A DNA stretch of 64,000 nt from Komagataeibacter sp. FNDCF1 (lineage in GTDB: Bacteria; Pseudomonadota; Alphaproteobacteria; Acetobacterales; Acetobacteraceae), in contig NZ_JAIWOT010000001.1 of the NCBI RefSeq assembly GCF_021295335.1, positions 3,123,501 through 3,187,500 of the forward strand, in the 5' to 3' direction. The translations under genes and the position numbers were made by a program. The notes beneath the pieces are model-generated. The model did not search any database, was not told where the DNA came from, and saw only the letters and a program-made list of their open reading frames with translations. Of this stretch, positions 1 to 64,000 are shown piece by piece. How positions within the stretch are numbered: the first letter of the stretch is position 1; each line of letters begins with the position of its first letter.

Positions 1-1
1 C

Positions 2-1468
2 CTGATGGAAGTGGCCAACCCGTCCGACCCCAATGGCACCATCCTGCTGGTAACGGGTCGTGACCGTGATGAAGTCATTACCGCCAGCAAGGGCGTGAGC
101 TTCGGGGCCAGTACGCTGCCGGTGGCGGCACGCATGGATGTGGCGCCGATCGATGTCGCACCCCGCGTGGCCAATGACGCGCCTTCCTTCATCCCCACCA
201 ACCGCCCTGTCCGGCTGGGTGAACTGGTGCCGGTCAGCGCCCTGCAGGGTGAGGGGTATACGCCCGGCGTGCTGTCCGTGCCGTTCCGTGTCTCGCCGGA
301 CCTGTATACGTGGCGCGACCGGCCGTACAAGCTGAACGTACGCTTCCGCGCGCCGGACGGGCCGATACTGGACGTGGCGCGTTCGCATCTCGATGTGGGT
401 ATCAACAATACCTACCTGCAGTCCTATTCCCTGCGCGAGAAAAGCACCATCGTCGACCAGCTGATGCAGCGCCTCACCGGTGGCGGCCAGAACGCAACCG
501 TGGAAAAGCATACGCTGACCATTCCGCCCTGGATGGTGTTTGGCCAGGATCAGCTGCAGTTCTATTTCGATGCCGCGCCGCTGGCCCAGCCCGGATGCCG
601 GCCCGGGCCCAGCCTGATCCACCTGTCGGTTGATCCTGATTCATCGATCGACCTGTCCAACGCCTATCACATCACGCGCATGCCCAACCTGGCCTACATG
701 GCCAGCGCGGGGTATCCGTTCACCACCTATGCCGATCTTTCACGCTCCGCCGTGGTGTTGCCCGACCATCCGAATGGCACGGTTGTCAGCGCGTATCTCG
801 ACATGATGGGCTTCATGGGGGCGACGACGTGGTACCCGGTATCGGGGCTGGATATCGTTTCGGCCGATCATGTGAACGATGTGGCCGACAGGAACCTGAT
901 CGTCCTGTCTACGCTCTCCAATAGCGGGGATGTTTCATCGCTGCTGTCGAACTCGTCGTACCAGATTGCGGACGGACGTCTCCATATGGGGCTGCGCTCG
1001 ACCCTCAGCGGCGTGTGGAACATCTTCCAGGATCCGATGTCGGCGATCACCGGCACCCGCCCGACCGAGGTCGATACCACCCTGAGCGGTGGCGTTGGCG
1101 CCATGGTGGAAGCGGAATCCCCGCTGGCATCCGGGCGGACCGTTCTCGCCCTGCTGTCAGGTGATGGGCAGGGGCTGGACAATCTGGTCCAGATCCTCGG
1201 GCAGCGTAAGAACCAGGCAAAGATCCAGGGCGATCTTGTTATCGCGCATGGGGATGACCTGACCTCATACCGCAGTTCTCCCCTTTATACCGTTGGCACG
1301 CTGCCCATGTGGCTCATGCCGGACTGGTATATGCATAACCATCCTGTCCGCGTGATCGTGGTGGGACTGGTCGGATGCCTGCTGATTGTGGCCGTGCTGG
1401 TCCGTGCCCTGCTGCGGCACGCACTGTTCCGCCGGCGGCAGCTGCAGGAAGAAAGGCAGAAATCGTGA
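2..1468 (+). CDS. bcsB: Cellulose synthase subunit BcsB, C-terminal part (5' end outside window)
   Basis: BcsB is the periplasmic, membrane-anchored partner of the BcsA glycosyltransferase and guides nascent cellulose through the periplasm. The frame is open from base 2, so the gene starts upstream; about 488 residues are visible. The visible part is a long periplasmic region ending in one hydrophobic segment ([20 protein letters not shown], about bases 1340-1410) and a basic cytoplasmic tail ([12 protein letters not shown]), the usual BcsB ending. The stop is followed almost at once by bcsC, then bcsD. In this lineage BcsA and BcsB may be separate or fused; that cannot be decided here. The ATG at base 5 is internal and is not the real start. 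Confidence 0.93.
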
Positions 1469-1470
1469 AC

Positions 1471-4400
1471 ATGAACAGACGATACGTCTTTTCCCTTTCT
1501 GCCGGCCTGCTTGCCAGCAGTTGCATGACCGTGCTGGTGGCCGTGCCCGTTGCCCGTGCGCAGCAGGCCTCCACCGCCATGACCGGAACCCAGGCTTCGG
1601 GCGGTGCGGCGGCGCCACGGCAGATCCTGTTGCAGCAGGCCCGTTTCTGGCTTCAGCAGCAGCAGTATGACAATGCCCGTCAGGCGTTGCAGAACGCCCA
1701 GCGCGTGGCGCCGGACGCCCCTGACGTGCTTGAGGTGCAGGGTGAATACCAGACGGCGATCGGCAACCGGGAAGCAGCGGCCGATACGCTGCGGCATCTC
1801 CAGCAGGTGGCGCCGGGCAGCACTGCGGCAAACGGCCTGAGCGACCTGCTGCACGAACGCTCCATTTCGACGTCCGACCTGTCACAGGTGCGTTCCCTTG
1901 CCGCATCGGGGCATAACGCGCAGGCGGTGCAGGGATACCAGAAGCTGTTCAACGGCGGTAAGCCACCCCATTCGCTGGCGGTGGAATACTACCAGACCAT
2001 GGCTGGCGTTCCGGCGGAATGGGACCAGGCCCGGGCCGGGCTGGCCGGTATCGTGGCGGCCAATCCGCAGGATTACCATGCCCAGCTGGCCTTCGCCCAG
2101 GCGCTGACCTACAACACGGCCACCCGCATGGAAGGTCTGGCGCGGCTGAAGGACCTGCAGGGCTTCCGCAGCCAGGCCCCGGTCGAGGCCGCGGCCGCCA
2201 CCCAGTCCTACCGGCAGACGCTGGGCTGGCTGCCTGTTACGCCCACTACCCAGCCGCTCATGCAGCAGTGGCTTGATGCGCATCCCAACGATACCGAACT
2301 GCACGAGCATATGGTCCATCCGCCCGGCGGTCCGCCGGACAAGGCCGGTCTCGCGCGTCAGGCGGGTTACCAGCAGCTCAATTCCGGTCATCTTGCCGCG
2401 GCCGAGCAGTCCTTCCAGTCCGCGTTGCAGATCAATTCCCATGATGCCGATTCGCTTGGCGGCATGGGGCTGGTCAGCATGCGTCAGGGCGACGCCGCCG
2501 AAGCGCGTCGGTATTTTCAGGAAGCCATGGCGGCTGACCCCAAGACGGCGGACCGCTGGCGTCCCGCGCTGTCCGGCATGGAAATCAGCGGTGACTACGC
2601 CGCTGTCCGGCAGCTTATCGCCGCCCATCAGTATGCCGAAGCCAAGCAGCGCCTGAGCAGTCTTGCACGCCAGCCGGGCCAGTTTACCGGGGCCACCCTC
2701 ATGCTGGCGGACCTGCAGCGGACAACGGGCCAGATCGGTGCGGCCGAGCAGGAATACCAGTCCGTTCTGGCGCGTGAACCGAACAGCCAGCTTGCACTGA
2801 TGGGGCTGGCACGGGTCGAGATGTCGCAGGGCAAGACGGCGGAAGCCCGTGAACTCCTGTCCCGCGTCGGGCCGCAATACGCAACCCAGGTGGGGGAGAT
2901 CGAGGTGACCGGCCTTATGGCCGCCGCATCCCAGACATCTGATTCGGCGCGCAAGGTTTCCATCCTGCGGGAGGCGATGACCCAGGCGCCGCGCGACCCG
3001 TGGGTGCGCATCAATCTGGCCAATGCCCTGCAGCAGCAGGGAGACATGGCCGAAGCCGGTCGCGTCATGCAGCCCATCCTGTCCAATCCCGTGACCGCGC
3101 AGGACCGGCAGGCCGGTATCCTGTATACCTATGGCAGCGGCAACGACGCGATGACACGCCGCCTGCTGTCCGGTCTTTCGCCCGATGACTATTCCCCCGC
3201 GATCCATGCCATCGCGACGGAAATGGAAATCAAGCAGGATCTGGCCAGCCGGCTGTCCATGGTAGCCAACCCTGTTCCGCTGATCCGTGAAGCCCTTTCT
3301 CCACCTGACCCGACGGGCGCGCGTGGCGTGGCGGTGGCGGACCTGTTCCGCCAGCGGGGCGACATGATCCATGCCCGCATGGCACTGCGCATCGCCTCCA
3401 CCCGCACGCTCGACCTTTCGGCTGACCAGCGGCTGGCCTATGCCACGGAATACATGAAGATCAGCAACCCGGTTGCCGCAGCCCGCCTGCTTGCCCCGCT
3501 GGGGGACGGTAGCGGCACGGGGGCCGGCAATGCCCTGCTGCCCGAACAGGCCCAGACCCTGCAGCAGCTGCGCATGGGTATTGCCGTCGCTCAGTCCGAC
3601 CTGCTGAACCAGCGTGGGGATCAGGCGCAGGCATATGACCATCTTGCCCCGGCCCTGCAGGCCGATCCGGAAGCGACATCGCCCAAGCTGGCGCTGGCGC
3701 GGCTGTATAACGGGCAGGGCAAATCCGGCAAGGCGCTGGAGATCGACCTGGCCGTGCTGCGGCACAATCCGCAGGATCTCGATGCGCGGCAGGCTGCGGT
3801 GCAGGCTGCCGTCAACAGCGATCGCAAGAACCTTGCGACCCGGCTTGCCATGGACGGTGTGCAGGAAAGCCCGATGGATGCCCGCGCCTGGCTGGCAATG
3901 GCCGTGGCCGATCAGGCTGATGGTCATGGCCACCGGACCATCAGTGACCTGCGCCGGGCCTATGACCTGCGTCTGCAGCAGGTTGAAGGCACGCGGGCCA
4001 GCGCCAGCGGGAACGGTGCGCAGGAGGAATCGCTTGAGCCGCCTTCAAGCAACCCGTTCCGCCATCATGGCTACGGGCGGCAGACGGAACTGGGCGCCCC
4101 GGTTACGGGTAGCGCCTACAGTACGGAAGCGACATCGCCTGAAGCATCCGACCAGATGCTGTCTTCCATTGCCGGACAGATCACCACGCTGCGTGAAAAC
4201 CTTGCGCCATCCATTGACGGCGGTCTCGGTTTCCGGTCGCGTTCGGGTGAGCACGGCATGGGCCGCCTGACGGAAGCGAACATTCCCATCGTCGGGCGCC
4301 TGCCCCTGCAGGCGGGTGAATCCAGCCTGACCTTCTCGATCACGCCAACCATGATCTGGTCGGGTCAGCTTGATTCCGGTTCCGTCTATGACGTGCCGCG

Positions 4401-5448
4401 CTTTGGCACCGATATGGCCACGCAGGCATACAACCAGTATGTCAACTACATGAACCGCAACAACTCCCACAGCGGCCTGCAGACCGAACGTATCCAGGGT
4501 GGCCAGGCCGAAGCCGGTTTTGCCCCTGATGTGCAGTTTGGCAACAGCTGGGTGCGGGCCGATCTGGGTGCGTCACCGATCGGCTTCCCCATCACCAACG
4601 TGCTGGGTGGTGTCGAGTTCTCGCCCCGCGTCGGTCCGGTCACGTTCCGTGTCAGTGCGGAGCGCCGCTCGATCACCAACAGCGTGCTTTCCTATGGCGG
4701 CATGCGTGACCCCAACTACAATACGTCCCTTGGCCGCTATGCCCGCCAGCTTTATGGCAAGGAGCTGAGTTCGCAGTGGAGCCAGGAATGGGGCGGTGTC
4801 GTGACCAACCATTTCCATGGCCAGGTTGAGGCGACGCTGGGCAACACCATCGTGTACGGTGGCGGTGGCTATGCAATCCAGACCGGCAAGCACGTGCAGC
4901 GCAATGATGAGCGTGAGGCGGGTCTCGGCGTCAATACGCTGGTCTGGCACAATGCGAACATGCTGGTACGCATCGGTGTCAGCCTGACTTACTTCGGTTA
5001 TGCGAATAATCAGGATTTCTATACATATGGCCAGGGTGGCTACTTCTCGCCACAGTCCTATTACGCGGCGACCGTGCCCATCCGCTACGCGGGGCAGCAC
5101 AAGCGGCTTGACTGGGACGTGACGGGCAGCGTGGGCTACCAGGTGTTCCATGAACACTCCTCGCCGTTCTTCCCCACCTCGTCACTCATGCAGTCGGGGG
5201 CTGCGGCCGTTGCCGCCGACTATGTGACCAATGCAACATCGTCGGATTATCTCTCCCAGGAGACGGTAAACAGCGCCTATTATCCCGGGGATAGTATTGC
5301 TAGTCTTACTGGCGGATTTAATGCTAGGGTGGGCTATCGATTTACACACAATCTTCGTCTTGATCTGTCGGGGCGCTGGCAGAAGGCCGGTAACTGGACT
5401 GAAAGCGGCGCCATGATTTCCGCACACTATCTTATTATGGACCAGTAA
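1471..5448 (+). CDS. bcsC: Cellulose synthase outer-membrane protein BcsC (TPR and beta-barrel)
   Basis: BcsC takes cellulose across the periplasm and outer membrane. The protein is 1325 residues, the size expected for the acetic acid bacterial form. It starts with a signal peptide (MNRRYVFSLSAGLL..., likely cleaved after VARA, near residue 31). A long alpha-helical region of TPR repeats follows (phrases such as AAEQSFQSALQINSHDADSL and AEARRYFQEAMAADPKTAD) to about residue 780. The last 400 or so residues are glycine- and aromatic-rich barrel sequence. An in-frame GTG at 1465 overlaps the bcsB stop and has better spacing from AAAGG (1452-1456), so the true start could be two codons upstream. 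The stop and the bcsD start overlap (TAATG). Confidence 0.95.
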   Translation: MNRRYVFSLSAGLLASSCMTVLVAVPVARAQQASTAMTGTQASGGAAAPRQILLQQARFWLQQQQYDNARQALQNAQRVAPDAPDVLEVQGEYQTAIGNREAAADTLRHLQQVAPGSTAANGLSDLLHERSISTSDLSQVRSLAASGHNAQAVQGYQKLFNGGKPPHSLAVEYYQTMAGVPAEWDQARAGLAGIVAANPQDYHAQLAFAQALTYNTATRMEGLARLKDLQGFRSQAPVEAAAATQSYRQTLGWLPVTPTTQPLMQQWLDAHPNDTELHEHMVHPPGGPPDKAGLARQAGYQQLNSGHLAAAEQSFQSALQINSHDADSLGGMGLVSMRQGDAAEARRYFQEAMAADPKTADRWRPALSGMEISGDYAAVRQLIAAHQYAEAKQRLSSLARQPGQFTGATLMLADLQRTTGQIGAAEQEYQSVLAREPNSQLALMGLARVEMSQGKTAEARELLSRVGPQYATQVGEIEVTGLMAAASQTSDSARKVSILREAMTQAPRDPWVRINLANALQQQGDMAEAGRVMQPILSNPVTAQDRQAGILYTYGSGNDAMTRRLLSGLSPDDYSPAIHAIATEMEIKQDLASRLSMVANPVPLIREALSPPDPTGARGVAVADLFRQRGDMIHARMALRIASTRTLDLSADQRLAYATEYMKISNPVAAARLLAPLGDGSGTGAGNALLPEQAQTLQQLRMGIAVAQSDLLNQRGDQAQAYDHLAPALQADPEATSPKLALARLYNGQGKSGKALEIDLAVLRHNPQDLDARQAAVQAAVNSDRKNLATRLAMDGVQESPMDARAWLAMAVADQADGHGHRTISDLRRAYDLRLQQVEGTRASASGNGAQEESLEPPSSNPFRHHGYGRQTELGAPVTGSAYSTEATSPEASDQMLSSIAGQITTLRENLAPSIDGGLGFRSRSGEHGMGRLTEANIPIVGRLPLQAGESSLTFSITPTMIWSGQLDSGSVYDVPRFGTDMATQAYNQYVNYMNRNNSHSGLQTERIQGGQAEAGFAPDVQFGNSWVRADLGASPIGFPITNVLGGVEFSPRVGPVTFRVSAERRSITNSVLSYGGMRDPNYNTSLGRYARQLYGKELSSQWSQEWGGVVTNHFHGQVEATLGNTIVYGGGGYAIQTGKHVQRNDEREAGLGVNTLVWHNANMLVRIGVSLTYFGYANNQDFYTYGQGGYFSPQSYYAATVPIRYAGQHKRLDWDVTGSVGYQVFHEHSSPFFPTSSLMQSGAAAVAADYVTNATSSDYLSQETVNSAYYPGDSIASLTGGFNARVGYRFTHNLRLDLSGRWQKAGNWTESGAMISAHYLIMDQ

Positions 5449-5918
5449 TGACAACTTTCAACGCAAAACCGGACTTCTCACTGTTCCTGCAGGCCCTGTC
5501 CTGGGAGATTGACGATCAGGCCGGGATCGAGGTGAGGAATGATCTGCTGCGCGAGGTCGGCCACGGCATGGCCGGCCGGCTGCAGCCGCCCCTGTGCAAC
5601 ACCATCCATCAGTTGCAGATTGAACTGAATTCCCTGCTGGCCATGATCAACTGGGGCTACGTGAAGCTTGAGCTCCTGCCCGAGGACCAGGCCATGCGGA
5701 TCATCCATGAGGATCTGCCCCAGGTCGGCAGCGCGGGTGAGCCGTCGGGCACATGGCTGGCCCCCGTGCTGGAAGGGCTGTACGGTCGCTGGATCACGTC
5801 GCAGCCAGGTGCGTTCGGTGATTATGTCGTCACCCGTGATGTGGATGCCGAAGACCTGAACTCCGTCCCCAGCCAGACAATCATCCTGTACATGCGTACC
5901 CGCAGCAACAGCAACTGA
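5448..5918 (+). CDS. bcsD: Cellulose synthase subunit BcsD
   Basis: BcsD is a periplasmic, ring-forming protein that helps align glucan chains into crystalline ribbons in acetic acid bacteria. The ORF gives 156 residues, the expected BcsD length, beginning MTTFNAKPDFSLFLQALSWE. There is no signal peptide, as is usual for this family. The start overlaps the bcsC stop by one base (TAATG), so translation is probably coupled. A hairpin with a T tract follows 34 bases after the stop, so the core bcs transcript probably ends or is attenuated here, before the beta-glucosidase gene. Confidence 0.95.
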   Translation: MTTFNAKPDFSLFLQALSWEIDDQAGIEVRNDLLREVGHGMAGRLQPPLCNTIHQLQIELNSLLAMINWGYVKLELLPEDQAMRIIHEDLPQVGSAGEPSGTWLAPVLEGLYGRWITSQPGAFGDYVVTRDVDAEDLNSVPSQTIILYMRTRSNSN

Positions 5919-5951
5919 TCCGACAGGCCCGTCCCGGTCTGGCGCGCAGGG

Positions 5952-5996
5952 CCCTGCCCGTAGGCATGTACATGCCGTACCGGCAGGGTTTTTTGC
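5952..5996 (+). terminator. Rho-independent terminator after bcsD
   Basis: An outer stem CCCTGCC/GGCAGGG encloses a second inner stem GGCATG/CATGCC and is followed by TTTTTTG. It lies between bcsD and the beta-glucosidase gene and should end or attenuate the bcs transcript. Confidence 0.8.
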
Positions 5997-6131
5997 ATTC
6001 CGGCCCCCATTTCACGCGGGGCCCACGCCAGATCATGTGGGGCCGGGGTGAAGCATCCGATACTCCTGTCATGGCGTCCCGCCGCATGCCGTGACGTGAT
6101 TTTATGCAACCGTCAAGGAAGAGTCAGCCGC

Positions 6132-8330
6132 ATGAAACTGTCCCGCAAGATATTCCTGCTTTCCGCAGTGGCATGGGGTGTGGCGGTCTGTGCGCCCGCC
6201 CATGCGCGACATGCGGCGGCAGCTGACCCCGCCGATGAACGGGCGCGGCAGGTTCTCGCGCATATGAGCCTGCAGGACAAGATGTCCCTGCTGTTCAGCG
6301 TGGACGGCGGTGGTTTCAACGGTAGTGTCGCACCCCCGGGGGGACTGGGCTCGGCGGCCTATCTGCGTGCGCCCGCCGGGTCGGGCCTGCCGGACCTGCA
6401 GATATCGGATGCGGGGGTCGGCGTGCGCAATCCTGCGCATATCCGCCCCGGTGGCGCGGCGGTTTCCCTGCCATCCGGCCAGGCGACGGCCAGTACGTGG
6501 GACATGGACATGGCCCGCCAGGCGGGCGAGATGATCGGGCGCGAGGCATGGCGCAGCGGGTTCAACGTCCTGCTGGGCGGCGGGGCGGACCTGACGCGCG
6601 ACCCGCGTGGTGGCCGCAATTTTGAATATGCGGGTGAGGACCCGCTCCAGACCGGGCGCATGGTGGGCAGCACCATCGCGGGCGTGCAGTCGCAGCATGT
6701 CATTTCCACGCTCAAGCATTACGCGATGAACGACCTTGAAACATCGCGCATGACCATGAGCGCCGATATCGACCCCGCGGCGATGCGCGAGAGCGACCTG
6801 CTGGGTTTCGAGATCGCGATTGAAACCGGGCATCCCGGTTCGGTCATGTGTTCGTACAACCGCGTGAACGACCTGTATGCGTGTGAAAATCCCTACCTGC
6901 TGAACACCACGCTGAAGCAGGACTGGCATTACCCCGGCTTTGTCATGTCCGACTGGGGGGCCACTCATTCCTCCGCCCGTTCGGCGCTGGCGGGGCTGGA
7001 CCAGGAATCAGCGGGTGACCATACCGATGCGCGTCCCTATTTCACGGCCATGCTGGCGGCGGATGTCAAGGCCGGACGCGTGCCTGTCGCCCGTATCGAT
7101 GACATGGCGCAGCGCATCGTGCGTTCCCTGTTCGCCACGGGCCTGGTGGATCACGCGCCCCGGCGCGGACCGCTGGATGTCGTGACCGATACGCTGGTGG
7201 CCCAGCATGATGAGGAGGAAGGCGCGGTCCTGCTGCGTAACGAAGGCAACATCCTCCCGCTTTCCCCCACCGCGCGCATCGCGGTCATTGGCGGGCATGC
7301 CGATGTGGGCGTGATCTCGGGTGGCGGGTCCAGCCAGGTCGACCCCATCGGGGGCGAAGCGGTGAAGGGACCGGGCAAGAAGGAATGGCCGGGCGATCCG
7401 GTCTATTTCCCGTCATCCCCGCTCAGGGCCATGCGGGCCGAGGCCCCGGATGCCCGCATCACCTATGAATCCGGCAGGAACATCGCCGCTGCCGTACGGG
7501 CCGCACGGGCGGCCGACGTGGCGGTTGTATACGCAACGCAGTTCACCTTTGAGGGGATGGACGCGCCGAGCATGCATCTTGATGATAACGCCGATGCCCT
7601 GATCACCGCCGTGGCGGCCGCCAACCCGCGCACGGTGGTGGTGATGGAAACCGGTGACCCGGTGCTGATGCCATGGAACAGCAACGTTGCGGGCGTGCTG
7701 GAGGCATGGTTCCCCGGTTCCGGCGGTGGTCCCGCCATTGCGCGCCTGCTGTTTGGCAAGGTCGCCCCCTCCGGTCACCTGACCATGACCTTTCCACAGG
7801 CCGAAAGCCAGCTTGCCCGCCCCGATATCGCGGGTGTTACGGCGGATAACGTGTTCGAGATGCAGTTCCACACCGATCAGGAACTGGTTTATGACGAAGG
7901 CAGTGATGTCGGGTACCGCTGGTTCGACCGCCATCACCTCAAGCCGCTCTATCCGTTCGGCCATGGCCTGACCTACACCACCTTCAGCACCGACGGGCTG
8001 GCTGTGCACAGGCATCATGACGCGGTGACGGCCACCTTTACCGTGCATAATACCGGCAACCGCCCCGGGGTGGACGTGCCGCAGGTCTATGTGGGCCTGC
8101 CCGACGGGGGCGCACGCAGGCTGGCGGGCTGGCAGCGGGTGAGCCTTGCACCGGGAGAGAGCCGCCAGGTATCGGTCCAGCTTGATCCGCGCCTGCTGGC
8201 ACATTTTGATGGCCCGAAGGACCGCTGGAGCATCCCTTCGGGCACGTTCCGGGTATGGCTTGGCGCCTCCGCCACCGATGATCGCCAGCAGGTGAGCCTG
8301 CACCTGTCCGGCCGTCACTTCGCACCCTGA
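6132..8330 (+). CDS. bglX: Secreted family 3 beta-glucosidase (BglAx/BglxA type)
   Basis: This is a glycoside hydrolase family 3 beta-glucosidase of 732 residues, which should act in the periplasm or outside the cell on beta-glucosides and cello-oligosaccharides. A signal peptide is seen at residues 1-27 (MKLSRKIFLLSAVAW...APAHA). The family nucleophile Asp lies in VMSDWGATHS (Asp274). The GH3 C-terminal domain follows (about 370-620, with FEGMDAPSMHLDD) and then a fibronectin-III-like end (about 640-725, NTGNRPGVDVPQVYVG). An upstream in-frame ATG (6048) is rejected because AAGGAAGAG sits 8 bases before 6132. Position after bcsD matches the bglAx gene known to flank the K. xylinus bcs operon, where it affects cellulose production. 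Its stop overlaps the next start (TGATG). Confidence 0.93.
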   Translation: MKLSRKIFLLSAVAWGVAVCAPAHARHAAAADPADERARQVLAHMSLQDKMSLLFSVDGGGFNGSVAPPGGLGSAAYLRAPAGSGLPDLQISDAGVGVRNPAHIRPGGAAVSLPSGQATASTWDMDMARQAGEMIGREAWRSGFNVLLGGGADLTRDPRGGRNFEYAGEDPLQTGRMVGSTIAGVQSQHVISTLKHYAMNDLETSRMTMSADIDPAAMRESDLLGFEIAIETGHPGSVMCSYNRVNDLYACENPYLLNTTLKQDWHYPGFVMSDWGATHSSARSALAGLDQESAGDHTDARPYFTAMLAADVKAGRVPVARIDDMAQRIVRSLFATGLVDHAPRRGPLDVVTDTLVAQHDEEEGAVLLRNEGNILPLSPTARIAVIGGHADVGVISGGGSSQVDPIGGEAVKGPGKKEWPGDPVYFPSSPLRAMRAEAPDARITYESGRNIAAAVRAARAADVAVVYATQFTFEGMDAPSMHLDDNADALITAVAAANPRTVVVMETGDPVLMPWNSNVAGVLEAWFPGSGGGPAIARLLFGKVAPSGHLTMTFPQAESQLARPDIAGVTADNVFEMQFHTDQELVYDEGSDVGYRWFDRHHLKPLYPFGHGLTYTTFSTDGLAVHRHHDAVTATFTVHNTGNRPGVDVPQVYVGLPDGGARRLAGWQRVSLAPGESRQVSVQLDPRLLAHFDGPKDRWSIPSGTFRVWLGASATDDRQQVSLHLSGRHFAP

Positions 8331-8995
8331 TGGGTCAGGGGGCGGGAGGCCGCTGGCGCTGCGGGCTTGCGGTCGCGGGCGTGCTGGTGGCGTCAGGCAC
8401 GGCCCGGGCCGGGACCCTGCCGGATACACCACTGAACCGCGCGCGCATGCAGATTGCGGTGCAGGAACTGGAAATCACGCTCCTGACCCATCCCAGCGCC
8501 ACCCTCGCGCTGGAGGACTGGTGTGCTGCCCACCACATGGCGGCCAGCCCTGTCGTGACCGCGCACAAGATGATGCCCGTGGGGCCGGATGCCGTGCCGG
8601 CCACCGTGCGTACCGATCTGGGCGTGGGTGCGACGCAGCCGGTACGGCACCGGCAGGTGCAGCTTGTGTGCGGGACGCATGTACTCTCGGTTGCCGATAA
8701 CTGGTACGTGCCGGACCGGCTGGATGCCGGGATGAACACAACACTGGAGCGGACCGACACGTCGTTCGGCCATGTCGTCGCGCCACTGCATTTTTCGCGC
8801 ACCCGGCTGGAGTTCACCCGCCTGTGGTCGCCCTGGCCCGGTCCGGCCACGCAAGCCCGGTCCGTCGGCATGCTGGATGTGCCTGCGGTGATCATTCGCC
8901 AGCGCGCGGTACTGCGCGATGCGCAGGGCCAGCCCTTCAGCGAGGTGGTGGAAACCTATACGGACCAGACACTCGACACCTTTTCCCCGCGCTAA
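8330..8995 (+). CDS. Secreted protein, possible chorismate-lyase (UbiC/DUF98) fold
   Basis: A 221-residue exported protein. The N-terminus is a signal peptide (GLAVAGVLVASGTARA, cleavage near residue 27). The mature part contains RHRQVQLVCGTHVLSVADNW, then TTLERTDTSFGHVVAPLHFS, and ends with QPFSEVVETYTDQTL. This order (strand with Arg, a T(D/P)xxFG turn, a final E-x-Y strand) recalls UbiC chorismate lyase and DUF98 proteins, but I judge this by eye only. The start overlaps the beta-glucosidase stop (TGATG), so the two are probably translated together. A signal peptide is odd for a chorismate lyase, which normally acts in the cytoplasm, so a binding role or a false resemblance is possible. 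Family assignment is tentative; the gene itself is sound. Confidence 0.8.
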   Translation: MGQGAGGRWRCGLAVAGVLVASGTARAGTLPDTPLNRARMQIAVQELEITLLTHPSATLALEDWCAAHHMAASPVVTAHKMMPVGPDAVPATVRTDLGVGATQPVRHRQVQLVCGTHVLSVADNWYVPDRLDAGMNTTLERTDTSFGHVVAPLHFSRTRLEFTRLWSPWPGPATQARSVGMLDVPAVIIRQRAVLRDAQGQPFSEVVETYTDQTLDTFSPR

Positions 8996-9002
8996 AGCAG
9001 AC

Positions 9003-9093
9003 CCCGTTTGAATGGACACATTTAAACGGGTGAAGATGCCAGATAAACAGTGAGTTAGAGCAATTCCACTGGGCCAGAGTTCAGTGGAATTGC
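9003..9093. repeat. Two adjacent inverted repeats in an intergenic region
   Basis: The first pair is CCCGTTT (9003-9009) and AAACGGG (9024-9030). The second is a perfect 12-base pair, GCAATTCCACTG (9060-9071) and CAGTGGAATTGC (9082-9093), separated by 10 bases. Neither has a T tract, so they are not plain terminators. From memory the sequence resembles dispersed intergenic repeats in acetic acid bacteria, but only one copy is in this window. Confidence 0.6.
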
Positions 9094-9170
9094 GCCAGGC
9101 GCGCATTGCGGTATGGGGGCGGGGACGCTACGCCAGGTACATGGCCCGAGACCTTGAGCAAGGACATACC

Positions 9171-9629
9171 ATGACCGACCTGCGAGACCCAGCCACCCCC
9201 GCCGATGACGTACGCCGCCTGCTTGGCCTGCAACCCCACCCCGAAGGGGGCAGCTACCGGGAAATATGGCGCGATGCGCCCGATGACGGCACGCGTGGCA
9301 CGGTATCGACCATCACGTTCCTGCTTGCGGCGGGCGAGCGTTCGCACTGGCACCGGGTGGATGCGGCGGAAATCTGGTGCTGGCAGGGTGGCAGTCCCCT
9401 TGTGCTGGAAATTGCCACGGCGCGGGGCGCGCCGGTTACCCGCGTTGTCCTTGGCCCCCTGCCGGGGCAGGGACAGGCGTTGCAGGCAGTCGTGCCCGCG
9501 GGCGCATGGCAGGCGGCATGCAGTCAGGGTGCGTGGAGCCTGATGGGCTGCCAGGTCGCACCGGTCTTCCAGTTCAGCAGTTTTGAGCTTGCCCCCGCTG
9601 GCTGGTCACCGGAAGGAGCCGGCGCATGA
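9171..9629 (+). CDS. Cupin-domain protein (DUF985 family)
   Basis: A 152-residue single-domain cupin of the DUF985 type. Visible family marks are LLGLQPHPEGGSYREIWRD near the N-terminus, a metal-site-like stretch FLLAAGERSHWHRVDAAEIW, and a second motif AVVPAGAWQAA. The substrate is unknown; relatives are often described as sugar-binding or epimerase-like but are poorly characterised. The chosen ATG has AAGGA 7 bases upstream; the open frame extends back to 9084 but there it crosses the inverted repeats. Its stop overlaps the start of the Nudix gene (ATGA at 9626-9629), so the two form a coupled pair. Confidence 0.85.
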   Translation: MTDLRDPATPADDVRRLLGLQPHPEGGSYREIWRDAPDDGTRGTVSTITFLLAAGERSHWHRVDAAEIWCWQGGSPLVLEIATARGAPVTRVVLGPLPGQGQALQAVVPAGAWQAACSQGAWSLMGCQVAPVFQFSSFELAPAGWSPEGAGA

Positions 9630-10264
9630 CCGCCCCGCGCACGCCCCGGTGGCTGGTCTGGGCCCGTGACCTGCAGGCGCTGGCACAGAGTGGGCTGGCC
9701 TATACCGAAAACCCGTTCGACCGGGAACGCTATGACAGCATAATGAAAATCGCGGTCGACATGCTGGCCACCGGCAGCAATGCCGACATGACGCGCGTGC
9801 TGGAACTGTTTACCGGCCAGGATGGCTACGCCACGCCCAAGGTCGTGGTGCGCGCGGCCGTGTTTGATGAGCGGGGGCGAATCCTGCTGGTGCGCGAAGT
9901 GCTGGACCACGACCGCTGGACCCTGCCCGGCGGCTGGGCGGATGTAAACCTCTCGCCCGTGGACAACACGGTCAAGGAAGTGCGGGAAGAAAGCGGCTAT
10001 GACGTCCGGGTCAAGCGGCTTGCCGCCGTGTGGGACCGTGACCGCCAGGGGCATCCGCCGGGGCCGTTCTCGTCCTATACGCTGTGCTTCATATGTGAAC
10101 TGACGGGGGGCGCTGCGAAAACCAGTGTCGAAACATCCGAAATCGGCTGGTTCGCCGAGGACGATATCCCCGCCGACCTGTCGCTGGGCCGGGTACTGCC
10201 CGGACAGATCGCCCGCCTGTTCACCCATATGCGCGATGCTGGCCTGCCGACGGATTTTGACTGA
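9626..10264 (+). CDS. Nudix hydrolase with N-terminal NUDIX_N domain
   Basis: A 212-residue hydrolase of the Nudix superfamily, with an N-terminal helical region (WARDLQALAQSGLAYTENPF, residues 9-28) typical of ADP-ribose pyrophosphatase-like NUDIX_N proteins. The Nudix box lies around residues 110-133 (GGWADVNLSPVDNTVKEVRE followed by ESGY). In this box the first Glu of GX5EX7REUXEEXGU is Leu and the Arg is Lys, while the metal-binding REE is kept. A nucleoside-diphosphate-linked substrate such as ADP-ribose is likely but unproven. It is coupled by a four-base overlap to the cupin gene. Confidence 0.88.
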   Translation: MTAPRTPRWLVWARDLQALAQSGLAYTENPFDRERYDSIMKIAVDMLATGSNADMTRVLELFTGQDGYATPKVVVRAAVFDERGRILLVREVLDHDRWTLPGGWADVNLSPVDNTVKEVREESGYDVRVKRLAAVWDRDRQGHPPGPFSSYTLCFICELTGGAAKTSVETSEIGWFAEDDIPADLSLGRVLPGQIARLFTHMRDAGLPTDFD

Positions 10265-10283
10265 CCCCCGACCACGCAGGCCA

Positions 10284-10310
10284 TTGAAAACACCGCAGGG
10301 ATTTCCATAT
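10284..10310 (+). promoter_or_regulatory. Candidate heat-shock (sigma-32-like) promoter of htpG
   Basis: TTGAAA (10284-10289) and TTCCATAT (10303-10310) are 13 bases apart, close to the RpoH consensus TTGAAA-N13-CCCCATNT. The site is 50 bases before the htpG start, where a heat-shock promoter is expected. Confidence 0.45.
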
Positions 10311-10359
10311 CCATTACAAATTGCAACTCACGGCATTTCAATAAAAACAGGAACAGCCC

Positions 10360-12243
10360 ATGACGGAACAGACAACATCTCCCACCCCCGGTGCCACGGG
10401 CGAGCAGCATGAGTTCAGCGCCGAGGTCGGCCGCCTGCTCGACCTTGTGGTCCATGCGCTTTATTCCGAACGCGAAATCTTCCTGCGCGAACTGGTGGCG
10501 AATGCCGCGGATGCGACCGACAAGCGCCGCTTCGAGGCGCTGTCCGATGGCGCGCGCGCCCTGCCCGATGATGCGAAGATCCGCATCAATCCCGACAAGG
10601 ACGCCCGCCTGCTGACCATTACCGATGATGGCGCGGGCATGAGCAAGGAAGAACTGGCCCGAAACCTGGGCACCATCGCCCGTTCCGGCACCCGTGCCTT
10701 TGGCGAGGAACTGGCCAATGCGAAACCCGAGGACAAGCCGAGCCTGATCGGGCAGTTCGGCGTCGGCTTCTACGCAGCCTTCATGGTGGCGGACAGGGTG
10801 GACGTGATCTCGCGCCGCGCGGGCAGTGACGAGGCATGGCAGTGGTCTTCCACCGGCAAGGGCAACTACACCATCAGCCCCGCAACGCGTGAGAAGCCGG
10901 GAACTGACATCATCCTGCACATCAAGGAAGATGCGGACGACTTCCTCGATTCGTGGCAGCTTGAAAGCATCGTGCGCAAATGGGCCGACCACATTTCGTG
11001 GCCCATCACCATCGTAAAGGATGGTGAGGAAACATCGGCCAACAAGGGCACGGCACTGTGGCGCAAGCCGCGTGGCGGCATTGACGAAGAACAGCTGAAC
11101 GAGTTCTACCGCCACGTCAGCCACAATTTCGACACCCCCTGGGCCACGCTGCACTGGCATGCCGAAGGCACCATGGAATTCTCGGCCCTGTTGTTCATTC
11201 CCGGCAGCAAGCCCTTCGAATTCGCCGAGCCTGTGCGCGAAAGCCAGATCCGCCTGCATGTCCGCCGCATGTTCATTACCGACGATGCAGGCCTGCTGCC
11301 GCCCTGGCTGCGCTTCGTGACCGGCGTGGTCGATACGGAGGACCTGCCGCTCAACGTATCGCGCGAAATGCTGCAGGCGACACCGGTGCTGGCGCGCATC
11401 CGCAAGGCGGTGACCAACCGCGTGATCTCCGAACTCAAGACCCGCAGCAAGGACGAGGCGGATTTCGAGAAGTTCTGGGACAATTTCGGCCCGACCTTCA
11501 AGGAAGGCATCTGGGATGATGCCGTGCACCGCACGGAACTGGCGACCATCGCCCGCTTCCGTTCCAGCACGCAGGATGGCTGGACCACGCTGGATGCCTA
11601 CCTTGAGCGCAAAAAGCCCGAGCAGGAAGCCATCTACTACCTGACGGGCGACCGCACGGAAATGCTGCCGTCCTCGCCCCAGCTTGAAGGCTTCCGCGCC
11701 CGCGGGATCGAGGTGCTGCTGCTGTCCGACCCGGTGGATTCCTTCTGGCCCGACCGGCTGGGTGTGTACAAGGACACGCCGCTGCGCAACATCAGCCAGT
11801 TCCACACCGATCTTGAAAAGTTCGGTGCGCCGGAGGAAACGCAGGCCGAAAAGGATGCGCTGGAAGCCGTAATCCCCGCGCTGAAGGAAGCGCTGGGTGA
11901 CGCGGTATCGGATGTGAAGGGCACCAACCGCCTGGTCAACAGCGCGGTGGTGCTGGCGGCCCCCGAATCCGGGCCGGACCTGCAGATGATCCGCCTCATG
12001 AAGCGCAGCGGCCAGCAGGTGCCCGATACGGCGCCCGTGCTGCAGGTCAATCCCGGCCATCCGCTGATCGCCGATCTGGCGGCACGGGTGAAGAATGGCG
12101 ACCCGGTGCAGGATATTGCCCTTGTGCTGATGGACATGGCCCGCATCCAGGATGGTGAAAGCCCGAAGGACCCGACCGGCTTTGCCCAGCGCCTGACCGC
12201 CATCCTGACGCGCCTGCCGCTGACGGACGGCCCGCAGGGCTGA
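10360..12243 (+). CDS. htpG: Molecular chaperone HtpG (bacterial Hsp90)
   Basis: HtpG is a cytosolic ATP-dependent chaperone dimer. The 627-residue product is full length. The N-terminal ATPase domain has the Hsp90 signature ([18 protein letters not shown], residues 34-51), [11 protein letters not shown], and the lid and glycine motif [15 protein letters not shown]. The middle domain has [11 protein letters not shown]. The C-terminal dimerisation domain contains [22 protein letters not shown] lies just before the start. A heat-shock-type promoter is seen upstream and a strong terminator downstream, so this looks like a single-gene transcription unit. Confidence 0.97.
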
Positions 12244-12274
12244 ATGTTCCAGCCTTATGGGGCTGGTCGGCACG

Positions 12275-12308
12275 ATCCCGCCATGCATCGCGCATGGCGG
12301 GATTTTTT
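12275..12308 (+). terminator. Rho-independent terminator after htpG
   Basis: The stem ATCCCGCCATGC / GCATGGCGGGAT has a five-base loop and is followed by TTTTTTG, 32 bases after the htpG stop. Confidence 0.9.
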
Positions 12309-12669
12309 GTTCCTGGCGGCCGTCAGCCATCATTCCCCTGTCTGCCGCGCCATGGGGCCGTGTGCCCGTCATGAACCGCAGTATTTCTTGCGTGCATTCC
12401 CACGGCGTGATCATTCCCGCCCCCTTTCCTGTGTAGGGCGGCAGGACCACATGCACGACCGGGCATGCGCTCCGGTGTGGAATACCATGCGGACAGCCTG
12501 TATGATGGTTGCCCGGCGGGTGCAGGGCCATGTTGCCACGTTGTACAAAAGGCCCATATTGCCGGTTCGTGAAGTATTCGGGGCCGAAGGGGCTTGAATG
12601 CCGGCGGGGCGGATGCTTCCCTGCGCGCCCTTTTGTGTGTTCCGGTTTTTGGATGGCGGCACGTATTAT
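12309..12669. other. Intergenic region between htpG and mtnA, no gene seen
   Basis: After the htpG terminator about 360 bases precede mtnA. Open frames cross it on both strands but have no ribosome site, no family resemblance, and run into the terminator or into mtnA. It presumably holds the mtnA promoter. I could not recognise a SAM-riboswitch core or any other known leader. Confidence 0.5.
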
Positions 12670-13761
12670 ATGAAGATTGATAACGTCTCTTATCGCAGCG
12701 TATGGGTGGACACGGATGATGGCTGGTCGGTCCATATCTTCGACCAGACCCGGCTGCCATGGTCGCTGGATATCCTGCGCCTGACCGAACGTGACCAGGT
12801 GGCGCATGCCATCCGTACCATGCAGGTGCGTGGCGCGCCGCTGATTGGTGCCGTGGCCGCCTACGGGCTGGCGCTGGCCCTGCGCCGTGACAGCAGCGAT
12901 GAAGCCATGGAACGGGATGCGGCCATGCTTGCAGCCACCCGGCCCACGGCGGTCAACCTTGGCTGGGCGATCCGGCGCATGCTGACCCGCCTGCGCACCA
13001 CGGCGGTCGCGGATCGCGTGGCGGCGGCGTATGACGAAGCCGGGCGCATCTGTGATGAGGACGTGATCCAGAACGAGGCCATCGGCCGGCAGGGCCTTGA
13101 ACTGATCGAGGAAATCGCTGCCCGCCGTCCCGGCCCGGTCAACATCATGACCCACTGCAACGCAGGCTGGATCGCCACCGTGGACTGGGGTACGGCGCTG
13201 GCGCCGATCTACATGGCGCATGACCGGGGCATTGACGTACATGTGTGGGTGGATGAAACCCGCCCGCGCAACCAGGGCGCGTCGCTGACCGCATGGGAAC
13301 TGGGCCGCCACGGGGTGAAGCACACGGTCATTGCCGATAACGCCGGTGGCCACCTGATGCAGCATGGCCAGGTGGACATGGTGATCGTGGGTACCGACCG
13401 CGTGACCCGCACGGGGGATGTGGCCAACAAGATCGGCACCTATCTCAAGGCGCTGGCCGCCCGTGACAATGGCGTGCCCTTCTGGGTGGCGCTGCCGTCC
13501 ACCACCATCGACTGGACCATCAGCGATGGCGTGAAGGAAATCCCCATCGAGGAACGTGACGGGCGCGAGGTCACCCACATTCAGGGCCGTGACGAAGCCG
13601 GCAGCGTGACCGGCGTGCAGCTTGTGCCCGATGGCAGCAAAGCCGCCAACCCGGCGTTTGACGTGACACCCGCGCGCCTCGTGACCGGGCTGATTACCGA
13701 GCGCGGCCGCTGCCCCGCCACGGCGGACGGGCTGTGCGACCTGTTCCCCGAATACGTCTGA
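12670..13761 (+). CDS. mtnA: S-methyl-5-thioribose-1-phosphate isomerase MtnA
   Basis: MtnA converts 5-methylthioribose-1-phosphate to the ribulose form in the methionine salvage pathway. The protein is 363 residues. Diagnostic stretches are QVRGAPLIGAVAAYGLALAL, IMTHCNAGWIAT with the catalytic Cys, and VIVGTDRVTRTGDVANKIGT with the catalytic Asp. ETRPRNQGASLTAWEL is also typical. The start is set at MKIDNVSYRSVWVD because this aligns with the family N-terminus; an ATG 24 codons upstream would add unlikely sequence. No other salvage genes are adjacent. Confidence 0.95.
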   Translation: MKIDNVSYRSVWVDTDDGWSVHIFDQTRLPWSLDILRLTERDQVAHAIRTMQVRGAPLIGAVAAYGLALALRRDSSDEAMERDAAMLAATRPTAVNLGWAIRRMLTRLRTTAVADRVAAAYDEAGRICDEDVIQNEAIGRQGLELIEEIAARRPGPVNIMTHCNAGWIATVDWGTALAPIYMAHDRGIDVHVWVDETRPRNQGASLTAWELGRHGVKHTVIADNAGGHLMQHGQVDMVIVGTDRVTRTGDVANKIGTYLKALAARDNGVPFWVALPSTTIDWTISDGVKEIPIEERDGREVTHIQGRDEAGSVTGVQLVPDGSKAANPAFDVTPARLVTGLITERGRCPATADGLCDLFPEYV

Positions 13762-13895
13762 GCAGGCCCGCGCAGGGCACGGCCCTTCACCTATAACCTT
13801 GACACGGGCGGGCGGGATTGGCTTTGTCGCGCCTGCAACCGGGTGTGGCCCCACGGGGCGCACTCCCCCAAATCTGGTAGAATCAGGACAAGATC

Positions 13896-15692
13896 ATGCA
13901 TCCCTATCGTACCCATAGCTGCGCGGCCCTGCGGGCCGCCGATGCCGGGCAGACGGCCCGCCTTTCGGGATGGGTACATTCCAAGCGCGATCATGGCGGC
14001 CTGCTGTTCATTGACCTGCGCGACCATTTCGGCATGACGCAGATCGTGATCCCCGCAGGCTCCCCCGTGCTGGAAACGGCGGAACGCGTGCGCGTGGAAA
14101 GCGTGCTGACGGTCACGGGCGAAGTCGTGCTGCGTGATGGCGCGACAAAAAACCCCAACCTGCCCACCGGTGAGATCGAACTGCGCGCGCGTGAAATCGA
14201 TGTCCAGTCCAGCGCCGACGTGCTGCCGCTGCAGGTTGCGGGCAACGAGCACTACCCCGAGGACCTGCGCCTGACCTACCGCTACATCGACCTGCGGCGC
14301 GACAAGGTGCATCGCAACATCATGCTGCGCGCGCAGGTGATTGCCAGCCTGCGCAAACGGATGACGGACCTGGGCTTCATGGAATTCCAGACCCCGATCC
14401 TGACCGCGTCCTCGCCCGAAGGGGCCCGCGACTTTCTGGTGCCCGCGCGCATGCATCCCGGCAAGTTCTACGCCCTGCCGCAGGCACCGCAGCAGTTCAA
14501 GCAGCTTGCCATGGTGGCGGGTTTTGACCGCTATTTCCAGATCGCGCCCTGCTTCCGTGATGAAGCGGCCCGCGCCGACCGCTCGCCCGGTGAATTCTAC
14601 CAGCTTGATTTCGAGATGGCGTTCGCGACACAGGAAGACGTGTTCGCAACCCTTGAGCCGGTGATGGAAGGCGTGTTCCGCGAGTTCGGCGGTGGCCGTA
14701 TCGTCAGCAAGGGCCCGTTCGAGCGCATTCCCTACGCCACGGCCATGGAAGTCTATGGCAGCGACAAGCCCGACCTGCGCAACCCGCTGAAGCTGTCGGA
14801 CGTGACCGAAGCCTTTGCCGGTTCGGGCTTTGGCCTGTTCGCGCGCATCGCCGCCGATGGCGGGCAGATCCGCGCCATCCCCGCGCCGGGTGCTGGCGAC
14901 CGCCCGCGTGCGTTCTTTGACAAGCTGAACAGCTGGGCGCGCGAATCCGGCGCCGGTGGGCTGGGCTACATCATCTTTGCCGAAGATGGCGGCAAGGGCC
15001 CGATCGCCAAGAACCTCGAGGCCGACCGGATCGAGGCCATCCGTGCAAAGACCGGCCTGACGGCAGGTGATGCCGTGTTCTTCGTCGCGGGCAAGGGCGA
15101 TGAGATGGTCAAGTTCTCGGGTGCCGTGCGCACGCGGGTTGCGACCGAACTGGACCTGATCGAGCAGAATGCCTTCCGCTTCTGCTGGATCACGGATTTC
15201 CCGATGTACGAGCGTAACGAGGAAACGGGGCAGATCGACTTCTCCCACAACCCGTTCTCCATGCCGCAGGGGGGGATGGACGCGCTACAGAATCAGGACC
15301 CGCTGACCATCAAGGCGTTCCAGTACGACATCGTGTGCAACGGCATCGAACTGTCCTCGGGCGCGATCCGTAACCACCAGCCCGACGTGATGATCCGCGC
15401 ATTCGAGATTGCCGGTTATCCCGCCAGCGAGGTCGAGGCCCGTTTTGGCGGCATGCTCAATGCCTTCCGCTATGGCGCGCCGCCGCATGGCGGTTCGGCG
15501 CCGGGTGTGGATCGCATGGTCATGCTGCTGGCTGATGAACCGAACATCCGCGAAGTCATCCTGTTCCCGCTCAACCAGCAGGGTGAGGACCTGATGATGG
15601 GCGCGCCCGCCCCGGTCGAGCCGCAGCGGCTCAAGGAACTCTCGCTCGCCCTTGACCTGCCGCGTCCCAAGCCCGGCCAGGCCAAGAGCTGA
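13896..15692 (+). CDS. aspS: Aspartyl-tRNA synthetase
   Basis: A class II synthetase charging tRNA-Asp, and possibly tRNA-Asn if this is the non-discriminating type common where AsnRS is lacking. The 598-residue bacterial-type enzyme has an N-terminal OB-fold ([20 protein letters not shown]), then the class II core with motif 2 ([20 protein letters not shown]), an inserted GAD domain (about 285-430), and motif 3 ([14 protein letters not shown]). AGGAC precedes the ATG. A perfect TTGACA at 13799-13804 could be its -35 box, but no good -10 follows. eipB begins 5 bases after the stop. Confidence 0.97.
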
Positions 15693-15697
15693 CCCGC

Positions 15698-16582
15698 ATG
15701 CACCCTGTTGCCCCCCAGCGCGGCCGCGCCGGATGGCTGGCCCGTGGCTGGGTGGCGGCGGGGGTTTCGACCGCATGGCTGTGGCATGGCCATGCCATGG
15801 CGGCCCCGGCCATGGCGGCCCATCGCGCGGTGTATGACCTGACGCTGGTGGCTGTAAGCGGGGGAGATGTCGTTACGGCGGAGGGAAAACTGACCTTCGT
15901 CCTGTCGGACATGTGTTCGGCATGGTCGACCCAGCAGCAGTTGCACCTGCGCACGGTGGACCGGGACGGCGGCGAATCGGTCAGCGATTCGGATTACGCC
16001 GTGCTAGAGGAAAAGGACGGCTCATCCCTCGTCTTCCGCGCCGACCAGACGGAAAACGGTCATCCTGCCCCCCGCATAGCGGGGGAGGCCAATATGCGCC
16101 CCACGGGCGGTTCCGTGCACTACACGGCCCCCACCCCGCATGACGTGGTGCTGCCGGCGGGCACGCTGTTCCCCGTGGCGCATACCGCAGCCGTGATCGC
16201 GGCGGGGGAGACGGGGCGCAGGCAGATCGCGCCCAGCCTGTTCGATGGTACGGTGGAAACCGGGGCGCTGGGCACCTACGTGCTGTTGCTGGGGCAGGAG
16301 ACGCCGGTCGACACATCCTTTCCCGTCCTGAACGGCATGGCGGCGCAGCGGGTGCACGTGGCCTATTACAATCCCGCCACCCGCGACATGACGCCCATAT
16401 TCGAGACCGGCATGCGCTACTTTGCCAATGGCGTGGCCGACCGGGTGGACATGGATTTCGGCCAGTTCCGCATGGCGGGCACGTTGCGGGAATTCCGGCT
16501 GCTGCCCATGCCGGGCCACTGTCCCGCCCCGGCCAGCGTGCCGGCTTTGCCGCCGCTCAGGCGGTTGCATCCGCCAGCGTAA
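15698..16582 (+). CDS. eipB: Cell envelope integrity protein EipB (DUF1849)
   Basis: EipB-family proteins are periplasmic, beta-spiral-shaped and needed for envelope integrity in alphaproteobacteria such as Brucella. This 294-residue product has a long basic N-terminus and hydrophobic export signal (to about residue 40, AMAAPAMAA). Family marks are AHRAVYDLTLVAV, a conserved Cys in LSDMCSAWSTQQQ, DGTVETGALGTYVLLLG and a second Cys near the C-terminus (MPGHCPAP); the two Cys pair in EipB. It starts 5 bases after aspS. Its last 26 bases overlap the 3' end of xth on the other strand. Confidence 0.85.
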   Translation: MHPVAPQRGRAGWLARGWVAAGVSTAWLWHGHAMAAPAMAAHRAVYDLTLVAVSGGDVVTAEGKLTFVLSDMCSAWSTQQQLHLRTVDRDGGESVSDSDYAVLEEKDGSSLVFRADQTENGHPAPRIAGEANMRPTGGSVHYTAPTPHDVVLPAGTLFPVAHTAAVIAAGETGRRQIAPSLFDGTVETGALGTYVLLLGQETPVDTSFPVLNGMAAQRVHVAYYNPATRDMTPIFETGMRYFANGVADRVDMDFGQFRMAGTLREFRLLPMPGHCPAPASVPALPPLRRLHPPA

Positions 16583-17342
16583 TGGCCAGCGGCACATGGT
16601 CCGATGGCTGGGCCCTGCCGCGCTCGTCACGCGCGGGCAGGGCAGCGAGCAGCCGTTCCGCCACCCGGGGGGAGAGCAGGGCGTGGTCGATGCGTAGCCC
16701 GCTGTCACGCTGCCAGGCAGCGGCCTGATAATCCCAGAACGTATAGAACCGCCCGGTGGGGTGGAGTGCGCGCAGCGCATCGGTAAGCCCGAGCCATAGC
16801 AGGCGGCGGAAGGCGGCCCGGCTTTCGGGCCGGACCAGCGCATCGGTGGGCGGCAGGGCGCCGGGGGCGTAGTCCTCATCGGTGGGGCAGACATTGTAGT
16901 CGCCCATCAGCACGAAATCCTGCCCGGCCTGAAGCATGCCACCGGCATGCAGGGCCAGTGCCTCCATGAAGGCAAGCTTGGAGTCGTAGCCCGGACCGCC
17001 GCCGGAATTGCCGTTGGGCAGGTACAGGTTGCCGACCACCAGCCCGCCCGTGCGTATTTCTACATAGCGGGCCTGCGGCGGGTCGGTCTCCCAGCCGGGC
17101 AGGGCGGTATGCGTGACTTCAAACGGCTGGCGGGACAGGATGGCCACGCCGTTATAGCTTTTCTGCCCGACCACGGTGCGTTCATACCCGGCCTGCGCGA
17201 ATGCACCGGCGGGAAAGATGTCGGTGGCGCACTTGATTTCCTGCAATGCCAGCACGTCGGGCTGTTCGCGGGCCAGGTAGTCCAGCACATGGTCACAGCG
17301 CTGGCGGATGGAATTGACGTTCCAGGTAACGAGTTTCATCAT
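16557..17342 (-). CDS. xth: Exodeoxyribonuclease III
   Basis: Exonuclease III-type AP endonuclease for base-excision repair, about 261 residues. Catalytic motifs are in order: KLVTWNVNSIRQR, LALQEIKCAT (metal-binding Glu), MGDYNVCPTDEDY (Asp and Asn), LRIDHALLSP and QPSDHVPLAITL (catalytic His). Two ATGs in a row (17342 and 17339) are possible starts; the first overlaps the stop of the IscA-type gene upstream, so the pair is coupled. The 3' end overlaps eipB convergently by 26 bases. Confidence 0.95.
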   Translation of the reverse strand: MMKLVTWNVNSIRQRCDHVLDYLAREQPDVLALQEIKCATDIFPAGAFAQAGYERTVVGQKSYNGVAILSRQPFEVTHTALPGWETDPPQARYVEIRTGGLVVGNLYLPNGNSGGGPGYDSKLAFMEALALHAGGMLQAGQDFVLMGDYNVCPTDEDYAPGALPPTDALVRPESRAAFRRLLWLGLTDALRALHPTGRFYTFWDYQAAAWQRDSGLRIDHALLSPRVAERLLAALPARDERGRAQPSDHVPLAITLADATA

Positions 17343-17704
17343 TCGACCGAGAAGCTGGTGCCACACCCGCATGATGACGCGGCATTGGGATTGCGCACGG
17401 TAAAATGCGCGCCCATCAGGCTGTCGTTGAAGTCCAGCTCGGCCCCTGCCAGCAGGTCAAGGCTGGCCGGGTCCACCAGCACGCGTGCCGTGCCGGCGGG
17501 AATGACGGTGTCATCGGGCGCCACGGTGTTATCGAGCGCGAATTTGTACTGGAAGCCATTGCATCCCCCCGCTTCCACCGCAACGCGCAGCGCGGGTTCG
17601 CCATCTGGGGCCGGGGACTGTTCATCCAGGATCTCGCGCAGGCGGCGCGCGGCCGATTCCGATACACGGAAGCCATCGGTGGCGGGGGCAGGGGGCTGGG
17701 ACAT
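17339..17704 (-). CDS. erpA: Iron-sulfur cluster assembly/insertion protein (IscA/ErpA/HesB family)
   Basis: An A-type carrier that passes Fe-S clusters to apoproteins. The 121-residue protein has the three invariant Cys, one in VEAGGCNGFQYKF and two in the C-terminal SSCGCGTSF. The N-terminal 15 residues are variable, and the domain starts at FRVSESAARRLREIL. ErpA versus IscA cannot be separated with certainty by eye. It is transcribed divergently from dgt and overlaps xth by four bases. Confidence 0.88.
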   Translation of the reverse strand: MSQPPAPATDGFRVSESAARRLREILDEQSPAPDGEPALRVAVEAGGCNGFQYKFALDNTVAPDDTVIPAGTARVLVDPASLDLLAGAELDFNDSLMGAHFTVRNPNAASSCGCGTSFSVE

Positions 17705-17830
17705 CGGGCTTCACCATGGTCAATGCGGCGCGGCGGGGCCGGATCATGTTGGCCACGGCGCGCGCGCGGGTTATGGATGGGGACGGTATCATCATGTGCC
17801 GTTCCATCCATGGCTGGATCCTGATCTTAT

Positions 17831-19009
17831 ATGAGTACTGCACCCTATGCTGTCCAGCCCGCCACCGCCCGTGGCAGGCTTTACCCGGAGGCCGAGGCCC
17901 CGACCCGGAGCCCATGGCAGCGTGATCGCGACCGGGTGCTGCATTCGTCGGGCTTCCGTACGCTGCAGTACAAGACTCAGGTGTTCCTCAACCATGAAGG
18001 GGATTTCTTCCGCACGCGCCTGACCCATTCGCTGGAAGTGGCCCAGGTCGCCCGCTCCATCGCGCGCAGGCTGCAGCTGGAGGAAGACCTGACCGAAGGC
18101 CTGGCCCTGGCGCATGATCTTGGCCACACCCCCTTTGGCCATGCGGGGGAGGAAGCCCTGGCGAGCGCCATGAAGCCATGGGGCGGTTTTGACCACAACA
18201 CCCAGTCCCTGCGGCTGGTCACGTTGCTGGAGCGCCGGTATTTCGCCTTCGACGGGCTGAACCTGACATGGGAAATGCTTGAAGGACTGGCCAAGCATAA
18301 CGGCCCCGTGGACCATCCCACCCCCTATGTGGCCGGGTACGCCGCCCGTCACGGGTTGGAACTGGAAAGCTATGCCTCCGCCGAGGCACAGGTGGCCGCC
18401 CTGTCCGATGATATCGCCTACCATGCCCACGACCTTGATGACGGGCTGCGGGCGGGGCTTTTGCATATCGAGGAACTCGAGACCCTGCCCGTGGTGGGCG
18501 AGGCGCTGGCCGAGGCCCGCCGCGCCCAGCACGAGGCCACGCATGCGGGCGGCAACAACGACCCCCGCCTGCGCCACGAGACCATCCGCCGCGTCATCAA
18601 CACGCTGGCCATGGACCTGATCCGCCAGACCCAGCGCAATCTTGAACGGCTGGCCCCCCGCAGCGCGGATGACATCCGCCACGCCGCCCGCCCGGTCGTG
18701 GCCTACAGCCCCGGGATTGGTGCGGCCAATCTGGAAATCCGCAAATTCCTGTATGCGCGGCTGTACCGGCACTGGCGCGTCAACCGCATGACGCGCAAGG
18801 CAAGGCTTACGGTCGAATCGATCTTCTCCATCCTGTCGGATAACATGACCCTGCTGCCCGATGGCTGGCGCGAGGCGGCCCTTGCCGCGCGCGATGGGGG
18901 TGATATGGCGCGTGCGTGCCGCGAGGTGGCGGATTATGTTGCCGGTATGACCGATCGCTGCGCGATGGAGGAATATCGACGGTTGACGGACCTGTCCTCC
19001 CCGGGGTGA
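17831..19009 (+). CDS. dgt: Deoxyguanosinetriphosphate triphosphohydrolase-like HD protein
   Basis: A 392-residue dGTPase-like enzyme that removes triphosphate from dNTPs and so limits nucleotide pools. HD-domain metal ligands are visible in RTRLTHSLEVAQVARSI and ALAHDLGHTPFGHAGEEAL, with the later Asp in ALSDDIAYHAHDLDDGL. The start beginning MSTAPYAVQPATARGRLYPE fits the alphaproteobacterial dgt N-terminus. In related genomes dgt often lies between the IscA-type gene and argS, as here. Confidence 0.93.
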   Translation: MSTAPYAVQPATARGRLYPEAEAPTRSPWQRDRDRVLHSSGFRTLQYKTQVFLNHEGDFFRTRLTHSLEVAQVARSIARRLQLEEDLTEGLALAHDLGHTPFGHAGEEALASAMKPWGGFDHNTQSLRLVTLLERRYFAFDGLNLTWEMLEGLAKHNGPVDHPTPYVAGYAARHGLELESYASAEAQVAALSDDIAYHAHDLDDGLRAGLLHIEELETLPVVGEALAEARRAQHEATHAGGNNDPRLRHETIRRVINTLAMDLIRQTQRNLERLAPRSADDIRHAARPVVAYSPGIGAANLEIRKFLYARLYRHWRVNRMTRKARLTVESIFSILSDNMTLLPDGWREAALAARDGGDMARACREVADYVAGMTDRCAMEEYRRLTDLSSPG

Positions 19010-19121
19010 AACACCCGCAGCACGCCTGTCCGGCTGCTGCCCGTCTTGCGGGCGGGCCGTCGCGGGTCATCCATGCCGGGCCACAGGGTCCGTTACTGTT
19101 TTTGTCGGGAAACCAAACCGC

Positions 19122-20927
19122 ATGTCAGACTGTCTGTTCGCCCGTTACCTTACGCATGTGCGCGATGCGTTGCGCACGATCATGCCCGACCTGCCCGAAG
19201 CGGCCCTGGCGCGGGTGGAGGTCACGCCCACCCGTGATCCCGCGCATGGCGACCTGGCGACCAATGCGGCCCTTGTCATTTCCAAGGCCGCGCGCCGCCG
19301 CCCGGCGGATATTGCAGGCGAACTGGTCACGGCCCTGGCAACCGTGCCCGGCATCGCGCAGGCGGAGGTGGCAGGCCCCGGCTTTGTCAACATGCGGCTG
19401 ACCCCCGCCGTATGGCAGGGCGTGGCGCATGCCGTGCTGGTGGCGGGGGAGGAATACGGCACCTCCACCGCCGGCAACGGGGTGAAGGTGAACGTGGAAT
19501 ACGTCTCCGCCAACCCCACGGGGCCGATGCATGTGGGGCACTGCCGGGGTGCGGTGGTGGGTGACGTGCTGGCCAACCTGCTGGCCAAGGCGGGCTACGC
19601 GGTGACCAAGGAATATTACATCAACGATGCCGGCGCGCAGGTGATCGCACTGGCATGGGCCACCTACTGGCGCTACCTGCAGGCGCTGGGTACCGCCCTG
19701 AGCGAGGAGGAATTCGCGCAGTCCGTGCCCGGCGGCAAGGTCCAGTACGGCGGCGACTACCTTGTGCCCGTGGGCCAGGCGCTGGCTGAAAAGCATGGTG
19801 ACACGCTGGCCGCCCCCGGCCTGCGGCCTGCCGAACCCACGCTGTGGCTGGACACCGTGAAAAAGGAAGCGGTGGATACCATGATGGGCATGATCCGCGA
19901 GGATCTGGCAGCCCTTGGCGTGCATCATGATGTCTTTACCAGTGAAGCCAAGATTCTGGCCGATGGCGAGACCGACCGCGCCATTGCAGCACTCAATGCC
20001 AAAGGCCTGATTTACGAAGGCGTGCTGGAGCCCCCCAAGGGCAAGCTGCCCGATGACTGGGAAGCCCGGCCCCAGACCCTGTTCCGCTCCACCGAATTCG
20101 GTGATGACGTGGACCGCCCGCTGCGCAAGTCCGACGGGTCCAATACCTATTTCGCCAATGATATCGGCTACCATGCCGACAAGATCCGCCGCGGCGCGGA
20201 TGTGCTGGTGGATGTGTGGGGGGCCGACCATGGCGGTTACGTCACCCGCATGAAGGCGGCCGTGGCGGCACTGGCAACGGACGGGAAGCCGGTTCTGGAC
20301 GTGCTGCTGTGCCAGATCGTGCGCATCGTGCGCGACGGGCAGCCGGTGCGCATGTCCAAGCGCGCGGGCACCTTCGTCACCCTGCGCGACCTGATTGACG
20401 AGGTGGGCCGCGATGCCGTGCGCTTTACCATGCTGACCCGCAAGGCCGATGCCCAGATGGAATTCGACCTGGATCAGGTGGTGGCGCAGAGCCGCGACAA
20501 CCCGGTCTTTTACGTGCAGTACGCCCATGCGCGCTGCCGCTCGGTACTGCGTGGTGCCGCCGAGATGGTGGAGAAGGGCGTATTCCCGGCCCCCTTCACC
20601 CCGGCTGACCTGCGCGCGGCCGACCTGTCGGGCCTGACATCGGATGCGGAACTTGCGCTGCTCCAGCGCATGGCGCAGTGGCCGCGCATGGTGGAGGCCG
20701 CGGCCAGTGCGCATGAACCGCACCGCATTGCCTTCTATCTCAATGAACTGGCATCGGATTTCCATGCCCTGTGGAACCGGGGCCGCGATGACACCACCCT
20801 GCGCTTCCTGCAGGAGAACGATGTCACCACCACCCGCATGAAGCTCGCCCTTGTCGAAGCCACGGCAACCGTGCTGCGATCGGGGATGAACGTACTCGGC
20901 GTACAGCCGGTCGAGGAGATGCGATGA
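19122..20927 (+). CDS. argS: Arginyl-tRNA synthetase
   Basis: A class I synthetase of 601 residues. The N-terminal Add1 domain comes first (to about 110), then the HIGH signature in SANPTGPMHVGHCRGAVVGD. The KMSKS-like loop is RMSKRAGTF, and the all-helical anticodon-binding DALR domain forms the last 130 residues (ending LGVQPVEEMR). The stop overlaps the next start by four bases (ATGA), joining it to the SPOR-protein gene, an arrangement common in alphaproteobacteria. Confidence 0.97.
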   Translation: MSDCLFARYLTHVRDALRTIMPDLPEAALARVEVTPTRDPAHGDLATNAALVISKAARRRPADIAGELVTALATVPGIAQAEVAGPGFVNMRLTPAVWQGVAHAVLVAGEEYGTSTAGNGVKVNVEYVSANPTGPMHVGHCRGAVVGDVLANLLAKAGYAVTKEYYINDAGAQVIALAWATYWRYLQALGTALSEEEFAQSVPGGKVQYGGDYLVPVGQALAEKHGDTLAAPGLRPAEPTLWLDTVKKEAVDTMMGMIREDLAALGVHHDVFTSEAKILADGETDRAIAALNAKGLIYEGVLEPPKGKLPDDWEARPQTLFRSTEFGDDVDRPLRKSDGSNTYFANDIGYHADKIRRGADVLVDVWGADHGGYVTRMKAAVAALATDGKPVLDVLLCQIVRIVRDGQPVRMSKRAGTFVTLRDLIDEVGRDAVRFTMLTRKADAQMEFDLDQVVAQSRDNPVFYVQYAHARCRSVLRGAAEMVEKGVFPAPFTPADLRAADLSGLTSDAELALLQRMAQWPRMVEAAASAHEPHRIAFYLNELASDFHALWNRGRDDTTLRFLQENDVTTTRMKLALVEATATVLRSGMNVLGVQPVEEMR

Positions 20928-21964
20928 GTCCTGACGAAACGCCGCCCCCCGGCGCCCCCCCCACGGACAGGCAGGCAAACCCGCCCGCACCCGACCCCTA
21001 TGCCACGCGTCCCGCCGCGGGCCGGGAGCGCATGGGTGCTGATTCCAACCCCGATCTTGAACCGCGCACCCCCATCGACCCGCTGGAGGACACGCATGCC
21101 GGCCGGCCCGCGCGCGGGCGCGGCGGGTTTGACATCAGGGCGATGATGGCGCGGTTCGCGGGCAGCAACCTGCTGGGCGATGACCCGCTTACGCGCAAAC
21201 TGGTCTATGGTGCCGCCGGACTGGGCGGCGTGCTGGTGGTGGCCATTGGGGGCTGGTCGCTGTTCGGCCACCATCAGGATGGCATTCCCGTGCTGGGGCC
21301 ACCGCCGGGGCCGGTACGGGTCAAGCCCGCCGATCCGGGTGGCATGCAGATCCTGGGCGCGGCCGATGGCATGCCGGGTGATGGCGGGGTGATGCGCCTA
21401 TCCCCGCCACCCGAACAGCCCCAGCCCGACGCCATGGCCCGCCAGTATGGCCAGACGGCAGCAGGGGATGAAAACGGGGCGGCTTCAGGCAGCGCCCCCG
21501 CCGGCCCGGCATCCGCCCCGCCGCCCCCCGCAGCGAATGCGGCCCTCTCCGGCCCACCGGCCCAACCCGCACCGGCCCAGTCCGCACCGGCCCAGTCCGC
21601 ACCGGCCCAGTCCGCACCGGCACGGCAGGCGGCGCAGGATACGACGGAGGATGAAGCCCCCGCCCCTGCGCCCCGTGCCCTGCCGGCACCCGTGCCGCGT
21701 GCCACCGGCAGCCAGGGAACAGGCAGCTATGGCGTGCAGCTTGCGGCCCTCGATACGCATGAAGCGGCGCTGAAAAGCTGGAACCGGCTCGTCACCCGCT
21801 ACCCTGACGTGTTCGGTTCGTACCAGCCTGCCGTGGTTCAGGCGGAACGCAATGGCAAGACGTTCTACCGCCTGCGGGTCAAGGGACTGGGCAAGGCACA
21901 GGCCACGTCGCTGTGCGAGAAGGTCAGGGCAAAAAGCCTGCCATGCGATCCGGTCCATTCCTGA
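20924..21964 (+). CDS. SPOR-domain membrane protein
   Basis: A 346-residue bitopic inner-membrane protein. The N-terminal 85 residues are proline-rich and cytoplasmic, followed by one membrane span (VYGAAGLGGVLVVAIGGWSL, about residues 89-108). A long, disordered Pro/Ala/Gln linker follows, and the last 80 residues are a SPOR domain (GSYGVQLAALDTHEAALKSW ... FYRLRVKGLGKAQATSLCEK). SPOR domains bind denuded septal peptidoglycan, so a division or cell-wall role is likely. The linker contains tandem PAQSA repeats. It is coupled to argS by overlap and followed at once by scpA. Confidence 0.88.
   Translation: MSPDETPPPGAPPTDRQANPPAPDPYATRPAAGRERMGADSNPDLEPRTPIDPLEDTHAGRPARGRGGFDIRAMMARFAGSNLLGDDPLTRKLVYGAAGLGGVLVVAIGGWSLFGHHQDGIPVLGPPPGPVRVKPADPGGMQILGAADGMPGDGGVMRLSPPPEQPQPDAMARQYGQTAAGDENGAASGSAPAGPASAPPPPAANAALSGPPAQPAPAQSAPAQSAPAQSAPARQAAQDTTEDEAPAPAPRALPAPVPRATGSQGTGSYGVQLAALDTHEAALKSWNRLVTRYPDVFGSYQPAVVQAERNGKTFYRLRVKGLGKAQATSLCEKVRAKSLPCDPVHS
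21556..21615 (+). repeat. 15-base tandem repeat in the SPOR-protein linker
   Basis: The unit ACCGGCCCAGTCCGC occurs three times perfectly (21571-21585, 21586-21600, 21601-21615) with a diverged unit before it (21556-21570). It encodes PAQSA repeats, so copy-number change keeps the frame. Confidence 0.9.
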
Positions 21965-21971
21965 TGGCCCC

Positions 21972-22847
21972 ATGCCGCAGGCCCCCGTGCAGCGGCCGGG
22001 ACGGGTGAGCGGGCAGGACAACGGACCTGCCACCGCCCCGGTCGTGTCTTCCTCGGCCCCCATACTGCATCTGGAGGGGTTCGAGGGGCCGATGGACCTG
22101 CTGCTGGAACTGGCGCGCGCGCAGAAGGTTGACCTGTGGCGCATTTCCATCCTGCAGCTGGTGGAGCAGTACCTGGCCGTGGTCCGGGCCGCCCACGGCG
22201 TGGTGCGGCTGGAGCAGGCGGCGGACTGGCTGGTCATGGCGGCATGGCTGGCATGGCTCAAATCCCGGCTGCTCCTGCCCGAGGATGATGACGAAGCCAC
22301 CGATGCCGAGGAAGCGGCGGCCCTGCTGCATGAACGGCTGCTGGAACTCGAGCGCATGGTCCAGCTTGGCCGCTGGCTGGGCGCGCGTGCCCAGCTGGGT
22401 TTTGACGTGTTCGCGCGCGGGCAGGCGGAAAGTCTTGTGGCGGTTGACCGCTCCGGCCTGGCGGTTGACGTGCCGCAACTCATGCGCGGGTACATGGCCG
22501 CCATGCGCAGGCGGGTGCGCAGATCCGTCTACCAGCCGCGGGTGCTGCGGTTCTGGACGGTGCAGGATGCGCTGGGCCGGCTGCGGCGCATGCTGGGCAC
22601 GCCGGATGCACGGGTGGATGACTGGTGCGGGCTGGAGCGTTTCCTGCCCGACCTGCCGCCCCGGCCCGACATGACGGACATCATGGCGGAAACCGGCCGC
22701 CGGGCCGCCGTGGCGGGTACGCTGCTGGCCAGTCTCGAAATGGCGCGCAACGGCGCGATCGAGCTGCGGCAGACCGAACAGTTCGGCCGTATCCTGCTGC
22801 GTGAACGGATGGACGAAGGAACACAACCCGGAAAGGACATGGCCTGA
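21972..22847 (+). CDS. scpA: Segregation and condensation protein ScpA
   Basis: ScpA is the kleisin subunit that bridges SMC heads in the chromosome condensation complex. The product is 291 residues. The family N-terminus is clear: LEGFEGPMDLLLELARAQKV, followed by DLWRISILQLVEQYL and the LKSRLLLPEDD helix. The C-terminal winged-helix region holds AVAGTLLASLEMARNGAIEL. The ATG at 21972 is chosen because the frame upstream of it lies inside the SPOR gene. Its stop overlaps the scpB start (TGATG). Confidence 0.94.
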   Translation: MPQAPVQRPGRVSGQDNGPATAPVVSSSAPILHLEGFEGPMDLLLELARAQKVDLWRISILQLVEQYLAVVRAAHGVVRLEQAADWLVMAAWLAWLKSRLLLPEDDDEATDAEEAAALLHERLLELERMVQLGRWLGARAQLGFDVFARGQAESLVAVDRSGLAVDVPQLMRGYMAAMRRRVRRSVYQPRVLRFWTVQDALGRLRRMLGTPDARVDDWCGLERFLPDLPPRPDMTDIMAETGRRAAVAGTLLASLEMARNGAIELRQTEQFGRILLRERMDEGTQPGKDMA

Positions 22848-23623
22848 TGACAGATGAGCGGCAGGCTGGCCTGCTACCCGATGATGTCGTGCCGCAGCCG
22901 GTCGCGGTGCGCGTTTTTTCCCTGCGGCTGGTCGAGGCGCTGGTCTTTGCCCGCGCCGACCCGCTGAGCACGCGGGCCATAGCCGAGGTCCTGACCGCGC
23001 AGGGCGGCATCCCGCATGACGTCACGGACCGCGATGCGTATGTTGCCGCCACCCTTGCAGCCCTTGGCGCGCAGTATGAAGGGCGCGGCGTGGTGCTGGT
23101 GGAGGTGGCGGGGGGATGGCAGTTCCGCACGGCACCCGACCTTGCGCCGCGGCTGACCCGTGTCATGCCGCGTCCGCGCAGGCTTGCACGCTCCACCATG
23201 GAAACGCTGGCCATCATTGCCTACCACCAGCCCTGCACGCGTGCCGAGATCGAGGAAATCCGCGGCGTGAGCCTGAGCCAGCAGGTGCTGGACACCCTGC
23301 TGGAAGCGGAACTGATCCTGCCGCTGGGGCGCAAGGAAGTGCCGGGGCGACCCATCCTGTGGGGTACGTCGGCAGGGTTCCTGCGGCATTTCGGGCTGAA
23401 GGATCTGGGTGACCTGCCCCGGCGCGAGGAACTGCTGGTTGATGTGCCCGATACGGGCATGCCGCAGGAAGGAACCGGGGCGCCCGCCGTCCCGGACCCC
23501 GATGCGGCGGGGGCGCCTGACCTTGATGTGCCGGGCTCCGGTGTGCCGGACCTCGATATGCCGGATTCTGGCGCGCCGGACCCGGATGCGCCGGACGAGG
23601 TTCCTGACCCGCCCGCGTCGTGA
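22847..23623 (+). CDS. scpB: Segregation and condensation protein ScpB
   Basis: ScpB is the dimeric winged-helix partner in the SMC-ScpAB complex. The 258-residue protein carries two winged-helix domains (about 20-95 and 100-185, with STMETLAIIAYHQPCTRAEI and EIRGVSLSQQVLDTLLEAEL). The last 60 residues are an unusual acidic Asp/Pro tail made of degenerate repeats (PDLDMPDSGAPDPDAPD). The gene is coupled to scpA and lies 78 bases before tatB. Confidence 0.94.
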   Translation: MTDERQAGLLPDDVVPQPVAVRVFSLRLVEALVFARADPLSTRAIAEVLTAQGGIPHDVTDRDAYVAATLAALGAQYEGRGVVLVEVAGGWQFRTAPDLAPRLTRVMPRPRRLARSTMETLAIIAYHQPCTRAEIEEIRGVSLSQQVLDTLLEAELILPLGRKEVPGRPILWGTSAGFLRHFGLKDLGDLPRREELLVDVPDTGMPQEGTGAPAVPDPDAAGAPDLDVPGSGVPDLDMPDSGAPDPDAPDEVPDPPAS

Positions 23624-23701
23624 TAGGTGTGCGGGACGATAGGTGGTATGCGGGTTTGCGCGGGTGGGCAGCCAGCCGCGCGGTGGTGAAGGAAACTGGT
23701 C

Positions 23702-24274
23702 ATGTTCGATTTCGCGTGGTCTGAATTTGCCCTGGTCGGGGTGGTGGGCCTGCTCCTGATCGGACCCAAGGACATGCCTGTCGCCATCCGCACGGTGACC
23801 GGGCTGATCAAGAAGGCGCGCGGGCTGGCCACCGAATTCCAGTCCCATGTGGATGAAATGGTGCGCGAGGCCGACCTGGGCGAAGCCCGCGAGCAGCTGG
23901 GCCAGCTCAGGCGGATGAACGTGCGTGACAGGATCATGGACGCCATTGACAGTGACGGCGCGCTGCGACGTTCGCTGGATGATACGCGGCCCGCGGCCGA
24001 TACCGCCCTGCCGCCATCCGTCATTCCCCCACAGCCCATGGATGCGCTGCCCGAACAGAGGATTCCCACCCGTCACCATATCCCGCCCCTGGCCGATCCG
24101 GTGGCGCCGGTGGAGGACACGCTGGTGGTCGATGCCCCGGTCTTTCTCCCGCCGCGCACCGCGCGGCGCATCGCCGCCGAACTGCCCGGCCTGACGCCGC
24201 CCGCCTTCCTGCCGCCGGTGCGTGTCATCCACAGGGGGCAGCGTGTCTCCGTCACCTCTGGCGGGCGGGAATAA
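23702..24274 (+). CDS. tatB: Sec-independent translocase protein TatB
   Basis: TatB is part of the twin-arginine receptor complex with TatC. The 190-residue protein has an N-terminal span (FDFAWSEFALVGVVGLLLIG) with the conserved Glu and Gly-Pro hinge (GPKDMP), an amphipathic helix (VAIRTVTGLIKKARGLATEF), and a long Pro-rich tail. The acidic residue early in the span and the long tail favour TatB over TatA. AAGGAA precedes the start. No tatA gene lies between scpB and tatB, where many alphaproteobacteria have one. Confidence 0.92.
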   Translation: MFDFAWSEFALVGVVGLLLIGPKDMPVAIRTVTGLIKKARGLATEFQSHVDEMVREADLGEAREQLGQLRRMNVRDRIMDAIDSDGALRRSLDDTRPAADTALPPSVIPPQPMDALPEQRIPTRHHIPPLADPVAPVEDTLVVDAPVFLPPRTARRIAAELPGLTPPAFLPPVRVIHRGQRVSVTSGGRE

Positions 24275-24281
24275 GACCACG

Positions 24282-25094
24282 ATGGACGCAGGAGACGAGA
24301 CCCTGAAGCCCGATGATACGATCAACGACCAGCCCATGCCCCTGCTTGAGCACCTGGTCGAACTGCGGCGCAGGCTGCTGTGGTCCATGGCGTCGTTCGT
24401 GGTGTGCTTTGCCGTCTGTTACTATTATTCGGAACAGATCTATTTCTTCCTGGCCAGGCCGCTGGGTGCCATCATGCGCCAGAAGGGTGAGCAGCCGCAC
24501 CTGATCTATACCGCGCTGTACGAAGCCTTCTTCACCTACATGAAGGTCGCCTTCTTCGGTGCCGCGTGCCTGTCGTTTCCCATGGTGGCGGTGCAGGCGT
24601 GGATCTTCATCGCACCCGGGCTGTACCGTAGCGAGAAGCGGGCCTTCGCGCCATTCCTGGTGGCCACCCCCATCATGTTCACGATCGGTGCGGCGCTGGC
24701 CTATTATTTCATTTTTCCCGCCGCGTGGAAGTTCTTCCTGTCCTTCCAGACGGCGGACGGGCAGGACGGGCTGCAGATCGAACTGCAGGCCAAGGTATCG
24801 GAATATCTTTCGCTGGTCATGAAGCTGATCCTGGCGTTCGGCATGGCGTTCGAACTGCCGGTTGTGCTGACGCTGATGGCGCGCGTGGGGCTGGTGACAT
24901 CGAAGGGACTGGCGAAGGTGCGGCGCTATGCCTATGTGGGGGCGTTCGTGGTCGCCGCCATCCTGACCCCGCCCGACGTGATTACCCAGACCGGACTGGC
25001 CGTGCCGCTGATCGGGCTGTACGAAATCTCCATTCTCTGCGCCCGCCTTGTCGAGCCGCGCAATCCGCCTGATGCAACCGAGGAGACGACCTGA
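24282..25094 (+). CDS. tatC: Sec-independent translocase protein TatC
   Basis: TatC is the multi-spanning core that binds twin-arginine signal peptides. The 270-residue product has the usual N-terminal motif [18 protein letters not shown] followed by six hydrophobic spans, with the conserved periplasmic and loop features [15 protein letters not shown]-like and [12 protein letters not shown]. The start at [10 protein letters not shown] is preferred, since the longer frame begins inside tatB. The stop overlaps the serS start (TGATG). Confidence 0.95.
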
Positions 25095-26365
25095 TGCATG
25101 ACCTGCGCGCCCTCCGCGCCGACCCCGAAGGTTTTGATGCCGCCCTGAAGCGGCGGGGAGAGCCTGCCGTGGCACAGGCCCTGCTGCTGCTGGACCACGA
25201 CCGCCGCGCGGCCGAGACCGCGCTGCAGGAACTCCAGGCGCGGCGCAGGCAGATATCGAAGGAAATCGGGGGCCTGCGCCGGACCGGCGGTGACAGCACG
25301 GCGCTGGAAGCGGAAGTGGCCGGTGCCAAGGCCCGCATGGAAGACCTTCAGGCCCGCGTGGACGAACTGGACGGCCAGATCCGTGCAACACTGGAACGCC
25401 TGCCAAACCGGCTGGATGCAGGCGTGCCCGATGGCGCGGATGAAAGCGCGAACGTGCTGGTGCACCAGTTCGGGACACCGCGCGAGTTCACCTTTGCCGC
25501 GCGTGAGCATTTCGAACTGGGCGAGGCGCTGGGCCTGATGGATTTCGAGACCGCATCCCGCCTGTCCGGCGCGCGGTTCGTGGTGCTGCGTGGCCAGCTT
25601 GCCCGCCTGGAGCGCGCCCTTGGCCAGTTCATGCTCGACCTGCATGTGGGCGAGAACGGCTATACGGAAACCGCCGTGCCGGTACTGGTCAATAGCGAGA
25701 CCATGTATGGCACCGACAAGCTGCCCAAATTTGCCGACCAGTCCTTCCGCACGGAAGATGGGCGGTGGCTGATTCCCACGGCGGAAGTGCCGCTGACAGC
25801 CGTTGTGGGCGCGCAGATCCTGCCCGCGGACGCGCTGCCGCAGCGCATGGTCGCGCTGTCCGCATGCTTCCGCAGCGAGGCGGGGGCGGCGGGGCGCGAT
25901 ACGCGCGGCATGCTGCGCCAGCACCAGTTCCAGAAGGTGGAGATGGTCAGCATCACCACGCCCGAGGAGAGTGACGCCGAGCACGAGCGCATGACCCGCT
26001 GCGCGGAGATGGTGCTGGAAAAGCTGGGCATTCCCTACCGCCGCATGCTGCTGTGCGCGGGTGATACCGGTTTTGGCGCGGCCAGGACGTTCGATCTGGA
26101 AGCCTGGCTGCCAGGGCAGAAGGCATGGCGTGAGATCTCGTCATGCTCCACCACGCGCGACTTTCAGGCCCGGCGCATGAATGCCCGATACCGTGGCGCG
26201 GATGGCAAGCCTGCCTTTGTCCATACGCTTAACGGTTCCGGTCTTGCCGTGGGCCGCACGCTGATCGCGGTGATGGAGAACTACCAGACCGTGGACGGCA
26301 GCATTACGGTGCCCGATGTACTGCGGCCGTATATGGGTGGTATCGAGGTCATCCGTCGGGCGTAA
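25094..26365 (+). CDS. serS: Seryl-tRNA synthetase
   Basis: A class II synthetase of 423 residues. The N-terminal coiled-coil arm that contacts tRNA spans about 25-105 ([18 protein letters not shown]). Catalytic motifs are visible: [10 protein letters not shown], motif 2 [20 protein letters not shown] and HQFQKVEMV, and motif 3 [19 protein letters not shown]. It closes the argS-to-serS forward run and is coupled to tatC. A hairpin-rich repeat element follows and probably ends the transcript. Confidence 0.97.
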
Positions 26366-26398
26366 ACGCCCGCCCGCGGCACGGGCAGGAAACCAGAG

Positions 26399-26486
26399 GA
26401 AGGTTCTGGTAAAGCTTTTTTCCAGAAAGCTTCAGGGAATGCCGCCTTTTTAAAATAAAGGCGGTACCCGGAAACCTTTATTCCCT
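26399..26486 (+). repeat. Intergenic hairpin element, copy 1
   Basis: The element has a first stem (AAGCTTTTTTCCAGAAAGCTT), a second stem GCCGCCTTT / AAAGGCGG around TTAAAAT, and the ending ACCCGGAAACCTTTATT. It is clearly related to the element at 36943-37029 and to a shorter, inverted one at 31658-31713. Here it sits between convergent serS and the helicase gene and may also work as a terminator. Confidence 0.75.
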
Positions 26487-26509
26487 GCCAGCAAGTGACC
26501 TGATGAAGT

Positions 26510-28960
26510 TCAGCGCCCCTTGCGATGGGGGCGCTTTCCTTTTGGCGGCCCGCCATCGCGGCCGCGGCGCCCGGGCGGGCTGGCACGGCTGTCCGGGCGG
26601 AAAGGGGACGCGCCGGGTGCGCGGGCGCGGATGCTCTGCTGGCGCAGCACGTCCTCGATCCAGTCATTGAGGCGCGCGGTCGTGGCCTCGGCGTCCTCGC
26701 GGTTCACATAGGCTTCGGGAAAGCGCAGCGCCAGCCACCGCCAAGCCACCAGCCGCTTGTGCCGCTTTTCGGCGCGTTCCAGTTCCGTGCGCTCGGCCCG
26801 TTCGGCGGGCGGCAGGCGGCCCGTGCCCGGCGGCGGCACGGCATTGCCCGCCGCGTGGTCCGCCGCCCAGTGCACAAGGCGCTGGATGCCGTTGTCACGG
26901 TCATCCACCGGGCACATGGCGTAAACCCAGCGCTGGGCCAGCGTCAGGTCGGCCACACCCTCCAGTGCCGTGGCAATGGCGAAGGCCTGTTCCATGTTGG
27001 CCAGCCGGTAATTCGGGTCGTCCCGCCGCAGCACCGCGCGGCGGATGCGCACCAGCACGCCGAACAGGCTGTCGGACCCGATTTCGGCGGCAACGGCCTG
27101 CACGATATCCGCATCCGGCTGCACCTGCGGGCGCATGTCCTCGATCGGCTGGGGGGGCGCTGCCAGCATGGCATGGATGAAGGACGGGCTGCCCACGCCC
27201 TCCAGCACGGCCACGATACCCTGTTCATGCCTGCCGTAGCGCCCGGCGCGGCCGCCGATCTGCTTGACTTCCTGCGGGTTGAGATCGCGCGTCTGGTTGC
27301 CGTCATATTTGCGCAGGGCGGCAAAGACGACGCGGCGGATGGTCAGGTTCAGCCCCATGCCGATGGCATCCGTCGCGATCAGGATATCGGCGTCACCGTC
27401 ATTGAAACGCTGGGCCTCCGCCCGGCGGACTTCGGGGCTGAGCGCGCCATATACCACCGCAACCCGCTTGCCCTGCGCCAGCAGCAGCGCGCGCAGGTCC
27501 AGCACCTCGCGGCGCGAGAAGGCGATCAGCGCATCGTGCTTCTGCAACTCGTGCAGGCTGACCGAACGTTCGGCGGCGACCAGCGGACTTTTGCGCTCCA
27601 GCCGGATTTCATCCACCGGGTCGCCGCACAGTTCGGCAATGCGCCTGACCATGGGAATGCAGTCTGGCGCGCCAAGGATGAACAGGTGCCGCGCGGGTGC
27701 GCCCATGATGGCCGCCGTCCATGCCGCCCCCCGGTCGGGATCGGTCAGCATCTGGGCTTCGTCGATGATCGCGACATCGACCGGGTTGTTCAGCGGGCAC
27801 ATTTCCACGGTGGCGGCCAGATGGCGGCTGCCGGGCACGTCGATGCGTTCCTCCCCCGTGGCAAGTGACGTGGGTACGCCGCGCGCGGTCAGCGACTCGC
27901 GGAACTCATGGGCCAGCAGGCGCAGCGGGGCGAGCGCCAGCCCGCTTTGCGCCTGTGCCAGCGCATCCAGTGCCGTGTGGGACTTGCCGCTGTTGGTCGG
28001 CCCCGTCACCAGTGTGATGCGACGATTGAGCGCGCGCGCCGTGCGGAAATGGGCGGCATAGCGGTCAAGGGCCGCGACCTGCGCGATGACGGCATTGCCG
28101 ATGCGCTGGTTGCCAAGGTCAGGGGCCAGCGGCGCGCGGCCCGGGCCTTCCGGTCCTTCCCTGCGCCACTGGGGAAGCTGCTGGCGCAGCGCCATGAGCT
28201 CGCCGGGGTCGAACTCCCAGCGTTCCTGCCCGCCCGGCTGGGGCACGCGGCGGGCGACGGGCAGGCGGTTTTCGGCAATCCAGCGCAGCGCCTCGCGCTG
28301 GGAGCAGCGCAGCAGGCCGGGCACGTCGCTGAAGGGGACAAGGCTTTTTTCCCACTCCCGCAGGCGCAGCACTTCCTCGCGCCGGCGGGTGCGCGCCGTT
28401 TCTTCTATCCGGGTGTCGCGGTCCCGGCGGCTGGTATCCTCGCGCTCCATCTCGGCGGCGAAGGCTTCGGGGTCCGGCAGCGCGAACGCATCCGCCACGG
28501 CCAGGGCAAGGGTGCGGGTCCCGGCAGGTGCAAGCGTGCGGCCCGTGCCATCAAACAGGTCGCCACGCACGTTATCCATGGCCGCGCGCGGACTGTCACC
28601 CTGCGCGCGCAGTTTCTCGCGCAGCACGGGGGCAAGTGCTGCAAGCAGGCGGGCATCGTCGGGTTCGGGGTCGTCCACCGTCATGGCGGCGGCTTCCGTA
28701 TCCGCGCGCGTGACCCATACCTGCCCTGCGCGGCGGGTCAGATCCATCAGGCGCGAGCCCCATGGCTTGCGGCGCACGGTGCACAGGGCTGTGCGGAAGC
28801 CGGCATCGTCTATCCGCTGGGCGCCGGGGGGCAGCATGCGTGCGATCACGCGCTCCAGCTTGGGGCGTTCACGGGTTTCAACATGCAGGCCGGTTGCGGC
28901 AATCGCCGCGTCCAGCGCCAGCAGGGCAGGGGCGGCCCGGTCGGGGAATTCAGAAGTCAT
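26510..28960 (-). CDS. SUV3-like superfamily 2 helicase
   Basis: A large helicase of about 816 residues. The C-terminal two thirds carry the SUV3-type core: Walker A LVTGPTNSGKSHTAL, Walker B AIIDEAQMLTDP, motif V ILIATDAIGMGLNL and motif VI QIGGRAGRYGRHE. The N-terminal 300 residues have no motif I recognise apart from a possible helix-turn-helix (LRCSQREALRWIAENRLPV). The C-terminus is a very basic Gly/Pro/Arg/Lys tail that probably binds RNA. Mitochondrial SUV3 unwinds RNA for degradation; bacterial relatives are common in alphaproteobacteria but little studied. The start MTSEFPDRAAPALLAL is chosen among several upstream ATGs without a strong ribosome site. Confidence 0.85.
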   Translation of the reverse strand: MTSEFPDRAAPALLALDAAIAATGLHVETRERPKLERVIARMLPPGAQRIDDAGFRTALCTVRRKPWGSRLMDLTRRAGQVWVTRADTEAAAMTVDDPEPDDARLLAALAPVLREKLRAQGDSPRAAMDNVRGDLFDGTGRTLAPAGTRTLALAVADAFALPDPEAFAAEMEREDTSRRDRDTRIEETARTRRREEVLRLREWEKSLVPFSDVPGLLRCSQREALRWIAENRLPVARRVPQPGGQERWEFDPGELMALRQQLPQWRREGPEGPGRAPLAPDLGNQRIGNAVIAQVAALDRYAAHFRTARALNRRITLVTGPTNSGKSHTALDALAQAQSGLALAPLRLLAHEFRESLTARGVPTSLATGEERIDVPGSRHLAATVEMCPLNNPVDVAIIDEAQMLTDPDRGAAWTAAIMGAPARHLFILGAPDCIPMVRRIAELCGDPVDEIRLERKSPLVAAERSVSLHELQKHDALIAFSRREVLDLRALLLAQGKRVAVVYGALSPEVRRAEAQRFNDGDADILIATDAIGMGLNLTIRRVVFAALRKYDGNQTRDLNPQEVKQIGGRAGRYGRHEQGIVAVLEGVGSPSFIHAMLAAPPQPIEDMRPQVQPDADIVQAVAAEIGSDSLFGVLVRIRRAVLRRDDPNYRLANMEQAFAIATALEGVADLTLAQRWVYAMCPVDDRDNGIQRLVHWAADHAAGNAVPPPGTGRLPPAERAERTELERAEKRHKRLVAWRWLALRFPEAYVNREDAEATTARLNDWIEDVLRQQSIRARAPGASPFRPDSRASPPGRRGRDGGPPKGKRPHRKGR

Positions 28961-29251
28961 ACTGCCTATGTGCGTCATCCGCGCGGTCGGGACAATGGAC
29001 TCAGTACTTGCATCCGCGCGTGAAATCATTGAATAGAAGCCCGCATCGTACGCATGTGACGTGACATGAGCGCCCCGGAATGGGCATTGTGCGGTGAATT
29101 CAGCTTCCCGTGGCGCGTGATATGTTTGTTTGTGCTGGAATTCCACGCTGTGGATGGCCTAGACATGCCCGCCTGAGCGATATCGTTGCGGGGCGCATGT
29201 TTCAGGAAATCCTGTGTCTGCGTCATGTCCAGCCGGGAGAGTGATAACCAG

Positions 29252-30130
29252 ATGTCCGATACGTTGATTGTGCCAACCGCCGAGACCATGCTGACGGGTC
29301 TTGCCCCGGTCGAGGGTCAGGCAGGCGTGTTCCACCTTGCCGAGCCGACCAAGGAATACGGCCACCTGAATGCGGAGACCGTCCTGTCCGTCCATCACTG
29401 GACCGACCGGCTGTTCAGCTTCACCACCACGCGCGATCCCGCGCTGCGCTTCGAGAACGGCCAGTTCACGATGATCGGCATCGAGGTCGAGGGCAAGCCG
29501 CTGCTGCGCGCCTACAGCATTGCCAGCGCGAATTACGAGGACCACCTCGAATTCCTGTCCATCGCCGTGCCCGACGGGCCGCTGACCTCACGCCTGCGCC
29601 ATGTGAAGGTGGGGGACAAGGTGCTGATCGGCCGCAAGCCCGTGGGCACCCTGCTGCTGGACAACCTGCGTCCGGGCCGCAACCTGTATTTCCTGTCCAC
29701 CGGCACGGGGCTTGCGCCCTTCATGAGCCTGATCAAGGACCCGGAATGCTACGAACGCTACGACCACGTGATCCTGAGCCACACGGTGCGCATCTCGGGT
29801 GAACTGGCCTATTCCAACCACATCCGCCACGAACTGCCCGAGCACGAGTTCCTGGGTGAGGACGTGAGCGGCAAGCTGCTGTACTACCCCGCCGTAACGC
29901 GTGAGGAATTCGCGGTGACCGACCGCATCACCAAGCTGATCGAGACGGGCAAAATCTTTACCGACCTGAACATTCCCGAACTGGACCCCGAGCATGACCG
30001 CGTCATGATCTGCGGTTCGCCCGAAATGCTGGCCGATACGGAAAAGCTGCTGCAGGACCGTGGCTTTGACGAGGGGAACAACTCCAACCCCGGCGCCTAT
30101 GTGGTGGAAAAGGCATTCGCTGAACGCTGA
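29252..30130 (+). CDS. fpr: Ferredoxin--NADP(+) reductase
   Basis: An FAD enzyme moving electrons between NADP(H) and ferredoxin or flavodoxin, 292 residues. It has the FAD-binding motif LLRAYSIASANYEDHLEF, the pyrophosphate-binding strand GRNLYFLSTGTGLAPFMSLI, and the NADP-binding HDRVMICGSPEML, ending in the Fpr-type GAYVVEKAFAER. The N-terminal 35 residues are longer than in E. coli Fpr. The start is the ATG after GGGAGAG; upstream in-frame ATGs lack such a site. It is divergent from the helicase gene and has its own terminator. Confidence 0.93.
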   Translation: MSDTLIVPTAETMLTGLAPVEGQAGVFHLAEPTKEYGHLNAETVLSVHHWTDRLFSFTTTRDPALRFENGQFTMIGIEVEGKPLLRAYSIASANYEDHLEFLSIAVPDGPLTSRLRHVKVGDKVLIGRKPVGTLLLDNLRPGRNLYFLSTGTGLAPFMSLIKDPECYERYDHVILSHTVRISGELAYSNHIRHELPEHEFLGEDVSGKLLYYPAVTREEFAVTDRITKLIETGKIFTDLNIPELDPEHDRVMICGSPEMLADTEKLLQDRGFDEGNNSNPGAYVVEKAFAER

Positions 30131-30139
30131 TCCCCAAGC

Positions 30140-30171
30140 CCCCGGCCACACACCATGGCCGGGGTTTTTTT
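30140..30171 (+). terminator. Rho-independent terminator after fpr
   Basis: CCCCGGCC (30140-30147) pairs with GGCCGGGG (30157-30164), followed by seven T. It lies just after the fpr stop. Confidence 0.9.
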
Positions 30172-30256
30172 ATTGGTCCCGCCGCATGCCAGCGCGGCGG
30201 GAGAGCCGGCGTGCGGCGTGCTGTCCCGTCCGGCCGAGACAGGATGCACAACCGGC

Positions 30257-31657
30257 ATGAGTCATGATTTTGATCTGTTCGTAATTGGCGCGGGCTCCGG
30301 CGGGGTGCGCTGCGCGCGCATCGCGGCCAGCCACGGCGCGCGCGTGGCGGTGGCGGAAAGCCGGCACTGGGGCGGCACCTGCGTCAACCTTGGCTGCGTA
30401 CCCAAGAAGCTGATGGTCCAGGCCAGCGACTATGGCGACTGGGTGGAGGACAGCCACGGCTTCGGCTGGAACACGAAGCGCGGCCAGCATGACTGGGCTG
30501 CCCTGATCGCCGCCAAGGACCGTGAGATCGAACGCCTCAACGGTATCTATGTCTCCATGCTGGAAAAGGCGGACGTGGCGCTGTTTACCGGCCATGCCAC
30601 GCTGGAGGATGCGCATACCATCCGCATTGATCCCTCGCCACTGGCCCCGCAGGCACAGCCCCGCCGTGTTACGGCCGCGCGCATTGTCATTGCCGTGGGT
30701 TCCACGCCCACCGTGCCAAGAATACCGGGCGCGGAATACGCCATTTCCTCCGATCAGGCCTTCCACCTCGAGGAACGCCCCCAGCGGGTGTGCATGGTTG
30801 GCGGGGGGTATATCGGGGTGGAGTTTGCCGGCATATTCCGTGGCTTCGGTTCGGAGGTGGACCTGGTCTACCGCCAGCCCCAGCCGCTGCGCGGCTTCGA
30901 TGCCGACCTGCGCCATGCCGTGCATGACGCCATCGACCTGCGTGGCATCCGCCAGCATGCAGGGGCATCGCCCACCGAAATCGGGAAACGCGCAGACGGC
31001 AGTTTTTCGGTCAGCCTTGATAATGGCACACGGATCGAAACCGACTGCGTGTTCTTCGCCACTGGCCGCCACCCCAAGATCACCCATCTGGGCCTGACGC
31101 AGGTGGGGGTTGCGATGCAGGAGAACGGGCGCGTCATCGTGGATGAAAACAGCGAGACATCCGTGCCCGGCATCTACGCCATTGGCGATGTGACCAACCG
31201 GCTGAACCTGACCCCCGTCGCCATTGCCGAAGGGCATAACCTGGCCGACCGCCTGTTTGGCGCGGCCCCGCCCCGGCAGTGGTGCTATGCCACCACGCCC
31301 AAGGCCGTGTTCTTTACCCCCACCGCCGCCAGCGTCGGCCTGACGGAGGCCGAGGCGGCGAAGGAAGGCGATGTGGATGTGTATGTCAGCCGCTTCCGCC
31401 CCATGCGCAATACGCTCAGCGGCCGTGCACAGCGCACCTTCATGAAGCTGGTGGTCGATCAGGCCACGCAGGTGGTGGTGGGCGCGCACATGCTGGGTGA
31501 TGACGCGCCCGAAATCATGCAGGGCCTGGCCATCGCGGTCACGGCACGGCTGACCAAGGCGGACTGGGACCGTACCATAGGCATTCACCCCACCGCGGCG
31601 GAGGAATTCGTGACCATGCGGACGCGCACGCGCGTCACACCCCACAAGGTGGATTAA
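30257..31657 (+). CDS. gor: Glutathione-disulfide reductase
   Basis: A flavoprotein that keeps glutathione reduced using NADPH, 466 residues. Visible parts are the FAD site (FVIGAGSGGVRCARIAA), the redox-active disulfide in GGTCVNLGCVPKKLM, the NADPH-binding region (VCMVGGGYIGVEFAGIFRGF), the second FAD motif YAIGDVTNRLNLTPVAIAEG, and the C-terminal catalytic His-Glu in GIHPTAAEEFVTM. The ATG at 30257 fits the family start; the frame upstream crosses the fpr terminator. Confidence 0.94.
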   Translation: MSHDFDLFVIGAGSGGVRCARIAASHGARVAVAESRHWGGTCVNLGCVPKKLMVQASDYGDWVEDSHGFGWNTKRGQHDWAALIAAKDREIERLNGIYVSMLEKADVALFTGHATLEDAHTIRIDPSPLAPQAQPRRVTAARIVIAVGSTPTVPRIPGAEYAISSDQAFHLEERPQRVCMVGGGYIGVEFAGIFRGFGSEVDLVYRQPQPLRGFDADLRHAVHDAIDLRGIRQHAGASPTEIGKRADGSFSVSLDNGTRIETDCVFFATGRHPKITHLGLTQVGVAMQENGRVIVDENSETSVPGIYAIGDVTNRLNLTPVAIAEGHNLADRLFGAAPPRQWCYATTPKAVFFTPTAASVGLTEAEAAKEGDVDVYVSRFRPMRNTLSGRAQRTFMKLVVDQATQVVVGAHMLGDDAPEIMQGLAIAVTARLTKADWDRTIGIHPTAAEEFVTMRTRTRVTPHKVD

Positions 31658-31713
31658 AACAGGATAAAGGCTTCCGGGCGCCGCCGTCTGTCCGGAAGCG
31701 CCACCAAAAACGG
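31658..31713 (-). repeat. Intergenic hairpin element, copy 3 (short, inverted)
   Basis: Read on the minus strand this contains CGTTTTTGGTGGCGCTTC, then GGCGGCGCCCGGAAGCCTTT and TATCCTG. It matches both ends of the element at 36943-37029 but lacks most of the two inner stems. It lies between gor and a convergent small gene. Confidence 0.6.
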
Positions 31714-31750
31714 TTTCATGATTTGCAGGCCGGTCCGGGCAGCATTCAAT

Positions 31751-31790
31751 AAAAAACCGTTGCCGGGTCTGCTCCGGCAACGGTTTTTTT
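31751..31790. terminator. Bidirectional terminator between gor and a convergent gene
   Basis: AAAAAACCGTTGCCGG and CCGGCAACGGTTTTTT form a 16-base stem around GTCTGCT, with A and T tracts on either side, so it can end transcription from both directions. Confidence 0.93.
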
Positions 31791-31813
31791 TCATACAGCA
31801 GGCAGGAACGGGC

Positions 31814-32164
31814 CTAGCGCGGGGCCACCCAGCCATTGCCGGTGGAATCGCCAAGCTGGCCATCGCCGTTAATCCCGCTGCTCTGGTATGCGGAACCGAA
31901 TTTGGACAGGTCGGTGCCGGTGACCGAGTCACGGTGCACATGTTCCAGATGGTCGGGGTCCGGCCCATGGTTCAGTTCCATGGAAGGCGCTTCCTCGTAC
32001 CCGGGCGGAAGATGGTTGCGCTGGCCATGAACGGTCATTTTGTCTTCGCTCTGGCTGTTGCTGTCATCACCGCTGTCTTGCGGTGCGGCCATGGCCGTCA
32101 CGCTGAACAGGCACAGCCCTGCGGACAGGGCGGTTAAGAATTTCCCACGCATCGTCGTGGCCAT
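31814..32164 (-). CDS. Small secreted protein of unknown function
   Basis: A 116-residue product with a clear signal peptide (RGKFLTALSAGLCLFSVTAM, cleaved near AMA-AP, about residue 26). The mature part is acidic and His/Asp/Ser-rich, with no Cys and no motif I recognise; it includes HGQRNHLPPGYEEAP and DPDHLEHVHRD and ends in a Gly/Ser-rich stretch (GINGDGQLGDSTGNGW). The start has AAAAGGA about 9 bases upstream. It is divergent from DAHP synthase and has its own strong terminator, so it is likely a real, independently transcribed gene. A periplasmic metal-binding role is only a guess from its composition. Confidence 0.75.
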   Translation of the reverse strand: MATTMRGKFLTALSAGLCLFSVTAMAAPQDSGDDSNSQSEDKMTVHGQRNHLPPGYEEAPSMELNHGPDPDHLEHVHRDSVTGTDLSKFGSAYQSSGINGDGQLGDSTGNGWVAPR

Positions 32165-32470
32165 GATCCGTAATCCTTTTAGCTGGGCAATCACCATGCC
32201 AACCATGCGCCACAGGGGAAAGGCGTGGTCCGACAGGCCAACCATGTCAGTTTTACATATGGGTACGCTTTACCGTATTGCGACCGTCAAGGCCATGGGC
32301 GGGGCCGTTTTGTGGCCCGGATGCAACATTTTGTACGGGCATTGCGCGCCGCGATGCCGGGCCGGGGCAGAACAGGCTTTGCCATGGCGGTCTTTTTTCG
32401 ACATAAAGACTGCCCTTCCGCCGCGGGTGGCGGGGACTGTCTTGTATCAAGAGGAATTAGGATCCGACCC
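32165..32470. other. Divergent intergenic region between the small secreted gene and aroG
   Basis: This holds the promoters for both flanking genes. Near the aroG start is a possible leader stem: AAGAC (32406-32410) with GTCTT (32439-32443) and CCGCC (32418-32422) with GGCGG (32429-32433). No leader peptide or known riboswitch is recognised. Open frames here look like chance. Confidence 0.4.
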
Positions 32471-33874
32471 ATGAGTGCGACGCACAGCCACAGCAGTTCT
32501 TCCCGGCAGGCCTGGACGCCGGAGAGCTGGCGGTCGTTTCCGGCGCGGCAGATGCCGCGATACCCCGATGAGACGGCCCTGAGCGGCGTCGAGGCCCGCC
32601 TGCGCCGCTACCCGCCGCTGGTCTTCGCCGGGGAGGCCCGGCGCCTGCGCGCCCATCTGGCGAAGGCCGCCACCGGGCAGGCCTTCGTGCTGCAGGGCGG
32701 CGCGTGCGCCGAAAGCTTCAGTGAGTTCACCGCCGATATCGTGCGCGACACCTTCCGCGTGCTGCTGCAGATGGCGGTGGTACTGACCTTTGGCGCCAAG
32801 GTGCCGGTCATCAAGATCGGGCGCATGGCGGGGCAGTACGCCAAGCCGCGTTCGTCCGATAACGAGACGAAGGGGGGGGTGACCCTGCCGTCCTATCGCG
32901 GTGACATCATCAATGGTTCGGATTTTACGGAAGCCGCGCGCATTCCCGACCCGAAGCGCATGGAAACCGGCTACTTCCAGTCCGTCGGCACCATGAACCT
33001 GCTGCGCGCCTTCGCCAGCGGTGGCTATGCCAACCTGCATGAGGTGCATCGCTGGAACCTGGGCTTTGTCGAGCGCTCGCCGCTGGCCCAGCGTTATGGC
33101 CAGCTTGCCGAACGCATTGGCGAAACACTGGACTTCATGGCCGCCTGCGGCCTGACGGCGGCCACCACGCCGCAGATTGACGAGACCGAGTTCTATACCT
33201 CGCACGAAGCCCTGCTGCTGCCCTATGAGCAGGCGCTGACCCGTATCGATTCGACATCGGGCGAATGGTATGACTGCTCGGCCCATTTCGTATGGATCGG
33301 CGACCGTACGCGCCAGCCCGATGGCGCGCATGTGGAATTCCTGCGCGGCGTGCGCAACCCCATCGGCATCAAGGTCGGTCCCACCACCACCATCGAGGAC
33401 CTTGAGCAGTTGCTCGATATCCTCAACCCGTCCGATGAAGCCGGACGCATCTCGCTCATCTCGCGCATGGGGGCGGGCAAGGTACGCGACCATCTGCCGC
33501 CGCTGCTCGAAAAAGTGATGGCTACGGGGCGCACGGTCACATGGCTGTGCGACCCCATGCACGGTAACACCAGTTCGACCTCGACGGGTGTCAAGACGCG
33601 CTCGTTCGATGCCATCCTGTCCGAGATTCACGGGTTTTTCGATGTGTTCGAGGCCGCCGGCGCCAACCCCGGCGGCGTGCATTTCGAGATGACCGGCCAG
33701 AACGTGACCGAGTGCATCGGCGGTGCCCACCGCTTGACGGAAGATGACCTTGGTGAGCGCTATGAGACTTTCTGTGACCCGCGGCTGAATGCGGAGCAGT
33801 CGCTGGAGATGGCGTTCCGTCTGGCCGAGGAGCTCAAGACCCGGATGCATCGCATGGCGGCCGGGGCACGCTAG
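32471..33874 (+). CDS. aroG: Class II 3-deoxy-7-phosphoheptulonate (DAHP) synthase
   Basis: This enzyme joins phosphoenolpyruvate and erythrose-4-phosphate, the first step of aromatic amino acid synthesis. The 467-residue protein is the plant/mycobacterial class II type: WTPESWRSF, the Cys-containing [41 protein letters not shown] and [11 protein letters not shown] are all characteristic. ATG 32471 matches the family start; the longer frame has no support. It is followed after 27 bases by the nicotinate phosphoribosyltransferase gene, probably on the same transcript. Confidence 0.95.
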
Positions 33875-33901
33875 TCCCGTCGGGACAGGAACGGAGTGAC
33901 C

Positions 33902-35068
33902 ATGACCCAGCGTGACAGGACAGCCCGTGACCGGAATGCCGGCGCGGTGGAGCACGATGTGATCGCCGCCCGCACGGATGCGTATTTCAACCGCACGCGG
34001 GCCATCGTCGAACATTTTGGCGACAGGAAGGTGACCTATGCCATTTTCCTGCGCCGTCCCGTCGTGTCTGCCCCGCGGCTTATGGTGGACTGGCTGCATG
34101 CCGTGGCGGCCGAGCGCGGGATCACGATCGAATGCGACCTCATGTTCCCCGAGGGGACATGGGTGGGCGCGGGTGAACCGCTTGCCTACGTGACCGGTTC
34201 GTTTGCACAGCTCGCGACGCTGGAGACGCTGCTGCTCCAGCGCCTTGGTCCCGCCTGTGTCGCGGCCCACAATGCCTACCAGATGGCCATGGCGCTGCCG
34301 CATGTGCGCTTCATGGCCATGGAGGCCCGGCACTGCGCGGGCTTTGGCATGCAGGAACAGATGGCCTATGCCGCCTCCGTCGGCAGCCACGCCGCCCAGA
34401 AGGAGGGCGCACTGGGCTTTATTGGTGGCGCCAATGATGCCACGGCGCATTATTTCGGCACGGCCCGGGGCCTGGGCACCATGCCGCATGCGCTGGTGGG
34501 CTATGCCGGGTCCACCCTGCGCGCCGCCGAGATGTTCCATGAGGTCTATCCGGAAATGGATCTTGTGGTGCTGGTCGATTATTTCGGGCGCGAGGTGACG
34601 GATGCGCTGGAAGTCTGCCGCCATTTTCCCGATCTTGCGGCCACAGGGCGGCTGGCCGTGCGGCTGGATACCCATGGTGGCCGCTTTCTGGAGGGGCTGG
34701 ACCCGCAATCGTCCTATGACGTGCTGGAGCGTCATACGCCGGGCAGCATAAGGCGCTACCGATCGGACAAGGAACTGCGCTATCTGGTAGGCACCGGCGT
34801 GTCGGCCGCCGCCATCTGGCGCATGCGCGAGGCGCTGGACGAGGCGGGATTCGCGCATGTGCGCATCGTCGCGTCCTCGGGCTTCAGTGTTGAAAAATGC
34901 CTGAGCATGGCCGACGCCCATGCCCCGGTGGATGTGATCGGCACCGGCTCCTTCATTCCCGACCACTGGTCCGAGACCTATGCCACGGCGGATATCGTGG
35001 CCTATGACGACATGCCCCGCGTCAAGGCCGGGCGCGAGTTCCTGCTGCGCCACAACCGCGCGCGCTAG
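33902..35068 (+). CDS. pncB: Nicotinate phosphoribosyltransferase-like protein
   Basis: A 388-residue protein of the nicotinate phosphoribosyltransferase fold, which feeds nicotinate into NAD synthesis. Supporting stretches are AYFNRTRAIVEHFG near the N-terminus, EGTWVGAGEPLAYVTGSFAQ, LETLLLQRLGPACVAAHNAY, and the phosphate-binding end SSGFSVEKCLSMADAHAPVD with VIGTGSF. The usual FG(T/S)RR stretch reads MEARHCAGFGMQEQM, so the enzyme belongs to a divergent branch. The ATG at 33902 has GGAG five bases upstream; a GTG at 33896 is the alternative. It probably shares a transcript with aroG. Confidence 0.8.
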   Translation: MTQRDRTARDRNAGAVEHDVIAARTDAYFNRTRAIVEHFGDRKVTYAIFLRRPVVSAPRLMVDWLHAVAAERGITIECDLMFPEGTWVGAGEPLAYVTGSFAQLATLETLLLQRLGPACVAAHNAYQMAMALPHVRFMAMEARHCAGFGMQEQMAYAASVGSHAAQKEGALGFIGGANDATAHYFGTARGLGTMPHALVGYAGSTLRAAEMFHEVYPEMDLVVLVDYFGREVTDALEVCRHFPDLAATGRLAVRLDTHGGRFLEGLDPQSSYDVLERHTPGSIRRYRSDKELRYLVGTGVSAAAIWRMREALDEAGFAHVRIVASSGFSVEKCLSMADAHAPVDVIGTGSFIPDHWSETYATADIVAYDDMPRVKAGREFLLRHNRAR

Positions 35069-35118
35069 GGCACGCGGCACCGCCGCCGTTACGCGACCGT
35101 TTAACGAAAGGCTTCATC

Positions 35119-35487
35119 TTGTCAGAGACCATTTTTGCCCCCGAAGGGGGCTGGCGTGTGCGGATTCTGGATCTGTCGGGCGGTGCGGAAGACAATATTG
35201 TCGAGGAAGTGGGCGGCTTCCCCGATCTGATCCAGGCCAACGCCTTCGCGCGTGCCTATGTGCGCGACAGTATCGAACGCTGCCGTATGGCGGGCCTTTC
35301 CCCGGCTGATGTGCTCAAGGCGTGGTTTACCTTCGGGGAGGACGCGGAAGTGCTGGAAGCGGGCGACCAGGGCTGGCGTTCATCCAACGAACTCGATGAT
35401 TTCGCGGCCCACGCGGCAACACCGATGGAGCGCGACTGGCGCGCCTTCGACCCGCGCCGCAACACGGACGATGAAGAGGCGGACTGA
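35119..35487 (+). CDS. Conserved-looking small protein of unknown function
   Basis: A 122-residue acidic, soluble product with no signal or membrane span. It starts at a TTG with AAAGG upstream and reads MSETIFAPEGGWRVRILDLS, with a likely helix FPDLIQANAFARAYVRDSIE and an acidic tail (RRNTDDEEAD). I do not recognise the family. It lies 50 bases after the nicotinate phosphoribosyltransferase gene and 72 before gltX on the same strand, and coding-like third-position GC supports it as real. The region FGEDAEVLEAGDQGWRSSNE looks like a compact alpha/beta protein, but nothing more can be said. Confidence 0.75.
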   Translation: MSETIFAPEGGWRVRILDLSGGAEDNIVEEVGGFPDLIQANAFARAYVRDSIERCRMAGLSPADVLKAWFTFGEDAEVLEAGDQGWRSSNELDDFAAHAATPMERDWRAFDPRRNTDDEEAD

Positions 35488-35559
35488 ACGCGCCGTTTCA
35501 TGGCGGGTCGGGTCATGTGCTCTCTGGTGTTCGGGGCGTAATCGCCGCATATAGGGGGC

Positions 35560-36897
35560 ATGAAACTCCGTTTTGCGCCCAGCCCGACCGGGCTGATCCA
35601 TGTCGGCAATGCGCGTCAGGCCATTGCCAATGCCCTGTTCGCCCGCCGCCACAGGGCCAGCTTCCTGCTGCGCATTGACGATACTGATCGCGGTCGCTCG
35701 AAAGAGGAATACGTGCAGGCCCTGCAGGACGACCTGCGCTGGCTGGGCATCGGCTGGGATGAATTCGTGCGCCAGTCCGACCGGCTGGAGCGTTACGCGC
35801 TGGCCATTGAAAAGCTGAAGGCAAGCGGGCGGCTTTACCCGTGCTTTGAAAGTGAGCAGGAACTCGCCTCCAAGCGTGAGGCGCGCATCCGCATGCGCAA
35901 GCCCCCGCTGTATGACCGCGCCATGCTGCGCATGACACCGCAGCAGCGTGCGCAGGCCGAAGCCAATGGCAAGGTGCCGTACTGGCGCTTCAGGCTGTCC
36001 GACCACCGTACGGTGGAATGGAACGACCTGGTCATGGGGCCGTCGCGCGTCAAGCTGCCTGCCATTTCCGACCCGGTTCTGGTGCGCGCGGATGGCACGG
36101 TGCTGTATACGCTGGCCTCTGTCGTGGATGATATGGAACTGGGCATCACCCACATCATCCGGGGTGAGGACCATGTGACCAATACCGGCGTGCAGATTGA
36201 CATCGCGGAAGCACTGGGCGCGAAACGCAACCAGTTTACTTTTGCCCACCTGCCGCTTCTGCTGGATGAAGGTGGTGGCAAGCTGTCCAAGCGGTTTGAT
36301 GGACTGTCGATTCGCGCGCTCAGGCAGGACGGGATCGAGCCTTCGGCCATCGTCTCCTATCTCGCCCGGCTTGGCAGCGCCGATGACCCGGAACCGCTGT
36401 CGTTCGATGAACTGGCCAGAAGCTACGATCTCGGTCGTGTCTCACGCTCCGCCGCGCGGTTCGACATGCGCCAGCTGCTGGGGCTGAACCGTCGCGTCAT
36501 GCACGCCATGCCGTTTGAGGAAATCCGCACGCGCCTGCCCGAAGGGGCTACCGAAGCCTTCTGGCTTGCGGTGCGGGGCAATGTGGACATGGCGGGCGAA
36601 CTGCGCCACTGGTGGGATGTCATGGCCGGCGGGATCGTGCCCCCGGTCATTGATGAAGCGGATCGTCCCTTCCTGCTGCAGGCGCTGGAGTCGCTGCCTG
36701 CGGAACCGTGGGATGGCACGACATGGAAGGCATGGACCGCCGCCGTGAAAGAGGCCACAGGCCGCACGGGCCGCGCCCTGTTCCACCCGCTGCGCCTGGC
36801 GCTGACGGGGGAGGACAGCGGGCCGGAAATGCGCGACCTGCTGCCGCTCATGGGCCGGGCGCGCGTGGCTGACCGGCTGCAGATCGCAGCGCGCTGA
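35560..36897 (+). CDS. gltX: Glutamyl-tRNA synthetase (short form)
   Basis: A class I synthetase of 445 residues. The HIGH region is SPTGLIHVGNARQA, IRGEDHVTNT follows, and the KMSKS loop is GGGKLSKRFDGLSI. Many alphaproteobacteria have two GluRS enzymes, one of which mischarges tRNA-Gln for amidation by GatCAB. The short length suits either, so specificity cannot be told from this window. A strong terminator follows. Confidence 0.94.
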   Translation: MKLRFAPSPTGLIHVGNARQAIANALFARRHRASFLLRIDDTDRGRSKEEYVQALQDDLRWLGIGWDEFVRQSDRLERYALAIEKLKASGRLYPCFESEQELASKREARIRMRKPPLYDRAMLRMTPQQRAQAEANGKVPYWRFRLSDHRTVEWNDLVMGPSRVKLPAISDPVLVRADGTVLYTLASVVDDMELGITHIIRGEDHVTNTGVQIDIAEALGAKRNQFTFAHLPLLLDEGGGKLSKRFDGLSIRALRQDGIEPSAIVSYLARLGSADDPEPLSFDELARSYDLGRVSRSAARFDMRQLLGLNRRVMHAMPFEEIRTRLPEGATEAFWLAVRGNVDMAGELRHWWDVMAGGIVPPVIDEADRPFLLQALESLPAEPWDGTTWKAWTAAVKEATGRTGRALFHPLRLALTGEDSGPEMRDLLPLMGRARVADRLQIAAR

Positions 36898-36900
36898 TAT

Positions 36901-36932
36901 AAAAAGGCCCGGTTCCGTACCGGGCCTTTTTT
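36901..36932. terminator. Terminator after gltX
   Basis: AAAAAGGCCCGG (36901-36912) pairs with CCGGGCCTTTTTT (36920-36932) around a seven-base loop. The flanking A and T tracts allow it to act in both directions. Confidence 0.93.
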
Positions 36933-36942
36933 CAACGGAAAG

Positions 36943-37029
36943 ACGTTTTTGGTGGAGCTTTTTTCAAGAAGCTTCGTAGAAGGCCGCCTTTTTAAAAGAA
37001 GGCGGCGCCCGAAAAACCTTTATTCTTTT
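36943..37029 (+). repeat. Intergenic hairpin element, copy 2
   Basis: This copy reads GACGTTTTTGGTGGAGC at its start, has a first stem GAAGCTTC-like with AGCTTTTTTCAAGAAGCTT, a second stem GCCGCCTT / AAGGCGGC around TTTAAAAG, and ends GCCCGAAAAACCTTTATT. It follows the gltX terminator and precedes the convergent trmJ gene. It is the best-preserved of the three copies. Confidence 0.78.
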
Positions 37030-37041
37030 CCGGTAACCTTC

Positions 37042-37827
37042 TTACCGCTTGTCACCCTGTCGCGCCTTGCGCCCGCGTGAAAGCTCGGTCACCACGCCAT
37101 GCAGCGTGCGCAGTTCCTGCTCCGTCACCTCGCCACGCAGGAAGAAGTGGCGCAGGTTGCGCACCATGCCCGCGCGCTTCTGTTCATTGCGCAGGAAGCC
37201 GCAGTCATCCAGATCGGTAATCAGGTGGCGCATGAAGTTGTCGAGTTCGCCACGGGTGGCCACATGCGTCTCGTTGGTCATGAGGGTGCGGGGCTGGGTC
37301 TGGTCCTCCGTCATCCACCACTCATAAGCCATGATCATCACCGCCTGCGCCAGGTTGAGCGACATGAATGCGGGATTGAGCGGGTAGCGGATCAGCGCAT
37401 CGGCGCGCGCCATGTCCTCGTTATCCAGTCCCGCGCGTTCGGGGCCGAACATCAGCCCGACCTTCAGGCCGCGATCCGTCATCTCGCGCAGTTCCGCAGC
37501 ACCGCCGCGCGCGGTCAGCACCGGCTTGACGATATGGCGCGGGCGCGGGCAGGTGGCAAAGACATGGTGCAGGTCGGCCACCGCATCATCCACCGTGTCG
37601 AACACCTGTGCGGATTCAAGAATGCGGTCGGCCCCCGACGCGCTGCGCCATGCGCGCTCAAGCGGCCAGCCATCACGTGGTGCGACAAGGCGCATGTGGA
37701 ACAGCCCGCCATTGGCCATGGCGCGGGCCGTGGTGCCGATGTTCTCGGCCATCTGGGGCCGGACAAGGATCACGACCGGGCTGTTGCCAATGGGGCCGAT
37801 ATCCGCCCCGCCGTCACGGCCGGTCAT
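37042..37827 (-). CDS. trmJ: tRNA (cytidine/uridine-2'-O-)-methyltransferase TrmJ
   Basis: A SPOUT-class enzyme that methylates the 2'-O of residue 32 in tRNA, 261 residues. The N-terminal domain starts SPVVILVRPQMAENIGTTAR. The SAM-binding knot carries LKVGLMFGPERAGLDNEDM and YPLNPAFMSLNLAQAVMIMA. The C-terminal helical region (RHLITDLDDCGFLRNEQ onward) is the TrmJ extension. The chosen ATG overlaps the cysS stop (ATGA); an ATG four codons earlier is possible. It shares a minus-strand transcript with cysS. Confidence 0.92.
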   Translation of the reverse strand: MTGRDGGADIGPIGNSPVVILVRPQMAENIGTTARAMANGGLFHMRLVAPRDGWPLERAWRSASGADRILESAQVFDTVDDAVADLHHVFATCPRPRHIVKPVLTARGGAAELREMTDRGLKVGLMFGPERAGLDNEDMARADALIRYPLNPAFMSLNLAQAVMIMAYEWWMTEDQTQPRTLMTNETHVATRGELDNFMRHLITDLDDCGFLRNEQKRAGMVRNLRHFFLRGEVTEQELRTLHGVVTELSRGRKARQGDKR

Positions 37828-39188
37828 GCCTGCCTCCATGTCGTGCCCTGCGGGCCGTCTTCCAGCACGATTCCCTGTGCGGCAAGGTCATTGCGGATTT
37901 CATCGGCGCGGGCAAAGTCACGCGCCTTGCGGGCGGCCAGCCGTTCTGCAATCAGGCGTTCGATATGCGCCGGGTCCACCTTCGCGCCACCACGGAACCA
38001 TGCTTCCGGCGTGTCGTTCAGCAGGCCGATCAGGTTGCCCGCCGCCTTCAGTTGCGCCGCGGCCATGCTGTCCCCCGCCATGGCGGCATCGGCCAGTGCG
38101 TGCATTTCCGCCAGCGCGCGGGGCGTGTTCAGGTCATCGCACAGCACCTGTACCACGCTGTCAGGCGCGGGCACGGTGTCCTGCATCGGATCAAGGTTTT
38201 CCAGCGCACGGTAGAAGCGGCCGAGCATCTGACGCGCCTCCTCCAGCCCCTCACGCGTGAAATTCAGTACCGAGCGGTACTGCGCGCGCAGCAGCAGCAG
38301 GCGCAGGGCCTCGGCGGGCGTGTCACGCAGCACGTCGCGCACGGTCAGGAAGTTGCCGAGGGATTTCGACATCTTCTCCCCGTTCACCAGCAGCATGGCG
38401 TTATGCACCCAGTGGTTGGCGAAGTGACCATGCGGGTGGCAGCACATGCTCTGCGCGCGCTCGTTCTCATGGTGGGGAAACAGCAGGTCCGATCCGCCGC
38501 CATGGATATCGAAGCTTTCGCCCAGATAACGGTGTGACATGGCGGAACATTCGATATGCCAGCCCGGCCGCCCCCGGCCCCACGGGCTGTCCCAGCCCGG
38601 TGTCTGGTCATCGGACGGCTTCCACAGCACGAAATCACCGGGATCACGCTTGTAAGGAGCAACCTCCACCCGGGCGCCAGCAATCAGGTCATCAGGCGTC
38701 CGGCCCGACAGCGCACCGTAGGACGGGTAGGTATTCACCGCGAACAGCACATGGCCTTCTGCTTCGTAGGCATGGCCACCTGCGATCAGGCGGGCGATCA
38801 TGTCCTGCATCTCGCCAATATGGTGGGTCGCGCGTGGTTCCACATCTGGCGGCAGGATGGAAACGGCGGCCAGGTCTTCATGGAAATCGGCAATGGTGCG
38901 TGCGGTCAGGTCGGCGATGGATTCGCCACTGGCATGGGCGCGGGCGTTGATCTTGTCATCCACGTCCGTGATGTTGCGCACGTAGGTCACGCGCTTGTAC
39001 AGGTGGCGCAGCAGGCGCACCAGCACATCCGCCGTGAGCATGGCGCGCAGGTTGCCGATATGCGCCAGGTCATAGACCGTGGGGCCGCAGTAATAGACCC
39101 GTACGTTATCGGGTGCCAGCGGGACGAAGGGAACGGTGCTGCGCGTCCTGCTGTCATGCAGGTGCAAACGGGGCTGTGTGTCGGACAT
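37824..39188 (-). CDS. cysS: Cysteinyl-tRNA synthetase
   Basis: A class I synthetase of 454 residues that charges tRNA-Cys. The zinc-site Cys is in [19 protein letters not shown], which also has the HIGH motif. Other marks are [35 protein letters not shown], and the KMSKS loop [12 protein letters not shown]. Its stop overlaps trmJ. The intergenic gap to prfC is 73 bases. Confidence 0.97.
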
Positions 39189-39261
39189 GATGCGCCTAGA
39201 TGCGACAGACTGGCAGGGGGACGCAATAGTTCATCTGCACCCGCCCCGCCGGGGTGGCCGG

Positions 39262-40824
39262 TCAGCCGATTTCCTGGCCGATCTGCTTGATGTCATGGAA
39301 CGTCAACTCCGGGTTTCCTTCCGCCGTGCGCTTCATCATGAACGCGGATGAGGCAAGGAAGACCGGGTCGCCATCAATATCATCCGCCATGGCCGTGCGG
39401 TTAGCCATGCAGAAGGCTTCCAGCCTGTCACGCGGGCCGGTGACCCAGCGGGCAAGGTTGTACGGCGTCGATTCGAAGCCGATCGCCACCCCGTATTCCC
39501 CCTTCAGCCGCGACTGAAGCACGTCAAGCTGCAGCGTGCCGACCACGCCCACGATCGGTGGCGCGCCATCCTGCGGGCGGAACAGCTGGACCACGCCTTC
39601 TTCCGCCAGTTCGGTCAGGGCCTGCCGCAGCTTCTTGGCCTTCATCGCATCATCCAGCCGCACGCGGCGCAGGATTTCGGGGGCGAAGTAGGGTACGCCG
39701 GTAAAGCGCAGGTCCTCGCCCTCGGTCAGCGTATCGCCAATGCGCAGCGTGCCATGGTTGGGAATGCCCACCACGTCGCCCGCGAATGCTTCCTCGGCCA
39801 GCTGGCGGTCACGGGCAAAGAAGAACTGCGGGGTGTGCAGCGCGAACTGCTTGCCAATGCGCACATGCTTGAGCCGCATGCCGCGCTGCAGTTTGCCCGA
39901 GCAGATGCGGGCAAAGGCCATGCGGTCGCGGTGGTTGGGGTCCATGTTGGCCTGGATCTTGAACACCAGCGCGGTCAGGGCGGGTTCATCGGCGCGCACG
40001 CTGCGGGTTTCGGTCGCCTGGTCACGCGGCGGCGGCCCGAAGGCGGCCAGCGCGTCCAGCAGGTCGGTCACGCCGATTTCCTTCATCGCACTACCGAAGA
40101 ACACCGGTGTCAGGTGCCCCGCGTTGAAGCTTTCCAGGTCGAATTCCGGCAAGGCGGCCTCGACCAGTTCCAGTTCCTCGCCCAGCTGCACCATGCGCGG
40201 GTCGGACTGGTCCAGCGGTTCGCTCACGTGCAGTTCACGGCTGCGGATGTCATAGGTGCCGACGAATTTGGCGGCACGGCCCACCGGCCATGTGGCGGGC
40301 GAGACATCCAGCGCCAGCGAGGACGAAATTTCATCGAGCAGGGCAAACGGGTCCTGCGCCTCACGGTCCATCTTGTTGATGAAGGTGACGATGGGAATGT
40401 CGCGCAGGCGGCAGATCTCGAACAGCTTGCGGGTCCGGGCCTCGATGCCCTTGGCGGCGTCGATCACCATCACCGCCGCATCCACCGCCGTCAGCGTGCG
40501 GTAGGTATCTTCCGAGAAGTCTTCATGGCCCGGCGTGTCGAGCAGGTTGAAGATGCAGCCGCCATATTCGAACGTCATGACCGATGTCACGACGGAAATG
40601 CCGCGGTCGCGCTCGATGCCCATCCAGTCCGAACGCGTGCGCCGCCGTTCGCCCTTGGCCCGCACGTTGCCCGCCATCTGGATCGCGCCACCGGCGCGCA
40701 GGATGCGTTCGGTCAGCGTGGTCTTGCCCGCATCGGGGTGGGAGATGATGGCGAATGTGCGCCGCCGGGTAATTTCGGCGGCAAGGGCGGTATCGGCTGC
40801 GGTGGCGGTCACGGTCTTGTCCAT
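39262..40824 (-). CDS. prfC: Peptide chain release factor 3
   Basis: RF3 is a GTPase that removes RF1/RF2 from the ribosome after termination. The protein is 520 residues. GTPase motifs are SHPDAGKTTLTERIL (G1), DRGISVVTS (G2), LLDTPGHEDFSEDTYR (G3) and FINKMDREAQD (G4), followed by the RF3 domains II and III. The ATG at 40824 (MDKTVTATAA) is preferred over a TTG at 40899, because the longer version would run into a strong hairpin (40881-40916) that separates prfC from rpsD. Confidence 0.94.
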   Translation of the reverse strand: MDKTVTATAADTALAAEITRRRTFAIISHPDAGKTTLTERILRAGGAIQMAGNVRAKGERRRTRSDWMGIERDRGISVVTSVMTFEYGGCIFNLLDTPGHEDFSEDTYRTLTAVDAAVMVIDAAKGIEARTRKLFEICRLRDIPIVTFINKMDREAQDPFALLDEISSSLALDVSPATWPVGRAAKFVGTYDIRSRELHVSEPLDQSDPRMVQLGEELELVEAALPEFDLESFNAGHLTPVFFGSAMKEIGVTDLLDALAAFGPPPRDQATETRSVRADEPALTALVFKIQANMDPNHRDRMAFARICSGKLQRGMRLKHVRIGKQFALHTPQFFFARDRQLAEEAFAGDVVGIPNHGTLRIGDTLTEGEDLRFTGVPYFAPEILRRVRLDDAMKAKKLRQALTELAEEGVVQLFRPQDGAPPIVGVVGTLQLDVLQSRLKGEYGVAIGFESTPYNLARWVTGPRDRLEAFCMANRTAMADDIDGDPVFLASSAFMMKRTAEGNPELTFHDIKQIGQEIG

Positions 40825-40880
40825 TCCTGCGGCTGGCCCGGCGGAAGGGAGGGGGAAGCGGGCAGGGGCCAGAAACGCGG

Positions 40881-40916
40881 ACGCCGGACGCGGGGACAAA
40901 ACCCCACGCCCGGCGT
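40881..40916 (-). terminator. Hairpin between rpsD and prfC
   Basis: A 15-base stem with two mismatches (40881-40895 with 40902-40916) has the loop ACAAAA. There is no long T tract, so it may be a terminator or attenuator of rpsD, or an mRNA-stability element. Confidence 0.55.
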
Positions 40917-40942
40917 CACGCCTGCCCGGTTCCGGGACTTGA

Positions 40943-41560
40943 TCAGCGAGAGTAGAATTCGATGACCAGGTTCGGTTCCATCTGGACCGGATACGGAACG
41001 TCCGACAGCTTGGGGCTGCGCAGGAAGGAGCCCTTCATCTGGCGGTGGTCCACTTCCAGGTATTCCGGCACGTCGCGCTCGCCGCTCTGGGCCGCATCCA
41101 GCACGATGGCCAGCTGCTTGGACTTCTCGCGCACTTCGATCACGTCACCATCACGCACCAGGTAGGAGGGGATGTTGACCTTGCGGCCGTTGACCGTGAT
41201 GTGGCCGTGGCTGATAAACTGACGTGCCGCGAACGGGGTGATCGCGAACTTCAGGCGGTAGACAACCGCATCCAGCCGGCGCTCCAGCAGGTCGATCAGG
41301 TTTTCGGAGGTGTCACCCTTGCGGCGGACGGCCTCGTCATAATACTTGCGGAACTGCTTTTCGCCGATGTTGCCGTAGTAGCCCTTCAGCTTCTGCTTGG
41401 CCATCAGCTGCACGGAGAAGTCGGAAGGCTTCTGCTTGCGGCGCTGGCCATGCTGGCCGGGACCATATTCGCGCTTGTTGACCGGGGACTTCGCACGGCC
41501 CCACAGGTTCACGCCAAGGCGGCGATTGATCTTGTACTTGCTCTCAAGGCGCTTGCTCAT
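40943..41560 (-). CDS. rpsD: 30S ribosomal protein S4
   Basis: A primary 16S rRNA-binding protein needed for 30S assembly, 205 residues. It reads [20 protein letters not shown], with the S4 RNA-binding domain in [20 protein letters not shown] and [28 protein letters not shown] ribosome site lies before the ATG. As in many alphaproteobacteria it stands apart from the large ribosomal protein operons. The upstream region has a short inverted repeat CCTGTTC-N5-GAACAGG (41631-41649). Confidence 0.98.
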
Positions 41561-41874
41561 CTGCGCGCTCTCTCTTCATTCATCTGCATGGCGGCGGACG
41601 GGCCGCATCCATGGTGTTGCACCGGTAGGTCCTGTTCCTCATGAACAGGGCGGGCGCGCTCCGTATTACTGGCACCGGGGAGCAATCACCCATGGGCACC
41701 AGCCGGATCGTCCACGTTCCCGGCAGTCGGGCGCATATAGAAGTCCTGCCCGCTCCTGTCAATCTCCACCGTAGGGTCTGCCGCGTGGCAAAACTCTGTA
41801 TCGCACCGGCAGCCGCCTTTGTTATGAAGCAGGAACCGGGATGGCACGGGCCAGCAGGGACAGGAGGATTACAC
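41561..41874. other. Divergent intergenic region upstream of rpsD and the HdeD-like gene
   Basis: This region holds both promoters. A perfect inverted repeat CCTGTTC-N5-GAACAGG lies at 41631-41649, a possible operator. The in-frame extension of the HdeD-like gene across this stretch lacks a ribosome site and is not counted as coding. Confidence 0.4.
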
Positions 41875-42423
41875 ATGGATACGTCATTTACGCAGCGCTG
41901 GGGGCTGTTCGTGGGGCTGGGGGCGATTTCCTTCGGCCTTGGCATCGTGGCGTGGGTAGATGCACTGGCCGTCTCGCTTGCCAGCACCATCCTGCTTGGC
42001 GTGCTGCTGTTCGTGGCGGGTACGGTGCAGCTCGTGCACGCCTTCGTGGTGCGTGACTGGAGCGGGCGGCTCATGTCCATCCTGGGTGGTGCGCTTTATA
42101 TACTGGCAGGCACCATGATGATGGAGGAACCGGCCACGGGTTCCATGGTCATTACCCTGTTTATTGCCGCCTGCCTTGCGGTGTCGGGCATCGGGCGCAT
42201 CATCATGGCGTTCCAGCAGCGTGGCCTGCAGGGCTGGTGGCTGATCCTGCTGGGGGGTGTCATCAGCCTGCTGGTGGGCGTGTGCCTGTATGCCACCCTG
42301 CCGTGGTCGGGGCTATGGCTGATCGGCACGTTCGTGGCCGTTGAACTGATCGCGGCGGGCATCGGCTGGATCCAGTTCGGCCTGGCGCTGCGCCAGGCGG
42401 TCTACATCCCGCCCGCGAACTGA
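41875..42423 (+). CDS. HdeD/DUF308-family membrane protein
   Basis: A 182-residue polytopic membrane protein with about six hydrophobic spans, for example GLFVGLGAISFGLGIVAWVD, LSGRLMSILGGALYILAGTM-like and LLGGVISLLVGVCLYA. This spacing matches the HdeD family, whose E. coli member sits in the acid-resistance island, which would suit an acetic acid bacterium. The function is unproven. The start has a strong AGGAGG nine bases upstream. Its last 22 bases overlap the 3' end of the convergent gene. Confidence 0.85.
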   Translation: MDTSFTQRWGLFVGLGAISFGLGIVAWVDALAVSLASTILLGVLLFVAGTVQLVHAFVVRDWSGRLMSILGGALYILAGTMMMEEPATGSMVITLFIAACLAVSGIGRIIMAFQQRGLQGWWLILLGGVISLLVGVCLYATLPWSGLWLIGTFVAVELIAAGIGWIQFGLALRQAVYIPPAN

Positions 42424-43175
42424 GCGGCGAGCCTGCGGTTGACCGGATTGTCCGCCGTAACGCCCAGCAGGGTGCGCAGGTCATTGGCGTTCATCTGCGC
42501 CTCAAATCCTGGGTGGCCGGGCTGGAACAGCATCGCGGCAGACAGCGGGCCGACCATGACCGGGTCGAAGCCAGCGTCATGGATCAGCCAGCCCGCCGTG
42601 TACAGGGCCTGCAGCACATCCCCCGCCATGGGCAGCGCCAGGCGGGGGGGGGTGCGCCAGGTCTGGGCTGCAAGTGTCGTCATGTCTTCCGAATTGAAGC
42701 ACCGGACAACGGAGGCGGACGGAAACAGGGACTGGGTGGTGATGCCCGCCCCGTTCTTCTGGGCCAGGCGGCCGATCTTGCCGTCACGCCAGCCATAGGG
42801 ATTGGTGGCATCGATCAGCGGCTTGTCGCCAATGGTCGCACCGATGGTGTGCCCCAGCACCGGCAGGGCGCCATAGGGTACGGCCAGCACCACGGCATCC
42901 CCGAATTTCGCGGCTTCCTGCACCGTGCCGGAACGGGCGAGCGGATAGAGTTCGGATGCAAGCCTGTTCGCGGCTTCCTTCTTTATGTCGGCAAACATGA
43001 TCTGGTGGCCCGAGCGGTTCCATAAATGGCCCAGCGTGCTGCCGACATGGCCCGCCCCGATCATGCCGATGCGCAGCGGCCTGCCCGCACGCGCCGCAAC
43101 CGGCAGGGCCGTGGGCAGGAGCGTGGCAAGCAGGGCGGTCAGGCCCTGTCGGCGGGTCAGTTTCAGGGCTGGCAT
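42402..43175 (-). CDS. Exported F420-oxidoreductase-like NAD(P)-binding protein
   Basis: A 257-residue Rossmann-domain protein. The N-terminus LKLTRRQGLTALLATLLPTA is a twin-arginine-like signal ending ARA, near residue 30. Next comes the dinucleotide motif RIGMIGAGHVGSTLGHLW and the F420/NADP-oxidoreductase pattern: AVVLAVPYGALPVLGHTIGA, IDATNPYGWRDG and ASVVRCFNSEDM. The C-terminal half resembles the substrate domain of this family (LIHDAGFDPVMVGPLSAAM). The ATG at 43175 has AGGAGAG upstream. A cytoplasmic family with an export signal is unusual; the tat genes of this window could serve it. The substrate is unknown. Confidence 0.82.
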   Translation of the reverse strand: MPALKLTRRQGLTALLATLLPTALPVAARAGRPLRIGMIGAGHVGSTLGHLWNRSGHQIMFADIKKEAANRLASELYPLARSGTVQEAAKFGDAVVLAVPYGALPVLGHTIGATIGDKPLIDATNPYGWRDGKIGRLAQKNGAGITTQSLFPSASVVRCFNSEDMTTLAAQTWRTPPRLALPMAGDVLQALYTAGWLIHDAGFDPVMVGPLSAAMLFQPGHPGFEAQMNANDLRTLLGVTADNPVNRRLAAQFAGGM

Positions 43176-43297
43176 GCATCTCTCCTGTTCTGGCGGTATG
43201 TGGTAGTATGGCACGTCATGGCCAGATCCGCAGTTTGGTTCTTTGCCGACCTGCCGGTATATGGCACAGACTTGGCTGAAGCAGGAGTACAGCGTCA

Positions 43298-43651
43298 ATG
43301 ACCGATACCCCCGATCAGGACAGCACTGTCGTCGCGCAATCCGCCGTGCCTGCTGGCGTGGAGCATCCCGAACAGGCACTGCATGAAGCCGTGCAGACGG
43401 ACGAAGCCGCCAGTGCCGCGACGCATATTCCCGATTCCGGCCCGCTGCCCGATGCGCAGGAGCATGTGGTCACGACCGACCATGATGCCGTGGCCACGAC
43501 ACCCCAGGCCGCCGCCGCCGCTGCTGGCATGGACCCGGCCTTCATGCCGTACAAGGAACTGTTCCAGCTCATGGGGGCGGTGGTGTTCGTGATGATCGTA
43601 CTGATGGTAGGGGTCAGCGCCATGCACGATTCCGGGATCTGGCCCGAATAG
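43298..43651 (+). CDS. Small single-span membrane protein of unknown function
   Basis: A 117-residue protein with a long acidic, Ala/Thr/Asp-rich cytoplasmic part and one C-terminal span (MGAVVFVMIVLMVGVSAM) that leaves a short tail HDSGIWPE. GGAG precedes the ATG, and third-position bias is coding-like. I do not recognise the family. It resembles tail-anchored or subunit-IV-like small proteins in topology only. It lies divergent from the exported Rossmann-type gene and 13 bases from the convergent stop of the following gene. Confidence 0.68.
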   Translation: MTDTPDQDSTVVAQSAVPAGVEHPEQALHEAVQTDEAASAATHIPDSGPLPDAQEHVVTTDHDAVATTPQAAAAAAGMDPAFMPYKELFQLMGAVVFVMIVLMVGVSAMHDSGIWPE

Positions 43652-43664
43652 GCCCGGCGCGGGT

Positions 43665-44543
43665 TCAGGGCAGGGACAGGCGTACCGAGACCGGGCAGTG
43701 GTCGGACAGGCGGATGGCATCCTCGTGCCCGCCAGTACCATAGAGCATCACGCGCAGGCTGTCCGGTTGCAGCCATGCGCGCGCGGGGCCACCGAGCAGG
43801 ATATGGTCGATGAAATAGCTGCCGCCTGCGCAGGGACTTGCGTGCCCCGCGGTTGCAAGCGTGAGCGGGCCACTACTGGCAAGGCTGCGCAGCGCCGGGT
43901 CATCAGGGGCAAGCAGGCGGTTGAAATCACCGATGACCGCAAAGGCCTCGCCTTCATCCTGCCGTTCCAGGATCCAGTCCGTGATGACGGCAATCTGCCG
44001 CAGTAGTGTATGGCAGGCCGGCTTGCGGCTGTCGGGCCCCGAATCGCGACATCCGGCCTTGAGATGCACCACCAGCACGCGCAGGCTGTCCGCCCCCGTG
44101 CCGATGCTGACATCCAGTCCCGAACGGAGATGGCGCGGCGCATCGGGCGGATAGACATCCAGCGCCGTGACATCCGCATGCCGCGTCACCGCCAGCCCCG
44201 TGCGAATGGCAAGAGCGACCTTCTGCACCACAGGGTCATGGGAGACAAGGATATGGTAGCCCGGCGCGGGAAACAGCCGGGCGGCCAGTTCCGGGCTGTC
44301 CACTTCCTCCAGCGCCGCGATATCGGGTGCCAGGCGGCGGGCATAGGCCGCCAGCCGCTCCAGTTCCGCCGCCGTACGGGGGGTGACATCGGCGGGCAGG
44401 GCGGCATCGCCCTGCGGGCGGGTGGTCAGCCAGTCCAGATTCCATGTGGAAAGCCTGATATCCCCCCGCGCGACCGCGGCGGCAGGCGGAAGCAGCAGGC
44501 CAAGGATGACGGGCAGGCAGCAGGCCACCCGCCATCCGGTCAT
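43665..44543 (-). CDS. Secreted endonuclease/exonuclease/phosphatase-family protein
   Basis: A 292-residue exported protein. The N-terminus (WRVACCLPVILGLLLPPAAA) is a signal peptide. The EEP fold is shown by RLSTWNLDWLTT, IAALEEVDSPEL with the metal Glu, VLVVHLKAGCRDS, FAVIGDFNRLLAPDD and LSDHCPVSVRLSLP with the catalytic His. It may be a phosphodiesterase or nuclease; the substrate is unknown. ATG 44543 lies 4 bases beyond the stop of carbonic anhydrase, which is upstream on the same strand, so the two are likely cotranscribed. Confidence 0.85.
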   Translation of the reverse strand: MTGWRVACCLPVILGLLLPPAAAVARGDIRLSTWNLDWLTTRPQGDAALPADVTPRTAAELERLAAYARRLAPDIAALEEVDSPELAARLFPAPGYHILVSHDPVVQKVALAIRTGLAVTRHADVTALDVYPPDAPRHLRSGLDVSIGTGADSLRVLVVHLKAGCRDSGPDSRKPACHTLLRQIAVITDWILERQDEGEAFAVIGDFNRLLAPDDPALRSLASSGPLTLATAGHASPCAGGSYFIDHILLGGPARAWLQPDSLRVMLYGTGGHEDAIRLSDHCPVSVRLSLP

Positions 44544-44547
44544 GGTT

Positions 44548-45240
44548 TCAGGCCGTGGGCGGGCTGTCGTCCTGCTGGGCACGCAGCTGGGCGATGGCTT
44601 CATCCACATGGATGAAACGGCGCGATGTTTCATCCAGCACCACAACTTCCCCACTGGCGATATCATAGAACCATCCCTGCAACGTCAGGGTGCCACGGGC
44701 AAGCCCCGCCGCCACGGCGGGGTGGGTGCGCAGGTGGGCGATCTGGAGCTGTACGTTCTGCTCCGACAGGCTGCGCACGGTGGCCGGGCCTGCATCCGAT
44801 GCTTCCAGCACGGCGCGCGCGGCCTCGGCATTGCGCAGCCAGCTTGCCACGGTGGGCATCTTGCCCAGATTGGCGGCCTCGGGGTCGAGCAGCGCCTTCA
44901 TCGCGCCGCAGTTGGAATGGCCACATACGATGATGTGCGAAACCTTGAGCGCGCTGACCGCATATTCAATGGCCGATGATACGCCGCCCAGCATTTCCCC
45001 ATAGGCGGGGACGATATTGCCGATGTTGCGCAGCACGAACAGGTCACCCGGTCGGGTCTGGGTAATCATGCTGGGGTTTACCCGGCTGTCGGCGCAGGCA
45101 ATGAACAGCGTATCGGGGGACTGGCTGTTGGCAAGGCTTGCAAACAGGTCGCGGTTCTGCGGAAAGACTTCGGTATTGAAGCGCTCAACACCATGCAGCA
45201 GGTCGATCAGCGTATCCCGGGCGGTATTGGTAGCGGCCAT
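44548..45240 (-). CDS. can: Beta-class carbonic anhydrase
   Basis: This enzyme interconverts CO2 and bicarbonate, here in a 230-residue cytoplasmic protein. The zinc ligands are visible: Cys49 and Asp51 in FIACADSRVNP, and His108 and Cys111 in IVCGHSNCGAMKA. GDLFVLRNIGNIVPAY is also typical. AGGA lies 7 bases before the ATG. It would supply bicarbonate for carboxylases such as acetyl-CoA carboxylase. The next gene on the strand is the secreted EEP-family protein. Confidence 0.95.
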   Translation of the reverse strand: MAATNTARDTLIDLLHGVERFNTEVFPQNRDLFASLANSQSPDTLFIACADSRVNPSMITQTRPGDLFVLRNIGNIVPAYGEMLGGVSSAIEYAVSALKVSHIIVCGHSNCGAMKALLDPEAANLGKMPTVASWLRNAEAARAVLEASDAGPATVRSLSEQNVQLQIAHLRTHPAVAAGLARGTLTLQGWFYDIASGEVVVLDETSRRFIHVDEAIAQLRAQQDDSPPTA

Positions 45241-45539
45241 TATAAAATCCTGTCACACGAATGTCCGGACACGGGGAAAGCCATGATCCGCACCACCATT
45301 GCGGTACAATGCGGTACCCCGGACGATATCCAGCTTCCCCTGTATCATGAAAACCCCCATCAGTCCCAACAGTTTCTGGATGAACTGATTTGGAAATACT
45401 ATGTAACCGCGATATAATTAAGGAATATTCATTTACTATATTGTAGTATTCATGTGCCTGACAGTGGGGTGTACAGCACAACGGCGCGCCTGGGCGCGCC
45501 GTTGGCGGATGAAAACCCGTATGGGGCAGGGCGGCCGGC
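45241..45539. other. Intergenic region between carbonic anhydrase and alaS, with AT-rich patch and hairpin
   Basis: The stretch 45385-45460 is markedly AT-rich for this genome (GATATAATTAAGGAATATTC and neighbours). A perfect 11-base hairpin AACGGCGCGCC / GGCGCGCCGTT lies at 45480-45503, just after alaS, with no T tract; it may stabilise or end the alaS mRNA. TGCGGTAC occurs twice close together (about 45299-45316). No gene is supported. Confidence 0.5.
45480..45503 (-). terminator. Perfect GC hairpin downstream of alaS
   Basis: AACGGCGCGCC (45480-45490) and GGCGCGCCGTT (45493-45503) are fully complementary with a two-base centre. The lack of a T tract makes classical termination uncertain. 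Confidence 0.5.
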
Positions 45540-48191
45540 CTAACCGGCAGCACCCTGCTGCAGGGCGGTACGCACGGCTTCCAGCGCTGCGTCCACCTTG
45601 CTGATATCGGGGCCACCAGCCTGCGCCATGTCGCGCCGGCCCCCGCCACCCTTGCCATCCATGGCGGCACTGGCCGCGCGCACCAGTGCCACGGCATCGA
45701 CCTTTTCACTCAGGTCGGCGGTTGCGGCGACCACGATGCTGCCCTTGCCATCGGCAGTGGAAATCAGGGCAATCACGCCGGAACCGATTTCCTTGCGCAA
45801 CGAATCCGCCAGCGGCTTGAGTTCCTTGGGCGGCAGTTCACCCACGTTGCGGGCGTCGAGCCGGATGCCATTCACTTCCACAATGCTGCTGGCGGCCTGG
45901 CTGCCGGATGCCAGCTTGCGCTGCAGGTCCGAAATCTGGCGTTCCATCACCTTGCGCTCTTCCAGCAGCACGGCAAGACGTTCCGGTGCTTCGGCCGGGG
46001 GCACGCGCAGCATGGCGGCAACCTGATTGAGGCGCTCCTCGGTGGCGATGGTGATGTTTTCCGCCGACCGGCCGGTCACGGCCTCGATCCGCCGCACGCC
46101 GGATGATACACCGCTTTCCGATGTGATGCGGAACAGCCCGATATCCCCCGTGCGGCGGACATGCGTGCCGCCACACAGTTCGATCGACCAGGCGGCGCGC
46201 CCTTCCTCGGGGCCACCCATGGAGACCACGCGGACCTCATCGCCATATTTTTCACCAAACAGGGCCATCGCGCCCTCTTCAATGGCTTCGTCGGGTGTCA
46301 TGTGGCGGGTGGTGACGTCCGTGTTCTCACGGATGCGGGCATTCACTTCGGCTTCGACATCCGCCAGTTCCTCGGGGGTTATGGGGCGGGGCTGGCTTAC
46401 GTCAAAGCGCAGGCGGTCCGGTGCGTTCAGGCTGCCTTTCTGGGTGACGTGCGCGCCCAGACGGCGGCGCAGGGCCTCATGCAGCAGATGGGTTGCGGAG
46501 TGGTGCGCGCGGATGGCGGTGCGGCGGGTGTGATCGACCTGCGCCGTGACCGCCATGCCCGGCTTTACCGTACCTTCGATGACCGTGCCGTAATGTACCA
46601 GCAGGTCGCCCAGTTTCTTCTGCGTATCGGTAATGGCGATGTGCAGGCCGGGGGCCGTGATGGTGCCGGTATCGCCCACCTGGCCGCCGCTTTCACCATA
46701 AAAGGGTGTCTGGTTGAGCAGCAGGGCCACCTTCGTGCCGGGGCCGGCACTTTCCACCTGCGCGTTGTCCACGACCACGCCCTGGACTTCGGCGTCCGAT
46801 GTCTCGGTGGTGTAGCCAAGGAATTCGGTGGCGCCGAAGGCGTCTCGCGCCTCGAACCACACGGTCTCGGTCGCGCTGTCGCCCGAACCGCTCCAGGCGG
46901 CGCGGGCGCGCTTGCGCTGCACGTCCATGGCTTCGTTGAAGCCCGCCACATCCACGTTGTGGCTGGTGCCGCGCAGGGCGTCCTGTGTCAGGTCAAGCGG
47001 GAAGCCGAACGTATCATACAGCTTGAAGGCAACGGCACCTGGCAGCGGTGCGCCATCGCCAAGGCGTTCCGTCTCGTCCGCCAGCAGCGACAGCCCGCGG
47101 TCGAGCATCGCCTTGAAGCGCTCTTCCTCCCCCTTCATCGTCCCTTCGATCAGGGCGCGGGCGTGGATCAGTTCGGGATAGGCCTCGCCCATCTGCCGGA
47201 TCAGCGCGGGAACCAGCTTGTAGAAAGTCGGCTCCGTCGTGCCCATCATGTGCAGGTGGCGCATGGCACGGCGCATGATGCGGCGCAGCACGTAGCCACG
47301 GCCGTCCTTGGACGGCAGCACGCCATCGGCGATCAGGAAGGAGGTGGAGCGCAGGTGGTCGGCCACCACGCGGTGACTGGCATTGAACGGCCCGTCCGGG
47401 TCCTGACCCGTCACCTCGGCGGAAGCCAGGATCAGCGCGCGGAAGGTATCGGTATCATAATTGTCGCGCTTGCCCTGCAGGATGGCGGCAAAGCGTTCCA
47501 GCCCGAGCCCGGTGTCGATGGACGGGCGCGGCAGGGGCGAACGGGTGCCGGGCGGGTTCTCGAAATACTGCATGAACACGAGGTTCCAGATCTCGGTAAA
47601 CCGGTCGCCGTCCTCATCGGGGGAGCCGGGGGGACCACCGGCCACGTCGGGGCCATGGTCATAGAAGATCTCGGAGCACGGGCCACACGGGCCGGTATCG
47701 CCCATGCGCCAGAAATTGTCGGCAGTTGGAATGCGGATGATCCGGTCATCCGACAGGCCCGCGATCCTGCGCCACAGGCCGGCTGCTTCCTCATCATCGG
47801 CATAGACGGTGGCCAGCAGCTTTTCCCTGGGCAGGCCAAAGGTGCCGGTGACCAGCTTCCATGCCAGTTCGATGGCTTCCGCCTTGAAATAATCCCCGAA
47901 CGAGAAATTGCCCATCATCTCGAAAAACGTGTGATGGCGGGCGGTATAGCCCACATTGTCCAGGTCGTTGTGCTTGCCGCCCGCGCGCACGACCTTCTGG
48001 GCCGTTGTGGCGCGGGAATAGGGACGTGTTTCCTGCCCGGTGAACACGTTCTTGAACTGCACCATACCAGCATTGGTAAACAGCAGTGTCGGATCGTTAT
48101 GTGGCACCAAGGACGAGGACGGCACGATCTGATGCCCGTTCCCCGCAAAATAATCGAGGAAGGTGGCACGAATGTCGTTTGTTGTGGGCAT
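45540..48191 (-). CDS. alaS: Alanyl-tRNA synthetase
   Basis: A class II synthetase of 883 residues that also edits mischarged tRNA. The N-terminal core is clear ([52 protein letters not shown]). The editing site has [17 protein letters not shown] and [15 protein letters not shown]. The C-terminal DHHA1/oligomerisation part ends with [14 protein letters not shown]. The start [12 protein letters not shown] matches the family; a longer start at 48239 ([10 protein letters not shown]) is possible. Confidence 0.97.
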
Positions 48192-48338
48192 GGCGGGAAA
48201 CAGACGATCCTGTATTGAAGATATAGAAACCGGATTCATTCACCTAGCGCACGTAGCACCATACCGGAAGTACGAACATGCGTGTTCGCCCATATGCCAT
48301 GGCATGACAGGCGGGCAAGACCAGCAGGAGAGAGCAAT

Positions 48339-49043
48339 ATGACATGGAAATGGGTGGCGGAACAGGACTGGCCGCTCCTGACAACCGGGCTTGCGGGGCG
48401 TCTGCGCCGTGACTGCATGCCCCGGTGGCTGGAATTCGTCTGCCACCCCTTTGTGCGGGGGGTGGCCGATGGCTCCCTGCCGGCCGATGCGTTCAGGAAC
48501 TTCCTGATCCAGGATTATCTCTACCTGATCCAGTACGCCCGTGCCTGTGCGCTGGCTGTTCACAAGGCCGACGGGGTGGCGGGCATGCGGCAGGCGGTAC
48601 GATTGCTGTCGGGCCTGCTGGACACCGAACTGTCCATGCATGTCGGCTATTGCCGGGAATGGGGGATTGCGGAAGATACGCTGGAGCAGGCCGAGGAGTC
48701 TCTGGAATTACTTGCCTACAGCCGCTTTATACTTGACCGCGCCCAGACGGGCGACCTGCTGGACCTGCTTGTCACCATGGCGCCATGCCTGATCGGCTAT
48801 GCGGAGGTCGGTGCCAGGCTGCATGCCAGTCCCGACACGCGCAGGCAGGGCAATCCTTACTGGTCATGGATCAACCTGTATGGAGGGGACGCATATACCG
48901 TGCTGGTGGAAGACGGGATCCGCCGCCTGGATCAGGTTGGCGCGGCCTATGGCGCTGAGGCGCGTTATCCCACCTTGCTGCGGGAGTTCACGACAGCAGT
49001 GCGGCTGGAGACCGCATTCTGGGCCACGGCACGTTCGGGCTGA
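48339..49043 (+). CDS. tenA: TenA/thiaminase-II-like protein
   Basis: A 234-residue all-helical protein of the TenA family, which in thiamin salvage hydrolyses aminomethyl-pyrimidine; some members have other substrates. Family parts are HPFVRGVADGSLPADAFRNF, LIQDYLYLIQYARACALAVH, and LDTELSMHVGYCREWGI with the His/Cys stretch. AGGAGAG lies 6 bases before ATG 48339. No thiamin genes or TPP leader are nearby, so its role is inferred from the family alone. Its last 79 bases overlap the convergent gtrA-like gene. Confidence 0.85.
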   Translation: MTWKWVAEQDWPLLTTGLAGRLRRDCMPRWLEFVCHPFVRGVADGSLPADAFRNFLIQDYLYLIQYARACALAVHKADGVAGMRQAVRLLSGLLDTELSMHVGYCREWGIAEDTLEQAEESLELLAYSRFILDRAQTGDLLDLLVTMAPCLIGYAEVGARLHASPDTRRQGNPYWSWINLYGGDAYTVLVEDGIRRLDQVGAAYGAEARYPTLLREFTTAVRLETAFWATARSG

Positions 49044-49489
49044 AAGGGCACGATCTGTGCGCAGGGACGCGCATCGGTCCGGGATTCCCCGTGGAAGACA
49101 AGTTTCCGGCTGATATGAAAGTTCGCCATCATGCCCGCGGCGGCCCCGGCCGCCAGGGCCAGGACAGGATTGGCCTTGAAGATGGGGGAGAGGTGGAACA
49201 GCATGAACACGCAGCCACGGTTCAGGAAGAACCCCAGCGAGTTGCCTGCAAGGAAACGGAACCACTGGATCACGAAATGATGCTGGTTCCCGGCCTTGCG
49301 GAAAGTCCACAGACGGTTGATGAACCAGTTGATCGATGCCGCGATGAAATACGCGGCGATGGTTGCGGTTGTCAGCCCGACCAGCGGGCGCAGGCTATAA
49401 ACCGCCGTTGTATCCCAGCCCAGTCCTAGCAGCCCGACAATACCGAATTTCAGGAATTGCGTGATTTTCTCGGAAGGGAGTTTGAGCAA
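48965..49489 (-). CDS. GtrA-like membrane protein
   Basis: A 174-residue protein with four hydrophobic spans (for example FLKFGIVGLLGLGWDTTAVY, IAAYFIAASINWFINRLWTF and AGNSLGFFLNRGCVFMLF) and the family end ANFHISRKLVF. GtrA proteins are thought to move lipid-linked sugars or assist cell-surface glycosylation. It starts at TTG with AGGA upstream. The last 30 residues are a polar tail, encoded in the 79 bases that overlap tenA on the other strand. Confidence 0.84.
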   Translation of the reverse strand: MLKLPSEKITQFLKFGIVGLLGLGWDTTAVYSLRPLVGLTTATIAAYFIAASINWFINRLWTFRKAGNQHHFVIQWFRFLAGNSLGFFLNRGCVFMLFHLSPIFKANPVLALAAGAAAGMMANFHISRKLVFHGESRTDARPCAQIVPFQPERAVAQNAVSSRTAVVNSRSKVG

Positions 49490-49610
49490 GGGATAATCCT
49501 TTTGCCTGCCGTGGCAGGCCTGCAGGCCATATGGTCAGGATACGGCCTGTCCACGGAAGCCGGACAGGCGTCTGGTATCGTATTAAGGCAAATACTGATC
49601 CAGTAAAAGA

Positions 49611-49640
49611 GAAAAGGGGGCACCAAGGCACCCCCTTTTC
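49611..49640 (-). terminator. Terminator after OmpA-family gene 1
   Basis: GAAAAGGGGG and CCCCCTTTTC form the stem around a ten-base centre, followed on the minus strand by TCTTTTAC. It lies 22 bases after the stop. Confidence 0.75.
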
Positions 49641-49661
49641 ATCATGACCGTCCGGGCAGCA

Positions 49662-50768
49662 TCAGTGCAGGATGATCTCGACGCGACGGTTCTGGGGCTC
49701 ACGCGTGTCGGGGCCGGTGGGGACCAGCGGGTGGGCTTCACCATAGCCATGGATGTCGATGGCGTTGGCGGGCACGCCGTCACGGATCAGTTCAGCCTTC
49801 ACGCTGTCAGCACGACGCATGGACAGGCCAAGGTTGTACTGCTGGCCACGCGGGCCGGGGTGGGCTGCCGTGTTGTCGGTGTAGCCGTTGACCTCGATGC
49901 GCGTGGTCTGGACGTGGGTGGAAGCCTGTGCGGCCTCTGCCACGATCTCACGCGAGCGGCCGGTCAGGGCTGCGCCGTCCCAGTCGAAGAACACCAGGTA
50001 GGTGCGGGCCGCGGTCGGTGCGGGCGGCACGACGGCGGGGGCCGGCGGCGGCGGCGGCGGCGCGTTGTTGAACGCGTAGCGGACGCCTACGATGAATTCG
50101 TGGTTGAAGCGGTGGTCGAAGCGTTCAGCACTCGTGTAGCCACCACCGGAAGCGCGGATGTTGCCCATGCCGAAGTCTTCAACCTGACCAACCATGCGGT
50201 ATTCGGTGGTCATCTGCAGGCCAGACACGCCCGGGATGTCGTAGGCCGCACCGACGATACCCTGATAGGCAAAGCTGCCGTTCGTACCCTTCATCTGGGC
50301 GCCGGAGGACATGCCCGTGACATTTGCGTTTTCCCACAGGTAACCGGCACCGGCACCGACAAACGGCGTGACAGGCACATCAATGCCGAACAGACGCTTC
50401 AGGTCGATATCATACAGTACGTTGACGAAGCCGCCATACGAACGGTCATGACCCTTGGTCTTCTCGGTGTCGACACTGGTGATCGCGGTCCAGCTGTAGG
50501 CCCCTTCGACTTCGGCGCGCAGGCCGTTACCGAAACCCCAGCCGACGTTGGCAAAGCCGGTCCAGCCATGGCCGTGACGGACATGCTGGCCATAGTCATT
50601 GTTGCCGTTGGCACCGTTTTTGTCTTCAGCATCATGCATATGCTGGGTCTGGGTCAGATCGTAGCCACCGCCGATGCCGACATACGGGCCAGTGATGGTG
50701 GTTGCCTTGGCGGCGAACGGTGTCGCTGCAAGCAGGCTGGTTGCCAGCAGGGCAGAGCGGAGACGCAT
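49662..50768 (-). CDS. OmpA-family outer-membrane protein, paralogue 1
   Basis: A 368-residue outer-membrane protein. It has a signal peptide (MRLRSALLATSLLAATPFAA, then KA), an eight-strand-type barrel starting TTITGPYVGIGGGYDLTQTQ, a Pro-rich linker (PPPPPPAPAVVPPAP), and an OmpA peptidoglycan-binding domain (VEVNGYTDN-like IEVNGYTDNTAAHPGPRGQQ to REPQNRRVEIILH). AAGGA precedes the ATG. It is the third of three tandem minus-strand paralogues. From memory, Gluconacetobacter intermedius has tandem OmpA-family genes (gmpA, B, C) of which gmpA answers quorum sensing; this may be the same locus, but I cannot confirm it. Confidence 0.93.
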   Translation of the reverse strand: MRLRSALLATSLLAATPFAAKATTITGPYVGIGGGYDLTQTQHMHDAEDKNGANGNNDYGQHVRHGHGWTGFANVGWGFGNGLRAEVEGAYSWTAITSVDTEKTKGHDRSYGGFVNVLYDIDLKRLFGIDVPVTPFVGAGAGYLWENANVTGMSSGAQMKGTNGSFAYQGIVGAAYDIPGVSGLQMTTEYRMVGQVEDFGMGNIRASGGGYTSAERFDHRFNHEFIVGVRYAFNNAPPPPPPAPAVVPPAPTAARTYLVFFDWDGAALTGRSREIVAEAAQASTHVQTTRIEVNGYTDNTAAHPGPRGQQYNLGLSMRRADSVKAELIRDGVPANAIDIHGYGEAHPLVPTGPDTREPQNRRVEIILH

Positions 50769-51080
50769 ATGTTCGTCCTTCCTCATGTTATTACTTCTTT
50801 GTAAACCACATCGCACATGGGATGCGAAGATTAATCAATCTACAACCCTAAACACCGCGTGCCGCCGGGGGTTGCGTCGTTCTGCCGGACCGGGACGGCA
50901 AAAAGGTAACACCCTGGCCAATGCGCGCAAGTCAGTCGGTTTTTGCGTTACAGAACAAGTATCTAGATGGGGAAGTTTTTGCGGCAGACAAGCGCCTGGC
51001 CCCTGTAGAAAAGAATCTGGTGCAGAAATATCACAGTAGGACGGGAAGTATTTCAAAAGTTAAAAGATTTTTTCATGCAT
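50769..51080. other. Upstream region of OmpA-family gene 1
   Basis: About 310 bases lie between this gene and the terminator of paralogue 2, less GC-rich than coding DNA. They presumably hold the promoter and 5' leader. No gene is seen. Confidence 0.4.
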
Positions 51081-51110
51081 AAAAAAAGGGGGCACCGAAG
51101 TGCCCCCTTT
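51081..51110 (-). terminator. Terminator after OmpA-family gene 2, with UUCG loop
   Basis: On the minus strand AAAGGGGGCAC and GTGCCCCCTTT pair around a UUCG tetraloop closed by C-G, followed by a run of T. This is a textbook stable terminator. Confidence 0.93.
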
Positions 51111-51134
51111 CTTTCAGTGACCGACTGGCCAGGA

Positions 51135-52277
51135 TCAGTGCAGGATGATCTCGACGCGACGGTTCTGGGGCTCACGCGTGTCGGGGCCGGTGGGGACCAG
51201 CGGGTGAGCTTCACCATAGCCATGGATGTCGATGGCGTTGGCGGGCACGCCGTCACGGATCAGTTCAGCCTTCACGCTGTCAGCACGACGCATGGACAGG
51301 CCAAGGTTGTACTGCTGGCCACGCGGGCCGGGGTGGGCTGCCGTGTTGTCGGTGTAGCCGTTGACCTCGATGCGCGTGGTCTGGACGTGGGTGGAAGCCT
51401 GTGCGGCCTCTGCCACGATCTCACGCGAGCGGCCGGTCAGGGCTGCGCCGTCCCAGTCGAAGAACACCAGGTAGGTGCGGGCCGCGGTCGGTGCGGGCGG
51501 CACGACGGCGGGGGCCGGCGGCGGCGGCGGCGGCGCGTTGTTGAACGCGTAGCGGACGCCTACGATGAACTGGTGGTTGAAGCGGTGGTCATAGCGCATT
51601 GCAGCACGACCCGAGTTCTGGCCGTTATAGGATGCACCAGCGGAGATGTTGCCCATGCCGAAGTCTTCAACCTGACCAACCATGCGGTATTCGGTGGTCA
51701 TCTGCAGGCCAGGCACGCCCGGGATGTCGTAGGCCGCACCGACGATACCCTGATAGGCGAAGCTGCCATTCGTACCCTGGCGGTTGGTCGAGAAGCCCGG
51801 AGCGCCTGCGAAGGTGTTGGCCGTGCTGACGTTCTGCCACAGGTAACCGGCACCGACACCGACGAACGGCGTGACGGGCACGTCAATGTTGAACAGACGC
51901 TTCAGGTCGATGTCATACAGCACGTTGACAAAGCCGCCATAAGAACGGTCATGACCCTTGGTGCGACCGCCGTCACCGGTGCTGGTGATCGCGGACCAGT
52001 TGTAGGCACCTTCGATTTCGGCGCGCAGGCCGTTACCGAAACCCCAGCCAACGTTGGCAAAGCCGGTCCAGCCATGACCGTGGCGGGTATGCTGGCCATA
52101 GTCATCGTTGCCGTTCTGGCCGTTCTTGATCTCGGCACTGTGCTCGTGCTGGGTCTGGGTCAGGTCGTAACCACCGCCGATGCCAACATAGGGGCCGGTG
52201 ATGGTGGTTGCTTTGGCGGCAAACGGTGTTGCCGCTGCCAGCAGGCTGGTAGCCAGTAACGCTGCGCGAAGACGCAT
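51135..52277 (-). CDS. OmpA-family outer-membrane protein, paralogue 2
   Basis: A 380-residue protein with the same plan as its neighbours: signal peptide (MRLRAALLATSLLAAATPFA), barrel starting TTITGPYVGIGGG, Pro-rich linker, and OmpA domain. The last 435 or so bases (51135-51570) are almost base-identical to the matching part of paralogue 1 (49662-50097), while the barrel loops differ, with an insertion around SAEIKNGQNGNDD and FAGAPGFSTNRQG. GAGGA precedes the ATG. It has its own leader and terminator. Confidence 0.93.
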   Translation of the reverse strand: MRLRAALLATSLLAAATPFAAKATTITGPYVGIGGGYDLTQTQHEHSAEIKNGQNGNDDYGQHTRHGHGWTGFANVGWGFGNGLRAEIEGAYNWSAITSTGDGGRTKGHDRSYGGFVNVLYDIDLKRLFNIDVPVTPFVGVGAGYLWQNVSTANTFAGAPGFSTNRQGTNGSFAYQGIVGAAYDIPGVPGLQMTTEYRMVGQVEDFGMGNISAGASYNGQNSGRAAMRYDHRFNHQFIVGVRYAFNNAPPPPPPAPAVVPPAPTAARTYLVFFDWDGAALTGRSREIVAEAAQASTHVQTTRIEVNGYTDNTAAHPGPRGQQYNLGLSMRRADSVKAELIRDGVPANAIDIHGYGEAHPLVPTGPDTREPQNRRVEIILH

Positions 52278-52616
52278 ATTTAAGTCCTCAAACTCTGTTG
52301 TTGCAGGGCAAAGCCCCATCTTGTGGGCCGGGCAATGGATTTGCCCCGAAGACAGGGCAGCCTGAGATTACCCGCAAGCTATGATGCGGGGATTAGCCTG
52401 TCTGGACTGAATTGAGAATGGGTAAAATGGAGCAGGCAGGGCATGTGTGGCAAAAAAAACACATATCTTTCAGCAAGCTTTTGAAAGGCTCATGGAAAGT
52501 TGTGGGTTTATAAAGGATTTTTGCCAGTCACCAGTCAGCCCCTTCTATTTTGCATAGGACGTTGCCGGAAATGGGGGGGCTGGTTTTGTGCCTCTCCGAT
52601 CCTAAACGATTCGATA
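52278..52616. other. Upstream region of OmpA-family gene 2, with inverted repeat
   Basis: An AT-richer region containing ATGTGT (52443-52448) and ACACAT (52459-52464) as an inverted repeat with a ten-base centre full of A, a possible operator. A promoter for paralogue 2 is expected here. No gene is seen. Confidence 0.4.
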
Positions 52617-52648
52617 TGAAAAAGGGAGAATGCATGCGCATTCTCCCT
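52617..52648 (-). terminator. Terminator after OmpA-family gene 3
   Basis: AGGGAGAATGC (52623-52633) pairs with GCATTCTCCCT (52638-52648), followed on the minus strand by TTTTTCATATC. Confidence 0.9.
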
Positions 52649-52688
52649 GATTCCCGAAAGGTTTCCGGTTTCTGGAACGGGCCGCCGG

Positions 52689-53918
52689 TCAGTGCAGGAT
52701 GATCTCGACGCGGCGGTTCTGGGGCTCCCGCGTGTCGGGCCCGGTGGGGACCAGCGGACGGGCTTCACCATAACCCTGCACGGCAATGGCGCTGGCGGGC
52801 ACGCCGTCACGGATCAGTTCGGCCTTCACGCTGTCCGCGCGGCGCATGGACAGGCCAAGATTGTACTGCTGGCCACGCGGGCCGGGCTGGGCGGCCGAAT
52901 TGTCGGTATAGCCGTTCACCTCGATGCGGGTGGTCTGGACGTGGCCGGATGCCTGTGCCGCCTGCGCCACGATTTCCCGCGCGCGACCGGTCAGGGCCGC
53001 GCCATCCCAGTCAAAGAACACCAGGTAGGTACGGGCCGCCACCGGTGCGGGCGGCACGACGGCAGGGGCCGGCGGCGGCGGCGGCGGGGCGGTGTTGAAC
53101 GCATAGCGGACGCCAACGATAAACTGGTGATTGAAGCGCTGGTCATAGCGCAGGTGGCTGTTATCCGTGCCGTAGGTGCCGTTGTTGTACGACTGGGTGA
53201 TGTTGCCCATGCTGAAGGACTCGACCTGCCCGACCATGCGGTATTCGGTGGTCATCTGCAGTCCGGCAACCCCGGGTATGTCATAGGCCGCACCGACAAT
53301 GCCCTGGTAGGCGAAGCTGCCATTTGTGCCGTGCTGGCGCAGGTTGAGGCTGCTGTTGGATGCCATTACCGTGTTGCTGTTCACATTTTCCCACAGGTAA
53401 CCGGCACCCACACCGACGAATGGCGTGACAGGCACGTCGATGTTGAACAGGCGCTTGAGGTCGATGTCATACAGTACGTTGACAAAGCCGCCATAGGAAC
53501 GGTCGCTGCCCTGGGTCCGGCCCGAAGTGGCGCCGCCCCTCGGGCCGCCCTGGCTGAAGCTCATCCCCGACAGGCCGGACCAGCTGTAGGCCCCTTCCAC
53601 TTCGGCGCGCAGGCCGTTGCCAAAGCCCCAGCCAACCGCCGCGAAGCCGGTCCACCCATCACCATGGCGCATCCGTTCGCGGTAATGTTCGTGGGGGGTG
53701 TATGTATTCGCGATGTCGGCCCTCTGGGCGGCACTCGTGCCGTGACTGACATAGTCATTCATCAGGGCTTCATTGTCGAAATCATGAACATGCTGGGTCT
53801 GGGTCAGGTTATAACCGCCCCCGATATCGGCATAGGGACCGGTGATTGTTGTTGCCATGGCGGTGACAACCGGTGTCGTGGTCAGTGCAGTCGCCAGCAA
53901 TGCCGCGCGAAGACGCAT
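52689..53918 (-). CDS. OmpA-family outer-membrane protein, paralogue 3
   Basis: A 409-residue member, the longest and most diverged of the three. It has a signal peptide (MRLRAALLATALTTTPVVTA), a barrel starting TTITGPYADIGGGYNLTQTQ with large extra loops (HDFDNEALMNDYVSHG and FSQGGPRGGATSGRTQ), the PPPPPPAPAVVPPAP linker and a C-terminal OmpA domain ending RREVEIILH-like. The C-terminal domain differs from the other two at several sites, so it seems outside the recent homogenisation. AAGGA precedes the ATG. Confidence 0.93.
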   Translation of the reverse strand: MRLRAALLATALTTTPVVTAMATTITGPYADIGGGYNLTQTQHVHDFDNEALMNDYVSHGTSAAQRADIANTYTPHEHYRERMRHGDGWTGFAAVGWGFGNGLRAEVEGAYSWSGLSGMSFSQGGPRGGATSGRTQGSDRSYGGFVNVLYDIDLKRLFNIDVPVTPFVGVGAGYLWENVNSNTVMASNSSLNLRQHGTNGSFAYQGIVGAAYDIPGVAGLQMTTEYRMVGQVESFSMGNITQSYNNGTYGTDNSHLRYDQRFNHQFIVGVRYAFNTAPPPPPPAPAVVPPAPVAARTYLVFFDWDGAALTGRAREIVAQAAQASGHVQTTRIEVNGYTDNSAAQPGPRGQQYNLGLSMRRADSVKAELIRDGVPASAIAVQGYGEARPLVPTGPDTREPQNRRVEIILH

Positions 53919-54120
53919 ATTCCCGTCCTTGATACTTGATCAGACGCCTTCTTTCCTGTGGAGATGGGGGCATTCCACACTGGCCTGATGCTTGTTGACA
54001 CAATTGGCCCGGGGGCCGTGATCTCGGTGCCGGCGGGAAGGTGGGAACATGACGTGCATCCAGCCCAGCCAACCCATGGCGGGACCGTTGTGCGGGGCAA
54101 GGATTGAAATACGGTAAATG

Positions 54121-54144
54121 CCCCTTTCCCGTCGGGGAAAGGGG
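54121..54144 (-). terminator. Hairpin after aroKB
   Basis: CCCCTTTCCC and GGGAAAGGGG form a strong stem, 40 bases after the aroKB stop on the minus strand. There is only a weak T stretch after it. Confidence 0.6.
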
Positions 54145-54184
54145 CTGGCGCTGTGGTAAAAAGATCACATGGGTGGGGGACGGA

Positions 54185-55918
54185 TCAGGGCGTGCAGCCA
54201 TCCGCGCGCAGTACGTCCAGCACCGCCTCGTCGGGCACGTCGCGGCAGGTGAAGGCGCGGCCGATACCCCGCACCAGCACGAAGGACAGGCGGCCATCGC
54301 GCATTTTCTTGTCGCGCTGCATGTTGCGTACAAGCTGGCTGGCCGGGAAGGTCCGCCCCGTGTCCCCCACCCGCGCGGGCATGGACAGCTGCTCCAGATG
54401 GCGGGTCACGCGCTCCAGATCCTCCGCCGGGCAGTAGCCCAGCCTGACCGACAGCATGAAGGCCAGCCGCAGCCCGATGGACACGGCCTCCCCATGCAGC
54501 AGGCTGCCGTCATAGCCCATTTCGGCTTCCAGTGCGTGGCCGAAGGTGTGGCCGAGGTTGAGCAGCGCCCGGCCATCGACCTTGCGCTCCTCGCGCTCGT
54601 CTGCCGTGACCACGCGGGCCTTGAACGCACAGGCCATGCGGATGGCTTCGGCCTGCATGGCCGGATCACCCGCGAGCACCGCCGCCCCATGGCGTTCGCA
54701 CCAGTCGAACAGGCCCGCATCCCCCAGCAGCCCGGACTTGACGATCTCGGCATAGCCCGCGCGCAGTTCACGCACCGGCAGGGTGGCAAGGGTGGATGTA
54801 TCGGCCAGCACGGCGATGGGCTGGTGGAACGCGCCCACCAGGTTCTTGCCGAACGGGGTGTTGATGCCCGTCTTGCCACCCACGGACGAATCCACCTGCG
54901 ACAGCAGGGTGGTCGGCACCTGCACGAAGGGCAGGCCGCGCAGGGTGGTTGCGGCACAGAATCCGGCCAGGTCCCCCACCACGCCACCGCCCAGCGCCAC
55001 GACCGTGGTGCCGCGTTCCACATGGGCTTCCAGCAGGGCGTTGGTCACGTGTTCATACATGGCCATGTTCTTTGATCCCTCGCCGGGGGGAATGGTGATG
55101 ACCTCGGCGTGGATGGCGGTCTCCTCCAGCCCTTCGATCAGGCGGGGCAGGTGCAGGGGGGAGACGGTCCGGTCCGTCAGGATCACCACGCGCTTCTGTG
55201 GCAGCACGGGCGCCAGAAGCGCGCCCGCGCGGCGGATCACGTCGGGGCCGATCATCACCTCGTAGCTGGCGCGGTCCAGCCGCACGGGCACGCGCAGGGG
55301 CTGCAGGTTCTGCTTCAGGGCCTGCATGACATGGTCGGCGCTGTGTTCCACGTTGTCATCTCCACAATCCACGATGATGTCCGCCTCCGCATAGACCGGG
55401 TGGCGTATGTGCATGAGATCCGCCAGCACCGCGTGCGGGGAGGCCGCGTTGAGCAGCGGGCGGTGCGTGCGTTCCGCAACCCGCTGCACCAGCAGCGGCA
55501 GCGGGCAGCGCAGCCAGATGGACACGGCATGCTCGCGCACGCTGGCGCGCGTGCGGGGGTCCATGAATGCGCCCCCCCCCGTTGCCAGCACCACCGGCGG
55601 CCCGGACAGCAGGCGGCGGATGACCAGCCGCTCGCCCCGGCGGAATTCCGGTTCACCGTATCTTTGGAACAGGTCGGCAATCGAGCAGCCTGCCGCACGT
55701 TCGATTTCCTCGTCCGAATCGATGAAGGGCATGCCCAGCGCCGCCGCAAGGATGCGGCCGATGGTGGTCTTGCCCGCCCCCATCAGGCCCACCAGCACGA
55801 TGGTCCGCCCGCAGCCGGCCTGCCGGGGGGCGGATGAGCCAACGGCGGTCAGGTCAAGCGGAATGCTGAGCGATGGGGACTCCGGGCTGGGCCGGTCGGG
55901 GGGAATCTGGCGTGACAT
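54185..55918 (-). CDS. aroKB: Bifunctional shikimate kinase / 3-dehydroquinate synthase (AroK-AroB fusion)
   Basis: One 577-residue protein carries two shikimate-pathway enzymes. The N-terminal kinase (about 38-205) has the P-loop VLVGLMGAGKTTIGR, FIDSDEEIE, and VLATGGGAFMD. The C-terminal dehydroquinate synthase (about 225-577) has VALGGGVVGDLAGFCAATTL, SQVDSSVGGKTGIN and the metal-site LNLGHTFGHALEAE. The frame is uninterrupted between them. The two catalyse non-adjacent steps (synthase is step 2, kinase step 5). ATG 55918 is chosen over TTG 55927. It is divergent from the xerD cluster. Confidence 0.95.
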   Translation of the reverse strand: MSRQIPPDRPSPESPSLSIPLDLTAVGSSAPRQAGCGRTIVLVGLMGAGKTTIGRILAAALGMPFIDSDEEIERAAGCSIADLFQRYGEPEFRRGERLVIRRLLSGPPVVLATGGGAFMDPRTRASVREHAVSIWLRCPLPLLVQRVAERTHRPLLNAASPHAVLADLMHIRHPVYAEADIIVDCGDDNVEHSADHVMQALKQNLQPLRVPVRLDRASYEVMIGPDVIRRAGALLAPVLPQKRVVILTDRTVSPLHLPRLIEGLEETAIHAEVITIPPGEGSKNMAMYEHVTNALLEAHVERGTTVVALGGGVVGDLAGFCAATTLRGLPFVQVPTTLLSQVDSSVGGKTGINTPFGKNLVGAFHQPIAVLADTSTLATLPVRELRAGYAEIVKSGLLGDAGLFDWCERHGAAVLAGDPAMQAEAIRMACAFKARVVTADEREERKVDGRALLNLGHTFGHALEAEMGYDGSLLHGEAVSIGLRLAFMLSVRLGYCPAEDLERVTRHLEQLSMPARVGDTGRTFPASQLVRNMQRDKKMRDGRLSFVLVRGIGRAFTCRDVPDEAVLDVLRADGCTP

Positions 55919-56046
55919 GCGGCACAACCTAACATACAGCAGGACAGGACCGGTAGACTCCGCCCCCGGGGCCAGTGTCGCGCATGGGGCGCATCTGGCC
56001 GTGACGGGCGTGATGCCGGAATGTGCTGGATATGGGAAGCGGTTGG

Positions 56047-56262
56047 ATGGTCCGTATAGTTATTGCCGTGGTTGGCGTTCTGGCCCTGTGCGCCGTGGGG
56101 GGCTTCTTCTCGCTTGGCGCCTTTCCGCCCGCGCTGGTGCAGCAGACCGTGCACAAGGATATTACCTTCGCCCCGCCTGCGCCGCCCGCTGCGGCGGCCC
56201 TTCCGGCGCCGCTGGGCACGCCCGCGCCGCTGCCGGTGACACCGCTCGCGCCGATGCACTGA
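56047..56262 (+). CDS. Small membrane protein of unknown function
   Basis: A 71-residue product with one N-terminal span (VRIVIAVVGVLALCAVGGFF) and a Pro/Ala-rich periplasmic tail. GGGAAG lies 7 bases before ATG 56047; GTG or ATG codons 5 to 8 codons upstream are alternatives. It lies between the divergent aroKB and xerD, a position where alphaproteobacteria often carry a small hypothetical gene. It ends 11 bases before xerD. Confidence 0.65.
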   Translation: MVRIVIAVVGVLALCAVGGFFSLGAFPPALVQQTVHKDITFAPPAPPAAAALPAPLGTPAPLPVTPLAPMH

Positions 56263-56273
56263 GGGGCGGCGCC

Positions 56274-57197
56274 GTGTCGATGGACGGCGTTGACGCCTTT
56301 CTGGAAATGCAGGCTGCCGAACGGGGTGCCGCCCTCAATACGCTTCATGCCTATGGCCGTGACCTGGCGGATCTCGCGGCGGTCCTGCATGCCGGTGGCC
56401 TGACGGCGCGTACGGCGGGGGAAAATGACCTGCGGACCTATCTGTCCGGCCTTGCGCGGCAGGGGCTTGCGGCACGCACGCAGGCGCGCAGGCTGTCATG
56501 CCTGAAGCAGTATTTCCTGTTCCTGGCGCGGGAGGGACTGCGGCCGGACAATCCTGCCGCGCTGCTGGAAGCCCCGCGTCTGGACACGCCGCTGCCGCGT
56601 TTCCTGTCGGAGGGGGAGGTGACGGACCTGCTGGCCGCCTGCATTCCGGAACCCGATGCCACACCGGCGCGCAGGCGCAGGCTCCTGCTTGCCCGTGCGG
56701 CGCTGGAGATCCTGTATGCATCGGGCCTGCGCATATCCGAACTGCTGGCCCTGCCACGCCGTGCGCTGGATGCGGCGCCGGGCATGATGCTGGTGCGTGG
56801 CAAGGGCGGACGCGAGCGCATGGTGCCCATGTCGGCCCGTGCGCGGGCCGCCGCCCGCGCGCTGATGGATGTCGATGCCGGGCGGAAAAGCCCGTTCCTG
56901 TTCCCCGGTCGCGGGGCGGCCCGGCCCATGACCCGGCAGGGATTTGACCGAATCCTGCATGACGCGGCCCTGCGCGCGGGGCTGGACCCGGCACGGCTGT
57001 CGCCGCATGTGCTGCGCCATTCCTTCGCCACGCACCTGCTGGCCCACGGGGCGGACCTGCGCGCGCTGCAGGTGCTGCTGGGTCATGCCGATATCGCGAC
57101 GACACAGATCTATACCCATGTCATGCTGGACCGGCTGCGCGATGCGGTGGCGGCCCATCATCCCCTGTCCCATGCGGGGGAGCAGGCCGCCGGGTAG
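56274..57197 (+). CDS. xerD: Site-specific tyrosine recombinase XerD
   Basis: XerD acts with XerC at dif to resolve chromosome dimers. The 307-residue protein has an N-terminal SAM-like domain (MQAAERGAALNTLHAYGRDL) and the catalytic residues: Arg in YASGLRISELLALP, Lys in GKGGRERMVP, HVLRHSFATHLLAHG, and LGHADIATTQIYTHV with the final Tyr. GTG 56274 has GAGGGG seven bases upstream; ATG 56280 is less well spaced. Lying next to accA, as in other alphaproteobacteria, favours XerD over XerC. Confidence 0.93.
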   Translation: MSMDGVDAFLEMQAAERGAALNTLHAYGRDLADLAAVLHAGGLTARTAGENDLRTYLSGLARQGLAARTQARRLSCLKQYFLFLAREGLRPDNPAALLEAPRLDTPLPRFLSEGEVTDLLAACIPEPDATPARRRRLLLARAALEILYASGLRISELLALPRRALDAAPGMMLVRGKGGRERMVPMSARARAAARALMDVDAGRKSPFLFPGRGAARPMTRQGFDRILHDAALRAGLDPARLSPHVLRHSFATHLLAHGADLRALQVLLGHADIATTQIYTHVMLDRLRDAVAAHHPLSHAGEQAAG

Positions 57198-57272
57198 ACA
57201 AAAATGCATGGCGGGACAATTTCGCCGTGCGAAAATGTTTGGCTGGCGTGCAGGCTGTGCTATCGGCAGCGC

Positions 57273-58229
57273 ATGCGCCAGTTTCTAGATTTCGAAAAGT
57301 CGGTCGCCGAGCTTGAGAACAAGATCGACGAGCTTCGCAGGATGTCCGGTCCGGACGGGATCAACATTGCGGAAGAGATCACCCGGTTGAGCGAGAAAGC
57401 CGACCGGCAGTTGCGTACGGCCTACGCCAAGTTGACCCCATGGCAGAAGGTGCAGGTCGCCCGCCACGCCCAGCGGCCCCATACGGTGGATTACATCGGT
57501 GCGCTGATTACCGAATTCTCGCCGCTGGCCGGTGATCGCCTGTTTGGCGAGGACAAGGCCATCATTGGCGGCATCGGCCGTTTCAATGGCCAGCCGGTGG
57601 TGGTGATCGGGACCGAACGCGGTGCCGAGATCGAGACACGGCTCAAGCACAATTTCGGCATGGCCCGGCCCGAAGGCTACCGCAAGGCCCAGCGCCTGAT
57701 GAAGCTGGCGGGACGATTCGGCCTGCCAGTCCTGACCTTCATCGATACATCGGGTGCGTGGCCCGGCATCGATGCGGAAGCGCGCGGCCAGGCGGAAGCC
57801 ATTGCCCGCTCCACCGAGACCTGCCTGAACGTGCCCGTACCGGTCATCGCCACCGTCATCGGCGAAGGCGGGTCCGGCGGTGCCGTGGCACTTGGCGCGG
57901 GTGACAGGGTGATGATGCTGGAGCACGCCATCTACTCCGTCATCTCGCCCGAGGCCTGTTCCTCCATCCTGTGGCGTGACCCCAAGCAGGCGAGCACCGC
58001 GGCGGATGCGCTGAAGCTGACCGCGCAGGACCTGCTCCAGCTGCACCTGATCGACCGCATCATTCCCGAACCGCTGGGCGGTGCGCAGCGTGACCCGGCT
58101 GCGGCCATCCGGGCCGTGGGTGACGCCATTGCCGCCGAATTGCCCGGCCTGCAGACCAAGGATCCGGCACTGCTCAAGGCGCAGCGGCGCGACAAGTTCC
58201 TTGCCATGGGGCGTGAAGCGGTTTCCTGA
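57273..58229 (+). CDS. accA: Acetyl-CoA carboxylase carboxyltransferase subunit alpha
   Basis: The alpha subunit of the carboxyltransferase that makes malonyl-CoA for fatty acid synthesis, 318 residues, the usual length. Typical parts are MRQFLDFEKSVAELENKIDE, RPEGYRKAQRLMKLAGRFGL, and the oxyanion region VIGEGGSGGAVALGAGDRVM. The longer frame from 57204 is not used, since the family starts at RQFLDFEK. A GC hairpin follows before the convergent cinA-like gene. Confidence 0.97.
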   Translation: MRQFLDFEKSVAELENKIDELRRMSGPDGINIAEEITRLSEKADRQLRTAYAKLTPWQKVQVARHAQRPHTVDYIGALITEFSPLAGDRLFGEDKAIIGGIGRFNGQPVVVIGTERGAEIETRLKHNFGMARPEGYRKAQRLMKLAGRFGLPVLTFIDTSGAWPGIDAEARGQAEAIARSTETCLNVPVPVIATVIGEGGSGGAVALGAGDRVMMLEHAIYSVISPEACSSILWRDPKQASTAADALKLTAQDLLQLHLIDRIIPEPLGGAQRDPAAAIRAVGDAIAAELPGLQTKDPALLKAQRRDKFLAMGREAVS

Positions 58230-58239
58230 TCTCTCAGCT

Positions 58240-58277
58240 CCCCCGCCCGTGCCGCCGTATGCGGCTACGGGCGGGGA
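58240..58277. terminator. Hairpin between convergent accA and the CinA-like gene
   Basis: CCCCGCCCGTGCCGC pairs with GCGGC-T-ACGGGCGGGG around CGTAT, with one bulge. The T tract is poor, so termination is probable but not certain. Confidence 0.65.
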
Positions 58278-58284
58278 TTGATCG

Positions 58285-59043
58285 TCAGGCTTTCCCGGGT
58301 TCGCCTTCCTGCGGTTCAAAACCCATCCCGGCAATCAGGTCGCGCACGGCACCAGCCGCGTCCCGCACCGCCTGCGTGTCGGTCCCCTTGCACAGCAGGC
58401 ACACGCCACGCTGGTTTTCATCCAGCCGGTAGGGATAGGAGCCGATGTCGATGGCGGGATAGCGATGCTGTATCGCTTCCAGTCCCGCGGCCAGTGCGCC
58501 TTCATACAGCCCGCTGGCATGCCATGCCATTGATGTGACCGGCGTGCCGTGTGGCAGGGTGGGCAGCACTTCCTCGAACATCGCACGCATGATGCGCGGC
58601 ACGCCCGCCATGACATGCACGTTGCCCATGGTGAAGCCAGGCGCGACCGAGACCGCGTTGCGGATGGGTGTCGCCCCCTGCGGCATGGTGGCCATGCGCT
58701 GGCGGGCGGCGTTGAACGTGCCGGGGGCAAAATGCGCTTCAAGCAGGCTGAAGGTTTCAGGCTGGTGGACCCAGGGCACGCCAAACGATTCCGCAACGCA
58801 GGCTGACGTGATATCGTCATGCGTCGGCCCGATGCCGCCGGTGGTGAACACGTTGTCATAGGCCGCGCGGGCCTCGGTTACGGTACGGACGATGACGGCG
58901 CGGATATCGGGGATGATCCGGACTTCGCTCAGGGTGATGCCGGTTTCCGACAGGCGGCGCGCGATATACTGCACGTTCACGTCCTGTGTGCGGCCGGACA
59001 GGATCTCGTTGCCAATGACAAGCAGGCAGGCTGTGGGATTCAT
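58285..59043 (-). CDS. CinA-N/molybdopterin-binding-like protein (competence/damage-inducible protein A family)
   Basis: A 252-residue protein of the MoCF/CinA N-terminal family. It starts MNPTACLLVIGNEILSGRTQ, followed by VFTTGGIGPTHDDITSACVA, AGVPRIMRAMFEEVLP, and a C-terminal region unlike the CinA amidase. It therefore has the nucleotide-binding half only; relatives may act as ADP-ribose or FAD pyrophosphatases, but the role here is unknown. ATG 59043 has GGA at good spacing; ATG 59052 would add three residues. Confidence 0.88.
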   Translation of the reverse strand: MNPTACLLVIGNEILSGRTQDVNVQYIARRLSETGITLSEVRIIPDIRAVIVRTVTEARAAYDNVFTTGGIGPTHDDITSACVAESFGVPWVHQPETFSLLEAHFAPGTFNAARQRMATMPQGATPIRNAVSVAPGFTMGNVHVMAGVPRIMRAMFEEVLPTLPHGTPVTSMAWHASGLYEGALAAGLEAIQHRYPAIDIGSYPYRLDENQRGVCLLCKGTDTQAVRDAAGAVRDLIAGMGFEPQEGEPGKA

Positions 59044-59090
59044 TGTACTCATTCCACTCGGTTGCGGGCGGGGGCATTTCACGGTCACCC

Positions 59091-59096
59091 TATAAT
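59091..59096 (+). promoter_or_regulatory. Possible -10 box of the SMP-30 gene
   Basis: A perfect TATAAT 28 bases before the ATG. The nearest -35-like TTGCGG is 23 bases away, which is too far, so this is only a half-supported promoter. Confidence 0.3.
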
Positions 59097-59124
59097 GACA
59101 GACAGCCCATCAAAAGGAGAAGCC

Positions 59125-60048
59125 ATGAACACGCCAGCCATGCCCCAGCCACACTGTGTATGGGATATCAGGGCGCAGCTGGGTGAAGGCCCGGTCTGGT
59201 CCATGCGCGAGCAGGCGCTTTATTTCGTGGATATAGTGGGGCAGGCCATCCATCGTTTCCACCCCGCGGATGGCAGGCATGACTCATGGGCGGCCCCCCT
59301 GCGCCCCGGATTCGTGGTGCCGGTCAGCGACGGCACGCTTGTATGCGGGCTGAAGGGCGGGCTGTACCGCCTTGATCCCGGAACGGGGCAGTTCACCTGT
59401 CTGGCCGCGATCGAACGGGAACTGCCCGGCAACCGCATCAATGACGGCTGTGTCGATTCGAAAGGCCGCCTGTGGTTCGGCACCATGGATGACAGCGAGA
59501 CCGCGCCCAGCGGTGCGCTGTATTCCGTCACCCGCCATGCGGGCGGGCTGGATGTCCAGCGCCATGACGAGGGATATGTCGTGACCAATGGCCCCGCCGT
59601 CTCGCCCGATGGCACGAAGCTGTACCACAACCATTCCCCCGCCGGGATCATTTACGTGTTCGACCTTGCCCCTGATGGCGGCCTGTCCAACCGGCGCATC
59701 TTCGCCCGTGTGACGGATGGCTACCCCGATGGCGTGGTGGTGGACAGCGCGGGCACCTTGTGGGTGGGTGCATGGAACGGGGGACGGATCATGCGTTTCA
59801 CGCCCGATGGTGTGGAACTGCCGCCGGTGGCGGTGCCTGCCGTCAATGTGACCAAGGTGGCCTTTGGCGGTCCCGACCTGCGTACGCTCTACATCACGAC
59901 AGCGCGGAAGAATACGCCGCCGGACGTGCTGGACCGCTTCCCGCAGGCGGGCAGCCTGTTCAGCATGCGCGTGGACGTGCCGGGGCAGCCGCCGGTCGCC
60001 TTGCCGGTGGACGAAGTGACGGCATTGCGCGGCATCACGCAGGGTTAG
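59125..60048 (+). CDS. SMP-30/gluconolactonase family protein
   Basis: A 307-residue six-bladed beta-propeller of the regucalcin/gluconolactonase family that opens sugar lactones. The family marks are QLGEGPVWSMREQALYFVDI (metal Glu), NRINDGCVDSKGRLWFGTMD (Asn and Asp sites), TNGPAVSPDGTKLYHNHSP and YPDGVVVDSAGTLWVGAWNG. AAAGGAGA precedes ATG 59125. A lactonase fits acetic acid bacteria, which oxidise glucose and other sugars to lactones, but no export signal is seen, so it should work in the cytoplasm. Only 3 bases separate its stop from that of the convergent gene. Confidence 0.9.
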   Translation: MNTPAMPQPHCVWDIRAQLGEGPVWSMREQALYFVDIVGQAIHRFHPADGRHDSWAAPLRPGFVVPVSDGTLVCGLKGGLYRLDPGTGQFTCLAAIERELPGNRINDGCVDSKGRLWFGTMDDSETAPSGALYSVTRHAGGLDVQRHDEGYVVTNGPAVSPDGTKLYHNHSPAGIIYVFDLAPDGGLSNRRIFARVTDGYPDGVVVDSAGTLWVGAWNGGRIMRFTPDGVELPPVAVPAVNVTKVAFGGPDLRTLYITTARKNTPPDVLDRFPQAGSLFSMRVDVPGQPPVALPVDEVTALRGITQG

Positions 60049-60051
60049 GAA

Positions 60052-61059
60052 CTAGAGCAGGTCCTGCAGAAGCGGAATGAGCGGACGGTCGGCATCTGGC
60101 ATGGCGTAGTCGCGCAGGTTTGCGGCGGGTACCCATTCCAGCTTCTGGCCTTCGCGCGCGGTGGGCGTATTCCGCCACCGATGGCAGACATAGACGGGCA
60201 TGAGCAGATGGAAATGCCCGTAATCATGGGAAATGAAGGTGAACGGCGCCAGGCAGGAGCGGGCGACATCCAGGCCCAGCTCCTCATCCAGTTCCCGGAC
60301 CAGCGCTTCTTCCGGTGTCTCGCCCGTTTCTACCTTGCCACCGGGGAACTCCCACAGTCCGGCCATGGACTTGCCTTCCGGCCGGCGCGCCAGCAGCACG
60401 CGGGCATCCGAATCCACCAGCGCCACGGCGGCGACCAGAACGATCCGGCGCGGGTTGCCCGGCCCGGCACTGGCGTCGGGCATGGCTTCGCCAGACAGGT
60501 CGGCATGGCGTGCCACGAACAGGCGCACGGGGTATTCCCCCCCGCGTGAGACGAATTCCTGCGTGCCGGTGCCGTCCTCGCGAAAGCCGATCCGCTTCAG
60601 CACCGCGATGGAGGCATGGTTGTCGTGCGCCGCCGAAGCCGTAAGCCGGTCCACCGGCAGGTTGGCCAGCGCCCAGCGCGCCAGCCGCCCCGCCGTGGTG
60701 CTGGCAACCTTGCGGTTCCAGTGCGCGCGGCCCACCCAGTAGCCCAGCGAGCAGGAGCGGTCGGCGGCGTTGATGCGCAGCCCGATGCAGCCGATCAGTG
60801 CATCGGGCTGGTCGGATTGCGGGCAGGTGATGGCGAAGTGATAGGCTTCGCCACGCTGGGACTGTTCTATGGTGGCCGCGATCCATTCCTCGGTCAGGGC
60901 CAGCGAATACGGGAAGGGAACGCGGCTGAGCATCCGCACCACGCTCCAGTCATTGATCAGCCTGTGCATTGTGCCCGCATCTGATGTGCGGACTTCACGC
61001 AGGCGGTATTCGCCAGCCTCCAGTAGGGTACCCGGATCATGTCCTCCATGAACGCTCAT
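60052..61059 (-). CDS. GNAT acetyltransferase-Nudix hydrolase fusion
   Basis: A 335-residue two-domain protein. Residues 15-185 are a GNAT acetyltransferase of the RimJ type ([40 protein letters not shown] and [18 protein letters not shown]). Residues 205-335 are a MutT-like Nudix hydrolase with an intact box: [20 protein letters not shown] followed by ELDEELG. The second half probably cleans oxidised or noncanonical nucleotides such as 8-oxo-dGTP. ATG 61059 overlaps the stop of the Rieske gene (ATGA), so the two are coupled. Why an acetyltransferase is joined to a sanitising hydrolase is unknown. Confidence 0.9.
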
Positions 61060-62177
61060 GCGCCGGAGGCACCCCGGGCGACGGGTGCGGGCGCATCCTG
61101 TTCCGCCGGCAGTCCGCATTCGGCCAGCAGGGAACGCAGGCTGTTGATAACGGGGAAGATTTCCTGGTTGCGGTCCCCCCCCTGCTCGTACCAGGCATTC
61201 TGTTCCAGTTCCACGATCTCGCGGTCCTCACGGAAGATCCGTTCGGTAAACGCGGTCAGGAACGGCCAGGCCAGATCCAGTATGCCCGGAATGCCCGGCC
61301 GCTTGATGGACAGCAGCCCGAATACCCGGTTGGTCAGTTCCGCTTCGTCCTGTGGCACGTATGCAATCCACAGATCCATGACCGGCGCGTTGTCACCCGT
61401 CTGGATATGAAGGGTCTGGTAGGGATAGGTGGTGCGGATGGTCATCACGTCGCGATGGGCGAATTTCTCGCTGTTATCGCGCTTCTGGCCAAAGATCAGC
61501 GCCTCGCCGATCGGCTGCTTGCCGCCGGTGCGCGCAAAGCTGTAGCGCGCCTCCACCAGGCCGGGACCACGTTCCTGGCCCAGGAAGCGCGGCTTCATCT
61601 GGCCCATCTGCTTCATGTGCATGAACTGGTGGTTCATATCCATCAGGTTCTCGTGCATGAAGCTGTAATGGCAATGCACAAGCTGGCCGAAGCGGCGGGT
61701 CTTGTAGGCCGGGCTGGCCACTTCCGCCAGGCGGGGGAAGGGGGTTGCGTCAGCCTTTGTCGCATCGCCGGGGAAGATGAAGATCAGGCCATCGACCTCC
61801 CGCACGGGATAGGTGCGCACGCCATTGGGCAGCTTGCCCTTGCCCAGATAGGGCACGTCGATGCAGCGGCCCGAGCGGCCATAGGCCCAGCCATGATAGC
61901 AGCACTGCACCGATTCGCCCTTGACCGTGCCCTTGCTGAGCGGGACCTGCCGGTGGGCGCAGCGGTCTTCAAGCGCGAAAAGGCTGCCCCCTTCCAGCGG
62001 GCGGACGAGGGCAATGGGCTGCCCGGCATACCGGGTCCCGATCGTCTTGCCGGGCTTCACTTCCCGTGACCAGGCGACAGGATACCAGAAATCGGGGTTG
62101 GCGCGGATTCGGCGCAGGTCCCGCCCGGTTATCGGGGCGGAAGACTGCATGCTGTCGGGCGATAGCGACTGATCCAT
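61056..62177 (-). CDS. Rieske-type aromatic ring-hydroxylating oxygenase
   Basis: A 373-residue oxygenase alpha-type protein. The [2Fe-2S] ligands are in RCAHRQVPL (Cys73, His75) and CCYHGWAYG (Cys92, His95). The mononuclear iron region is [17 protein letters not shown]. The long C-terminal catalytic domain has no signal or membrane span. The family includes VanA-like demethylases and membrane-associated desaturases; the substrate is not evident. ATG 62177 follows AAGAGAGA. It is coupled to the GNAT-Nudix gene; no reductase or ferredoxin gene is adjacent, though fpr lies 32 kb away. Confidence 0.86.
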
Positions 62178-62450
62178 TGTCTCTCTTGACTGTTTACAGG
62201 GCACGGCAGCCTGATGTGCCATGGGCAGGACACAGGTTGTACAGGTAAGTTGCGAAACATTCCCAACAATATCTTGCCGCCATGGCGATATTAAGGATGT
62301 TTTTTACGGGCAGGGCAAATGGTTCAACGTGATCATGCTTTGTCACATATGTTCCGGTTCCTCCCGCCCGTACCGGCCACGCCCGTTCCGCCCATGGGCC
62401 GGCCATCCTACCCTATGGCAGTACCGGTCCGGTGCAATCCTTGTGATGGA

Positions 62451-63323
62451 TCATCCTTGGGCAGAAAGTTCGGCGCTCAGGTCCTCGATGAACTGGAACG
62501 CCACCCGTCCTGACCGGCCGCCGCGCCCCAGTGACCACGCATTGGCCTGCCGTACCAGCTCCGCATCCGTGATCGGCAGGCCGCGCTCCTTCGCATAGGC
62601 ACGGACCATGGCCAGGAACGTGTCCTGCGCGCAGTTATGAAAGCCGATCCACAGGCCGAAACGGTCGGACAGCGAGACCTTCTCCTCCGTTGCCTCGGCG
62701 GTGTTGATGGCGGTGGAGCTTTCGTTCTCGATCATCTCGCGCGGCATGAGATGGCGGCGGTTGGACGTGGCGTAGAACAGCACGTTGGCCGGTCGCCCTG
62801 CTATGCCGCCATCCAGCACGGATTTCAGCGCCTTGTAGTCCGCGTCCTCGCGCTCGAAGGACAGGTCGTCACAGAACACGATGAACCGGCGCGGGCTTTC
62901 GCGTAGCAGGGCCAGCAGGTCGGGCAGGCTGGCCAGGTCCTCGCGCTGGATCTCGACCAGGACGAGTCGCCCCGTGCCGGGGGCGGGGGACCTGCCATCC
63001 ACCAGATTGGCCTGCGCATGCGCCGCCTTGACCAGTGATGACTTGCCCATGCCGCGCGCGCCCCACAGCATGGCGTTGTTGGCGGGCAGTCCGGCGGCGA
63101 AATGCAGCGTGTTGTCCAGCAGCAGCCTGCGCTGGCGGTCGATGCCCTGCAGCAGCCCCATGTCGACATGGGCCACATGGGCAACGGGGCTCAGGCGGCC
63201 AAGGTTGGGGTGCCAGATGAAGGCGTCCGCAGCCTCCAGCCCCGCCAGTGACGGGGCCGGGGGGGACAGCCGCTCAAGGGCGGCGGCAATGCGTTCGAGA
63301 ACGGGAAGGGTCGTGCTGTCCAT
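62451..63323 (-). CDS. DUF815 AAA-type ATPase
   Basis: A 290-residue ATP-binding protein of the DUF815 family. It has a Walker A ALLWGARGMGKSSLVKAAHA-like stretch, a Walker B FIVFCDDLSFE, and a sensor-like LFYATSNRRHLMPREMIENE. AGGACC precedes the ATG. The family is widespread in proteobacteria but its function is not established. It is divergent from yajC, an arrangement seen in many alphaproteobacteria. Confidence 0.9.
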   Translation of the reverse strand: MDSTTLPVLERIAAALERLSPPAPSLAGLEAADAFIWHPNLGRLSPVAHVAHVDMGLLQGIDRQRRLLLDNTLHFAAGLPANNAMLWGARGMGKSSLVKAAHAQANLVDGRSPAPGTGRLVLVEIQREDLASLPDLLALLRESPRRFIVFCDDLSFEREDADYKALKSVLDGGIAGRPANVLFYATSNRRHLMPREMIENESSTAINTAEATEEKVSLSDRFGLWIGFHNCAQDTFLAMVRAYAKERGLPITDAELVRQANAWSLGRGGRSGRVAFQFIEDLSAELSAQG

Positions 63324-63492
63324 CGTCGGTCCTGCTTCAGCGTGGAATTTCGGTGGTGTCTGCCACCGGGGGCTCCGGAGCGCGTTGGCCAGCAGTGGCA
63401 GGCGAACGCCTTGACGGGAAACAGGCGAAAACTATGGTCCGCATGGCAAACCCGCAACCCGTTCAATCCCTCCATTTGCCGGAAAGATAGCA

Positions 63493-63882
63493 ATGCCCTC
63501 GATTTTCAATGATTTACTGACAACCCCCGCCCATGCGCAGGCGGCAGGCGGCGGCCTGCTCAGCGGGGATGGCATCATGGCCGTGCTGCCTTATGTCGCC
63601 ATGTTCGCCATTTTCTATTTCCTGCTCATCCGCCCCCAGCAGGTCAAGCAGAAGCAGCTGCGCAGTCAGCTGTCCTCCCTGCGCCGGGGTGACCGGGTGC
63701 TGACGGCAGGGGGCATCATCGGCGTGGTGCAGAAGGTACAGGCGGAGTCCAACGAGGTCGAGGTCGAGATCGCGCAGGGCGTGCGCGTGGCCGTGCTGCG
63801 CGATACCATCAGTTCGGTCATTACCAGCGCGGCCACCCCCGCCAATGACACAAAGCCCGAGACGGCCAAGAAGAACGCCTGA
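63493..63882 (+). CDS. yajC: Preprotein translocase subunit YajC
   Basis: YajC is a small accessory protein of the SecDF complex. The 129-residue product has one span (VLPYVAMFAIFYFLLIRPQQ) followed by the invariant RPQQxKxKQ stretch and LRRGDRVLTAGGIIGVV. GGAAAG precedes the ATG. secD is expected just downstream, beyond the window. Confidence 0.95.
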   Translation: MPSIFNDLLTTPAHAQAAGGGLLSGDGIMAVLPYVAMFAIFYFLLIRPQQVKQKQLRSQLSSLRRGDRVLTAGGIIGVVQKVQAESNEVEVEIAQGVRVAVLRDTISSVITSAATPANDTKPETAKKNA

Positions 63883-63970
63883 CCCCGCTTTATTGTTCCA
63901 TCGTTCCGCGCGCGCGGGCGAACTTCCCCCCTGCTGTGCCGTTCTTGGTGCAAAGCAGGAGTGATGGTGA

Positions 63971-64000
63971 ATGCACACGCAGCCCGGCGCCGCCCCGACT
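63971..64000 (+). CDS. Possible start of the next gene (secD expected)
   Basis: AGGAG (63957-63961) lies 9 bases before ATG 63971 and 2 before ATG 63964. At most 12 codons are in the window, so neither the frame nor the identity can be fixed. SecD is expected only from the usual yajC-secD order. Confidence 0.25.
   Translation, partial: MHTQPGAAPT

Follow-up and report, generated by a model that had tools for sequence, protein, structure and literature searches.

Organization of the three-gene OmpA-family array

Komagataeibacter sp. FNDCF1 carries three OmpA-family genes, all on the minus strand, between aroKB and a GtrA-like gene, beyond which lie a TenA/PqqC-like gene and alaS. The genes are numbered 1 to 3 in the order of transcription (Table 1). 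Positions given without a locus handle refer to the window, the whole stretch of 64,000 nucleotides that was analyzed. The initial annotation, made from the sequence alone, had described three tandem OmpA paralogs, and the C-terminal OmpA domain (PF00691) indeed scored above the Pfam cutoff in all three, with E-values of about 1e-14 to 1e-15. In an AF2 model of the gene 1 product (mean pLDDT of 73.7, with most barrel strands above 85), an eight-stranded barrel whose loop 1 is long is followed by a proline linker and then by the OmpA domain. E. coli OmpA was among the Foldseek structure matches, in line with an eight-stranded N-terminal barrel. Loop 1, which is helical in the model (residues 47-80), is long only in gene 1 of the array. 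Two residues, D339 and R360 (gene 1 numbering), were invariant in 48 of 48 sequences, and we take them to be the conserved Asp and Arg of the peptidoglycan-binding site. A fourth, unlinked OmpA homolog is found elsewhere in the FNDCF1 genome and in most genomes of the genus (L056:1814-2959); it was 54% identical over the matched part and, at such divergence, gave no sign of conversion.

The view that each gene has its own leader and terminator was confirmed. The three upstream sequences are distinct and each is conserved by position, and a GC-rich hairpin followed by a T-run was present after all three genes. A terminator pattern scan caught the sites of genes 1 and 3 and missed that of gene 2. 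A search of the locus against Rfam returned no match, and promoter scans at the locus found nothing above chance. The leader of gene 2 has a predicted fold and is strongly conserved, but covariation is nearly absent, and no RNA element is claimed there.

Table 1. Features of the FNDCF1 array, listed in the direction of transcription
Feature	Position in window	Strand	Basis
Leader of gene 1, position-specific	53919-54090	-	12-genome alignment
Gene 1, probable gmpA; OmpA-family, 409 aa; first surface loop with extra segment	52689-53918	-	Pfam OmpA; AF2 model
Intrinsic terminator after gene 1	52623-52648	-	GC-rich hairpin and T-run
Leader of gene 2, kept by position across the genus	52278-52440	-	Mean column identity 89%, 14 genomes
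Gene 2, probable gmpB; OmpA-family, 380 aa	51135-52277	-	Pfam OmpA
Homogenized block, gene 2: last barrel strand, Pro linker, OmpA domain	51135-51570	-	2/436 differences; 162-site run
Intrinsic terminator after gene 2	51081-51114	-	15-pair hairpin and T-run, z -4.9
Leader of gene 3, position-specific	50769-50940	-	12-genome alignment
Gene 3, probable gmpC; OmpA-family, 368 aa; gene-2-type barrel	49662-50768	-	Pfam OmpA; barrel tree
Homogenized block, gene 3	49662-50097	-	2/436 differences; 162-site run
Intrinsic terminator after gene 3	49611-49640	-	GC-rich hairpin and T-run

Distribution and copy number

Among the 78 named loci compared, the other genera of acetic acid bacteria have a single ompA gene between aroKB and, where found, gtrA/alaS. 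The tandem array was found in Komagataeibacter and also in Novacetimonas, where it is cut by contig ends. One genome of another genus (L152) has two tandem ompA copies that are identical over 1191 bases, a separate recent duplication. Two genes were present in the K. europaeus draft. The second of these (L041:2084-3178) has gene 2 sequence upstream and gene 3 sequence downstream, and either fused naturally or reflects collapse during assembly. In the K. xylinus K2G30 draft, a gap of 11 Ns interrupts the array (L037:3757-3767), and several further drafts end within it, so that the number of copies cannot be counted safely in drafts.

Homogenization of genes 2 and 3

The homogenized blocks of genes 2 and 3 aligned without gaps and differed only at positions 49734/51207 and at the last base, 50097/51570. 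Within the last 396 coding bases, gene 2 differed from gene 3 at a single position and from gene 1 at 43. The extent of the block was placed on the AF2 model of gene 1. The surface loops of the two FNDCF1 genes differ, including in length. The longest concordant run comprised 162 polymorphic sites (p ≤ 0.0001 by permutation of polymorphic sites), indicating that the identical block did not arise by chance. These results agree with the initial annotation, which had noted near base-identity of these two paralogs, differences in their barrel loops, and greater divergence of the third paralog, which is gene 1 (52689-53918).

Conversion was analyzed in the 13 Komagataeibacter genomes in which both gene 2 and gene 3 are complete, with one genome per species, so that the comparison runs across species. 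In the permutation test, 10 of the 13 genomes supported tracts at p ≤ 0.01, and support was weak in G010, G004, and G001 (p of 0.03-0.06). Genes 2 and 3 of K. diospyri and K. swingsii showed no recent homogenization, with 25/81 and 21/83 four-fold differences, respectively.

Different parts of the genes grouped in different ways. All 24 of the 24 signal peptides had as nearest neighbor the one at the corresponding position in a different species, and flanks and intergenic stretches also clustered by position across the genus (the gene 2-3 spacer of FNDCF1 was 54-71% like those of other species, against 25-39% for the K. europaeus gene 1-2 spacer set beside the gene 2-3 spacers of other species). 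For the linker and OmpA domain, 10 of 12 genomes had the same-genome paralog as nearest neighbor of both copies. Whole-length grouping by position, the pattern that had been set against conversion at the outset, was thus true only of the flanks, leaders, and signal peptides; the linker and OmpA domain grouped by genome. AU tests rejected gene 2 or gene 3 as a single clade, both for the barrel (p ≤ 1e-50) and for the OmpA part (p ≤ 2e-5).

Synonymous sites gave the same picture. In the linker and OmpA domain, FNDCF1 genes 2 and 3 differed at 1 of 86 four-fold sites, and mean between-species divergence at such sites was 0.228 for gene 2 and 0.252 for gene 3. A Fisher test of the FNDCF1 gene 2-3 sites gave p = 0.001 against the FNDCF1-K. 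rhaeticus comparison for gene 2 and p = 0.03 against that for gene 3. Paralogs were closer than orthologs at synonymous sites and their flanks were conserved by position, as in concerted evolution. Conversion between gene 2 and gene 3, as initially suggested, is supported jointly by the synonymous sites, by the trees and their AU tests, and by flanks that keep to their position, and we put the probability of recurrent, partial conversion between these two genes of a gmp-type array at roughly 85%.

Histories of barrels and loops

Conversion was originally proposed to affect the OmpA domain and linker while the surface loops diversify. The loops do change quickly (dN/dS of 0.38-0.55, versus 0.04-0.12 for the strands and OmpA domain); with values below 1, this is fast change and not a demonstration of positive selection. 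The proposed limit of the tract did not hold. Genes 2 and 3 were also 95-99.7% identical in barrel and loops in 6 of the 13 genomes. Three of these six genomes were assembled in 4-5 contigs, which makes draft collapse an unlikely cause of barrel identity in those three.

The barrel tree contained two old types, B and C. Type B belongs to gene 2 and type C to gene 3 in K. rhaeticus, K. oboediens, FXV3, G008, and K. diospyri. Both genes of FNDCF1 have a type B barrel, and that of gene 3 is sister to K. rhaeticus gene 2 (support 100/99), whereas the closest relatives of FNDCF1 have a third-gene-type barrel in gene 3. Judged from this sequence pattern, FNDCF1 gene 3 was probably overwritten through the barrel. 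Gene 1 was mostly separate from genes 2 and 3 in the trees. The OmpA part of K. melomenusus gene 1 (L046:553-1794) groups with genes 2 and 3 of the xylinus group, and by this single clear exception gene 1 too appears to be converted at times.

Such a mosaic might also have been built by horizontal replacement of single genes out of other species. The divergent type B barrel of FNDCF1 gene 2 had no close relative and no donor among the genus genomes searched (best match 86%), and loops 2, 3, and 4 of K. swingsii gene 2 (L034:3160-4254) are the same as those of K. rhaeticus gene 3. Replacement alone is nevertheless unlikely, as it leaves unexplained the agreement of both OmpA parts within each of ten genomes. 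Given the unmatched barrel of gene 2, sequence may also have been brought in from elsewhere than the array, alongside conversion.

Genes 2 and 3 could instead be young duplicates, formed by copy loss and re-duplication through unequal crossing over. The second K. europaeus gene joins its two flanks as an unequal-crossover deletion would, and the tandem pair identical over 1191 bases in another genus also speaks for this reading. The gene 2-3 spacer, however, is kept in FNDCF1 and in the 12 genomes compared, and spacers, leaders, and signal peptides cluster by position genus-wide. A re-duplicated fused gene could not restore the gene 2-3 spacer, and we therefore regard re-duplication as quite improbable. 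Strong purifying selection without recombination is close to untenable as the reason for the likeness of the copies, conserved as the OmpA domain is (dN/dS of 0.04-0.09). The likeness extends to four-fold sites, at which species diverge from one another and gene 1 diverges from gene 2 (mean 0.39), and the 1/86 differences set against the between-species means are not explained by selection on the protein.

Identity of the locus and quorum sensing

Iida et al. (2008) reportedly described three adjacent homologous gmp genes, with an extra surface-loop segment in GmpA. We assume this segment to be the mark of GmpA, which fits gene 1. FNDCF1 has three adjacent OmpA homologs, an arrangement found, among the 78 loci compared, only in vinegar-type bacteria (another genus having its own recent pair), and an extra surface-loop segment in the first gene. 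The locus is thus very probably gmpA-gmpB-gmpC, in keeping with the identity first suggested for it.

The initial annotation had also tied the locus to quorum sensing and acetic acid fermentation. In reviews, K. intermedius gmpA encodes an OmpA-family protein that is raised by GinA and restrains acetic acid fermentation (PMC8102297, PMC7889782), and the FNDCF1 array could be under GinI/GinR/GinA control as in that species. The genes for such control are absent from FNDCF1. No LuxI-type AHL synthase family match was found in its genome, which is 99.97% complete, the best match to GinR was 31% identical and not a close one, and a GinA-like protein, searched with a query chosen by its place beside the synthase and not by published sequence, had no match in the genome. 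These results contradict control of the array by endogenous AHL. An AHL synthase was present in 7 of 19 genomes of the genus, and close GinR and GinA-like genes (the latter again by synthase adjacency) were found in the same seven among the 13 genomes searched. Since FNDCF1 has no AHL synthase, close GinR, or GinA-like gene, the quorum-sensing link does not carry over to this strain, and control of its array by this system is most improbable.

Proposed mechanism and significance

We propose that the array encodes three tandem OmpA-family proteins that would tether the outer membrane to peptidoglycan, and that a single ompA gene gave rise to it within the Komagataeibacter/Novacetimonas lineage. 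The leader, signal peptide, and terminator stay with each gene, and non-reciprocal homologous recombination between genes 2 and 3 would repeatedly copy the mature coding sequence of one into the other. The tract covers the linker and OmpA domain in most species, with nearly identical copies there, and reaches the barrel and loops in some. With a tract ending before the barrel, or a swap of barrel types, different loop sets remain on the same anchor. The tracts recur across species in this pattern, between flanks that are fixed by position. The recombination is presumably RecA dependent, and a uniform anchor under separate promoters might be useful to the cell. Loop variety may have a role at the surface of the cell, such as in defense against phages or under acid or biofilm conditions. 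It is possible, though doubtful, that genes 2 and 3 serve to shuffle surface loops, keeping a shared peptidoglycan anchor and exchanging entire barrels or sets of loops between two differently controlled promoters; if so, this would be surface variation in a free-living bacterium.

Partial, recurrent concerted evolution at a known three-gene locus is well supported. Promoter, surface loops, and membrane anchor have different histories here, which provides a clean natural experiment across a genus. There are also practical consequences: gmpB and gmpC cannot be traced as orthologs over their full length, draft assemblies break at this locus, and the quorum-sensing account of gmpA is not transferable to most members of the genus.

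Comparison with known systems

The locus itself has been described before, and exchange between its genes adds a new case of a commonplace process; a text search of our literature library found no report of gene conversion at this locus. Like gmpA-gmpB-gmpC of Gluconacetobacter (Komagataeibacter) intermedius NCI1051, the FNDCF1 array is of the OmpA family and belongs to a vinegar bacterium, but FNDCF1 lacks the quorum-sensing genes that drive gmpA in NCI1051. The neighboring porin paralogs omp2a and omp2b of Brucella likewise exchange segments by gene conversion, with changes in their loops (PMC7050475), whereas the Komagataeibacter array consists of three genes in direct repeat, with a separate leader and terminator for each. 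Outer-membrane protein genes of bacteria are said to undergo concerted evolution commonly over short times; in Komagataeibacter, by comparison, the homogenized part varies by species, being the anchor alone in some and the anchor plus the barrel in others.
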